This document shows positions 1-64,000 of a stretch of DNA of 64,000 nt, one piece after another. Source of the stretch: Zanthoxylum bungeanum. Its lineage: Eukaryota; Streptophyta; Magnoliopsida; Sapindales; Rutaceae. The notes beneath the pieces are model-generated. The model saw only the letters and a program-made list of their open reading frames with translations, did no database searches and was not told the DNA's origin. The stretch spans positions 310,001-374,000 of the forward strand of contig SKCR01033469.1 in NCBI GenBank assembly GCA_019454045.1, in the 5' to 3' direction. A program made the translations under genes and the position numbers. Every line of letters begins with the position of its first letter. Position 1 is the stretch's first letter.

Positions 1-720
1 TTACGGAGACGACCCAGTCATCCCAGTGAATACTTTTACATCGCCTATTTATATTTATTACAAGGAAAAGTCAATAAATCAAACAGCTGAACAAATGCCC
101 ATGTAGAATCGTTGAGCTCCGAACAACCTTCACTTCTAGTGTTATCTACCAATTTAACAACAAAACCTTTATAAACTGATGAAATGAATCACTATTCTTG
201 TAAAAACAGAAATAAAAACACCCAAAATAAAATTTGAACATAAAATAAACTTAAATAAAACAAGAGAACAACGAAAAAGAAAACAGGTTTCTTGAAGTTT
301 AGGATGCATTATGTCGAATTTTTGCAAGTCTATTAGGTTTAGTCATTTATGCATGTTAAATATGTATGCAAGTTATAAATGTAAGATATGTTTGCACGCA
401 AGTGTATCACGTCATGATTTGTATGATTACGCAGTGTAGGTTCATGTATATATGAAAGCCATGCATGTTATGAGTCAGTCTATATGTGCATGTTATGAGG
501 CCTATAGAGATGGTTGCTCTGTCTCCTGCCGGTCCCCAACCTCTCATGTCTGCTAGTACTGTAGTATAATGATAGATGTCATCCTCCTATTGGACCTGAG
601 TCTACTTGCAGTTGTTCCATTAAGCAAGTGTATTAAGGAAGATTATATCGCATGTCGACACGTGTCCCTGGATGCATGGCTAATACTGAACACCTACAGA
701 AAGGTATTAAGAGTTGTTTA
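1..720. other. Unclassified AT-rich sequence
   Basis: I recognise no gene, RNA or mobile-element domain here. The stretch around 300-500 repeats short ATGCATG/TATGCATG-like words, and 480-720 contains a CGACACGTGTCC word (one G-box core) near 655. No open frame of useful length is present. It is probably decayed repeat DNA, but I cannot assign a family. Confidence 0.5.
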
Positions 721-1185
721 AGCATGACCAATTTTTGACCGAGATAAATATTGTGATTCTCTGACCACTGAAGAGTGTTTATGAGGAAAATTTACTCTCT
801 ATTACTACTTAAATAGAATTTACAGAGATTACAAACTTTGTTACAAAAAACCTCATACTTCACTCTCTAAACACTCTTATTTGGAGCTTAAACTCTAAGC
901 TCTCTTACTTGGAGCTTATTCTTGGGGATGCTTGAACTCTCAAATGAAAGCTCAATTTATAGGCAATGACTTGCCTTTTAACTCAACACAATTAGTGGAA
1001 CGATTGCCATAATTGTCCACTAATTAAGTGGTTAGTGGTGGTTACACCAAAACCATTAATTGATTAATGATGGTTGTAACAGATTAATCATACAAGTTGG
1101 ATTCATATCAATTCTCCTCATCCAACTGAATCCTAAACGATTATCACCTGACAACTATCCCGGTCATGTTTCTGCACAGCTATAG
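721..1185 (-). repeat. LTR-like sequence, possibly the 3' LTR remnant of copia element K
   Basis: Read on the minus strand this has the look of an LTR: an AT-rich U3-like part (about 1160-965), a TATA-like word TATAAAT at 961-955, then a leader-like region rich in CTCTAAG/GAGCTT words. It lies just beyond solo LTR 1186-3226, where the 3' end of minus-strand element K would be expected. No LTR partner, PBS or target duplication could be seen, so both the LTR call and the link to K are inference. Confidence 0.3.
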
Positions 1186-3226
1186 TGTAGGACACAGAAA
1201 TTGGCGACGCTGTCCCAGGCTCGCGGCCCGGTCGGGAGTACGGAGTAGCTCGCGGGGGACTAAACCGGAGAATAAAGGAGTCGCCACCCATTGTGAACTA
1301 GGAAACGATTTAAGGCTGCACTCACCCCTCGCAAGGGTAGACCTCAAACCGTTGGGTTCGGAATGGTCCATTACTTATGCCACTTGTAATGAACGGATTT
1401 ATGCGATAATATAACCGAGTTTACGCAACATACATACGCAAGAATGACCTATATCTAAGTTTGCATACAACCTATATCTAAGTTTGCATACATATAAGTA
1501 GAACCTATATCTAAGTTTGCATGCATAAAAGTAAATCGACATAATGGTAAGCGCACAATTTCATAAACATATTAAATTGATAAATGAGGAAACATAAATA
1601 AATAGCAATTGTCTAAACCTAAACATTGAAGATATATAATTAAGCTCCTAATGTGAAAGAAATAACTAAATCATGCATGGAAATAACGTGCTATTTCTAA
1701 TGAACCATGGATAAACACAAGATTAGATAAAACAAAATATGTGCATTTCTCAAGTAGTACGTGGAATTGTATCCCAAGTTCAAACCGCACTACCGTCCAT
1801 TCGAATTCGGCTACTGAATTTATATTTGGGTTTCCATCCAATATACCACGAGAGATAGCACAAAATCATTATCCCACAACAATAACGTATATGAGCCAAC
1901 AATACGCATGCGAAGAAATACTAATAATTAAAAAGATCAACGAGAATAAATAAATGGGTGCCCTCGGGTCTTACCTTTTAAGTCGCCTCTTGGAAATGCG
2001 TTACGCGGCCGTCGGAAGGGTTAATGCTCCGCAACTCCTCCGGTTCACTGGTTCAATGCTTTCCTTCGTCGCCTCGCTGTTTTGGGCTGCTGTTTTCTCT
2101 GTTTTTGCTGCTGTTTCTGGTCGTTGTTTTTTGGTTACTGTTTGCGGTATTTAGGGGGTGTTTTGGATGACTGTTTTTGCGGTTTTTATGGGGTTTCAGG
2201 GGTGCAATTTGTGCGGTATTTAAGGTGTAGTTTGGGGCTGTTTGTGCGATATTTATGGTGCAATTTGGGGGATGGTTTTGTGGTAAATTGAGGGCTGTGT
2301 GGGGGACTGTTTTGCGGTAAATTGAGGGCTGTGTGGGGGACTTTTTTGCGGTAAATTGAGGGCTGTGTGGGCTGCAGTTTCACGACAATGCATGGGTTTT
2401 TTAGGGATGCAGTTCAGTGATTGAATGGGGCTGCAGTTAGAGGCTGTTTCAGTGATGAATGGGGCTGCAGTTAGAGGCTGTTTCAGTGATGAATGGGGCT
2501 GCAGTTAGGGCTGTATTTGTTGATGTTTGGCGTGAATTAGAGGGGCTGTTTTAGAGGTGTATTGGTGGCTGTTTTGGCGTGAATTAGGGTTGCTAGATAG
2601 GTGTGTTTCACGGCAATGGGGAAGCTCTTCTCTTGTCTTGGGCGTGAATGTGCTAGGGGTTAAGGGTTTATATCTCTTTTTATAGGAGTGGGCTAGAGTT
2701 TTCCTTGCATGGGAAGGAAAGAAATCATGCAATCATGGGAGGTATCTTTTGATTAGTGTGTTATAAGGAAAATATCTATTCAATTTAGGAAGGTGATTTA
2801 TTTAGTTTAGAAAATGGATTTAGGAGATTTGATTGATTTATTTAATTTAGGAAGGAGATTTGATTTGATTTATTTAATTTAGGCATGTAATTTATTTAAA
2901 TTAGGAAGGTGATCTGTTTGGATTTTAACATGTGTTTAATGTGTTGGATATTTTTTTGGATGGGATTTTGGGCTTGGGCGTGTGAGTTGACTCTTTGGTG
3001 GGCTTGGGCGTGTGGGTTGGTGTGGGTTGCGGGGGCTGAGTCTAACAGTTAAAACATAGATTAATCGAGAGAACCCGAGGCTAAACAAACGAATGAAATC
3101 GGACAAGGTATTGATTTTTTGAATTTTCCCTTCCGACGTCCGTTTCCCGCGACTTCCGCAACTTAAAGGGTAGTGCTTCCATACGAGGCTCATCATCGGG
3201 CCTTATGCAAAAATACAGTGCCTACA
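1186..3226. mobile_element. Solo LTR with TSD TATAG/TCTAG
   Basis: The segment begins TGTAGG and ends CCTACA, a six-base inverted terminal repeat of LTR type. It is flanked by TATAG (1181-1185) and TCTAG (3227-3231), a target duplication with one mismatch. No coding domain lies inside, and no second LTR follows, so it is a solo LTR of 2041 bp. On the minus strand a GGCGACTCC word near 1296-1286 recalls the Ogre/Tat primer-binding region, but this is only a hint of family. The interior has G/T-rich low-complexity repeats (about 2080-2620) and a TTAGGAAGGTGATTTATTTA-like array (2780-2930). It splits element K at its reverse-transcriptase start. Confidence 0.65.
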
Positions 3227-3231
3227 TCTAG

Positions 3232-4755
3232 CTTGTCCCGAGTGACCAATTTTGTTGACATGTTGGATGTGTCTCTGCACAACATAATTCACTGTGTCTC
3301 TGTATAATACTTTTATGCTGGAATTTTTCTTCACCCATGTATTCTCCAGTGCCTTCTTGTCTTGTGGGAAACACTCTGGCTCCCTGTCATCAGTAAGTAG
3401 AATATATTCAGATCCCGGATATCTGGTTGTCTTGCTCAGGTCTTCTTATTTGAGGTCCACTGGTTCCAGGAGGTCTATCATCATCCAAATCCGTGGATGA
3501 TCATGTAGCTTCTAGTGGAGCGGGTTGCAGCTCCCTCTGCTCAACACTTTCTTATGTAGTTTCCGATGAGTGGGTTGTGTCTCTCCTTGCTCAACATCAT
3601 CATCAGCCTCCTCTAGTTCTGCTTCTGAAATATCATGCACCTTATCTGTGGCCAATTGTGCTAGTTTTGGGTCTGGATTTCTATCGGCACTGAAATTGGA
3701 AGACATCTTGGGTTTTTCAATGTCTTCAATTGTCTGGTCTTCAAGAAACTATAAATCCTGACTTATGATGACCATGATTTCCTTTGGATCCCATAGTATG
3801 TATCTTAATTCTTCATCTCTATAGCCTAGGAATATACATGGAGTAGTCCTTGCATTGAGCTTCTGCTTGAGCTCTTTGGATACATGTGCAACGACTAAAT
3901 AGCCGAAAAGTGAGAGTATGATGGATTCTTACCATACCACACTTTCTCCGGAATCTCAAAATTCAACGTTACATATGGTGATCTGTTGATCAAGTAGTAG
4001 GCAGTATGAACAGATTCTCCCCAAAATGGCTTTGGCATCTTAGCCATACTGATCATGCTTCTGACTTTCTCTATAATGGTGCGGTTCATTCTTTCAACTA
4101 CACCATTATTATATGGGGTGTGTGGAACAGTTCTCTCATGTCGAATTTCTTGTCTCCTGCGGTAGGCATCGAACTCCCTGGAATTGCACTCGTCTTCATT
4201 GTCTATGCAGAGGCACTTCAATTTTTTCCCTGTTTCATTCTCTACCATGGCGTGGAATAGTTTGAAATTTCCAAGACCTGATCATTCGTCTTGAGGAAAG
4301 ACATTCATATTTTTCAAGAAATATCATCAATGAAAGTCAGAAAATATTTATTACCGCCTAATGAATCAGTCTCCGAGGGACCACACACAACAAAGTGTAC
4401 CAGAGTGAGGAACTCTGATCTTCTCTTAGAAGAGAAATTAAACGAGACTATGTGTTTCTTACCAAAGAAACAGTGGTTACAATGACCTTGTGCAATATCC
4501 TTAGTAAGCTTCTTCTTAGTCATGGTAGATAATACCCTCTCTCTCTCATGTGACCGAGTTTCTGGTTCCACAAATTTTGAGAATCCTCTTTTCAGCTACA
4601 TTGAGGCTTTCCGCACAAATCTTCACATGAGTCTTGTATAATGTGCCGCAAACATGTCATCAGACAACAACCATGACACATTTTATCATTCTCCATGTGC
4701 CATTTCTAAAGTGATTGAAATAGCCATGTTTGTCAAAGGTTATCCCCGAGAGTAC
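3232..4755 (-). pseudogene. Copia element K: GAG-pre-integrase, integrase and start of RT (decayed)
   Basis: This is Ty1/copia pol in minus-strand order: GAG-pre-integrase with the HHCC zinc region (about 4755-4430), integrase core (4420-3895, with VVERMNRTI and PFWGESVHTAYYLINR), the conserved TPCIFLGYRDEE block (about 3850-3815), the integrase spacer (3706-3512), then the first residues of RT (about 3490-3290). At least one frameshift (near 3895) and stops (near 3755 and 4675) break it. The coding sequence continues upstream at 13083, beyond the solo LTR that splits it, and downstream it stops at solo LTR 1186-3226. Most of RT and all of RNase H are absent. It is inactive. Confidence 0.85.
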
Positions 4756-6165
4756 TGTTGGGATATATGTCATAGAACTTCATGTAATTTAAACAAAATT
4801 ATTTGTTATTAAATAAAAGATGCATTTTTAATTTATCAAAATATTTGATTTAAATCGCATATTGTAAATTATCTTGTTTACCTTTGATTATTCATGTGCT
4901 TTCAGACTTAGTGTATGAGTGTTATACACAAGAGGATTTAAGTCAGAAATCAGTAATCTAAAATAGTCCATAGAGAGCAGATAAAGCGGGTACTTTGTTT
5001 GCGGTTTATCTATAGCTGCGGTCCATTCTATAATTATATGGCGATCTTGATCCGGGATCATCCATGTGGTGACATGAGAATGAAGACACCTTGTATGATG
5101 TGATCATATAGTACTGGACTCAGATGGAAATCAATTTCTTATAATATCCGTTAAATAAAGAAATTCATTTCAATCTAATATATGGTCATATATGGATTGA
5201 TTTGAATCCGGAGTGTACTGCAAACTCTTACATGGTAGGCTATGTCTTTTGATTTACAAAAGTGAGGTTGGTGTAGCAATCCCGACCACTAACTACTTAC
5301 TTTGAGGATATGGTTTGGTGTGTAGCTGTGGATATTTTACATAGATATGGAGTTCACTCCTTAAGGGTTGATTCGGTACTTAAACGATTAGAGTGCTCAA
5401 GTCTTTCTATTGTGAATAGAAAGATTAATATTCATAATAGCTATGAATAAATTGTTCATTAGAGAATCAATAGTACTTAAGGTAAAAATAATTAGAGGGG
5501 TATAACAGACAATATGACCCGACTTTAATAATGAGATACTTGTGAAAAGTCAATCTGTATATAATGATTATATCGATAAACATCGATATATTTCGGCATA
5601 TATTATCCATCTATGGCAAGGAGAGTGCTTCTTCGGGTTTTTAATAGAATAACTCGAAGTTAATAATTCAGAATATTTAATTAAAGAGTTTAATTAATAA
5701 TCAAGTATTATTGGAGCTCGAAACCGTAGGTCCATTCGGTCCCCGTGCTAGCTCGACATGCTGTAGAAAATTAATTATAATTGGATAGTCCAATTATATA
5801 CTCATATACATATATTATTATTAATGAGATTAATATTTTTTTTTCATACATGTAACTTTATATTATATTTAATATAAATATTTTATTTAATAAATGATCA
5901 TGAGATTGATTTTTTAATAAGTATATTAAATGGTTTGATATATCATTTATGGTGATTTAGAATTTTTCAAATATGATTTGTAAAAATTCAACAACTAATT
6001 AATGATATTACACCTTATTTTGACAATCAAACATTGTCATTATGCTGATAATTAATAATTTGGTTGTTGCAATAATTAGGTTTAGAAAATCTAGGGTGGC
6101 CGAATTTTGCTTGGAAAAGACTTAGGGTTTTTGTTCAATTTTTGACAGTTTTTTACCCTAAGTAT
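4756..6165. mobile_element. Solo LTR L1, left part
   Basis: Starts TGTTGGG directly after AGTAC (4751-4755). After removal of element A it continues at 12543 and ends TTCCTACA at 13082, followed by AGTTC (13083-13087), so the target duplication matches at 4 of 5 bases. Total length without element A is about 1950 bp. It carries no PBS-linked interior and no coding domain, so it is a solo LTR, probably copia by its TGTTGG start and its size. It interrupts element K between protease and GAG-pre-integrase, and K coding sequence resumes on both sides. Confidence 0.65.
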
Positions 6166-6891
6166 TGTACGGGCCAAATTTGGTCCAGTGGTAATTTCGT
6201 CACTTTGCTTCAGGCCCAATACTGAACGCACCCCAGACTCCCCAACATAAGACCCAGGCCCAAGCTTCTACCTCAAAAGGGAGTCCTAAGGTTTGAAGTA
6301 TATAGAGGCCAAGAGATTCACAAGCCCAGGCCCAGTGAAATACCACATGCCCAAACCATAATCGGGGCTCACCCCACGCCAGTCCGCATAATGCCCAGGC
6401 TCATAAACACCATTCATAACCCATCCGTTCCAGCCTACAACGGGCAAAACGCAGTAATTGCACCTCATGAAGTCGACCGTTATCATGATCCAACAGACGA
6501 GCAATCAAAGGGCAATAAAGACACACGTTACTGGAGCATGTATATATAGGAAACAGGGCTTCATGAGGTGGGGGAGACAACTTCTAACTCTCCAACATTC
6601 GACTCAGAGCCCCATCAACTCATAGCCTAAAGATATCCTCACCTTCATCACCAGCCACTCACCTCTCTCACAGGCAGCCTACGGAGATCAAGGTAATATC
6701 TGACCTTGTCTCTCCCTCTATAGCTTCCTTTACATCCATCACTGACTTAGGCGTCGGAGTGCCTACGGTATCCACCACACCGGTGGGTAGACCCTCCTCG
6801 CTCATCCTACCCTCTTTGTTTTGCAGGATCGCCAGTGCCCCTTATACGAAATCTCGATTATAGACGTCGGGTGTGAAAATCAGCGACTACA
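6166..6891 (+). repeat. Element A 5' LTR
   Basis: Starts TGTAC and ends CTACA; aligns along its length with 11814-12537. It contains the conserved segment GGCGTCGGAGTGCCTACGGT (from about 6750), also present in element C. GATCAAG|GTAATATC at 6693 and TTTGTTTTGCAG|GATC ending at 6826 read as a splice donor and acceptor about 134 bp apart. Confidence 0.85.
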
Positions 6892-6893
6892 AT

Positions 6894-6912
6894 TTGGCGC
6901 CCACCGTGGGGC
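6894..6912 (+). other. Element A primer-binding site
   Basis: TTTGGCGCCCACCGTGGGGC follows the LTR end after a two-base spacer. The same site occurs at 24441 in element C with two changes. Position and form are those of a tRNA primer-binding site of a Ty3/gypsy element. Confidence 0.75.
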
Positions 6913-6975
6913 CCTAGGGATTCATAGCATGCAAAGATCTCTCCATCTACGATCCTTCTAAACAGCCATACTCGT

Positions 6976-7080
6976 ATGGCGTCACGCAACAAGCAAACAC
7001 CAGATCTCATGATCACTTAATTAGCCATCCTCCAAGAACAATTACATACATTAGGATTGTCATCTGCCCATTTTTTTCAT
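6976..7080 (+). pseudogene. Element A gag start remnant
   Basis: ATGGCGTCACGCAACAAGCA and the following bases match the start of element C gag (from 24494). In-frame stops appear within about 15 codons, and the similarity fades after about 100 bases. This is a trace that ties A to the C family, with no coding capacity left. Confidence 0.6.
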
Positions 7081-7439
7081 TCTTAATGAGAAATCTATTT
7101 GCTCCAATCAACATATATGGACCATCATTTGAACCATTCTACACACTTCCTCCAGTCGACATGAGAATATCCTCATAATCCACATCATACCCAATCAAAC
7201 AAGAATTATTCTCTATAATTGACATCTATTCGAGACTGCTTGGGGCGGTTACCATCTATTCTAGATGGCATAGATAGAATGTCATTACCTTCAGACTACG
7301 TAAGAGGATTTCCATCTCCTCCAGGTGTCATGAAAGGTTACACGAAAGAAGTGCCATCAATTCTAGACTCCATTCGACCATAGTCTCATGGACCTACATC
7401 AGGAGCAAGGCGTCTCCATTCAATGGAACTATATTTCCT

Positions 7440-8250
7440 ACCATTTACCTCACGTGATGAAGTGACGTGTTTGGCATGAGGAGGATGTCCCAGTCGACGG
7501 TACCCGAATGAAGACTTGGCGTGGACATCCTGGTCAACATTACCAGGTATGTCTTGCACTTTTTAATAATTTCTCAGTCGACATTATAAAGGCATGGGAC
7601 TTATAATAGGTGTCATAGTTTGGGACTTGTTATGAATGTCACAGTCGATACTACACCATATAGCTTGATAATATTATGGGTGTCACAGTCGACATCAATA
7701 TGTGACTTGGGACTTGTGACAGATGTCCTAGTATGTATTACAGTTCATAATATGAGACTTACTATGGGTGTCCCAATCGACACTACAATTTACAACTAGG
7801 TAACTATTACAATTAGGCACAGTCGACATTTACAGTATCTAACTTAGTTAGAGATGTCCCACTCGACATAAGTGTATTGTTAAGGATGTCCCAATTGATA
7901 TTACCATGTGTAGCTTGCCACTTGCTAAAGATTCCACTCGACACTCCACATATGTAACTTGACACTTGTTTAAGATCTCATTCAACATGAGATAGAAGAA
8001 GTTCTAGCTAGTCTGAGACTTCACTCAATATGAGGAGGAATAGCTCTTATCTAGAGGCAAAGGTTTCAGTCGGCACGACATGAATATATGATTAGCAAAT
8101 GGCTGAAGATCTATTCAACACGTAGGTAGGCTGAGCTACCTAAGGTTTCGATCAACATTGCATGTCTACACATCATGAGGTTGTTCCAACTAACACTTGT
8201 GAAGATTCATCACGAGGTGAGTGTCCCACTTGACCCTGTGAAGATGTAGA
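7440..8250 (+). repeat. Degenerate GTCGAC-centred repeats in element A
   Basis: About ten degraded copies of a unit containing GATGTCCCAGTCGACATT-like words recur every 45-85 bases (for example near 7491, 7577, 7641, 7687, 7771, 7820, 7861, 7936). No coding sequence is visible. It looks like an eroded tandem array; related words recur throughout the A interior. Confidence 0.55.
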
Positions 8251-10790
8251 CTCAGCTTAAAGAGGATACTCCACTCGGATAAAGCTCTCTACCACGCGCT
8301 ACCTATGACCATGCACAGATCACTCAAAGACAGCCATCATGAACACCCATGTCGTCCCAACATACGGATCAACCCACTAACCGGTCCAAGCATACCAACC
8401 ACAGGAAAATCAGGCTCAGACATCAATCAGCAGGAGCTACGTATGTGGCCCAAGTGTGAATCAGCAAATTGGCCCAAGTATGAGCAAATTGTAAATCCTC
8501 ACGTGCATGTTAAAGGTGCACGTGACAAACAAAAAAATTTCAACAGATTTAGTCCAGAATAGGATCAAATCGTGATTTTTTGAAGAATATGATAAATATT
8601 TCGAAGAACTCAGAAGTCAATTCCATGTCAAGACAACTCAAATCGAGAACCGATCTGACTGAAAATACTAGCCACACAGAAGCCACCATGAAATCACTGA
8701 GAAATTTCTTCAGATCCATAAAGCTGAAGAACAGCTCAGTCGAATTCCTGTATTGATCATGAACCAAACATGAAGATTGCTTCCCCTGTGTCGATTGTTT
8801 CTCACGTGACACACAGGTCTTCAACAGGCCCAAATTGGCCTAAGTGCACCAAACTTAGTTTCCCTTCCAAAACAAGAACGGTCCACACTTCACTCACGGT
8901 GACAAAAAAGAAACACCACTTGAGTTAACTCGGTAATGGATCAAAACCCAGATTTGCCGATGACCTGGAAGAAGATTTCGATGAACAGGCAGGGGTCAAC
9001 GCGGGTCAAAGCCGGTCCAACTCCCAAATTCAAGCATCAAAACCATTCAAGTTAAAAAATCAAGAGGTTTTTGGGCATGGAATAGAGAATGGAAATCTCG
9101 ACTCTACACCTAAACTTTCACATAAAACAACAACTAAGAAGGTGGGGCCACTAGCATCTAATAAAGGAGCTGCATCCATGTCTGAAATCCATGTCTGAGA
9201 CTACATTTTAGTTGACAAAATCTCTTGCTAACCGATACAGGCAACGAGCAAGGCCTCACCTTATCAATTCTCCACTTATAATCTTTCTCGGCTCTTATAA
9301 TACGCCCAACTTCTCATTCTCAGTGATGGGCTTCAACTGCTGCATCAATCCCACATAGATACACCTAAATTTTCTCAGTCGACTGCTACGTGCTCTCAAG
9401 AAATGAAATTTTCAAACCCAAAGTCCCATCCGACCTTGTTTTGGCCTCTATATCAATTTTCTCAAATATCCCACAAGTGGCCAAAGTTCCAAGCTCTTTC
9501 AAAAATTGGGTTCTTGTATAAGCGCCACCAGGACGCATCGTATGACCATGGTGTGTTCCAACTTTGAGACTACTGTCGGGTCTTGTAGACTGGGTTAGAA
9601 GGACTTATGGCTTCATCGGGTTCATGCACAGGGAAATCCAAAAATTCTTGGGTATTTCGGCTCTCACGGGTTGCTATGTCTTGTGGTTATGGCTCTATTA
9701 TTGGGAGGCTCCTTCTAGTTGCCCTTACATGGTATGGTTGAGCTGGGTTTTTAGCTTGGGCCTCTGTTTTAGGCCTTAGAACCTCTCGGTAATATCAAGC
9801 TAATCTGCTTGGGCCGTCTTTGCCTCTTGAGTGAGACTACTGGCGGAGACCCACCATGAGCGAGACTACAAGCTGGCCAAGAAGGATCTATAAAAGAAGC
9901 TCATTAACACAACGAGCCAAAAACACATGGCAGTTAGAGGATTGCATGCTACCCCATATTCAAAATACCCTCCAATCTCCATCAAGCTTCACGTGGCTGT
10001 TGAAGAAATATTCACTCGACAAAAGACACATAAAGTTAAGATAAAGTGAGGCCAATGCTGGAAAAGTTGAATGAAAAAAAAATTGAATAGCCCTAATAAT
10101 GGTGCCCACTCGATAAAACCACATATGCAGATCTCACGAACAGAGTCGTTTGGGATCCAATGGGAGGTTGCCGAGATAGTACATGTGAAAAGCGACCCCG
10201 AAAGAAGGAGCCCGCTCACACGATATGTTCAGAATTAAGAAAGACTCAAAATATGAGCTACCAAAATGATCCATATATAAATATATGACTAAGTAGTCTC
10301 TAAAAATCTCAGACGATGTGGACGTCTATTATGAACAATATCCCCACCAAATGACAGTATCTCAGAAATCCAGCCCAATCGACACAATGATCATGTTTTT
10401 ACAAGAATAACTCCTCTAAGCTTGGATGAAATAACATGGCTATGTTGCAGGCTTCCGACTGCCCGGAGGACATTATCCCCATACCACAGATACAAAAATT
10501 CTCCCTTTACCGCTAATACAACCTGTTATAAAATGATTGGGACCCGTTCGACACTACAAGACTTTCCTATTTTGAGGGATCAACAGACGACAAGTACAAA
10601 AGGAATAGTGTACATATTTCTTCCATTGGGCGAATTACTGGGTAAGTCCAAACATATAACCCAATTCACAGAAGTTGCTGATACGGGAAGGTCAACTGGC
10701 TCACTCAACGAAGTCTTCAGGCAACAGATAATAAGGCACTTGCCCTTCGTCGCTTTCATGATTCATGTACACAAAATTTACGGGTAATGT
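8251..10790. other. Element A interior, non-coding
   Basis: No retroelement protein domain is readable in any frame. Scattered CAGTCGACT/CACTCGAC words continue (for example near 9377, 10013, 10374, 10546). 9560-9850 is richer in G and T than its surroundings and has a longer open frame, but nothing in it resembles a known protein. The open frame at 10422-10787 is likewise unrecognised and is probably chance. Confidence 0.5.
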
Positions 10791-10944
10791 CATACGACTG
10801 TGTCAAGACCTGGACCCTCATTTGGTCCAAAAGACATGCAAACTCCATTTGGGCCCTCTTCAGGACCATTAGGCTGAAGATTTTCCTGGCCTCATCAACT
10901 CCAGTGGATGGGAACACTCCCCAATTGGCTCGTGATGGAGTCAA

Positions 10945-11690
10945 GTGAAGTTAATTGACCTTCTCCTGGTCCAAACGACATATAGACTCGGTTTGGTCCC
11001 TCTTCGATACCAACGAGTGTATATCTTCCTGGCCTCATCAAGCCCAGTCGACCGGGGACATCCCCCACGAACTCATATCGAGTCAACTTGTGGACATAGT
11101 TTACACATGTCGTATGACTTATATCTTCCTGGACTCATCAAGTCCACCCGACCGGGGACATCCCTCACGGACTCATATCGAGTCAAGTTGTAGACATGGA
11201 TTACACATGTCGTATGACTTATATCTTCCTGGACTCATCAAGTCCAGTCGACCGGGGACATCCCCCACGGACTCATGACGATTCAAGTTGTAGACATGGA
11301 TACACATGTCGTATGAATTATATCTTGAATCTTCATCTAGATCAGTCGACATGGGACATCCCCCATGGACTCATATCGAGTCAACTTGTAGACATGGTTT
11401 ACACATGTCGTATGAGTTATATCCTGAATCTTCATCTAGATCAGTCGATCGGGGACATCCCTTATGGACTCATATCGAGTCAACTTGTAGACATGATTTA
11501 CACATGTCGTATGAATTATATCCTGAATCTTCATCTAGATCAGTCGACCGGGGACATCCCCCATGGACTCATGTCTAATCAAGTTGTAGACATGGAATAC
11601 ACATGTCGTATGACCTATAACCTAACTTTCATCTGGTCCAATCGATTGGGCACTTCCCCAATGGATCTAATAGAGTCAAGTTCATAACTT
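10945..11690 (+). repeat. 99-100 bp tandem repeat array in element A
   Basis: The word ACACATGTCGTATGA recurs at 11103, 11203, 11302, 11401, 11500 and 11599, a period of 99-100 bp, with weaker units before (from about 10800) and after. Each unit also holds AGTCGACCGGGGACATCCC and ACTCATATCGAGTCAA. Units divide into two types: early ones with CTTCCTGGACTCATCAAGTC, later ones with CTTCATCTAGATCAGTC. Because 99 is a multiple of three, several frames stay open across the array; these are repeat translations rather than genes. Confidence 0.9.
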
Positions 11691-11813
11691 GACATTCGTT
11701 TGGCAGCATCAATGCTCGAGTACACCTACATACTATGGCCTCGTCCCAGGCGACGCACGCGTCAAGTACTCTCCAAGCCAATGACTCCTTGACTTAGAGA
11801 GTATGGGACAAAC

Positions 11814-12537
11814 TATACGAGCCAAATTTGGTCCAGGGGTAATTTCGTCACTTTGCTTCAGGCCCAATACTGAACGCACCCCAGACTCCCCAACATAAGA
11901 CCCAGGCCCAAGCTTCTACCTCAAAAGGGAGTCCCAAGGTTTGAAGTATATAGAGGCCCAGAGATTCACAAGCCCTGGCCCAGTGAAATACCACGTGCCC
12001 AAACCATAATCGGGGCTCACCCCACGCCAGTCCGTATAACGCCCAGGCTCATAAACACCATTCATAACCCATCCGTTCCAGCCTACAATGGGCAAAATGC
12101 AGTAATTGTACCTCATGAAGTCGACCGTTATCATGATCCAACAGACGAGCAATCAAAGGGCAATAAAGACACACGTTACTGGAGCATGTATATATAGGAA
12201 ACATGGCTTCATGAGGTGGGGGAGACAACTTCTAACTCTCCAACATTCGACTCAGAGCCCCATCAACTCTTAGCCTAAAGATATCCTCACCTTCATCACC
12301 AGCCACTCACCGCTCTCACAGGCAGCCTACGGAGATCAAGGTAATATCTGACCTTGTCTCTCGCTCTACAGCTTCCTTTACATCCATCACTGACTTGGGC
12401 GTCGGAGTGCCTACGGTATCCACCACACCGGTGGGTAGACCCTCCTCGCTCATCCTACCCTCTTTGTTTTGCAGGATCGCCAGTGCCCCTTCTACGAAAT
12501 CTCGATTGTAGACGTCGGGTGAAAATCAGCGACTACA
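11814..12537 (+). repeat. Element A 3' LTR
   Basis: Aligns with the 5' LTR; begins TATACGAGCC (its first G is changed to A) and ends CGACTACA, followed by TSD AGTAT at 12538-12542. The LTR intron-like signals recur here, donor at 12341 and acceptor ending at 12474. Confidence 0.85.
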
Positions 12538-12542
12538 AGTAT

Positions 12543-13082
12543 AAAAGGATAAGGATGTTATCCTTTTACCATAACTTTCATAAATAAAAAACCGAGCTAT
12601 CATTGTTCTTGCTTTCCCTCAAGTGTTGAAAGAAAAAGAGAAATAACAGGAACAAAAGAAAATTTTTTAGTGTGATATACTTAGTCTCTAAAAAGTTTAG
12701 AGATTGATTTTGTGAGTCAAGCACACCTTTGTTTTTGTTGGTTGTGTGACATAGCACATAAGATCTTTCGGTGTTGGAAAATAAAGGGATATTTCAATAA
12801 TGTTGAGGGGTTGTTTTTGAGAGAAAAATCAGACCTGAAACACTACTACACCACACGTAAATTACGGGTTGTTTTAGGTGAGCTGTGTGTACATTTTGGT
12901 TGCAAAACTGTTCAGATCTGAGCTGCTCTTTGGGGGCTGAAAAATTGCTAAAATTATAAGTAAAACATCAGACCAAGAGTTGGTCAGATTCGTTTAAGAG
13001 AGGGAGAGAGCAAAATTTTTTTTTTAAGGTCGATCCTGGTAACTAAAGCGTTTCCGCTGCGCGAGGGAAAACATTTCCTACA
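12543..13082. mobile_element. Solo LTR L1, right part
   Basis: Continuation of the LTR that begins at 4756; ends GGGAAAACATTTCCTACA. The following AGTTC (13083-13087) pairs with AGTAC before 4756. There is no coding content. Confidence 0.6.
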
Positions 13083-13979
13083 AGTTCATTCAGTCAAAGT
13101 TATGGAACATGCAAGATATCCTTCAAAGTTAATGTACACCCGATATTTATCCGTAACTGAATATCACCAATTCTTACTATATCAGATGAACTAATATTTC
13201 CCATCTTCACTGACCAAAGTCTCATTGCTTTGTATATTTGAAGAAATCTCTATGAGGAGAGACGTGGTAGAATGCTGCAGTATCTACCACCCACTCAACA
13301 TCTTGGGTTGTGGTGTGAAGGCATGTCTCTTTCTGCATAGAGAATATGGCTATATCTCATTGGACAACTACTAGTTTCTCTCATTCGTTATTCGTCGGTT
13401 GGAAATTGCATTGGCCCTGCTCTAGTTGTAATTTTTGCCAATTCTTCTTTAAATGGCGTTCTATGTTACAATGATAGCACTTTTAGGTATGCATCATTCC
13501 TTATGAGGATCTATCTCTGATTGTGCTTCTGCCTTTCTCTCTTTGTCTTCCTCGATGTCTTCATCGAGTCTCTATGATGAAGGCTTTTGTTTGTTCTGAG
13601 CCAACGTCTTTTCTACTGGACTCTTCATTCGACAATCGACATGACATATTTTACCATAAGAATGGTAAGTTTACCTCTTGGAGCCGAATTACTGAAAGTA
13701 ACCACCAATGTGTCCCAGCTATCATGAAGAGAACTGAGTTGTAGGAGGGCTTATACTTAATCTCTCAACAACATGTCTACTACATACAACTGATTCACCA
13801 GGCTCTAGAACTCATTGGTGTGTTCTACAACGAAAGTTCCACTTCGTAGATTCAAATTCACCAAACGCCTTATTAATAGAGTTTTATTCCGAGCAGTCTT
13901 GGCCTGATATATGCCTTCCAACGCCATCCACATTTCATAAGCATCTGTATCCTTTGCTACGTGGTGGAAGACACTGTGG
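13083..13979 (-). pseudogene. Copia element K: gag C-part, zinc knuckle and protease (decayed)
   Basis: Minus-strand copia gag (13979-13805, with FHHVAKDTDAYEMWMALEGIY and NKTLLIRRLVNL), a damaged zinc knuckle (about 13490-13436, CYHC...H with the last cysteine replaced by W) and an aspartic protease core (about 13296-13261, WVVDTAA). Further on, LKDILHVP near 13120 is the usual end of copia protease. Several stops and frameshifts are present. It continues upstream at 23056 across element B and downstream at 4755 across L1, so the pieces are one element. Confidence 0.8.
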
Positions 13980-13984
13980 CCAAT

Positions 13985-16087
13985 TGATCGGTGCTTACAC
14001 ACATATGTATAACGCAAGCGCACGTATCGTTCAAGTAGTATAAAAAGTATCGATCCCACAAGGACTTAATACCTAATCTATTAATTTTATGAGGTCAAAT
14101 GATTACTAGTATCTAACAGGTTGATTGATTGATTTGAAATAATGATGATTTTGAATTTAAAAACAAGTAAATAAAATGGCACGAAAGTAGTTTTAAGAAA
14201 ATTCAATATTAGGAAACTATCTAGGGTTGTGAATCTTTCTAATATCTTTTAAAAGATGAAGTGGTTATTTCATGTTTGTGTAATAAATCGGTTTTCTAAC
14301 CTGGACCACTAAATTATACGAAAGCCTCTGTCGATGGTCAGACGCAAATACCCATTATAACCCAATTGAACCATATGTCTATGTCAACCAAATTACCTGG
14401 ATTCATTAAGTTTAAGTTCCAATTATGGCTACCCCCGCCCGACAGGTATATGTCTATCCTGTAAGGAAATCTATTAAAGGGTTATCTAACCTCAAGGAAG
14501 ATCGTGGGCTATTAAGTCTAAGGCTGAAACCTAAAATTCTTTTGTCAAGTTTATTTTAGATTTACCAGATCAATCTTATTAGTGGCTAATTAACAAGACG
14601 CATTAAGCTTAATACTTAATAAATAAACCTTTAAATTACCCAAACTATAAAATATCCCCTTATAAACCGGTGATATTAGAATTCATCACAACCCCAGATA
14701 ACTAACTTAGTTACAACACATAACTAGGGCTAGTAAAAAAGTTAAATAAAATAAAGAAATAAAGTAAAATACTGAAAATTAAATGCTGAAAAGTAAATGC
14801 TGAAAGTAAATTTCTGATAGTAAATTGCTGAAAAGTAAATGCTGAAAGTAAATTGCTGAAAAGTAAATACTGAAAGTAAATTGTTGAAAAGTAAATAAAG
14901 TAAAAGTACAATAAAAGAAAATGCTGAGGTAAAATGATCCACTTTTATTACTTCTATTTTAGATATCTCCCTTAATATAATATATTAACTTTGCATGATA
15001 ATTACCAACCAGCCATATAAGCGGTATCCAAATTAATTCAAATTAATAATTAATTACCAACCGACCAATCAGGCGGTATCCAGTTTAGTCAGGTTAAAAC
15101 CAATTTAAATAATTACCAACCGACCAATATGGCGGTATCCTCGTTAAGTCAGGTTTTAATTAGTTTATATATTATAATTAAGGGAGATTAATCTAAATAT
15201 TAGTAATAAAAGTTTTACCTTTTACCTCAGTAAAGGGAGTTACTTCCTCATTACTGAAAAGTAAAAACTGAAAATTAAAGAAAGAAAAGTACTGTGCGTA
15301 AAAGTAAATTGCGGAAAGTAAAAACTGAAAAGTAAAGAAAAGAAAGTGTTAAAGCGGAAATTAATTACTGAAAGCTGTAAATAAACAAACAAGATACAAT
15401 CTTCTTAGTATTCTTAAGGAATTCCTTAGAAGAAAGTATGAATTTACAAATGAAATGGTTTGGTATTTATAGGCAAAATTTTGCCTCAATCAAATCATCC
15501 ACCAAATCCATTATTAGTTGCTCCACTAATTGCTCCACCAAATCCATTATTAATTGCTCCACTAATTTCTTATCATTTTTTTGTGGTGATTTGATAATTT
15601 TTATTATTTATTTATTAATTTATTTTTTTTGCTTTGAAAATGATTGAAAATGACTTAAATAATTACACACAACACACTTCTAGATGTTTCATCAATTTCG
15701 GGCATGAAATCTTCAGAATTCGAAATTATTTTGTCTTTCAAAGTTGTATATCTTTGAGTCTTCTTTAATCTGAAACTTGAATCTGCTCAATCCGATATCA
15801 GAGTAAAACGTTATGCCCAAAATATGATAGATGCGCAAAACTGGAATTTCCAAAACTGTACTTCGTTAAAACGCCCTTTCAAGTTTCCAATCTCCACAAT
15901 AAATATGTCAAGTCCAATTTTTGCCCTTATTTGACCCACATTTCATCCTAAATGATTTCATTATGTCCCAATATTATTTTATCTGCAAAATAAACTAAAA
16001 CACATCAAAACATTCATCAAACCCGAGAAACTAAACAAAATATTAAGTAAAAGGGGCGGTGAATATTGATATATTTTCCGCTCATCA
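13985..16087 (-). repeat. Element B 3' LTR
   Basis: Aligns with 20975-23050 along its length. Bounded by TGATCGG on the left and CTCATCA on the right as read on the plus strand. It includes an AAAGTAAATGCTGA microsatellite-like array (14755-14900) and three copies of an ACCAACCGACCAAT..GGCGGTATCC unit (14996-15150). Confidence 0.88.
14996..15150. repeat. GCGGTATCC tandem unit in Athila LTR (about 60 bp, three copies)
   Basis: Three copies of ACCAACC(A/G)(A/G)CCA..(A/C)GGCGGTATCC spaced about 60 bp. The same array is in the other B LTR (21963-22110), in reverse orientation in D (26970-27125) and expanded in E (29090-29490). The motif is conserved where the surrounding LTR has diverged. Confidence 0.7.
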
Positions 16088-16134
16088 CACCCAATTTGAT
16101 TTTTGATTTTTATTATTTATATACAATATCTTCC

Positions 16135-16365
16135 ATCTATGTAGCGAGTGTTGGGTCGGTGGCTCCCAAACCAGTTGGCTTTAGGGCATCAGGTGTTAAG
16201 ACACCCACACAAACTTAATTGCTCAGACTTCAGATATATATATTTTTGCAACATCCTTGATCCATGTAGCGAGCATTGGGCCAGTGACACCCAAACCAGT
16301 TGACTTGAGGGCACTAGGTGTTAAAACACCCTTACAGACTTAATAACTCGGATCTCAGACGTTTT
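16135..16365. repeat. Direct repeat, about 125 bp, two copies
   Basis: Units at about 16135 and 16260 share ATGTAGCGAG..TTGGG..GTG, CCCAAACCAGTTG and AGG(C)A(C/T)(C/T)AGGTGTTA. The copies differ at roughly one base in seven. They lie between the LOG-like ORF and the 3' LTR of element B and contain no frame of note. The rest of 16088-16776 is AT-rich, with an interrupted palindrome around 16540-16630. Confidence 0.7.
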
Positions 16366-16776
16366 TTTTTTTACTCCATCACTTTTTATAGATGCTTCCT
16401 CCAATTAAAGTAGAGCACTGAATATTTCAAACTTTTCAATTACAGCTCATGTTTGTATGTTACCATGTATGCTGATAATACCTGTCAACTGAGTGGAAAC
16501 TCCTTACTCAGCTATCTCTTACCATTTCACATTTTTAGTCAAAATAAAAACACAAAAACGCAAAATATTTTTGTAATTTTTTGAAAATTTTTCAATTTTT
16601 TTGTATTTTTCGAAAAATTTTGGACTAAAAATAAAAACAACACACAACTAATAACAAGATACTGATCAACTAATTCCCTCCCCCAAACCTAAATGAGACA
16701 TTGTCCCTAATGTCTTAAACAGTAGAAGAAGAGTTTAGAAGATAGTACCTGGTTAACTGAAATGCTACACGAAAAG

Positions 16777-17430
16777 TTATAGGTTAAGATCCAGATTAAT
16801 CCGACGCCTCTTACCACGATCGTCATCGGACCAATTTATCTTTGAAAGGATAGGGTCAATTTGTGGTTCATAGGCCAAGATTTGGTCAATTAGATCCGGA
16901 GCAGTTCTGGCAGTAAAGAGGAGTTCTTTCATAGGTTTTGTCACGAGCCCATTTCTTCGGGCATCATCAAGAAACACACAAAGAAAATCATAAAATCCTT
17001 CAACGTTGTACAGTCCAAGCGATTTCTGGTGTATGTTCAGGTTCGCCCAAGATAATACTGTAAAAATTTCCTCCAATGTACCCAAGCCACCTGGCAAAGC
17101 AATAAAAGCATCAGCACGGTTAATCATTTCTACCAGTCGTTCAGACATACCTGGCACGATCAGTTCCTCTCCGTTTGATGGTCCAATAAGATTTGCTTCT
17201 GCCAAGGGTTTTGAGATGATTCCCAAAACGTGACTGCCTCATTCCTGTACAGCATTTGAAACGATCCCCATTAGTCCAAGATTGCCTCCGCCATATACTA
17301 AGTGCATATTCCTTGCAGATAAGACTCGACCCATTTCATGTGCTGCCTCTACGTATTGTGGTTTAACTCCAACACTAGTATCGCAAAACATATATATGTT
17401 TTAAACTCGTCTTCTTGAAGTGGCTTCCAT
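16777..17430 (-). pseudogene. LOG-like cytokinin riboside 5'-monophosphate phosphoribohydrolase, captured in element B
   Basis: The frame from ATG at 17430 to TAA at 16779-16777 is 218 codons, the usual size of plant LOG proteins, with two in-frame stops (TAA 17403-17401, TGA 17241-17239). LOG enzymes release active cytokinin base from its riboside monophosphate, usually in cytosol and nucleus. Visible family marks are VYGGGNLGLMG in the N-terminal Rossmann part, SERLVEM, the catalytic PGGLGTLEE, then the helices around LLFTARTAPDLID. If translation began at the ATG at 17391, just before the first beta strand, only the TGA would interrupt. Plant LOG genes normally have several introns; none is seen, which points to capture from an mRNA. 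The tail is unusual: GKRRRINLDLNL joins a basic cluster to an LxLxL (EAR-like) motif. Family call is firm; activity is not shown. Confidence 0.85.
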
Positions 17431-17473
17431 GTTTTACTCTAGATGTCTTCAAAAGTGCAATGATGAGTTGCAT

Positions 17474-17578
17474 TTATAAAACCTGAAAAGGGTGAGTAAT
17501 AATAGCACAAGTATCTTCCAAAGGAAGATTAGTAGCAAAATAGTAAAATAAATCGTGATAGTCAAAAAGGTTTGGATC
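17474..17578 (-). other. Short open segment between two splice-acceptor-like sites
   Basis: Upstream of the LOG-like start, TTTTCTCCGACAG ends at 17579 and CACCCTTTTCAG ends at 17483. Between them is an uninterrupted 32-codon stretch (starting DPNLFDYHDLFYYF) that reaches a TAA two codons after the second site. It reads like coding sequence, but I do not recognise it. It could be an exon of a lost accessory gene or chance. The remainder of 17579-17678 is AT-rich and intron-like. Confidence 0.35.
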
Positions 17579-17678
17579 CTGTCGGAGAAAATAAAAGAAA
17601 ACAACAAAAAAATTACAATTATTAGGAAAAGACAAAGATATATAATATGTACAAGAAATATAGTGGCTTGAATGACGT

Positions 17679-18227
17679 CTATGCGTCAGGGACAAGCTTC
17701 CCATCCAATTTTCTTATAAATTGGCAAACAGGGTCTTTTTGAGTCAGATTCCCGATACTTAACTGTTGTTTTTCTTTTTGGAATTGTGTATGTAACACAC
17801 GAATTTCATGATACACATATCCACTGGGATGCGTCTCAAGAGTTTTAGATATATCATCCAAAGACTCCTTACTCAAGCCATCCCTAATGAAATTAATCTT
17901 ATCTTTGCAGTTATCAGACACCATTCCTAAAGAACGACAACGAGTATCATAAACTATACGAGCACATTTATAACAAACACACATTCTTTTGGCTCTTATC
18001 TTTTTAGCATAGGTGCTCCTTCTTAAACCAGACATATGTGAAATAAAAGAGTCAGAAGACTCACCTGCCAATCGGACCCGTGCTTCAATAATCCAATGAA
18101 TGTCAGTTGGAATACCTTTGATCATTAGTAGTCTCATCTATTCCAAGCGAACTTTGTAAACTTTCATCAGAGATTTTTGAGGGAGAGAAGGAAATTGCTT
18201 GTGAAGATTTGCAAGAGCTTCTTCCAT
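17679..18227 (-). pseudogene. Cysteine-rich basic ORF, resembling viral nucleic-acid-binding proteins; in element B
   Basis: The frame runs from ATG at 18227 to a stop at 17681-17679, 183 codons, with one in-frame TAG (18140-18138); the part after it, from ATG 18137, is open for 152 residues. Residues 38-58 of that part hold a basic stretch (GLRRSTYAKKIRAKRM) directly followed by CVCYKC, then cysteines at 67 and 77. A basic RSxYAxxxRA block followed by a CxxC zinc-binding motif and spaced cysteines is the signature I associate with the small 3'-terminal proteins of carlaviruses and allexiviruses, some of which suppress RNA silencing. The resemblance rests on that block only. The ATG lies 16 bases after a splice-acceptor-like TTTTTGCAG, at the place of an Athila env. 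Alternative: an unrelated retroelement zinc-finger protein. Confidence 0.45.
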
Positions 18228-18239
18228 CGTGAAATGACT

Positions 18240-18260
18240 TTGCCTGCAAAAATTAAACAC
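18240..18260 (-). promoter_or_regulatory. Splice-acceptor-like site before the accessory ORF
   Basis: On the minus strand GTTTAATTTTTGCAG ends at 18244, after a T-rich tract (18285-18245), 16 bases before the ATG of the cysteine-rich ORF. Athila env genes are thought to be expressed from spliced RNA, so an acceptor here fits, but splicing is inferred only. Confidence 0.45.
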
Positions 18261-18330
18261 ACAAAAATAAACACACCAGATCACAATATATACACAAATT
18301 TCATGGGTTGCCTCCCAGCTAGCGCTAAGT

Positions 18331-18957
18331 TTAACGTCGATAGCTAGACGTGTCTTCTCGAACGTTAGGCTGGATCTGAAAGTGTGACACTTTCTTTTTG
18401 TCGCTCAAATGATTTTCCCAGTAGTGCTTGACACACTTATTTTTAACCTTGAATGTTTTGATGGAGTCGGGATCATGTATCTCAACGGCTCTGTCTGGTA
18501 AAACCTCGGTGATCACAAATGGACCTGACCACCGTGATTTTGGCTTCCATGGGAAAAATTTCACCCATGATTTGTTTAACAGTACCTTCTGCCCTGGTTC
18601 CAGTTGTATGCGCACTAACTTCTCATCATGTTTTTTCCTTGCCTTTTCTTTGTACAATTTGGCATCCTCAAAAGGCTGATTGTGAAGTTCCTCCAATTCG
18701 TTGAGTTGGTGGAACTGTTTCTCTTCTGTTGCTTGTAGTGCAAGAATTGGTTTTTTCAGTGCAAAAGACGATTTATCTTCAGGCTCCACAGACAATTGAC
18801 ATGTTTTAAGTATGTCAGTAGAACTTTGCATTGCATTGGAGTTCTGAATGGTACTGTGTATTACATCAAGTCTGAAACATTCCTCATTCTGTTCATTATC
18901 TGGGAAATTCATGGCCTTGAAAACATTGAATGTTACTTCTTGGTCCTGTACCCTCAT
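18331..18957 (-). CDS. Element B: post-protease spacer fused in frame to integrase C-terminal tail
   Basis: A continuous 208-codon frame. Residues 1-45 match the segment that follows the protease in element D (VQDQEVTFN.FKAM at 32445). From about residue 75 it is the end of Athila integrase: QLNELEEL, KLYKEKARKKHDEK, PGQKVLL and the GPY/F-type SRWSGPFVITEV. RT, RNase H and the integrase catalytic core are missing between the two, yet the join preserves the reading frame. After the stop comes a GGGAGGCAACCCATG word, typical of the end of Athila pol. It is separated by a frameshift from the protease frame upstream. No enzymatic activity is expected. Confidence 0.8.
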   Translation of the reverse strand: MRVQDQEVTFNVFKAMNFPDNEQNEECFRLDVIHSTIQNSNAMQSSTDILKTCQLSVEPEDKSSFALKKPILALQATEEKQFHQLNELEELHNQPFEDAKLYKEKARKKHDEKLVRIQLEPGQKVLLNKSWVKFFPWKPKSRWSGPFVITEVLPDRAVEIHDPDSIKTFKVKNKCVKHYWENHLSDKKKVSHFQIQPNVREDTSSYRR

Positions 18958-18959
18958 GG

Positions 18960-20842
18960 TTAATTCTCATTTCTGTACATCAATAATGGTTTGACTTGTA
19001 GCCAAGAATGGTCTCCCGAGGATGATCGGCACGTCTTCATCTTCCTCCATATCAAGGACAATAAAATCTGCTGGGAAAATAAATTTGTCAACCTTGACCA
19101 GCAATCTTCAACTACACCTCTCGGAAATACGAGCGTTCTATCAGAAAGTTGTAGAGAGACTGAGGTGGGCATTGTTTCTCCAATCTGTAATTTCCTGAAA
19201 ATAGAAAAAGGCATCAAATTAACACTCGCACCTAAATCACACAAAGCCTTACCAAAGTCATGTTCTCCTATGGTGCAAGGAACAATGAAACTGCCAGGAT
19301 CTTTCAATTTTGGAGGAAGTTTCCTCTGAATGGTAGCGCTGTATTCTTCTGATAATTCTACTGTCTCGTAATCTCCCAACCTCCGCTTTCGTGAAAGAAT
19401 GTCTTTCATGAATTTGGCATAGCTGGGCATTTGTTCCAACGCTTCTGCAAATGGAATGTTGATATGCAACTTTTTGAACACCTCCAGGAAACGAGCAAAC
19501 TGCTTGTCCAGTTTGTTTTTCTGAAGACGCTGAGGAAAATGTGGAGGTGGAGTGATCTGTTGCTTTGTTTCTTTTGGAACTTCCTCAGCAGTTGTTTTGG
19601 CTCCAACATCTTTGTTGATTTCAGTACCGCTTTTTAACATGATGGCATGACATTGCTCCTTCCCTCGGTTTCTTGGATTTGGTTCTGTGTTACTGGGAAG
19701 ATTTCCTGGTGGTCTGTAACTCTGAGCATTGGCCAGTTATCCAATTTGATTCTCCAGTGCTTTGATAGAAGCAGATTGACTTTGAATTAATGCCACTTCG
19801 GATTGAAACATAGCATCATATCTAGCTGCTTGAGAGTCGTGTTTTGCTTCTATCTTTTTCAAGTGGGTCAACACTTCTGCTATTCCTGGTTCATTTGCCT
19901 GCTCCTGGCCTTTTTTCTGCTGTTGGAATCCGGGTGGTGGGTTGTTCATTTGCCCTGAATTGTTGCTCCATGCGAAATTGGGATGATTCTTCCACCCTGG
20001 GTTGTAGGTGTTGGAATATAGATTGTCTCCAATTTCATAAATTCCAGCAATTTGTTGAATCAAGCTCCTTTCTGTTTCCCACAAGGAGTTGTTGTTGGCT
20101 ATTTCTTCAATTAAGTCCCAGGCTTGATCTTCTCATTTTGCCATTAAAGCTCCTCCAACAGCAGCATCAATTGTGGTTCTCATTATTCCAGAAAGTCCAT
20201 TGTAGAAGGTTTGGACTTGTAGCCACTTTGCAATTTCATGGTGAGGACATTTTCGAAGTAAATCCTTGAATCTTTCCCAAGCTTAGCAAAGATATTCTGA
20301 ATCTTGTTGCACGAATGATGTGATGTTATTCCTCAACTTTACAGTTCTGGTTGGTGGAAAGTACTTTGCAAGGAATTTGGTGGCTAGAGTTTTCCAAGTT
20401 GTGATGGAACCTGCTGGTAACGAATGTAGCCAAGCTTTAGCTCTGTCTTTCAAGGAATATGGAAAAACCCGCAGTCTCATTGCTTCTTCAGCTGCTCGGT
20501 TGTAATTGAAAGTACCGCAAACTTCCAGGAAGTTGCTGATATGGGTGTTAGGATCTTTAATTGCATTTCCCCCAAACTGTACTGACTGCTGAATCAGCTG
20601 GATGCATGTTTTGATGTCACACGCATTTACTGGTAAAAAAAGAAGTACAATACATGAATTAAGCCGTCGACCACCTGAATGGTTCTGTCTCGAATGGGTA
20701 TTGGTGGTGTAACTTCCAAAGTTTCAGGTTCCATGTTGACTAAAGCTTCTTGGCTTTCACGTCTTTCCCTTCTCAACTGTCTGATGGTTCTTTCAATTTA
20801 TGGGTCGAGTGGTCGGAGTTCAAAGCTTCTGGTTCGTCTCAT
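18960..20842 (-). pseudogene. Element B gag and protease (broken)
   Basis: The start ATG is at 20842 (MRRTRS-like, as in element D at 28161). The retrotransposon gag domain follows (20480-20150, with FPYSLKDRAKAWLHSLPAGS and KFLAKYFPPTRT), then a Q/P-rich linker (20084-19737) and the protease (frame 19640-18960, active-site DLGAS at residues 135-139 followed by VNLMPFS). Stops or frameshifts near 20282, 20140, 19737, 19640 and 19080 divide it into pieces. Gag would form the virus-like particle and the protease would process it; neither is intact here. The order gag-protease continues into the fused integrase-tail frame. Confidence 0.85.
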
Positions 20843-20949
20843 GTAGTTTCTGAGAACCTAAAACACAAGAAAACAAAAATAATAAGTAAAAAGAAATTAG
20901 ATACAAGTACAGGTATCTAACCCCAAAACTAATACTGAAAGATAAATAA

Positions 20950-20974
20950 GTCCCTGACAACGGTGCCAAAAACT
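20950..20974 (-). other. Element B primer-binding site
   Basis: On the minus strand TTTTTGGCACCGTTGTCAGG follows the 5' LTR end. This is the Athila-type site, close to TGGCGCCGTTGCCGGGGA, usually assigned to tRNA-Asp. Confidence 0.8.
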
Positions 20975-23050
20975 TGACCGGTGCTTACACACACGCGTAT
21001 AACGTAAGCGCACGTATCGTTCAAGTAGTATAAAAAGTATCGATCCCACGAGGACTTAATACCTAATCTATTAATTTTATGAGGTCATATGATTACTAGT
21101 ATCTAACAGGTTGATTGATTGATTTGAAATGGTGATGATTTTGAATTTAAAAACAAGTAAATAAAATTGCATGAAAGTAGTTTTAAGAAAATTCAATATT
21201 AGGAAACTATCTAGGGTTGTGAATCTTTCAAATAACTTTTAAAAGATGAAGTGGTTATTTCATGTTTGTGTAATAAATCAGTTTACTAACCTGGAACACT
21301 AAATTATGCGAAAGCCTCTGTCGATGGTCAGACGCAAATACCCATTCTAACCCAATTGAACCATATGTCTATGTCAACCAAATTACCTGGATTCATTAAG
21401 TTTAAGTTCCAATTATGGCTACCCACGCTCGACAGGTATATGTCTATCCTGTAAGGAAATCTATTAAAGGGTTATCGATCCTCAAGGGAGATCGTGGGCT
21501 ATTAAGTCTAAGGCTGAAACCTAAAATTCTTTTGTCAAGTTTATTTTAGATTTACCAGATCAATCTTATTAGTGGCCAATTAACAAGACGCATTAAGCTT
21601 AAGACTTAATAAATAAACCTTTAAATTACCCAAACTATAAAATAACCCCTTATAAACCGGTGATATTAGAATTCATCACAACCCCAGATAACTAACTTAG
21701 TTACAACACATAACTAGGGCTAGTAAAAAACTTAAATAAAATAAAAGACATAAAGTAAAATACTGAAAATTAAATGCTGAAAAGTAAATGCTGAAAAGTA
21801 AATTTCTGAAAGTAAATTGCTGAAAAGTAAATGTTGAAAGTAAATTGCTGAAAAGTAAATAAAGTAAAAGTACAATAAAAGAAAATGCGGAGGTAAAAGG
21901 ATCCACTTTTATTACTTCTATTTTAGATATCTCACTTAATATAATATATTAACTTTGCATGATAATTACAACCAGCCATATAGGCGGTATCCAGATTAAG
22001 TCAAATTAATAATTAATTACCAACCGACCAATCATGCGGTATCCAGTTTAGTCAGGTTAAAACCAATTTAAATAATTACCAACCGACCAATATGGCGGTA
22101 TCCTCGTTAAGTCAGGTTTTTAACTAGTTTATATATTATAATTAAGGGATATTAATCTAAATATTAGTAATAAAAGTTTTACCTTTTACCCCAGTAAAGG
22201 GGAGTTACCTCCCCATTACTAAAAAGTAAAAACTGAAAATTAAAGAAAGAAAAGTACTGTGCGTAAAAGTAAATTGCGGAAAGTAAAAACTAAAAAGTAA
22301 AGAAAAGAAAGTGCGAAAGCGGAAATTAATTACTGAAAGCTGTAAATAAACAAACAAGATACAATCTTCTTAATATTCTTAAGGAATGCCTTAGAAGAAA
22401 GTATGAATTTACAAATGAAATGGCTTGGTATTTATAGGCAAAATTTTGCCTCCATCAAATCATCCACCGAATCCATTATTAGTTGCTCCACTAACTGCTC
22501 CACCAAATCCATTATTAATTGCTCCACTAATTTCTTATCATGTTTGGTGGTGATTTGATAATTTTTATTATTTATTTATTAATTTATTTTTTTGCTTTTA
22601 AAATGTTTGAAAATGACTTTAATAATTACACACAACACACTTTTGGATGGTTCATCAATTTAGGGCATGAAATATTCAGAATTCGAAATTATTTTGTCTT
22701 TCAAGGTTGTAGAAATTTGAGTCTGCTTTAATCTGGAACTTGAATCCTCTCAATCCGATATCGGAGTAAAAAGTTATGCCCAAAATACGACATATGCGCA
22801 AAATTGGAATTTCCAAGACTACACTTCGTTAAAACGCCCTTTCAAGTTTCCAATCTCCACAATTAATATGTCAAGTCCAATTTTTGCCCTTATTTGTCCC
22901 AAATTTCGTCCTAAATGATTTCATTTTGTCCCAATATTATTTTTTCTGTAAAATAAACTAAAACACATCAAAACGTTCATCAAACCCGAGGAACTAAACA
23001 AAATATTAAGTAAAAGGGGCGGTAAATATTGATATATTTTCCGCTCATCA
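20975..23050 (-). repeat. Element B 5' LTR
   Basis: Matches 13985-16087 closely (GACCGGTGCTTACAC at its plus-strand left edge, CCGCTCATCA at its right edge). The target duplication CCAAT follows at 23051. An AAGTAAATTGCTGA microsatellite-like array lies at 21760-21870 and GCGGTATCC units at 21963-22110. Confidence 0.88.
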
Positions 23051-23055
23051 CCAAT

Positions 23056-23229
23056 CCACTGCCTAATCTGACCGAGAGTTTTGTTGTTGAGTTTATTTCA
23101 GTCAATCTCTTTGATCGAATCTGATATCACTCCCTTCTCCTCGATCATATTGAACAAATCTTTACAATGCAAATAGTCTATCATTCGATACCTCAAGAGG
23201 GAGTAATTGATTGCTGTCAGCTTGATCAT
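23056..23229 (-). pseudogene. Copia element K: gag N-terminus
   Basis: From ATG at 23229 the minus strand encodes a copia gag start (MIKLTAINYSLLRYRMIDYL) and runs to the element B insertion, after which the gag frame resumes at 13979. One in-frame stop lies near 23098. With 13083-13979 and 3232-4755 this makes one minus-strand copia element. Confidence 0.8.
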
Positions 23230-23778
23230 CGCACCAGAAGAGAATCTTCAATTTTCATTTTAAGTTTAAAGTTTAAAATGAAAATAGGATAAAATTGGAA
23301 CTGATTTTCATAAATCAGAGGTCACTGTTGCATCCAGAACGGTCGAAAATGATGGATTTGACTATTCTTTGGGGCCGATTTATAAATTTCTAAAACTTCT
23401 GGGATAAAATATAAATTTCAGAGATATCAAAGGTTCGATGAAATTTACCGGGCTTGCTGGCACTCTGACACATGGCAGATGATGTGGTTGCTGATTGGAC
23501 CAGAAATACTATCGTGGAAGCTGACTGTACTGAATGACTAAACCAAAATTATGACATGGTAGCAGTTTGTACCGGAAAGGCTGACTTGGTGATGACGTGA
23601 GCTGACTGTACCGGTATTGCTAATGTGGCAGATGACTGTACCAGAAATTTTGACATGGCGATTACGTGGCAGATGATTGTACCGGATCTGATGACGTGTC
23701 GATGAAATGGCTGATGATTGTACCAGAAATGCTGATATGTGAGCTGATTGTACCGGAATTACTGAAGTGGCAAATGAC
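23230..23778 (-). repeat. Element K leader with degenerate minisatellite
   Basis: This is the 5' leader side of element K. 23480-23778 holds about ten degenerate copies of a 25-40 base unit built from GCTGA(C/T)TGTACCGGAA and GACGTGGCA words. 23230-23480 is AT-rich with no recognisable gene. No copia PBS or LTR is visible before element C begins at 23779. Confidence 0.55.
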
Positions 23779-24439
23779 TATAAGAGCCAAATTTGGGCCA
23801 ATGTTATAATCATCTTTTCACCTCATTACCAATGACAAATAGAGCCCAAATCCTCCAAACAATATCCCGACCTTGTTTGGGCTAATGACCCAATTCGCTT
23901 TCGAGGCCCAATTTTAGTCAAACCCCGCATTGCATCCCAATTTCCAACACTTCCTCAACCGAAAACACCACTTCATAATTAAATTATTCTCCATATAATT
24001 AGATGCCACAACCCCGAAAGATGAACGTTTAACATATTAGTAGGGCCCACCATTATAAATGCGGTCCCTATTCCAACTAAATAGACTATACTTTAGCCTT
24101 TAAAAAGAATCTTAATTCAGATTATGATTCATTGAAACTTAAGAATTCCAATTCCAAGCTTAAACATTCTAACCTTAACCTCTCAAAGCCTCTCACCCTT
24201 TGAACAACGGCTCACCACCCTCACGGCAGTTTACGGAGGTCAAGGTAACTTATAACCTTGCTATTCCATTATTTACCGTTCGTCTTCACTACTGACTTGA
24301 GTGTTGGAGCGCCTACGACGCCTACAACACCGGTGGGAAGAAACTCCCCGCTCACTCTATCCTTTTTTTTGCAAGATTGCTAGTACCCCCATCATATAAA
24401 TTCTCGATTGTGGACCTCAGGTAAAAACTAGCGTCTACA
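23779..24439 (+). repeat. Element C 5' LTR
   Basis: Begins TATAAGAGCCAAATTTGG, like element A, and ends GCGTCTACA. It shares GACTTGAG.GTTGGAGCGCCTACG with A. Splice-like signals are at the same places: CAAG|GTAACT at 24245 and a T-tract with GCAAG ending at 24375. Confidence 0.75.
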
Positions 24440-24440
24440 A

Positions 24441-24461
24441 TTTGGCGCCCATCATGGGGCC
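24441..24461 (+). other. Element C primer-binding site
   Basis: TTTGGCGCCCATCATGGGGC follows the LTR end; it is equivalent to the site in element A at 6894. Confidence 0.7.
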
Positions 24462-24493
24462 TTAGTCTACGATCCTTACAAACACAACTACTA

Positions 24494-25816
24494 ATGGCTT
24501 CAAGCAGCGAGCAGACGCCAGATCTGTAATCACACAATTGGCTATTCTCCAAGAACGGTTGCGACCATTGAAAGAAGAAAACTTGGCCATACGAAGCTCC
24601 AATACTAATCTCCAGAAGCAATTGGAATAAATTTCTTCAACCTCCCAACGGCGTGAGGCTACAGATCACCCAAATAATCCTACCATTCAATCCAATCTCT
24701 TGGAAACATTCAACAATGTTGCAAGTGACAATCTGTCATCAGACGACCATCACCAAAGAAGCCAACACACCACTCCAACTGACCAAGCACAACAAGTCAC
24801 CTCCACCATGCATAAGGAAATGCAGGAGTTTAAAGATGTAATTTTATCCAGCCTACCTGGTGTCAGACTACCAGGAAGGAAAAGCTGAGCCAACATAATT
24901 TCGAACACTCCTTTTTTTGGGGACCATCACTTTCATTGAACTCCCACGAAAGTCCAGGCCACTAGATATGAAGCTGTATGATGGATCCGTCGACTCAGAC
25001 GACCATGTGGTCCATTACAAATACAAGATGATGTCGACATGACTGGCTCCTCATCAATGGGAAGCTGGAATGTGCAAAGGAGTTGGAGAGACACTGGCAG
25101 GCCCAACCTTCACCTGGTTCATCAATATACCTTATCTGACTATTGGGTTGTATCAAGAACTAGCTGACACGTTTGTGGAGCACTTTGCCAGCTCTTGTAA
25201 ACTTGAGAAAACCACTGACGACCTTATCGTAATTCATTGGTAAAAATGAGAATATTTGTGAGGCTACGTAGCACGTTTCAACAAAGAGAGGATATCCATT
25301 TCGAATCTCTACCAGCCGACTGTGATTAAAGCATTCAGGAATGGGCTACTAGTAGATAGTGGACTTTATAAGAAGCTGACAAAAATGTGATGCTACACTA
25401 TAGATCAAGTAATGGCCCGAGCCCAAATCGAAATAAGATAGGAGGAATATAAAAGTAATAAGAAGAGAGGAATTTCCTCCAGTCTACAATAAGATAGAAT
25501 ACTGAATCCTCCCAAGTGACCCAAAGAATTCACTCCCAAAGGTCTGCGGTCAATAGACGGTAGGGTTAATCAAAGAAGGGACCATCGCCCTCTTAACCGA
25601 GATTTTAATCACCAACCCTTACCATACAGGATCCAAAACTTCCAGACTATAATTTCACCATTTCTCCAAGAGAACTGGTCTTAGTCCTCAAGAAGATGGG
25701 GAACGAAGTTAAATTACCCCACGCTCCAGAGACGGTTCTACCAGGAAAGACACAAGTAGATGCTGTGGATTCCATCGCGACTATGGCCATACGATAGCTG
25801 ACTGTGTGGCCCTGAG
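24494..25816 (+). pseudogene. Element C gag (Tat-like, broken)
   Basis: The start ATGGCTTCAAGCAGCGAGCA is followed by a coiled-coil-like N-part with stops (from about 24522). The retrotransposon gag core is clear at about 25110-25400: PTFTWFINIPY, ELADTFVEHFASSCKL, VARFNKERISI and IKAFRNGLLVDSGLYKKLT. The zinc finger is at 25759-25806, CGFHRDYGHTIADC, the histidine-containing form usual in Tat/Ogre gag. Several stops and frameshifts (for example near 24522, 24886, 25240, 25390, 25435) make it non-functional. It is cut 15 bases after the finger by the next insertion. Confidence 0.75.
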
Positions 25817-26006
25817 TAGGGATGGCAATGGGCCGGGCTCGAGCCGGGCTTTGATAAACCCGGCCCGAGCCTGGCAAAATAAATTTAGGCCCGGGCCCGA
25901 TTTTTTTATAATAAAAAATTATAAATATAAAAAATTTATTATATAAAAATTTGTATTTTATAAAAAAAAATATTTAATTATTTATTTTAAGCCCGGGCCG
26001 GGCCGG
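25817..26006. mobile_element. hAT-like transposon fragment
   Basis: TAGGGATGGCAATGGG at 25817 matches the terminal repeat often seen on plant hAT elements (T/CAGGGATGGCAA). It is followed by GGGCCGGGCTCGAGCCGGGC, an AT-only core (25905-25988) and GCCCGGGCCGGGCC, so GC-rich arms enclose an AT-rich centre. The other end is not in the window because element D starts at 26007. The preceding eight bases GCCCTGAG would be the target duplication. Confidence 0.5.
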
Positions 26007-28027
26007 TGATGAGTGGTAAATGTATCACTATTTCCCACTCCTTTGACCTAATATTTTGTATAGTTTCTTGAGTTTTGTGAAAATTTTGATATGTTTTGTG
26101 TTATTTTGTAGATGAATAAAGTTTCAGGACTCTCTAGAATCAAATCAGTGAAAAACAGATAAAAGGGCAAAAATATCATTTGGCGCGTCGTGACGCGCAG
26201 CCTACGTGGCGACCACTAATGTGCGTCGGGAGCCTGCTAAAATGCATCGAGACACGTGTCAAAATTTAAGAAGTTTGATCTTGCTAACGTGCACCGATCT
26301 TGCTAACGTGCGCCTGCCACGTGTCATCATCACATCCTGCCGACAATCGCCATCGCCATGTGTCATCCATGTGTCAGCCACGTGGCATCCATATCACTCA
26401 CTTACCAAGTCAGCGTGCCATGTGTCAGCCACATCATCATCAGCCAATCATCTCGTGACACATGTCGAAATCACACAGTGCCGACAATAAACATCACCAT
26501 GTGTCGCCACGTCATCGCCATGTAAGCATAATTATTGGGTTAATCATCCAAATTTTCCATGTGTCAGCATTTTATTGGGCCTGTGCCGCGTCAGCAGATA
26601 AGAGATCAAAACAGCCAATGAGCGTTTGCCATGTCATTGCGTTTCAACGCGCAAAAGTTGTCGCGTCGCGACGCATGTCACATATCGACCCTTATAAATT
26701 CAGCTCGAAATTTCAATTTTAGATGTACCTTCCCTCTGAATTCTCTGATATTAACAAGGAGTTTGTATCTAGTTTATTTTAATTTCAGTTTTGTAATTAA
26801 TTTTATTTACTTTTTATAATAGTAATTTACTTTCTTTACTTTTTCAATTTTTACTATTCAGCAATGAGGAGGTAACTTCCTCCTGCTAGGGTGAAAGGTA
26901 AATCTTTTATTATTGCTATTTAGATTAATCTCCCTTAATTATTATATAATAACTACTTAAAACATGACTTAATGAGGATACCGCTATATTGGCCGGTTGG
27001 TAATTGATATTAAATTGGTGTTTTAACCTGACTTAGCAAGTATACCGCCTGGTTGGTCGGTTGGTAATTAATTATTAATTTGACTTAATCAGGTTACCGC
27101 CTATATGGCTGGTTGGTAATATCACACAAGTTAATATATTATATTAAGGGAGATATCCAAAATAGTAGTAATAAAAGTGGATCCTTTAACCCTAGCATTT
27201 TCTTTTATTGTACTTTTTCCTTTTTAATTTCTAGCATTTACTTTTCATCATTTTACTTCATGTCTTATATTTTTAAGCTTTTACTAGTTGTAAATATGTG
27301 TCGTAGCTAAGCCCGTTATCTGGGGTTGTGATGAAATCTAATATCACCGGTTTATAAGGGGTTATTTTAGAGTTTGGGTAATATAAATGTTTACTTATTA
27401 AGTCTTAAGCTTAATGCTTTTTATTAACTGGCCACTAATAAGATTGATCGGGTAAACTTAAAATAAACTTGACGAATGAATTTTAGGTTTAAGACCATAG
27501 ACTTAATAGCCCACGATCTTCTTTGACGATAAATAACCCTTTAATAGATTTCCTTACAAGATAGACATATACATGTCGGGCAAGGGTAACCTTAATTGGA
27601 ACTTAGTCTTAATGAATTCAGGTAATTTGATTAACATAGACATATGATTTAATTAGGTTACACTGGGTATTTGCATCCGACCATCGACAGAGACTTTTGC
27701 AGAATTTCGTATTCCAGGTTAGTAAACCAATATATTACACAAACATGAAATAATCACTTCATATTTAAAAAGATATTGGAAGAAATCACAACCCTAAATA
27801 GTTTTATAAATTTGAATTTTCCTTAACCTACTTTCGTGTCATTTTATTTACTTGTTTTAATTCTTATAGTCGCCACCCAATCAAACAATCAATCCATTAG
27901 ATACTTGTAAATATTTAACTTCAAAAATTGATAATAAAAGGTTTTAAGTCCTCGTGGGATCGATACTTTTATACTACTTGAACGATACATGCGCTTGCGT
28001 TATACTCGTGTGATTACGCATCGGTCA
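26007..28027 (+). repeat. Element D 5' LTR (Athila-like)
   Basis: Begins TGATGAGTGG and ends ATCGGTCA, directly before the PBS. It is a relative of the B and E LTRs in the same family. 26180-26680 is rich in CACGTG and GTCGCGACGC words, 26970-27125 holds the GCGGTATCC units, and 27300-27720 is conserved with B. The preceding GCCGG (26002-26006) would be the target duplication; the other copy is outside the window. Confidence 0.82.
26180..26680. promoter_or_regulatory. G-box and GTCGCGACGC cluster in element D LTR
   Basis: CACGTG cores occur near 26254, 26317 and 26379 with several one-base variants (CATGTGTC), together with GCGTCG.GACGC palindromes at 26184 and 26661. CACGTG is the plant G-box/ABRE core bound by bZIP and bHLH factors. 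A role as U3 enhancer is inference. Confidence 0.45.
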
Positions 28028-28028
28028 A

Positions 28029-28056
28029 GTTTTTTGCGCCATTTCCGGGGACTTAG
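28029..28056 (+). other. Element D primer-binding site
   Basis: GTTTTTTGCGCCATTTCCGG directly follows the LTR. It is a mutated form of the Athila tRNA-Asp-type site also seen in element B. Confidence 0.75.
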
Positions 28057-28277
28057 TTATCTTTCACTATTAGTTTTAGGGTTAGATACGTTACTTGTGT
28101 CTAATTTTTTTTTCTACTTATTATTTCTGTTTTCGTGTGTTTCAGGTTCTCAGACACTATATGAGACGAACCAGAAGCTTTGAACTCTGACCGCTTGACC
28201 CAGAAATTGAAAGAACCATAAAACAGTTGAGAAGGGAATGGCGAGAAGGCCAAGAAGCAAGTGTCAACATGGAACCT

Positions 28278-30502
28278 TGACCGGCGTGAACACACACGTA
28301 TAACGCAAGCGCACGTATCGTTCAAGTAATATAATAATATCGATCCCACGAGGACTTAATTCCTATTGTTGTTATTATTTATTGATACTATTTATTTACA
28401 GGTATCTAATTATAGGGAGAATGGAATTGATTGCTTTTGGTTGGTTGAATGTGGATTTGCTAATTAAAATAAAAACAGACTCAAAAGAAAATACTAAGGA
28501 AAATAAAAGAAAAGACTCAAAGATCTAGGGTCGTGACTCCACACAATATTATTATAAAGATGAATTGATTTTCTTATATATGTGTAATAAATTAGTTTGC
28601 TAACCTGGAACACGAAGATATGCAAAAGCCTCTGTCGATGGTCAGATGCAAATACCCAGTATAACCCAATTGAACCATATGTCTATGTCAACAAAATTAC
28701 CTGGATTCATTAAGATTAAGTTCCAATTATGGCAACACCCGCCCGACAGGTATATGTCTATCCTGTAAGGAAATCTATTAAAGGGTTATCTATCCTCAAG
28801 GTAGATAGTGGGCTATTGAATCTAAGGCTGAAACTTAAAATCCCTATGTCTAGTTCATTTTAAGTTTACCACATCAATCTTATTGGTGATCAGACAACAA
28901 GAAGCATTAAGCTTAAGACTCAATAAACAAACTAAAGATTTACCCAATAAATAATTAAATCAATTATTAAGCCTAGTAATATTGTGTTTCATCACTTCCC
29001 TAGAATAAAAATAAAATGCTGGGGGTTAGGGGATCCACTTTTAGAAATCTCAAATTATTATAATATGGAAATTGCCAGTATTATCCAATTAAGTTGAACC
29101 AGCCATAAAGGAGGTGTTATTATTTATCCATAAACCAGCCATATAGACGGTAATTATCTGTCACCTAAAGACCAGCCATATAGGCGGTGTCACATTATGT
29201 TATATAATTAAAACCAGCCATTAAGGCGGAATCAACTTTTAATTCATATTATTAAATTACAATTTCCATATTATAATTTAAGTGAGATTAATCTACCTTT
29301 ACTATTTCTAATTTAGAAATCTCCCTTATTATAATATATAAATCTGTGTGATATTTACCAACCAGCCATATAGGCGGTATCCTGATTAAGTCAAATTAAT
29401 AATTAATTACCAACCGACCAACCAGGCGGTATCCTCATTAAGTCAGGTTAAAACCAGTTTAAAAATAATTACCAACCGACCAATATAGCGGTATCCTTAT
29501 TAAGTCAGGTTTTAAATAATTTTTATATTATAATTAAGGGAGATTAATCTAAATTATAAAAGTAAAAAGTTTCACATTTACCCCAGCAGTAAATTAACTA
29601 CTGAACATAAAAGAACAAAAAGAAAAGAAAATAAATTTTATTACAAAAAGTAAAAGTGCATAATTAAAAATACTAAAAGTAAAAATGCTTAATTTAAATT
29701 ACAAAAACTTAAACACACAAGATGCAATCCTTAAAGTCCTTACAAAACTCAAGGAAGGCATGATTTGAATTCTGACATCGAGCTGAATTTATAGGCGTCA
29801 ATAGGGGTCGGGCGTCGCGACGCTCAAGGTTTTTCGCGTCGCGATGCGCCACGTGTCGCTTTTCTATTCGTCGACTTCAGATTCTTTATCTGACACGTGG
29901 AAATCCGGATAAGATGATAAGGTGACACGTGGCAAGGCGACTGGCAACTCAATGATTGTGCTGACGTGGCGATGATGTGGCGAAAGTGATTGTCAGCACC
30001 TTAGGATTGACCCACGTGGCACTTTATGATTGGCTGATGATGACGTGGCGGTGGCATGGCTTGTTGACTCGGTCAACTGATGATGTGGACGCTAACGTGG
30101 AGTGACACGTGGCGATGGCGACTGTCGGCACCGTAGGATGATGACACATGGCACGACACACGTTAGCAGATCGGTTGTGATGGTGACACGTGTCACGGCG
30201 CACGTTAGCAAAGTCAAACTTCTCAAATTCTGACTTGTGGACCTGGCGTATATTAGCAAGTCTTGGTGCATGTTAGGCGTCGCGACGCGCAAGGCTTTCC
30301 GCGTTACGATGCGAACAAATTACAAAAATGCCATTTTCATCATTTTTCACTGTTTTGGCTCCAAATCACCTCCAGAATGTCCTGAAACTTTATTTATCTA
30401 CAAAATAATACAAAACACATCAAAATATTCACAAAACTCAAGAAACTATACAAAATATTAGGTTAATTGAGTGGGAAATAGTGATACATTTACCACTCAT
30501 CA
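28278..30502 (-). mobile_element. Solo LTR E (Athila-like) with TSD AACCT
   Basis: Bounded by TGACCGGCG and ACTCATCA and flanked by a perfect target duplication AACCT (28273-28277 and 30503-30507). The gag frame of element D resumes after it. No interior is present, so this is an LTR-LTR recombination product. It is in the opposite orientation to D. The GCGGTATCC/GGCGG unit is expanded to about seven copies (29090-29490). Confidence 0.9.
29810..30300. promoter_or_regulatory. G-box array in solo LTR E
   Basis: Six CACGTG cores occur within about 350 bases (near 29851, 29896, 29924, 30013, 30105, 30187), including the perfect palindrome GTGACACGTGTCAC at 30183-30196. GCGTCGCGA(C/T)GC words flank the array at 29813, 29837 and 30284. 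The array lies in the U3-like half of the LTR as read on the minus strand. Regulatory function is inference. Confidence 0.5.
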
Positions 30503-33189
30503 AACCTGAACCTTTAGAAGTTGCTCCACCAATTCCCATTCGAGACAGAACCATTCCGGTGGTTGACGGCTTCATTTCCTGTATTGTACTTCCTCCTTTA
30601 CCAGCAAATGCGTGTGACATCAAAACATGCATTCAGATGATTCAGCAGTCAGTTCAGTTTGGGAGGAATGCAACTGAAGATCCTAATGCCCACATCATCA
30701 ACTTCCTGGAAGTTTACGACACTGTTAATTACAATCGAGGAGCTGAAGAAGCAATGAGACTGTGGGTTTTCCCATATTCCTTGAAAGACAAAGCTAAAGC
30801 TTGGCTACATTCACTACCAGTAGGTTCCATTACAAATTGGAACACTCTAGCCACTAAATTCCTTGCAAAGTATTTTCCACCAGCCAGAACAACAAAACTG
30901 AGGAATGACATCACATCATTTATACAACATGACTCGGAAACTCTCTACGAAGCTTGGGAAAGGTACAAAGATTTGCTCCGGAAATGTCCTCTCCATGAGA
31001 TTCCAAAATGGCTTCAAGTCCAAACTTTCTATAATGGACTTTCTGGACTGATGGGAACCACAATTGATGCTGCTGCTGGAGGAGCTTTAATGGCAAAAGT
31101 AGAAGATCAAGCCTAGGACTTAATCGAAGAAATGGCTAACAACAATTCCTTGTGGCCAATAGAAAGGAGCATGATTCAAAGAATTGCAGGAATTTATGAA
31201 GTTGGAGCCAACACTACAGTAAATGCCAAGCTGGACCAGATATGCAAATTCTTGGAAACTCTTAGCATGCAAAGAAATATTGGATCCATAAGTTCACCTT
31301 ATGGAGGAGGACCAGAGCCAAACCAACAAGAAGAGACTGTGAATTATGTCAACAATTTCAATAGTCAGGGGAACAATCCATAATCCAACACCTACAACCC
31401 ACGGTGGATAAATCATCTTAATTTTTCATGGAGCAACAACTCAGGGCAAAAGAACAATCCACCACTTGGATTCCAACACCAAAATAAAGGCCAAGAGCAT
31501 GAAAAAGATCCAGAAATGAAAGAATGGATTACAGAGATGTTCAAAAAGCAACAAGTAGCATACGATGCTATATTTCAAAGCCAATCTGCCTCTAATAAAG
31601 CACTATAGAATCAAATTGGACAAATGGCCAATGCTCAGAGTTACAGACCGCCAGGAAATCTTCCCAGCAATAGAGAACCAAATCCAAGGAACCGAAGGAA
31701 GGAACAATGTCAAGCCATTACCTTGAAAAGCGGTACTGAAATCAACAAAGATGTTGGAATCAAGGCAACTATTGAAGAAATTCCAAAAGATGCAATCCCA
31801 CAGATGGAGGAAATAGAAGCAAAGGGAAAAGATCAAATCACTCCACCTCCACCTTTTCCACAGCGTCTTCAGAAAAAAAAACTGGATAAGTAGTTTGCTC
31901 GATTCTTAGAGGTGTTCAAAAAGCTGCATATCAACATTCCATTCGCAGAAGCCTTGGAAGAAATGCCCAGCTATGTCAAATTCATGAAATACATTCTTTC
32001 ACGAAAACAGAGATTATGAGATTATGAGATAGTAGCATTGACGGAAGAATGTAGCGCCATCATTCAGAGGAAACTTCCCCCAAAGTTGAAAGATCTTGGT
32101 AGTTTCACTGTCCCATGAACCATTGGAGAACATTATATCGGTAAGGCTTTATGTGATTTAGGTGCCAGTGTTAATTTGATGCCTTTTTCTATTTGCAGGA
32201 AACTGCAAATTGGAGAAGCAATGCCTACCTCAGTCTCTCTGCAACTTGCTGATCGGACACTTGCATTTCCGAGAGGAGTGGTTGAAGATGTGCTGGTCAA
32301 AGTCGACAAACTTATTCTCCCAGTAGATTTCATTATCCTTGACATGGAAGAAGACAAAGATGTACCTATCATCCTTGGAAGACCATTCTTGGCTACATGT
32401 CGAACTGTTATTGATGTACAAAAAATAGAACTAACCATGAAAGTTCAGGACCAAGAAGTTACCTTTAATATTTTCAAAGCCATGAAATTCCCAAGTGATG
32501 AAAAAGAGGAAGAATGTTTCAGAGTTGATGTTGTTGATAGTATCATCCAGGATACTGAGCCACCTCCCACAGATAAACTTGAAGCTTGCATCACTAACAT
32601 GACTGACAGCGAGCTAGATGCTGAAATCCTGGAATGTATCAACTATCTTGACAAACCATTTCGTTTCAAATCGACACCACCAGTTGAAAGTCTGGAACTA
32701 TCAAAGAAGGAGAAAATCAAGCCCTCAATTGAAGAACCACCACAGTTGGAGCTGAAGCTACTGCCGAGCCATCTCATGTATGCATTCCTTGGAAACTCTT
32801 CTGAATTACCTGTGATTATTTCTTCTTCGCTAATATTGGAGCATGAAGAAAAGTTGTTGAGAGTGTTAAGAGAACAAAAGAAAGCCATTGGCTGGACTAT
32901 AGCTGACATTCGAGTCATTAGTCCATCATTTTGCATGCACAAGATTCTGATGAACGATGAGTACAAACCCACAGTGGAGCATCAACGAAGACTAAATCTA
33001 ATCATGAAGGAGGTCGTGAAGAAAGAAATTATCAAATGGTTGGATGCTGGCATCATTTACCCCATCTCAGACAGCACTTGGGTGAGTCCTATACAGTATG
33101 TACTGAAGAAATGAGGAATAACTGTAGTCATAAATGAAAAGAACGAGCTGATTCCAACAAGAACTGTGACTGGATGGAGAGTATGCATG

Positions 33190-35115
33190 TGTTGGATAAT
33201 TATGACCCATAACGTCACTATTTGTAAAAGACATTGTAGTTTTTGTACAAATTAACTATGTGACAATGGAAATTGCATTTTATCATTTTGTAATTTGATT
33301 ACTTAAATATATAAATGATAAAAGTCCTTATGATTAGTTCCGGATTATAAGATATAAGACAATATCAATCCATAAAGGTTTAATCATTAAATATCCCTAG
33401 TCGTAGTATTATCGAGACTGGACATCGATAATGCGGAATAGACTAGTATTTCACTTGTGCGTGTTATGGAAGCGTAACAACATAGTTCTCATATATTTAA
33501 GTATTGGGTACTTATGCAAGTGTGATAAGAGGTTGTGTTTACCGATGGTACGGAAACAGCTTCGCTCTGGATAGACCCATCGGAATCCCATTGGTAGTAT
33601 GACTATGTGTCTATGGGAATCCGCATCAGGGTAGGTGTTTTTTGGTCTTCACCTGAGACTTGCATCGCTAGTACTTGCGACAACCAATACGCTTTGGTTT
33701 TGGTCATCCAGGACTTTAACAGGTTCTGTGTACGCCTCTTCTGGGTTTGTTGAGAATCGTAGTGTATTGGGTGTGATGTCAAGACGAGATTATCACTTCA
33801 GTCATATGGAGATGAGGCATGGATATATAACTGGTACTCTAATGGGTTGCAACCAACGGGATAATATGACAATGTCATGATTATCCGATTAAAGAGAGTA
33901 ATTGCTTGGGATCCGATATATGCTTCGTACGGAGCAGACACTTTTCCAGCCCCAGGTCTTGCATGTGACATCCGATACTGGATCGCAATACGCAATACTA
34001 CGTATACTACTCCTGACAAAGATTATATATTCCTTTAAGAATATTTCTGGAGAATTGGGTAGGCACGATGCTTTGCTAGAAGCCAACCATATCTCGTAAA
34101 TCGGTAAGAACATCGTACCGGGTACGTACGTGTTCGGATAGTCCGACAACCAGATTAACTGCCAACATATCCAGGGATCTCATGGGTCACTTCCCGAAGA
34201 TTCATCGATGACGTATGATTCGAACATAATTAATCTAGGATAAATTGCGGAGAGATTTTATCTGGGATAAAATACTATTAGAAGAGATAGAACGATTAAT
34301 TTGGAATTAATCGATAAAATAATATATTCGATATATTAAATGAAATTAGATTTCATAACGGAATTAAAATTGGATTTTAATTTGGGCGAACAAATTAATT
34401 TAGAATTTATTCGTGAGCGATGTGAATAGTAATTTTGCTAGACATAATTATTTAATTAAATTTTGATTTAATTACGTCGCAACGGAAAATTCGTTAATTA
34501 GGAATTAACGAACCCGAGCCCGGAATGTGTTTGCGGACCCACTCAGATTTTGAATTTAGTGGGGCCCACAAGTCACATCGCAAGTCACATCGTAAGTCAC
34601 TTTAGTGATGGAAGTCATGTCACCTTTTTATGATTGACATCTAGTCACTATTGGTGATGGGAATAGTTGGAAGCTTTAATTGATTTTTCCCTCCATTTTT
34701 TGGTAAAGCCTTTTTGGAAAAGGATATACCATTTTTGCCTTTGACTTTTCATAACTAGTATTTTGTTTTAGAAACAAAACAAAGAAAAACAAAAACTCTC
34801 TCTTTCTTTCTCACCTTGGCCGAATACTACAAGCATTTACAAGGAAATTTTGAAGCAATTTTTCCTAAGCTAGCACTTGAAGAATCATATCAAAGTGATA
34901 GGTAAACCAATCCCAAGAACTTGGAATCCATTTCAAAGCTTGGAGCTTGAACATCAACATTCAAAGAGGAGATCTTGGAGGACTTCTCAAAGGAAATTTT
35001 TGTTCTACACGCATCCTACAATCGTTCTTTGTAAGTATCTTTCCGTCATTCTTACTTATTGTATTCACATGTTTTATGCTTAATATGATCTTGGGATGAC
35101 CTTAGAAACCCAACA
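33190..35115 (+). repeat. Element F 5' LTR (F1)
   Basis: Starts TGTTGGATAATTATGACCCA and ends AAACCCAACA. Compared with F2, about ten bases differ over the first 285 by eye. The downstream part carries CTCTCTCTTTCTTTCTCACC (leader) and the donor-like GTAAGTAT at 35031. Confidence 0.9.
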
Positions 35116-35116
35116 A

Positions 35117-35130
35117 TGGTATCATGGAGC
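35117..35130 (+). other. Element F primer-binding site
   Basis: TGGTATCATGGAGC is one or two bases from TGGTATCAGAGC, the initiator tRNA-Met site used by most plant copia elements. It is repeated at 42436 (H), 45953 (G, TGGTATCGGAGC) and 58493 (I, TGGCATCTAGAGC). Confidence 0.85.
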
Positions 35131-36526
35131 CTATTTGAGCATGAAATTTGATTAGAGTTTATATACTAAAATTTGGGTATTTTTGATTTGAGCATGTTTT
35201 AATCAAATTATTTGTTTAAGTATGCTTGTATGTTGATAACTTAGAGTTATGCATGATCAATTTTAAAAAAAATTAATTGGATTAATTTTCCCCAATATTT
35301 AGGGCTTGGCCGAATACTCTAGATGAACCCTAGGTCATGGTGATTTTTGTTTTTAAATCATTGGATGAGTTTAAAGACTTGGGATATATTGATTTATGAT
35401 TTAATCGGATTGAAATCGAAATCGGATATAAAATCCTTCAAATTTCTGTGACTTGAGAAGCATGAAAATGAGTTGATTTTGATTCAATAATGTTGGACAT
35501 GTGTTGAAATTATTAATGCATGATAATTGATTAAATTAATATTTTGGAAATATTAATTAGATAATTAATTAGTGCAATACACTTTAAATAATTAAATTTT
35601 GAAATTTGGAAAATTAGAATTTAATTAATTGGGCTTAATTTGGAATTGGGCTAAAAATGTTGTATTTGGGCCTAATGGGCTTGGTTGGGCAAAGTTGGTT
35701 TAGGACAATTGGCTTGGATCCAAATTGGGCCTAAACCATTCCATTAAGTCCAAATATAACAAATGGGCCTTTAAATATTTAATTGGGCCTACTGGGCCAA
35801 AATTTATTTCTTGGCAAATAGGGTGATTCCTTATTTAGGCCTTGGTATTTGGGTTTGACCCACATTGACCAAAGCCCATGCCTTAAGAAATTAATTGAAA
35901 GCTCATTGGACTTTAATTAAATTGACATTGGATGCTAATTGGGCTTTGATTAATCATGAAGGCTTTGTTCCATATCGTATGTCTTGTCCAAGTTGTGATT
36001 TTGTGGCCAAAGTCAAGATCACTTCTTATCCATCGACATCGATTACGAAGCTTTCCAAAGTCAATGGGTCCCGCTTAACTGGAATCATTAAGCTTGTTGT
36101 GCCAAAGCCAAGGCTTAGTTGATTCAGAGGAAAAAGGTTAGGAAAATATATTGGATATATTGGCATATATATTGTATATATGTTTCGGACTTGGAGGTCC
36201 ACCTATCGGATCTAGGAATTGGATGAGATCCAATTGATCTTGGAGATCTACCTAGTTAAATATCATATAGCTTGTTGGCCAAAGTCAAGGTTGTGTGTTA
36301 TTTAACGAGATCCTAGCCCAATAGGAAACTAGGTTTCCCGAGTACTCAACAGAGGGTTAGAGGCTCGCCGAAAAATAGTGGGAGGCCAGTATTGAATTTG
36401 AAATTTCGTTCAAATACTTGGCTTTATGCGCTTTCAAATTATTTCGTCAATTATAAATATTTATTAGTTGGACTAATATTTTATTATTTTTCTTGTAACA
36501 GTTAGACTGTACCCATACATCGTTAA
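35131..36526 (+). other. Element F long 5' leader, possible intron
   Basis: This leader of about 1.4 kb has many stops in all frames and low-complexity GGGCTTAATTTGGAATTGGG words (35630-35800). The donor-like GTAAGTAT at 35031 in the LTR and the acceptor-like TTTTTCTTGTAACAG ending at 36501, just before gag, could make nearly all of it an intron. Relative to element G it lacks about 780 bases (G 46755-47531). Confidence 0.5.
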
Positions 36527-37533
36527 TTGAATGGTTTGACTATTGCAATTAAGATGACAGGAAAGTTAAGCATTAGAGATATTATCATGGGCGACAATGT
36601 CTTTAATGGCACAAACTTTCAAGATTGGGACATGAATCTCAGGATTTTCCTGGGATCCGAGAAGTTGCTCTACACTATAGAGAGACCTCTTGGGCCTAAG
36701 CCTAGATCTGATCAGATAGTTGAGCTAGAGCTTTGGAAGACTCATAGCGATGAAAACTTCACTGCTCAATCTATAATGCTTGCTGCTATGACTCAACAAT
36801 TCGTCGTCAAACCAAGGGATTGGATCCCTATAATATGATGGAGAAGTTGCATGATCTTCATCGATCTAATCTTAGATCGCAAAGATATGAGTTACAGAAG
36901 AAGCTCTTTCGTGCTCGCATGTTAAAAGGTACCTCTGTTGAGAAACATGTGTCACAGATGATTGCTAACATTGAGTAGCTAGGATAGATGTGCATTGTCT
37001 TCGAGGCTCAGACTTCAATAGATTTGATCTTACAGTCTCTCCCCGACACTTGGTGTGGGTTCATCATGAACTTCAATATGATGAACCAAGACCGAACTCT
37101 TGGAGAGTTGATGTCTACACTGCGTGAAGCAGAAAAAGAGCTCCTAAAGGGCAAGAAGCACGAGGCGCACTTTTCTTCAACATCTCAGACTCCGAGGGCT
37201 TGGCCCAAGGCGACTGGAGGTGTAAAGAAGAAGAAGAAGAAGAAGAAGAAAGGCAAGTCCAAATCGTCAAAACCTTATGGGAAGGGAAATGACAAATCCC
37301 AAGATGTATGTCTGCAGTGCGGAAAGCGTGGTCACTGGAAGCGTGACTGCCGCGAGTACAAGGCACACATGAAGGAAATCAAAGCGGGCAAGGCACCGGC
37401 TTCAGATATGTTTGTTATAGAAATAAACATGTCTACTACTAGTTTTAAAAATTGGATTTTTGATTTTGGTTTTGGTACTCATATATGTACTGATGTGCAG
37501 GATCTGCAGATTAACAGGAGACTGGCCTCATGA
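36527..37533 (+). pseudogene. Element F gag and protease start
   Basis: The ATG at 36554 (TGKLSIRDIIMGDNVFNGTN) is the conserved gag start; an ATG at 36527 lies upstream in the same frame. A frameshift near 36838 and two stops (36976-36987) break it. The C-part (36988-37533) has QSLPDTWCGFIMNFNMMNQD, a run of nine lysines coded by AAG repeats (37225-37253), a complete CCHC zinc knuckle CLQCGKRGHWKRDC (37307-37348) and the protease entry WIFDFGFGTHIC, where the catalytic DSG has become DFG. H keeps WIFDSGCGTHIC, so the change disables F. Confidence 0.85.
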
Positions 37534-38880
37534 TAGATTGACCTCCGCGTTGGAAATGGGACACAAGTCGCCGTTTTGGCCGTTGGCTCTTTTGTTTTGG
37601 AACTACCCTCGGGGCAAGTACTTAAACTTACATACTGTTATTATGTACCTAGTTTGACTAGGAATATTATTTCTGTATCTATGTTAGCCCAATGTGGGTA
37701 TACTTTTGTTTATTTAGAAACACTGGGTGTTTTATGTATAAAAATGATATGGAAATTTGCACTGCTGATGTAAATAATGGTATTTATATTTTGAATATAA
37801 ATCAATCTCAAACATATAATGTAACAAACAAAAGGCTTAAACTAAGTAACAAAGATGAAACTTATATGTGACACATTAACAAGACTCGCATATCCACACT
37901 TTTGAAGAGTGGGTACTTGGATGGATTTGATCCAAATTCATATGACTTCTGCGAATCTTGTTTATTTGGAAAAATGCCTAAAACTCTTTTAGGGGAAAGG
38001 GTGTACGTGCCAATGAACTGTTAGCCCTTGTTCATAGTGACGTTTGTGGGCCCATGTCTAGCCAGGCTAGAGGTGGATATGAATACTTCGTAACCTTTAT
38101 GTATGATGCATCGCGTTATGGATATGTGTATCTTATGAGACACAAGTCGAAAACCTTTGAGAAATTCAAAGAGTTTCGACACGAAGTAGAAAAACAGACC
38201 GGCAAAAGTATTAAGACATTACGGTCGGACCATGGTGGCGAATACTTAAGCAATGAGTTTCTTGATTACTTGAAAGAATATGGTATTCTTTCACAGTGGA
38301 CTCCTCTCGGAACACCGCAATTAAATGGTGTGTCCGAACGGAGAAATCGAACTTTGTTAGACATGGTAAGTTCTATGATGAGTCGCACAGAGCTACCTAT
38401 TTCCTTCTGGGGATATGCATTGAACATTGCAATACTTATTTTGAATAAGGTTCCGTCAAAGTCTGTTCAACAGACTCTGTATGAAATATGGACAGGAAAG
38501 AAACCGGGTTTCTCATTCCTGAAGATTTGGGGATGCTGGGCATACGTCAAACGTTTGGAAGGTACCAAACTAGAACCAAAATCGGATAAATGCCTATTTG
38601 TAGGATATCCTAGGGAAACCAAAGGATATTACTTCTATAACCCACAAGAGAACAAAGTATTTGTTGCTCTACATGCGGTTTTCCTTGAGAAGGAATTCCT
38701 AAATGCAGTGGTTAGTGGGAGGAAAATATACCTCGATGAAAATCGGAGTGATACTGTTCCTGGCACAGAATCCTTAACGAAACATGAACAGTTCATCAGG
38801 GATGAAACTGTACCACAATCTTCGAATACACAAGAACCGCATAGGTCGGAGAGAGTCAGAAAACAACCTGAGAGGTATGG
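37534..38880 (+). pseudogene. Element F protease end, GAG-pre-integrase and integrase
   Basis: The protease end (LTRNIISVSMLAQCGYTF, 37645-37700) and GAG-pre-integrase (37800-38040, damaged by a deletion and a TGA near 37869) lead into an open frame of 360 codons (38054-39136). This holds the integrase core: LRSDHGGEYLSNEF with catalytic aspartate at 38228, then VSERRNRTLLDMV with the catalytic glutamate, then SFWGYALNIAILILNKVPSK and CLFVGYPRETKGYYFY. An in-frame CAG at 38063-38065 is TAG in elements H, G and I. Integrase would insert the cDNA; the core looks intact here. Confidence 0.85.
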
Positions 38881-40501
38881 GTTTCTGATCTCACCTCATA
38901 TGGATATCAATCTTATTGAGGAAGATGAACAGGCTACGTATGAGAAAGCGATACAAGGTATCGACTCCGCTACATGGCAAGAAGCCATGAAGTCCGAAAT
39001 GGATTCCATGTACACCAACCAAGTTTGGACACTGGTTGATGCACAAGAAGGCGTAAAGCCTATTGGTTGCAAATGGGTCTTCAAGAGAAAGACCGACTTG
39101 GATGGAAACATACAAATGTACAAGCTAGGCTTGTAGCAAAAGGGTATCGTCAACGACATGGTGTCGATTATGAAAAAATGTTTTCACCCGTTGCCATGAT
39201 AAAATCCATTCGGATAATGCTTGCTATTGCTGCATATTTCAATTACGAGATATGACAAATGGACGTCAAAACTGCTTTCCTTAACGGAAACCTTTTGGAG
39301 GATGTTTATATGCAACAGCCGGACGGTTTTGTCATACCTAAACATGCAGACAAGGTTTGTAAGTTAAATCGATCCATTTATGGATTGAAGCAAACATCGC
39401 GTTCTTGGAACCAACATTTTGATGAGATAAAATAATATGATTTCATTCAAAACGAGGATGATCCTTGTGTATATAAGAATGTTAGTGGGAGCGCACTGAC
39501 ATTTATTATCATTTATGTCGATGATGTATTGCTTATTGGCAATGACATTCCCATGTTAACATCGGTGAAAGCTTGGCTTTCATTAAAATTCTCCATGAAG
39601 GATCTGGGAGAAGCATCCTTTATTCTGGGAATAAAGATCTACATGGATAGATCTAGAAAGCTGCTTGGACTCTCCCAGAGCACGTACATTAACAAAGTGT
39701 TGAAGAGATTCAACATGGATCAGTCCAAGATGGGACTATTGCCAGTGTCACATGGCGTCACTCTGTCTAAAGACATGTGTCCTAAAACTCAAGAAGAGAG
39801 AGACAACATGAGTCAGTTCCCATTCGCCTCGACAGACGGATCGATCATGTATGCCATGATATGTACGCGACCTGATGTCTCGTATGCTTTGAGCATGTGT
39901 AGTCGCTATCAGGCCGATCCAGGTGATGGTCACTGGATGGCAGTTAAGAATATCCTTAAGTATCTTAGACTAACTAAGGATGCTTTCTTAATCTATGGAG
40001 ATGGAGAACTTGAGGTAACTGGGTATACCGATGTAAGTTTCCAAATCGATAAAGACGACTGCAAGTCGCAATCCGGGTACATATTTTGTTTGAACAACGG
40101 AGCACTAAGCTGGAAATCTTCCAAGGAAGAGACTGTTACCGATTCAACAATAGAAGCGGAGTACATTGCAGCTACTGAAGCAGTAAAAGAGGCAGTTTGG
40201 ATCCGTAAATTCCTAATTTGGATTAGGAGTAGTTCCGTTAGCAGCTGAGCCCGTTCAATTATATTGTGACAATAACGGGGCTATAGCGCAGGCTAAGGAA
40301 TCGCGATCTCATCAACGATCCAAGCATGTTCTTCGACGTTTCCATCTGATTCGTGAGATCATACATCGTGGTGATGTGAAGATCAAGAAGGTCACATCAG
40401 AGGACAACATTAAAGATCTGCTGACGAAAGCTATTCCTCAGCAAAAGTTTGAGAGACATGTACATAGTTCAGGTGTTAGATGCTTGAGTGAATGGCTATA
40501 G
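38881..40501 (+). pseudogene. Element F reverse transcriptase and RNase H
   Basis: RT begins in the integrase frame (WQEAMKSEMDSMYTNQVWTL, 38975), shifts frame near 39120 and has stops near 39254 and 39433. It then continues openly from about 39440. The YVDD active site is at 39514-39525, followed by SWLSLKF-like, GEASFILGIKI and CTRPDVSYALSMCSRYQ. RNase H covers 39990-40501 with GYTDVSFQ, DSTIEAEYIAATEA and HLIREIIHRGDVKI; a frameshift lies near 40225. The stop codon ends at 40501, followed by the polypurine tract. Apart from these breaks it has the usual length. Confidence 0.87.
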
Positions 40502-40503
40502 GC

Positions 40504-40515
40504 CAAGTGGGAGAT
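40504..40515 (+). other. Element F polypurine tract
   Basis: CAAGTGGGAGAT directly precedes LTR F2. The same bases precede G2 at 51681-51692. It would prime plus-strand DNA synthesis. Confidence 0.75.
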
Positions 40516-42434
40516 TGTTGGACAATTATGACCCATAGCATCATTATTTGTAAAAGACATTGTAGTTTTTGTACAAATTAACTATGTGACAATGGAAATT
40601 GCATTTTATCATTTTGTAATTTGATTACTTAAATATATAAATGATAAAAGTCCTTATGATTAGTTCCGAATTATAAGATATTAGACAATATCAATCCATA
40701 AAGGTTTAATCATTAAATATCCATAGTCGTAGTATTATCGAGACTGGACATCGATAATGCAGAATAGACTAGTATTGCACTTGTGCGTGTTATGGAGGCG
40801 TAACAACATAGTTCTCATATATTTAAGTATTGGATACTTATGCAAGTGTGATAGGAGGTTGTGTTTACCGATAGTACGAAAACAGCTTAGCTCTAGATAG
40901 ACCCCTCAGAATCCCATTGGCAGTATGACTATGTGTCTATGAGAATCTGCATCAGGGTAGGTGTATTTGGTCTTAACCTAAGACTTTCATCGCTAGTACT
41001 TGCGACAATCAATACGCTTTGGTTTTGGTCTTCCAGGACTTTAACATGTTCTATGTACGCCTATCCTGAGTTTATTGAGAATCATAGTGTATTGGGTGTG
41101 ATGTCAAGACGAGAGTATCACTTCAGTCATATGGAGATGATGATCACACATGGATACAAAACTGGTACTCTAATGGGTTGCAACCATCAAGATAATATGA
41201 CAAGGTCATGATTATCCGATTAAAGAGACTAGTTGCTTGTGATCCGATATAAGCTTCGTACGGGGCAAACACTTTTCCAGCCCCAGGCCTTGCTTGTGAC
41301 ATCCGATATTGGATCGCCATACGCAATACTACGTATACTATGTCTGACAAAGATTATATATTCCTTTAAGAATATTTCTGGAGAATTGGGTAGGCACGAT
41401 GCTTTGCTAGAAATCAACCATGTCTCGTAAATCGGTAAGAACGTCGTATTGGGTACGTACGTGTTCGGATAGTCCGACGACCGGATTTACTGCCAACATA
41501 TCCATGGATCTCATGGGTCGCTTCCCGAAGATTCACCGATGACGTATGATTCCAACATAATTAATCTAGGATTAATTGCGGAGAGATTTTATATGGGATA
41601 AAATACTATTAGAAGAGAGAGAACGGTTAATTTGGAATTAATCGATAAAATAATATATTCGATATATTAAATGAAATTAGATTTCATAACGGAATTAAAA
41701 TTGGATTTTCATTTGGGCGAATGAATTAATTTAGAATTAATTCACGAGCGATGTGAATAGTAATTTTGCTAAGCATAATTATTTAATTAAATATTGATTT
41801 AATTACGTCACAACGGAAAATTCGTTAATTAGGAATTAACGAACCCGAGCCCGGAATGTGTTTGCGGGCCCACTCGGATTTTGAATTTAGTGGGGCCCAC
41901 AAGTCACATCGTAAGTCACTTTAGTGATGGAAGTCATGTCACCTTTTTGTGATTGCCATCTAGTCGATATTGGTGATGGGAGTAGTTGGAAGCTTTAATT
42001 GCTTTTTCCCTCCATTTTTTGGTAAAGACTTTTTGGAAAAGGATATACCATTTTTGCCTTTGACTTTTCATAACTAGTATTTTGTTTTAGAAACAAAACA
42101 AAGAAAAACAAAAACTCTCTCTTTCTTTCTCACCTTGGCCGAATACTACAAGCATTTACAAGGAAATTTTGTAGCAATATTTCCTAAGCTAGCACTTGAA
42201 GAATAATATCAATGTGATAGGGAAACCAATCCCAAGAGCTTGGAATCCATTTCAAAGCTTGGAGCTTGAACATCAACATTCAAAGAGGTGATCTTGGAGG
42301 ACTTCTGAAAGGAAATTTTTGTTCTACACGCATCCTACAACCGTTCTTTGTAAGTATGTTTCCGCCATTCTTACTTCTTGTATTCACATGTTTTATGCTT
42401 AATATGATCTTGGGATGACCTTAGAAACCCAACA
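40516..42434 (+). repeat. LTR F2, shared by elements F and H
   Basis: Starts TGTTGGACAATTATGACCCA and ends AAACCCAACA. It is preceded by the polypurine tract of F and followed by the PBS of H (42436), so it serves as 3' LTR of one and 5' LTR of the other. Confidence 0.9.
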
Positions 42435-43834
42435 ATGGTATCATGGAGCCTATTTGAGCATGAAATTTGATTAGGGTTTATGTACTAAAATTTAGGTATT
42501 TTTGATTTGAGCATGTTTTAATCAATTTGTTTGTTTAAGTATGCTTGTATGTTGATAACTTAGAGTTATGCATGATCAATTTTAAGAAAAATTAATTGGA
42601 TTAATTTTCCCCAATATTTAGGGCTTGGCCGAAAACTCTAGATGAACCCTAGGTCATGGTGATTTTTGTTTTTAAATCATTGGATGAGTTTAAAGACTTG
42701 GGATATATTGATTTATGATTTAATCGGATTGAAATTGAAATCGGATATAAAATCCTTCAAATTTCCGTGACTTGAGAAGCATGAAAATGAGTTGATTTTG
42801 ATTCAATAATATTGGACATGTGTTGAAAATATTAATGCATGATTAATTGATTAAATTAGTATTTTGGAAATATTAATTTAGATAATTAATTAGTGCAATA
42901 CACTTTAATAAATTAAATTTTGAAATTTGGAAAATTAGAATTTAATTAATTGGGCTTAATTTGGAATTGGGCTAAAAATGTTGTATTTGGGCCTAATGGG
43001 CCTGGTTGGGCTATGTTGGTTTAGGACAATTGGATTGGATCCAAATTGGGCCTAACCATTCCATTAAGTCCAAATATAACAATAGGCCTTTCAATATTTA
43101 ATTGGGCGTAATGGGCCAAAATTGATTTCTTTTGGCAAATATGGTGATTCCTTAATGGGCCTTGGTATTTGGGTTTGACCCATATTGACCAAAGCCCATG
43201 CCTTAAGGAATTAATTGAAAGCCCATTGGACTTTAATTAAATTGACATTGGATGTTAATTGGGCTTTGAGACACATTAAGATTAGATTTAGAATCTAAGT
43301 CGTAAAGGCGCATTAAAAAGTGTAATTATTTAATTTGGAATTAAATATAGAATTAGTATTGAATACAAATTAAATTAGATTTAAAATTATAGTTCGATAT
43401 AATTCAAGAATTCGTACTTTGAGTATTTATTCTTAAACGAGTTGGACTCGCGCAAATCAAATCGTTGTTTGAACATTGGATGATCACTTTATTCAAAGAT
43501 TAATTAATTGGATTAGATTGATTGAATAACATGCTTGTGTGAATACATGGATGTGTTGTATGAATAATGTATATCAGATGGATATTATAAGGGAAATGGC
43601 AATTTTGGAAATTGTTGTAAATTTAGAATTTATTAAATTGGACCTGCGTGTCCAGCCTTATCTCTCGATTCTTCGTAATTCTCTTCTCACCTAATTCCCC
43701 TCAATGTTAAAAAGGTTTCTCTAATTGTATTATGTAATTGGGTAGAAATTAGAATAGTGCTAGCCGGGGAGAGGAAATGGAGTTAGACTGTACCTATACA
43801 TCGTTAATTGAATAGTTTGACTATTGCAATTAAG
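42435..43834 (+). other. Element H PBS and leader
   Basis: TGGTATCATGGAGC at 42436 begins a leader of about 1.4 kb without usable frames. It keeps the part F has lost (43268-43785) but lacks about 815 bases present in G (47267-48084), including the acceptor-like site before gag. Confidence 0.7.
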
Positions 43835-43980
43835 ATGACAGGAAAGTTAAGCATTAGAGATATTATCATGGGCGACAATGTCTTTAATGGCACAAACTTT
43901 CAAGATTGGGACATGAATCTCAGGATTATCCTGGGATCTGAGAAGTTGCTCTACACTATAGAGAGACCTCTTGGGCCTAA
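43835..43980 (+). pseudogene. Element H gag N-terminus, cut by element G
   Basis: The ATG at 43835 gives the same gag start as F (TGKLSIRDIIMGDNVFNGTN) and stays open to CCTAA at 43976-43980, where element G is inserted. The frame resumes after the second CCTAA at 53662-53666. Confidence 0.88.
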
Positions 43981-45951
43981 TGTTGGACAATTATGACCCA
44001 TAGCATCACTATTTGTACAAAACATTGTGTTGTTTTACAAATTAACTATGTGACAAAGGAAATTTCTCTTTTATCATTTGTAATTAGATTACCGGGATAT
44101 ATAAATGATAAAAGTCCATATGATTAGTTCCAGATTGATAAGATATGAGACAATATCAATCAATGAAGGTTTAATCATTAAAACATCCATAGTCGGAGTA
44201 TTATCGAGATTGTACATCGATAATGCATAATAGACTAGTATTGCACTTGTGCGCGTTGTGGGAGGATAACAACATAGTTCTCATATATTTGGGTATTGGA
44301 TACTCATGCAAGTGTAATAGGAGGTTGTGTTTACTGATGGTACGGAAACAGCTTCGCTCTGGATAGACCCCTCGGAATTCCACTGGTAGTATGACTATGT
44401 GTCTATGGAAGTCCGAATCAGGGTAGGTGTATTTGGTCTTAACCTGAGACTTGCACCGCTAATACTTGCGACAATCAATATACTTTGGTTTTGGTCGTCC
44501 AGGGCTTTAACAGGTTCTGTGTACGCCTCTTCTGGGTATATTGAGAATCGTAGTGTATTGGGTGTGATGTCAAGATGGAAGTATTACTCCAGTCATATGG
44601 AGATTATGGTCATATATGATACGAAACTGGCGCTCTTATATGCTACAGCTATCGGGATAATATGACTAGGTCACGCTTATCCGATTATAGAGACTAGTTA
44701 CCAGAGATCCGATATTTGCTTCGTACGAGGCAGACACAATTCCAGCCCCAGGCCTAGCACGTGACATTCGATACTGGATCGCAATACGCTATACTATGTA
44801 TACTACGCCTAATATAGATAACATATTCCTTTAAGAATATTTCTGGAAAATTGGCTAGGCACGGTGCTTTGCTAGAAGCCAACCATGTCTTGTAAATCGG
44901 TAAAAATGTAGTACTAAGTACGTACGTGTTTGGATAGTTCGACGATCGGATTTACTGCCAACATATCCGGGGATATCATGGGTCGCTTCTCGAAGATTCA
45001 CCGATGACGTATGACTCGTACATTACTAATCTGGGATTAATTAATAGGGAGAGAAAATTAATCTAGGATTAATTACGGAGATATTTTATCTGGGATAAAA
45101 TACTATTTAAGATAGAGAACGATTAATTTGGAATTAATCGATAAAATAATATATTCGATATATTATACGAAATTAGATTTCGAAGCGGAATTAAAATTGG
45201 ATTTTAATTCGGGCGAACGTGTTAATTTAGAATTAATTCGCTAGCGACGTGAATAGTAATTTTGCTAGGCATAATTATTTAATTAAATTTGATTTAATTA
45301 CGTCACAAGGGAAAATTCGTTAATTCGGAATTAGCGAACCCGAGACCGGGAGTGTTTGAGGGCCCACTAGCATTTTGAATCAAGTGGGGCCCACAAGTCA
45401 CATCACTCATCATATCATTAGTCATTCTTTTGATATAAGTCACATCAACTTTGAGTGATGTGATGGTTGTCACTTGTGAGCGATGTGAGTTATTGGAAGA
45501 CTTTAAAGTCTTGTACCATTTTTTGAAAAGTGGGATTTTGGTATTTGTTTTTGAAATCAAAAACCAAACACAACTCATCATCTTCTCTTCTCTCCCATTC
45601 GGCCAAGGGCCATTTTTCTCTCAAAATTTCCTCTCAATGCCGAGAACAACAAGGAGCAAAGGAAAAAATTTGTGGTAAATTTTTCCAAGATGCTAGCACA
45701 TCCAAGGGGTCAAACAAATGTGATAGGGAAACCCATTCATGAGCATGGAATCACACACAAAAGCATGGAGCTTGGAGAGCACAAAGAAGGAGCTTGGCCG
45801 AGAGTCACCCATGGAGGAAAAGCTTGAAGAAATTTTTGTGTTTCATCGCATCGCAAATCCGATCAAAGTGAGTATTTCCACAACTTTACTTTGTTGTATT
45901 CGCACTTTACATAGCTTAATTTGATCTTGGGATAACCTAGAAAACCCAACA
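43981..45951 (+). repeat. Element G 5' LTR (G1)
   Basis: Starts TGTTGGACAATTATGACCCA and ends AAACCCAACA; the PBS TGGTATCGGAGC follows at 45953. Donor-like GTGAGTATT at 45868. Confidence 0.9.
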
Positions 45952-48322
45952 ATGGTATCGGAGCCTTGATTAAGCATGAAATTGGATTTAGGGTTCTTAA
46001 CTTTAAATTTGGGTAAAATTGATTTGATGAAATTGATTGATTGAGTATGCTTGAATGATGATAACATAGTGTTATGCATGATCAATTTGATGAAAATTGA
46101 ATTGGATTAGATTTTCCCCAAAAATTAGGCTTGGCCGAAAGTTAAGCATGCCCTATAGTCATGGTAATTTTGTTTTTTGATCATTGGATGAGTTGAAAGA
46201 CTTGGGATAAATTGATTTGTGATTTAATTGGATTGAAATCAAAATTAATTATGAAAAACCCCAAATTGGTATGACCAACATAGCATGGAAATGAATTGAT
46301 TTTTTGATTCAATAATGTTGGACATGTGTTGATGATATAAGCATGATTAATTATGTAAATTGGTATTTTGGAAATGTTAATTTGACTAATTAATTATGGT
46401 TAATACACTTTAAATAATTTAATTGTGATATTTGGAATATTGTGATTTAATTAGTTGGGCTAAATTTAGAATTGGGCTAATAAAGTTGTATTTGGGCTTA
46501 ATGGTCTTGGTTGGGCCAAGTTTGGTTTAGGTTAATTGGTTGGATCCAATTTGGCCCAAAACCATATCCATAAAGTCCAAATATAATTAAATGGGCCTTT
46601 AATATTTTAATTGGGCCTAATGGGCCTAAATTGATTTTTGGCAAAAGGGTGATTCTTTATTGGGCTTTGGTTGCCAAAGTCCATGCCTTATAAATTAATT
46701 GAAAGCCCATTGGACTTTAATTAAATTTACATTGGATGTTAATTGGGCTTTGAGACCCGTAATGATTAGATTTAGAATCTAAGTCGCAAAGGCTCATTAA
46801 TAAAGTGTAATTATTTAATTTGGAATTAAATAAGAATTAATATTGAATACAAATTAAATTGGATTTAATATTGTAGTTTATATAATTCAAGAATTCATAC
46901 TTTGAGTACTTATTCTTAAACGAGTTTGACTCGCGCAAATCAAATCGTTGTTTGAACATTGGATGGTCATTAATTTCAGATTAATTAATTGGATTAGATT
47001 GATTGATAACATGCTTTTTGTGAATACATGGATGTGATGTATGAATAATGTATATCAGATGGATATTAGATGGGTGAGGGTAATTTTGGAAATTGTTGTA
47101 ATGAATTTAGAATTTATTAAATTGGACCTGCGTGTCCAGCCTATTACCTCTTGACTCTTTCAATTTCTCTTCTCACCTATTCCCCTAAATGTAAATGAAG
47201 TTTCTTTAGAAGTGTTATCTAATTGGGTAGAAGTAAGATTTTTGCTAGCCGGGAGAGAGGAAATGGAGAGATTTGTTCTAGGAACAAGTTGTTTAAATAT
47301 CCATCCACATATCATTATTAATTTATTAATCGCGCCTTATTATGTTTTTATAATGCATGTTTAAGGGTGTATGATGAGACCTAATTAAAGATAATTAATT
47401 GGTTGCCAATTACGCGAAAAACCCTCAACATATATTAAGCGTTTTTCCTTCCATTGAATGATTCATTCTCAAGATCCAAGATTGGCACTGGTTTGTTGGC
47501 CAAAGTCAACACCTTTGTCCATCGCAGATGTGTTTTAATCATGAAGGCTTTGTTCCATATCGGTGTCTTGTCCAAGTTGTGATTTATTGGCCAAAGTCAA
47601 GATCACTTCTTGTCCATCGACATTGATTACGAAGCTTTCCAAGGTCAATGGGTCCCGCTTAACTGGAATCATTAAGTTTGTTGTGCCAAAGCCAAGGCTT
47701 AATTGATTCAGAGGAAAAAGGTTAGGAAATATATTGGATATATTGGCATATATTAGATATATGTTTCAGACTTGGATGTCCTCCTACTGGATCTAGGATT
47801 TGGATGAGATCCAATTGATCTTAGAGATCTACCTAGTTAAATATCATACAGCTTGCTGTCCAAAGTCAAGGTTGTGTGTTATTTAACGGGATCCTAGCCC
47901 ACTAGGAAATAAGGTTCCCGAGTACTCAACAGAGGGTTAGAGGCTTGCCGAAAAATAGTGGGAGGCAAGTATTAAATTTGCAATTTCATTTAGATACTTG
48001 CCAATACGCGCTCATTTCAATTTTTCGTCATTACTGAAATATGTTAGTTGGACTAATATATAATTCGTTGTTTTAATTAAACAGTTGGACTGTATTCAAA
48101 CTATTTCATTTATAGTTGATTATATAATTGGATTATAGTAATGAATATATTTGAATTTTAACTATTTCAAATTATAGTTGATTATATAATTGGATTATAG
48201 TAATCAATATATTTGAATTTAAATAATTAAATTATAGTTGATTATATAGTTAGACCATAGTAATCATTATATTCAATAGTACCTGAAATTGTTGATTGGA
48301 TAATTGGACTATAGCAATCAAG
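45952..48322 (+). other. Element G leader with 60-bp repeats
   Basis: This is the longest leader form of the family, about 2.4 kb, without protein domains. TTTTAATTAAACAG ends at 48084 just before the gag region. ATAGTTGATTATATAATTGG-type units recur at 48112, 48174, 48234 and, weaker, 48291, a period near 60 bases. Confidence 0.7.
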
Positions 48323-51300
48323 ATAACTGAAAGATTAGCGTTTAAAACATAACCTGGGTGAAAATGTTTTTAAACGGCTTTAATTTTCAAATTGGGAATA
48401 ATACCACAGGATAGTCCTGTGTACTGAGAAGTTACTCTATTTGATAGAGCAATCTCTTGGGCCTAAGCCCGAAGTTGAGAAAATAGTGGAACATGATCTT
48501 TGGAAGATTCATGTGATGATAACTTTAGTGCTCAATCCATTATGCTTGATGCAATGACACTTTAATTCTGTCGTCAAAGTTAAGGATTAGATCCTTGTAC
48601 CGTGATGATGAAATTAAAGATCTTCATAGATCTATTCTTAGATATTAGAAGTACAAATTGCATAAGAAGCTCTTTAGCTCGTGTATGTCAGAGGGTACAT
48701 CTGTTGAGCACTAGGTGTCGCAGATGATTGCTGACATCGATCAGCTAGGTTAGCTGGGCATTACCTATGTGGCCGAGACTACCAAAGATTTGATCTTATA
48801 GTCTCTACCCGAAAGCTGGGGCAGGTTCATTATGAACCAAGAGTAAACTCTTGGAGAGTTGAAGGCTATGCTCAAGGAGGCAAAGCCAGAGCTTCTAAAA
48901 TGGGCAAAGGCAAAATCATCACAGTCTTCTAGGAAGACAAAAGACATATCCCAAAATGTCTGCCTAAACTGTGGCAAACGGGGTCACTGGATGCGTGACT
49001 GCCGTATGGAAAAGGCAGACATGAAGGAATTGAAAGCGGGGCAAGGCTCCGGCTTTAAGTATGTTTGTCATAAATATGTTCACTATTAGTTTCAAAATTG
49101 GATTTTGATACTAAATGTGGTACATATATATGTACTGATGTGCGGATCTGCTGATAAGTAGGAGACTGGCTTCAGTTGAGATTGATCTGCGAATCGGAAA
49201 CGGGATGAGAGTTGCTATTTTAACCGTAGAAACCTAAGTTTAGGAACTACCCTTTGGGTGTGTACTTAAATTAGGAAACTATTAAAATGTACATAGTTTG
49301 ACTAGAAACATTATCTCTATATCAGAGTATAACTCGTTGCAGGTATACCTTTATATTCTAGAACACTAAAGTGTTTTATTTTATAAAGATGATATTGAGA
49401 TAAACACATTAGATGTGAATAACAGTATTTATATTTTGAATATAAATGAATCTCAAACATATAACATGACAATCAAATAGCTCAAACTGAATTAATCAGA
49501 TGAGACTTATTTGTGGCATTATAGTCTGGGACACATTAAACAAGACTTGTATATCCACACTTTTGAAGAGTGGATACTAGGACGGATTTGATCCTATTCA
49601 AATGATGTCTATGAATCTAGTTTATTGGGCAAAATGCCTAAAACACCTTTTACTTGGTAAAAGTACAAGTGCCACCGATCTGTTAGCCCTCGTTCATAGT
49701 GACATAAGTGGGCCCATGTCTAGCTAGGCTAGAAGTGGATATGAACACTTCGTAACCGTTAGGGATGTGGCATCACATTATGGTTATGTGTTTCCTTTGA
49801 AACACGAATCGGAAACTTTTGATAAATTCAAAGAGTTTCGACACGAAGTAGACAAACAGATCGGCAAAAGTATTAAACCATCACGATTGGACCATGATGG
49901 AAAATACTTAAGCAATAAGTTTCTCGAATACCTAAAAGAGTATAGTATTCTTTCACAGTGGACTCCTCCCGGAACACCTCAATTGGACGGTGTTTCCGAA
50001 CGGAGAAACCAAATTTTGTTGGACATGATAAGGTTAATTATGAGTCGCTCTGAGCTACCATTTTCCTTCAAGGGATACACATTAAATAGTGCAATACTTA
50101 TTTTGAATAAGGTTCCATAAAAATATGTTAGACATACTTCATATTAGATATGAACATGAAGGAAACATGGTTTTCTAATTCCTGAAGATTTGGGAATGCT
50201 GGGCATATGTTTGGATGATACCAAACTAGAACCCAAAATCAAATAAGTGCCTAATTGTAGGTTATCCTAGGGAAACCAAAGTATAGTACTTATATAACTC
50301 ACAAGAGAACAATTTAATTGTTGCTCGCCATGCGGTTTTCCTAAGAGGAATACCTATATGCAGTGGTAAGTGGGAGGAAAGTAAAACTCGATGAAAATCA
50401 GAGTAATACTATTCCAGGCACCGATTCTTTAATGGAACACAAACAGTTCATCAGGGATGAGTTTGTACCACAATCTTCAAATACACAAGAACCGCGTATG
50501 TCGGAGAGAGTCAGAAAACAACCTGGGAGGTATGGGTTTCTGATCTCACCTCATAAAGATGTCAATCTTTTTGAGGAAGACAAACCGACGACGTATGAGG
50601 AAGTGATACAAGGTGGCAAAGTTCCATGAAGTCTGAAATGGATTACATGTATACCAACCAAGTATGGACACTGGTTGTTGTACCGGAAGGCATTGTGCCT
50701 ATTGGTACTATATATGAGTCTTCAAGGAAGACATACATGGATGGCAACATACCAACATACTAAGCTAGGCTTGTAGCAAAAATGTATCGTTATCAACATT
50801 GTGTCGATTACGACGAAACCTTTTACTCGTTGCCATGATTAAATCCATTTGGATAATGCTTGCTAATGCTGCATGTTTCATTTATGAAATATGGCTGCTG
50901 AACGTCGAAATCGCTTTCCTTAAAAGGAAACCTTTTGGAGGATGTTTAAAACATCCTGACGGTTTTGTCGTACCAAAACAAGCAAACAAGGTTTGCAAGT
51001 TAATTCGATCCATTTATGGATTGAAGCAAGAATTGCGTTCTATATACTATATCGTTTTGATGTAATCATAATGGTATATGATTTAATTCAAAACGAATAA
51101 GATTCTTGTGTATATAAGTAGGTTAGTGGGAGCGCACTAACAATGATTGTCCTATAATGATGATATATCATTTCTTGGAAATGACATTCCCATAATACAA
51201 TCAGTGAAAGCTTGGCTTTCATAAAAGTTTTCCGTAGAATTCTTGGGAGAAACAACCTTTATTCTAGGAATAAAGATCTACTGGGATAGATGTAAAAGTT

Positions 51301-51680
51301 GTTGGTACTCTCCGAGAACTCGTACATTGAAATAAATGTACGCGACCTGGTGTCTCATCAACGAATATTGCTGCAGCTGAGGCAGCAATAGAAGCACTTT
51401 GGATCTATATAATCCTAATTGGATTAGGAGTAGTTTTGTTAGCAGCTGAGTTAGGCTACAACACAGGCTAAAGAATTAATTGTCTCATCAACGATCCAAG
51501 TATATACTTCAACTATTCATCTGATTCGTTTGGATCATACATCGTGGCGATGTGATGATCAAATAAATCGCATCAGATGATTACATTGCAAATCTGCTGA
51601 CAAAACCATTTTTCTCAGCAGAAGTTTGAGTGAACCGTACATAGTTCAAGTGTAAGACACTTGAGTGATTGGCTATAGGC
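48323..51680 (+). pseudogene. Element G gag-pol remnant
   Basis: The gag start ATG of F and H is ATA here (48323-48325). The order is otherwise kept: gag remnants (48323-48950), an intact-looking zinc knuckle CLNCGKRGHWMRDC (48958-49000), a decayed protease (49090-49340), GAG-pre-integrase (49430-49700), integrase (49767-50120, with FKEFRHEVDKQIGKS and VSERRNQILLDM), spacer (50363-50629), RT (50630-51300) with the YVDD region destroyed, and RNase H traces to 51680. Part of RT and RNase H, equivalent to F 39730-40140, is deleted near 51335. Dozens of stops and frameshifts. Confidence 0.82.
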
Positions 51681-51692
51681 CAAGTGGGAGAT

Positions 51693-53661
51693 TGTTGGAC
51701 AATTATGACCCATAGCATCACTATTTGTACAGAACATTGTGTTGTTGTACAAATTAACTATGTGATAAAGGAAATTGCTCTATTATCATTTGTAATTAGA
51801 TTACCGGGATATATAAATGATAAAAGTCCATATGATTAGTTCCAGATTGATAAGATATGAGACAGTATTAATCCATGAAGGTTTAATCATTCAAACATCC
51901 CTAGTCGGAGTATTATCGAGATTGGACATCGATAATGCGAAATAGACTAGTATTGCACTTGTGCGCGTTGTGGGAGCATAACGACATAGTTCTCATATAT
52001 TTGGGTATTGGATACTCATGCAAGTGTAATAGGAGGTTGTGTTTACCGATGGTACGGAAATAGCTTCGCTCTGGATAAACCCCTCGGAATTCCATTGGTA
52101 GTATGACTATGTGTTTATGGAAGTCCAAATCAGGGTAGGTGTATTTGGTCTTAACCTGAGACTTGCACCGCTAATACTTGCGACAATCAATATACTTTGG
52201 TTTTGGTCGTCCAGGGCTTTGACAGGTTTTGTGTACACCTCTTCTCGGTATATTGAGAATCGTAGTGTATTGGGTGTGATGTCAAGATGGAAGTATCACT
52301 CCAGTCATATGGAGATGATGGTCACGTAGGATACGGACCTGGCGCTCTTATATGCTGCAGCTATCGGGATAATATGACTAAGTCATGCTTATCCGATTAT
52401 AGAGACTAGTTACTAGAGATCTGATTTGTGCTTCGTATGGGGCAGACAAAATTCCAGCCCCAGGCCTAGCACGTGACATCCGATATTGAATCGCAATACG
52501 CAATACTATGTATACTACGCCTGATATAGATCACATATTCCTTTAAGAATATTTCTGGAAAATTGGGTAGGCACGGTGCTTTGCTAGAAGCCAACCATGT
52601 CTTGTAAATCGGTGAAAACGTAGTATTAGGTACGTACGTGTTCAGATAGTCCGACGACCGGATTTACTGCCAAAATATCCGGGGATCTCATGGGTCCTTC
52701 CCGAAGATTCACCGATGATGTATGACTCACACATTATTAATCTGGGATTAATTAATAGAGAGAGAAAATTAATATAGGATTAATTACAGAGATATTTTAT
52801 CTGGGATAAAATACAATTTAAAAAGAGAGAACGATTAATTTGGAATTTATCGATAAAATAATATATTAGATATATTATACGAAATTAGATTTTGACGCGG
52901 AATTACAATTGGATTTTAATTGGGGCAAACGAGTTAATTTAGAATTAATTCGCTAGAGACGTGAATAGTAATTTTGCTAGGCATAATTATTTAATTAAAT
53001 TTGATTTAATTACGTCGCAACGGAAAATTTGTTAATTCGGAATTAGCGAACTCGAGCCCGAGAGTGTTTGCGGGCCCACTCGCATTTTGAATCAAGTGGG
53101 GCCCACAAGTCACATCACGCGTCACATCATTAGTCATTCTTGTGATATAAGTCACATCAACTTTAAGTGATGTGATGGTTGTCACTTGTGAGTGATGTGA
53201 GTTGTTGGAAGACTTAAAGTCTTGTACCATTTTTTGAAAAGTGAGATTTTGGTATTTGTTTTTGAAATAAAAAACCAAACACAACTCATCATCTTCTCTT
53301 CTCTCCCATTCGTCCAAGGGCCATTTTTCTCTCAAAATTCCCTCTCAATGCCGAGAGCAACAAGGAGCAAAGGAAATAATTTGTGGCAAATTTTTCCAAG
53401 ATGCTAGCACATCCAAGGGATCAAACAAAGGTGATAGGAAAACCCATTCATGAGCATGGAATCACACACAAAGCTTGGAGCTTGGAGAGCACAAAGAAGG
53501 AGCTTGGCCGAGAGTCATCCATGGAGGAAAAGCTTGAAGAAATTTTTGTGTTTCATCGCATCGCAAATCCGATCAAAGTGAGTATTTCCGCAACGTTACT
53601 TTGTTGTATTCTCACTTTTCATAGCTTAATTTGATCTTAGGATAACCTAGAAAACCCAACA
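51693..53661 (+). repeat. Element G 3' LTR (G2)
   Basis: Follows the polypurine tract CAAGTGGGAGAT; ends AAACCCAACA and is followed by target duplication CCTAA. Confidence 0.9.
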
Positions 53662-56452
53662 CCTAAGCCTAGATCTATCAGATAGTTGGGCTAGAGCTTT
53701 GGAAGACTCATAGCGATGACAACTTCACTGCTCAATCTATAATGCTTGCTGCTATGACTCAACAATTCCGTCGTCAAAACAAGGGATTGGATCCTTATAA
53801 CATGATGGGGAAGTTGCATGATCTTCATCGATCTAATCTTAGATCGTAGAGATATGAGTTATAGAAGAATCTCTTTCGTGCTCGCATGTCAGAGGGTACA
53901 TCTGTTGAGCACAATGTGTCACAGATGATTACTGACATTGAGCAGCTGAGACAGATGGGCATTGTCTTCGAGGCTGAGACTTCAATAGATTTGATCTTAC
54001 AGTCTCTCCCCGACACTTGGAGTGGGTTCATCATGAACTACAATATGATGAACCAAGACCAAACTCTTGGAGAGTTGATGTCCACACTGCGCGAAGCTGA
54101 AAAAGAGCTCCTAAAGGGCAAGAAGCGCGAGGCGTACTTCGCTTCAACATCTCAGACTCCGAGGGCTTGGCCCAAGGCGACTGGAGGTGTAAAGAAGAAA
54201 AAGAAGAAGAAAGGTAAGGCAAGGCCAAATCGTCAAAACCTTCTAGGAAGGGTAAGGACAAATCCCAAGATGTATGTCTACAATACGATAAGCGGGGTCA
54301 CTGGAAGCGTGACTGCCGCGAGTACAAGGCACACATGAAGGAAATCAAAGCGGGCAAGGCACCGGCTTCATGTATGTTTGTTATAGAAATAAACATGTTT
54401 ACTACTTGTTTTAAAAATTGGATTTTTGATTCTGGTTGTGGTACTCATATATGTACTGATGTGCAGGATCTGCAGATTAGTAGGAGACTGGCCTCAGGAG
54501 AGATTGACCTCCACGTTGGAAATGGGACATGAGTAGCCGTTTTGGCCGTTGGCACTTTTGTTGCCCTCGGGGCATGTACTTAAGCTTACAGACTGTTATT
54601 ATGTACCTAGTTTGACTAAGAATATTATTTCTGTATCTATGTTAGCCCAATGTGGGTATACTTTTGTATTTATAAACACTGGGGGTTTTATGTATAAAAA
54701 TGATATGGACATTTGCACTGCTGATGTAAATAATGGTCTTTATATTTTGAATATAAATCAATCTCAAACATATAATGTAACAAACAAAAGGCTTAAACTA
54801 AGTAACCAAGATGAAACTTATATGTGGCATTGTCGTCTGGGACTCATTAACAAGACTCGCATATCCACACTTTCGAAAAGTGGGTACTTGGACGGATTTG
54901 ATCCAAATTCATATGACGTCTGCGAATCTTGTTTATTAGGGAAAATGCCTAAAACACCTTTTAACGGAAAGGGTGTACGTGCCACTGAACTGTTAGCCAT
55001 CATTCATAGTGACGTTTGTGGGCCCATGTCTAGCTAGGTTAGAGGTGGATATGAATACTTCGTAACCTTTACGGATGATGCATCGCGTTATGGTTATGTG
55101 TATCTTATGAGACACAAGTCGGAAACCTTTGAGAAATTCAAAGAGTTTCGACACGAAGTAGAAAAACAGACCAGTAAAAGTATTAAGACATTACGGTCGG
55201 ACCATGGTGGCGAATACTTAAGCAATGAGTTTCTTGATTACTTGAAAGAATATGGTATTCTTTCACAGTGGATTCCTCCCAGAACACTGCAATTAAACGG
55301 TGTGTCCGAACGGAGAAACCAAACTTTGTTAGACATGGTAAGTTCTATGATGAGTCGCACGGAGCTACCTATTTCCTTCTGGGGATATGCATTGAATAGT
55401 GCAATACTTATTTTGAATAAGGTTTTGTCAAAGTCTGTTCAATAGACTCCGTATGAAATATGGACAGGAAAGAAACCGGGTTTCTCATTCCTGAAGATTT
55501 GGGGATGCTGGGCATATGTCAAACGTTTGGAAGGTACCAAACTAGAACCCAAATCGGATAAATGCCTATTTGTAGGATATCATAGGGAAACCAAAAGATA
55601 TTACTTCTATAACCCATAAGAGAACAAAGTATTTGTTACTCTACATGCGGTTTTCCTTGAGAAGGAATTCCTAAATGCAATGGTTAGTGGGAGGAAAGTA
55701 TAACTCGATGAAAATCGGAGTGATACTGTTCCTGTCATAGAATCCTTAACGGAACATGAACAGTTCATCAGGGATGAAACTGTACCACAATCTTCGAATA
55801 CACAAGAACCGCGTAGGTCGGAGAGAGTCAGAAAACAACCTGAGAGGTATGGATTTCTGATCTCTCCTCATGTGGATATCAATCTTATTGAGGAAGACGA
55901 ACCAGCTACGTATGAGGAAGCGATATAAGGAATCGACTCTGATTTATGGCAAGAAGCCATGAAGTCTGAAATGGAATCCATGTACACCAACCAAGTTTGG
56001 ACACTGGTTGATGCACCAGAAGGCGTAAAGCCTATTGGTTGCAAATATGTCTTCAAGAGGAAGACCGACATGGATGGAAACATACAAACGTACAAAGCTA
56101 GGCTTGTAGCAAAACGGTATTGTCAACGACATGGTGTCGATTACAAAGAAACTTTTTCACCCATTGCCATGATAAAATCCATTCGAATAATGCTTGATAT
56201 TGCTGTATATTTCGATTACGAGATATGGCAGATGGACGTCAAAACCGCTTTCCTTAACGGAAACCTTTTGGAGGATGTTTATATGCAACAGCCTAACGGT
56301 TTTGACGTACCTAAACATGCAGACAAGGTTTGTAAGTTAAATCGATCCAATGATGGATTGAAGCAAACATCACGTTCTTGGAACCAACGTTTTGATGAGA
56401 TCATAAAAGAATATGATTTCGTTCAAAACGAGGATGATCCTTGTGTATATAA
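53662..56452 (+). pseudogene. Element H gag C-part, protease, integrase and RT up to the insertion of I
   Basis: Gag resumes from 53667 (open 53886-54338, QSLPDTWSGFIMNYNMMNQD, a shorter lysine run). The zinc knuckle is damaged (second cysteine is Y). Protease keeps WIFDSGCGTHIC (about 54417). GAG-pre-integrase is intact (54549-55037, MWHCRLG...CESCLLGKMPKTPF) and ends at the TAG at 55035. Integrase (55050-55620, LRSDHGGEYLSNEF, VSERRNQTLLDMV) has a stop at 55443. RT runs 55930-56452 ([20 protein letters not shown]) and is cut by LTR I1 just before the YVDD motif. It is one of the better-preserved copies. Confidence 0.87.
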
Positions 56453-58491
56453 TGTTGGACAATTATGACCCATAGCGTCACTATTTGTACATATCATGGT
56501 GCTGTTGTACAAATTAACTATGTAACAAAGGAGATTGCACTCTTATTATTTGTGATTAGATCACCTAGATGTATAAATGATGAGAGGTCCCTATGATTTG
56601 TTCCTGGGCGGAGAATGATATGAGACATTATCAGTCCATGAAGGATAAATCATTAAATATCCCTAGTCAGAGTATTATCGAGATTGGACATCGATAAATA
56701 CGTAAAAGACTAGTATTACACTTGTGCACGTTTGTGAGGGCACAAAGACATTGTTCTCATATATTTGGGTATAGGATACTCATGCAAGTGTAATAGGAGG
56801 TTGTGTTTTACCGATGGTACGGGAAACAGCTTCGCTCCGGATAGACCCCCTCAGAATTCCATTGGTAGTATGACTATGTGTCTATGGAAGTCCGAAATTA
56901 GGGTAGGTGTATTTGGTCCCAACCTGAGACTTGCACCGCTAATACTTGCGACAATCAATATACTTTGGTTACGGTCGTCCAGGGCTTTAACAGGTTCTGT
57001 GTACGCCAATGCTGGGTATATTAAGAATCGTAGTGTGTTGGGTGTGATGTCAAGACGGAAGTGTCACTCCAGTCATATGGAGATGATGGTCTCGTAGGAT
57101 ACGGTACTAGTACTCTTAAGTACTCCAGTCATCGGGATAAAATGACAAGGTCATATTTATCCGATTATAGAGACTAGTTACCAGACATCCGACATGTGCT
57201 TCGTACGGGGCAGACACAATTCCAGCCCCAGGCCTAGTACGTGATCATCCGATACTGGACAGAAATATGCAATACTACGTATACTACGCCTAATATAGAT
57301 CCTTTATTCCTGTAAGGATATTTCCGGAGAATTGGGTAGGCATGGCGCTTTGCTAGAGGCCAACCTTGTCTTGTAAATCGGTATAAACGTAGTACGAGGT
57401 ACTTACGTGTTTGGATAGTCCGACGACCGAATTTACTGCCAACATATCCGGGGATCTCATGGGTCGCTTCCCAAAGATTCACCGATGACGTATGACTCGC
57501 ACTCAAAATTAATCTGGGATTAATAAGAAGAGAGAGAAAATTAATCTGGGATTAATTGCGGAGATATTTTATCTGGGATAAAATATCATTAAAAGAGAGA
57601 TAACGGTTAATTTGGAATTAATCGATTAATTAATATATTTGATATATTAAACGAAATTGGATTTCGACGCAGAATTAAAGTTAGATTTTAATTCGGGCAA
57701 ACGAATTAATTTAGAATTAATTTGTTAGCAATGTGAATAGTGATTTCGCTAGGCGTAATCATTTAATTACGACGCTACAGAAAATTTGTTAATTTGGAAT
57801 TAGCAAACCCGAGCCCGAGATTATTTATGAGCGTATTCGCATTTCAAATTCGAGTGCGGCACGCAAGTCAAATCAAGCGTCAAATCATGTCACTTTGAGT
57901 GATGTAACCATTGATTGATTGATTGATGTGACTTGATGTGAGTTGATGTTTGAGTGTTTGACACTCAAGTGTGATGGTGATGTGAGTTGTGTATTAATAA
58001 AAGGCTATTTACCTTTATTTGATATAGGTATTTGACTTTTAATTATTTTGGGATTAGATACACATTTTGTAATACAACACACACAACTTCTTCTCTCTTT
58101 TTTCTCTCCTCTCTCACACGCCCATGGAGGCAAAATTGTTCACTGGTTTTCTGTCAAAAACTGAGAGCAATGTGAAGCTTGATTGTGTGATTTTTGTGGC
58201 AAAAATCACAAGAGCTAGCACTCCGAGAGACATGCGAAGGTGATAGGGAAGTCTACCAATGATCCGGAAATCGTTCGACGAAGCTTGGAGCTTGATGAAG
58301 GAGCTCAAAAACCAACAATGGAGGAGGCCGAATCTGTGACCTGTGAGCAGTCCACTGCCGAGCAGAATTTGAAGTTTTGTTGCCTCCTGCGTTGCTCAAC
58401 CGCTCGATGTAAGTATTCCACAACTTTGTCGTTGTTATTCGCACATATTTCATGCTTATTATTGATCTTGGGACCTTAATAGAAACTAACA
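56453..58491 (+). repeat. Element I 5' LTR (I1)
   Basis: Starts TGTTGGACAATTATGACCCA and ends GAAACTAACA; the PBS TGGCATCTAGAGC follows at 58493. It is of a subfamily distinct from F and G but close to J. It contains a GATTGATTGATTGATGTGA microsatellite (57912) and donor-like GTAAGTATT at 58409. Confidence 0.88.
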
Positions 58492-60833
58492 ATGGCATCT
58501 AGAGCAAGGTTTGAGCATGAAAAAGTTTAGGGCTTAAAATTTGGGTAAAATGTTTTCAAGCATGATTTGGTTGAATTGGATGATTGAGTATGGTGAAAAC
58601 ATGTTGAATTGAAGAAGTTTGATTGGATCAATTTCATGAAATTGGATTGGATCAATTTTTTGCCCAAAATGTGTTGGCCGAATGCCTTAGCCCTATTGTC
58701 TTGGTATTTTTTGATTTTTGATCATTGGATGTGTTGGAAATCATTCGGGAATGTTGATTTATGTCGATTATGGATTTAATTGGATTGAAACCAAATCAGA
58801 TATAATTTCCCCACAAATGCCGAGACTTTGAGCATGTGAATTGGGTTTGATTTTAATCAAAATGTGTTGGACATGTGATGATGAAAATGAGCATGATTAA
58901 TTATATAAATTGATGTTTTAGAAATGTTAATTTGGGTGATTAATCATGATATACACTTTAGGTTAATTAAATGTGAAATTGGATTTTTTATGTTTAATTA
59001 AATTGGGCCTTAAAATTGGTTTGGGCTTGTTATGTTGTAAATGGGCTTATTGGGCTTTGTTGTACAAAGTTGCGGTTTAGGCAAAATTGGTTGGATCCAA
59101 TTAGGCCCAAAACCGCATCCATAAAGCCCAAATGCGACTTAATGGACCTTTAAAGTTTAATTGGGCCTAATGGGCCAAGATTGATTTCTAGGCTTATGGG
59201 GTAACTCCCGGATTGGATTTTGGTTATTCGGTTTGACCCAAGTTGACCAAAAGTCCACGCCTTAAGAAATTAATTAAAAACCCATTGGACTTTAATTGAA
59301 TTGACGTTGGACGTTAATCGGGCTTTGAGACCCGTAACGATTAAATTTGGAATTCAAGTCGTAAAAGGTTTATTATTAAAGTGTAGTATTTATTTGGAAT
59401 TAAATAGCGAATTAGAATTGAATGCATATTAAATTGGATTTAATGATGTAGTTTAATTTAATTCGAGAATTTGTACTTTGAGTACTTATTCGCAAAACGA
59501 GTTTGACTCGAGCGAAATCAAATCATTGTTTGAACATTGGATGATCACTAATTATCATATTAATTAAATTGATTTGATTGATTGATAACATGCTTGTGTG
59601 AATACATGGTTGCGATGCATGAATAATGTATATCGGAAGGATATTAGATGGGTGGGACAATTTTAGAATTTGTTGTAATAAATTTGATTTATTAAATTGG
59701 ACCTGCTTGTCCAGCCTTATACCTCCATATTCTTTGTAGTCTCTTCTCACCTATTCCCCTCAATGTAAATGAGGTTTCTTTAGAAGTGTAGTGTAACGGG
59801 TAGAAGTAATACATGTGCTACCGGGAGAGAGAAAGAGAGAGATTTGATCTAGGATCAATTGTGTAAAGTATCCATCCGCCTATGATTATTATTTATTATA
59901 CGCGCTTTATTATGTGTTTAGAATGCATGTTTAAGGGTGTATGATATGAGACGTTAACAAAGATAATAAATTGGTTGCCAATTTGCACTCGAAATACCCT
60001 CGTAAAATATTAAGCGTCTTTCCTTCCATTGAGTGATTCTCACTCAAGATCCCGAGACTGGCATTGGCTTGTTGGCCAAAGTCAAGGCCTTTGTCCGTCG
60101 AGGATGTGTTGAATCACGAAGGCTTTGTTCCATATTGGTGTCTTTTCCAAGTTGTGGTTTGTTGGCCAACTCAAGACCACTTCTTGTCCATCGACATTGA
60201 TTAAGAAGCTTTCCAAGGTCAATGGGTCGTGCTTAACTGGGATCACTAAGTTTGTTGTGCCAAAGCCAAGGCTTAGATGATTCAGAGGAAAAATGTTAGG
60301 TAATACATTGGATGTATTGGCATATATAAGATATATGTTTCGGACTTGGATGTCCCCATACTGGATCTAGGAATTGGATTGGATCAAATTGATCTTAGAG
60401 ATCTAATTAGTTAATTATCATACAATTTGTTGGCCAAAGTCAAGATTGTGTGATATTTAACGAGATCCTAGCCCACTAGGAAACACGGTTTCCCGAGTAC
60501 TCGACAGAGGGTTAGAGGCTCGCCGAAAAATAGTTGGAGGCAAGAATTGAATTTGCAATACTCGTTTAATTACTTGCCATACGAGCTCGAACAAATATCA
60601 TTCGTCGTTATAAATTAAATGTTAGTTGGAATAATATTGAAACGTTGTTTTAATTAACAGTTGGACTGTATTCAAACTATTCATTTATAGTTGATTTTAT
60701 AATTGGAATATAGTAATCAATATAATTGATTTTAATCTATTAAATTATAGTTGATTAATAGTTGGACTATTGTAATCATTATAATAAATAGTACCTAAAT
60801 CATTGATTAAATAGTTGGACTATTAAAATCAAG
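58492..60833 (+). other. Element I leader
   Basis: About 2.3 kb, same layout as the G leader, without protein domains. Acceptor-like GTTTTAATTAACAG ends at 60660, followed by degenerate ATAGTTGAT-type repeats (60690-60800). Confidence 0.65.
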
Positions 60834-62440
60834 ATTGAAATTGAAAGATTTGCATTTAAAACATAATCCTAAGGAAAATGTATTTAAATGGTTTAATTTT
60901 CAAAATGGGAATTAATTTCAGGATGGTCCTGGAAAATAATAAGTTACTTTATTTGATAAAATAACATATTATGCCTAAGCCCGGAGTTAAGCAAATAGTA
61001 GAGCATAATCTTTGGAAGATTTATGTAATGATAACTTAAGTGCTTAATCCATTATACTTACCGCAGTAGACTCCTTAATTTCTGAATCAGAACTAAGGAT
61101 TAGATTCTTAAAGTATTATACTGAAATTGAAGGATCTTCGTAAACCTATACTTAGATTTTAGAAGTACTAATATTGCAATAAATAACTCTTGGAGGGTTA
61201 ATGACTATTCTCAATGAGACAAAGTCAAAAGTTTGCAATTAGGCAAGTAGCGCAAGGCGCACCTTACTTCGATATTCTAGAAACCCGAGGCTTGGCCAAA
61301 GGCTTCTGGAATGTGGAAATGGGCAAAGGCAAAATCATTATAATCTTCTGGGAAGATAAAGGACATATCCCAAAATGTCTGCCTAAAATGTGACAAACGG
61401 GATCACGGAAGTGTGACTGCCGTTTGAACAAAGCAGACATGAAGGAATTGAAGAACGAGCAAGGCTTTGACTTCAAATATGTTTGTCAACAATATGTTCA
61501 CTACTAGTATTAAAATTAGATTTTAAATACTTAGTGTGGTACATAAATATATTAATGTTCAGAATCTATTTTGAACAGGATACTGACTTCAATAGAGATT
61601 TATTTGCGAATTGAAAACGTTAAGAAAGTCGCTATTTTAACCGTAGATACCTAAGTTTAGGAACTACCCTCGGGTGTGTACTTAAATTAGGAAACTGTTA
61701 TAATGTAACTAGTTTGACTAGAAACATTATCTCTATATCAGTGTTTAACCTGTTGCGGGTGAACCTTTATATTCTAGAACACTAAAGTGTTTCATTATAA
61801 AAAGATGATATTGAGATACACACATTAGATGTGAATAACAGAATTTATATTTTGAATATAAATAAATCTCAAACGTATATATGGCAAACAAATAGCTCAA
61901 ACTGATTTGATCAGAAGAAACTAATTGTGGCATTGTTGTCTGGTACACAATTAAACAAGACTCGTATATCCACACTTTCGAAGAGTGGGTACTAGGACTG
62001 ATTTGATCATATTCAAATAAAGTCTACGAATCTAGTTTATTGGGCAATGTGCCTATAACACTATTTATTTGGTAAAAGTGCAAATGCCACCAATCTGTTT
62101 GCCCTAGTTCATAGTGAATCAAGTGGGCCCATGTCTAGCTAGGCTAGAGGTGGATATGAATATTTTGTGACCTTTACGGATATGGCATCGCGTTATGGTT
62201 ATGTGTTTCTTTTGAAATAAAAATCGGAAAATTCTAAAGTTTTCGACACGAAATAGACAAACAGATCGGCTATAGTATTATACCGTCACGGTAAGACCAT
62301 AATGGAAAATACTTAAGCAATAAGTTTCTAATAAACTTGAAAGAGTAAAGTATTCTTTCAAATGAGGACTCCTCCCGGAACTCGTCAGTTAGACGGTGTG
62401 TCCGAACAAGAGTAACCGAATTATGTTAGACATGATAAGG
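60834..62440 (+). pseudogene. Element I gag-integrase remnant
   Basis: The position of the gag start is ATT (60834-60836). Recognisable parts are a frameshifted zinc knuckle (61380-61425), GAG-pre-integrase traces (61850-62100) and integrase (62150-62440) up to the LDMIR-equivalent before LTR J. Stops and indels are so frequent that no useful frame remains. Several lesions are shared with G. Confidence 0.75.
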
Positions 62441-64000
62441 TGTTGGATAATTATGACCCATAGCGTCACTATTTGTACAGATCATGGTGTTGTTGTACAA
62501 ATTAACTATGTGACAAAGGAGATTGCACTCTTATCATTTGTGATTAGATCACCTAGATGTATAAATGATGAGAGGTCCCTATGATTTGTTCCTGGACAGA
62601 GAATTATATAAGACAATATCAGTCCACGAAGAATAAATCATTAAATATCCCTAGTCAGAGTATTATCGAGATTGGACATCGATAAATACGTAAAAGACTA
62701 GTATTACACTTGTGCGCGTTGTGAGGGCACAACATCATAGTTCTCATATATTTGGGTATAGGATACTCATGCAAGTGTAATAGTAGGTTGTGTTTTACCG
62801 ATGGTACGGGAAACAGCTTCGCTCTGGATAGACCGCCTCAGAATTCCATTGGTAGTATGACTATGTGTCTATGGAAGTTCCGAAATCAGGGTAGGTGTAT
62901 TTGGTCTTAACCTGAGACTTGCACCGCTAATACTTGCGACAATCAATATACTTTGGTTGAGGTCGTCCAAGGCTTTAACAGGTTCTGTGTACGCCAATGC
63001 TGGGTATATTGAGAATCGTAGTGTGTGGGTGTGATGTCAAGATGGAAGTGTCACTCCAGTCATATGGAGATGATGGTCACGTAAGATACGGGACTGGTTC
63101 TCTTAAATGCTGCAGCTATCGGGATAAAATGACAGGTCATGTTTATCCGATTATAGAGACTAGTTACCAGACATCCGACATGTGCTTCGTACGGGGCAGA
63201 CACAATTCCAGCCCCAGACCTAGCACATGATCATCAGATACTGGACAGAAATACGTAATACTACGTATACTACGCCTGATACAGATCATTTATTCTTGTA
63301 AGGATGTTTCCGGAGAATTGGGTAGGCATGGCGCTTTGCTAGAGGCCAACCTTTTCTTGTAAATCGGTATAAACGTAGTATGAGGTACTTACGTGTTCGG
63401 ATAGTCCGACGACCAAATTTATTGCCAACATATCCGGGGATCTCATGGGTCGCTTCCCGAAGATTCACCGATGACGTATGACTCGCACTCTAAATTAATC
63501 TGGGATTAATTAGAAGAGAGAAAATTAATCTGGGATTAATTGCGGAGATATTTTATCTGGGATAAAATATCAATTAAAGAGAGATAACGAATAATTTGGA
63601 ATTAATCGATTAATTAATATATTTGATATATTAAACGAAATTAGATTTCGACGCGAAATTAAAATTAGATTTTAATTCAGGCGAACAAATTAATTTAGAA
63701 TTAATTCGTTAGCGACGTGAATAGTGATTTCGCTAGGCGTAATCATTTAATTACGCCGCAAGGGAAAATTCGTTAATTTGGAATTAGCGAACCCGAGCCC
63801 GGGATTATTTGCGAGCACATTTGCATTTCGAATTCGAGAGTGTGGCACGCAAGTCAAATCAAGCATCAAATCGCTAGTCACATCAAGCGTCAAATCACTT
63901 GTCACTTTGAGTGATGTGTGACTTGATTGATTGATGTGATGATTGTAGTTGTTGGAATGGTTGTTGCCATTGACTTTGAAGCCAAATAAATGGTAAATCA
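62441..64000 (+). mobile_element. Copia LTR J, cut by the window end
   Basis: Starts precisely at TGTTGGATAATTATGACCCA and follows the I1 LTR throughout (about 13 differences in the first 215 bases by eye). It lies inside the integrase of I, with no polypurine tract before it, so it is most simply a separate insertion; the preceding TAAGG would be the target duplication. Whether it is a solo LTR or a whole element cannot be seen. Confidence 0.78.

Follow-up and report, generated by a model that had tools for sequence, protein, structure and literature searches.

Steinbauerova et al. reportedly described, in 2011, two Athila-like elements with similarity to LOGL4. That Gypsy elements of Citrus and Populus can contain a LOG (YgdH) domain is already in print, with Steinbauerova 2011 cited for it (PMC9289625, excerpt); both genera are also among the LOG relatives listed below, and it is the LOG-family domain in which those Gypsy/Athila-type elements, with their LOG/YgdH extra ORF, resemble the element described here. 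A nucleic-acid-binding protein (NABP) partner, a rebuilt pocket, and an LxLxL tail are not among the features described for them in that excerpt (PMC9289625), and we treat the present element as a further family. More generally, the env-like extra ORFs of Athila and SIRE elements (eORF-3′F) share with the genes studied here their place as sense-strand ORFs between pol and the 3′ LTR, possibly spliced, but are highly heterogeneous and have few recognisable domains (PMC7264820, PMC6317226, excerpts). The survey of such ORFs used a cut-off of 250 codons, so an NABP of 182 aa may have been missed in surveys of this kind (PMC6317226, excerpt).

Both genes also have known counterparts outside retroelements. 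The cysteine-rich proteins of flexiviruses (the CRP/NABP of carla-, viti-, allexi-, and mandariviruses) share a basic stretch and zinc cysteines with the retroelement NABP (PF05515 and PF01623); the latter differs in being retrotransposon-borne and in the conservation of N- and C-terminal parts that the Pfam match does not cover. Plant LOG cytokinin riboside 5′-monophosphate phosphoribohydrolases (2a33, 1ydh) have the sequence family, the PGGxGTxxE motif, Arg99, and Glu122 in common with the element LOGs, but the latter have H97, K100, and E125 mostly replaced, carry a basic and LxLxL tail, and occur in clusters of many sequences; the copy analysed here is, in addition, intronless. A betaflexivirus replicase fragment has been described in cucumber (PMC3136472, excerpt). 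In a literature search that most subscription papers lay outside, we found no report of NABP or carlavirus proteins in retrotransposons, or of an NABP and LOG pair. LOG in such elements is already known; the NABP gene and the NABP-LOG pair are the parts for which no report was found.

Structure and decay of an Athila-type element

The window, the whole stretch of 64,000 nucleotides of Zanthoxylum bungeanum DNA that was analysed, contains an LTR retrotransposon with all of its features on the minus strand (Table 1). The first-pass annotation had placed paired LTRs and a CCAAT target site duplication (TSD), the arrangement by which an LTR retrotransposon is recognised, and the LTR alignment, the TG..CA ends (read in the minus sense), and the CCAAT flanking the outer ends of both LTRs all agree with it. 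The two LTRs share 93.97% identity over 2106 aligned columns (K2P 0.048), equivalent to an age of about 1.8–3.4 My under two assumed plant rates. The primer-binding-site-like stretch is presumably of the tRNA-Asp type. As the same annotation had it, the NABP-like and LOG-like ORFs both read in the sense of the element; they follow the integrase tail and precede the 3′ LTR, in the env position.

Table 1. Features of the element in the window (TSD, target site duplication; coordinates are positions in the window).
Feature	Position	Strand	Evidence or remark
Whole element	23050 to 13985	-	all features on the minus strand
5′ LTR (element sense)	20975..23050	-	LTR alignment, TG..CA ends
3′ LTR (element sense)	13985..16087	-	LTR alignment, TG..CA ends
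TSD CCAAT, left copy	13980..13984	.	sequence
TSD CCAAT, right copy	23051..23055	.	sequence
Primer-binding-site-like TGGCACCGTTGTCAGGGA	20951..20968	-	6 nt inside the 5′ LTR; sequence
gag remains	19737..20723	-	broken into 20283-20723 and 19737-20132; PF03732 E 3e-12 on 20283-20723
Protease region	18960..19736	-	CDLGASVNLMP, by eye; 86% inverted match of 19104-19566 to sibling 31827-32289
Integrase C-terminal tail	18385..18807	-	39.7% to L001 integrase-frame residues 348-488, E 1.6e-26
Possible 3′ splice-site AG (TTTAATTTTTGCAG)	18244..18245	-	16 nt upstream of NABP ATG; sequence only
NABP-like (flexivirus cysteine-rich protein) ORF	17679..18227	-	182 codons and stop; internal stop at codon 30 (18138-18140)
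NABP-LOG linker	17431..17678	-	248 nt; ends match P0001 tail, P0136 and P0242 heads
Possible 3′ splice-site AG (CCCTTTTCAG)	17483..17484	-	ahead of LOG; sequence
LOG-like ORF, intronless	16777..17430	-	217 codons and stop; frame 17430-16780, internal stops at codons 10 (17401-17403) and 64 (17239-17241)
LOG C-terminal tail GKRRRINLDLNL	within 16777..17430	-	sequence
Motif ACATTAGGGACAATG...TTTGGGGG	16680..16713	-	common to L001 at 2575

A second, related element is located at 26000-33114 (plus strand), with gag at 30409-31116 (PF03732) and a protease region at 32119-33114; it shows 81–87% to the gag and protease blocks of the NABP/LOG element, and tblastn for NABP and LOG gave no match in it. 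Pfam protease models had zero matches in the window copy itself, and the ORF of this sibling at 32119-33114 matched PF08284 at E 0.004, under the cut-off. Similarity between the two elements stops at 18844, and the NABP/LOG element contains neither RT, RNase H, nor the integrase core. Because RT, RNase H, and most of the integrase are missing, the window copy is non-autonomous and internally deleted. Other repeats in the window include a non-coding 125-bp unit (1.8 copies, 16135-16360) between the conserved motif and the 3′ LTR; a tandem array of ∼99 bp at 11035-11619 (5.9 copies, 87%), read through by a plus-strand ORF of 189 aa (11118-11687); and, at 33389-63905, stacked elements that look like Copia by eye, with LTR-like blocks in four to six copies and several integrase- or RT-like frames.

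We call the element Athila-type, a name that rests on its layout and on the choice of the first-pass annotation. Ty3/Gypsy elements are defined by an integrase downstream of RT/RNase H, and the window copy lacks RT and RNase H; Athila elements are OTA elements without an added RNase H (PMC6317226, excerpt). In L001, a contig carrying a related element (see below), a stretch resembling the end of RNase H (by eye) precedes the integrase frame (rve, H2C2), and Pfam RNase H models had no match at E <= 0.01 in the integrase frame (104-1591), in a scan that leaves out the 204 nt before the NABP and on a contig that begins without the upstream part.

Each of the two accessory ORFs contains only one or two internal stops, as had been noticed at first pass: one in the NABP and two in the LOG. 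In addition, the zinc motif of the window NABP reads CYKCARIVYDTRC, with the third cysteine changed to tyrosine, so that three cysteines are left and the site is one ligand short. From the LTR divergence, 1.24 stops would be expected in the 399 codons, against three seen (P = 0.13; the expectation is scaled from the L001 NABP ORF), and therefore post-insertion decay suffices: the stops are compatible with neutral mutation since insertion, and with the earlier suggestion that the decay may be recent compared with capture. The window copy is a dead fossil, and therefore functional conclusions are drawn from its relatives.

The NABP-like gene and its plant family

The likeness of the cysteine-rich ORF to plant-virus nucleic-acid-binding proteins, proposed from the letters at first pass, is borne out by profile searches: its stop-free piece (17679-18137) matches PF05515 with 24.0 bits (cut-off 23), and scores 20.4 bits against PF01623 (cut-off 20.9). 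The piece shares 84% identity with one database protein (E 2.5e-75), so this similarity is far above chance. A protein search with the same piece returned 241 relatives at E <= 10, and among the best 120 of these the motif C-x2-C-x4-C-x2-4-C is kept in 109 and the C-terminal block VCQ(F/L).RKLD in 98, while 84 are at least 175 aa long (182 aa being typical). The named relatives, among the matches listed, come from Xanthoceras, Populus, Acer, Rhamnella, and Orobanche; and one cluster represents 566 sequences. In an alignment of 73 members (57–91% to P0002), Carla_C4 matches 71 and Viral_NABP 68 (E <= 0.01); the Pfam match in P0002 stops near residue 120, and the C-terminal block lies beyond it. 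The NABP-like ORFs are a large conserved plant family.

A scan of genome contigs for the NABP yielded L001, a contig of 3330 bp filed under a GTDB bacterial MAG (Candidatus Nomurabacteria contig DAIEQH010000041.1); it is evidently plant retroelement DNA, and its bacterial filing is probably contamination. L001 contains a 496-aa frame with integrase domains, open from just past a stop in the RNase H-like stretch, and an intact 182-aa NABP (34.2 bits to PF05515) that starts 204 nt behind the integrase frame. About 228 nt after the NABP stop there is a motif, ACATTGAGGACAATG..TTGGGGG, of the same kind as the window motif (ACATTAGGGACAATG..TTTGGGGG), which comes after the last accessory ORF both in the window and on L001. 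Similarly, in a Rhamnella gene model (P0086), an integrase tail, at 70% to L001 over 111 aa, runs into an NABP. The NABP thus sits behind the integrase in three cases: L001, Rhamnella P0086, and the window.

The first-pass annotation had asked for dN/dS across copies, and we computed it for the NABP alone, on the single pair of window and L001. Over 152 codons (NG86), dN is 0.228 and dS is 0.819, giving an omega of 0.28 (bootstrap 0.17–0.44, n = 300); LWL85 on the same pair gives a higher ratio, 0.47. The NABP is therefore under purifying selection in this one pair.

We also searched for viral and structural relatives. The predicted NABP models are weak (pLDDT 52.6 and 66.5), and a viral fold search with the NABP model returned 41 matches, none at E <= 0.001. 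Among the best 20 of these 41, 16 are named as nucleic-acid- or RNA-binding proteins or RNA silencing suppressors; the remaining four are two small proteins (of Cherry mottle leaf virus and Gymnadenia betaflexivirus 1), p23 of Citrus tristeza virus, and one nameless protein. We take the viruses behind the 16 named matches to be flexiviruses. A PDB fold search gave three matches, all above E 5, and a PDB sequence search gave zero. No relative was found in viral contigs scanned with the NABP piece, P0130, and A1; a scan of the viral contigs with A2 gave 23 weak LOG-like matches (27–59% over the best segment), which we judged unrelated.

The Pfam matches, together with the weak fold matches to flexivirus CRPs, could also be explained if the NABP were no element gene at all but an endogenised piece of a flexivirus inserted into the element. 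Such a fragment would not be expected to belong to a coherent plant family, to share with it a C-terminal block beyond the Pfam match, or to recur behind the integrase in three cases, and we rejected this reading, which we consider very unlikely. As an element gene, the NABP has relatives with described activities: silencing suppression is described for viral CRPs, one of which, CVB p12, is reported to be a weak suppressor and also a transcription factor that induces hyperplasia (PMC12172455, excerpt). It is homology to these viral CRPs that suggests a silencing-suppressor role for the retroelement NABP. This kinship offers a concrete hypothesis for an env-position ORF, namely counter-silencing or transcription control, and gives a family in which it can be tested.

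The LOG-like gene and its altered pocket

The LOG-like frame had been called almost full-length, and indeed its 217 codons are collinear with P0123 from end to end, at 84% identity (E 1e-124). PF03641 matches the stop-free piece (16777-17238; E 1.2e-29), which has PGGxGTxxE and the catalytic Arg/Glu of the LOG family, in a frame broken by the two stops. From the NABP stop to the conserved motif there are 966 nt in the window vs ∼228 nt on L001, the extra length being the 654-nt intronless LOG frame; and tblastn for LOG against L001 gave no match. A sub-lineage of these elements has thus gained LOG as an extra gene, and the two genes are separable, with L001 having NABP without LOG. The pairing seen at first pass is thus real in the window, but not obligatory.

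The window LOG has 725 relatives at E <= 1e-5 and P0136 has 5435 at E <= 1e-10 (the best 120 were examined in each case); among the matches listed are Populus ‘LOGL10’, Xanthoceras, Citrus x changshan-huyou, and Reevesia. Rows are labelled as element LOGs by similarity, cluster size, and position in the tree, and not from each having been seen inside an element. The phylogeny that had been proposed as a check was built from 44 rows: the 30 element-type LOGs group together (100/96) to the exclusion of seven host and seven bacterial LOGs, and two Xanthoceras rows branch off first inside the group in the tree as drawn. In this sample, with its thin host representation (seven rows) and two long branches (P0226 and P0229), the element LOGs are one deep clade distinct from the sampled host LOGs. 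Some Xanthoceras gene models (P0247, P0248, P0249, and P0252) contain two tandem LOG domains, in 290–381 aa, either through fusion in gene prediction or through a real duplication.

Residues were scored in 128 element-type LOGs, with the numbering and residue roles of CgLOG (PMC4979012), after exclusion of the four tandem gene models and of rows shorter than 160 aa. The catalytic residues R99 and E122 are kept in 115 and 121 of the 128, and T119 and E121 in 123 and 125, respectively; glutamine takes the place of R99 in 12. H97, on the other hand, is kept in only 22 of the 128, K100 in four, and E125 in four, vs the host (6/6), bacterial (12/12), and Xanthoceras (4/4) LOG rows, all of which keep the three residues together. 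The window LOG has M, S, L, T, and W at M96, H97, K100, E125, and W129, and so lacks three of the five residues of the cytokinin prenyl site. In CgLOG, H97, K100, and E125 are placed at the prenyl or adenine site, and changing AMP-binding and catalytic residues to alanine, S19A excepted, caused almost complete loss of activity (PMC4979012, excerpt). These patterns suggest that the element LOGs have mostly kept the machinery for nucleotide 5′-phosphate hydrolysis, and not the part that recognises the prenyl group of cytokinin. Not all are catalytic: P0308, a Citrus x changshan-huyou cluster of 79 sequences, shows PGDLATFEA where the catalytic motif would be, and is probably no hydrolase because of this change.

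The first-pass annotation had named the product a cytokinin-activating enzyme. As a true cytokinin activator, the element LOG would raise local cytokinin and make host cells divide, to the benefit of the element; most members retain Arg99, Glu122, and the nucleotide motif, PF03641 matches, and, given the hyperplasia reported for CVB p12 (PMC12172455, excerpt), both genes could push proliferation. Yet three residues that are invariant in six host and 12 bacterial LOGs, and that the CgLOG paper puts at the prenyl or adenine site (PMC4979012, excerpt), have given way to others in the window LOG and in the majority of the 128. Cytokinin activation by the element LOGs appears doubtful because prenyl-pocket residues are lost in most of them, and we consider this reading unlikely.

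The tail of the element LOGs is also distinctive. Among the 105 element LOG rows that reach 200 aa, 86 have LxLxL within the last 10 residues, as compared with 3 of 2107 other 10-residue windows of the same proteins, and in all 86 a basic patch lies directly ahead of it. LxLxL is absent from the Xanthoceras (0/8), host (0/4), and bacterial (0/3) LOG rows, the Xanthoceras group being basal. The LxLxL may be an EAR motif of the TOPLESS-recruiting type, and the basic patch ahead of it may be a nuclear signal.

Linkage of the two genes and a proposed accessory module

The two ends of the linker between the ORFs match peptides of relatives. At the NABP end it matches the C-terminal tail of P0001; at the LOG end it matches P0136 in the N-terminal head and also, less strongly and in a different frame, the head of P0242 (0/1000 shuffles as good in each case); three other heads or tails (P0141, P0005, and P0220) gave no match to it. 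We also compared the sizes of the source contigs of 109 of 120 NABP and 163 of 198 LOG rows, excluding chromosome-size, size-less, and host or bacterial LOG rows. Two NABP/LOG pairs come from contigs of equal size: P0045 and P0287 (both 8723 bp), and P0035 and P0273 (both 4511 bp). For sizes above 4 kb, a cut picked after the matches were known, ∼0.03 such matches would be expected against these two, and ∼0.28 for sizes above 2 kb; nine more exact matches at 654–1033 bp were disregarded, since short sizes coincide by chance. The size-matched pairs (NABP/LOG) are at 62/49% and 66/51% to the window, and at 75/64% to one another. These observations are indirect, and they suggest NABP-LOG linkage in other elements.

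The window copy is broken in both ORFs, has no RT and little integrase, and carries an intronless LOG, as would a single copy that had once acquired the transcript of a host LOG along with a virus cDNA, the two now decaying as passengers. One-off transduction does not, however, predict relatives of both ORFs with many members across several plant genera, an intact NABP in the corresponding position of L001, an NABP dN/dS of 0.28, or linker peptides shared with relatives. In addition, with both frames unconstrained for half of the NABP dS, one would expect ∼21 stops (again scaled from the L001 NABP ORF), against three seen (P 1e-6). We rejected one-off capture, which is very unlikely on these grounds.

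We consider it probable, instead, that the window element is a dead Athila-type Ty3 copy from a lineage with a long-lived accessory module in the env position, made up of an NABP and, in a sub-lineage, a LOG, whose products would be helpers acting in trans. This reading draws direct support from the position, orientation, and homology of the genes, the family-wide conservation of the NABP and the purifying selection on it in one pair, the LOG clade in our sample, the changes in pocket and tail, and the decay of the copy. Its first gene would be a flexivirus-type, four-cysteine, basic NABP/CRP, of a family also present in an element without LOG. The second would be a LOG, confined to the sub-lineage and placed between the NABP and the conserved ACATT..GGACAATG..TTTGGGGG motif, that arose from a host LOG cDNA, mostly kept the Arg/Glu pair and nucleotide site, had its prenyl pocket altered, and gained the basic and LxLxL tail. 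Acceptor-like AGs, judged from the letters of the window, precede both ORFs, and spliced sub-genomic RNAs of the element may be the source of both proteins, which would then act in trans inside the host cell. The NABP might then serve as a nuclear RNA- or DNA-binding silencing suppressor or transcription regulator, and the LOG-derived protein as an N-glycosidase of nucleotide 5′-phosphates (or as a ligand binder) whose base preference is altered and which may also recruit co-repressors; jointly they could make the cell permissive for expression or replication of the element.

The accessory proteins might also be pictured as structural or replication helpers, and not as anti-host factors: the NABP is a small, basic zinc protein, nucleocapsid-like in this respect and a possible chaperone, and a nucleotide-5′-phosphate hydrolase could act on nucleotide pools during reverse transcription. 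The homology of the NABP to viral CRPs reported as suppressors or regulators argues against this, as does the LOG tail, which resembles a co-repressor motif and not a virion signal; we regard the helper reading as unlikely. Only tentatively, and as a reading less likely than not, do we extend the long-lived module to an ancient two-gene, trans-acting one, in which a flexivirus-type zinc-finger suppressor or regulator, exchanged between plant RNA viruses and Athila-type elements, would be joined by a neofunctionalised, non-cytokinin LOG (directed to the nucleus as a nucleotide hydrolase or as a ligand sponge, the ligands perhaps being nucleotide immune signals, and recruiting co-repressors by its tail).

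As to the new kind of accessory module suggested at first pass, the pair is real, goes beyond a one-off, and has relatives clustered in other plants, but its LOG half had already been published in Gypsy elements (PMC9289625, excerpt). Conserved relatives of both genes in many plants suggest a long-lived toolkit over a one-off accident, and a LOG partner with its catalytic pair mostly intact and its base pocket altered would be a case of re-use of a hormone enzyme by a mobile element. There is also a caution for annotation: Populus ‘LOGL10’ (P0164 in the tree) falls within the element-type LOG clade, and Populus proteins of this name may be element proteins, not cytokinin genes.
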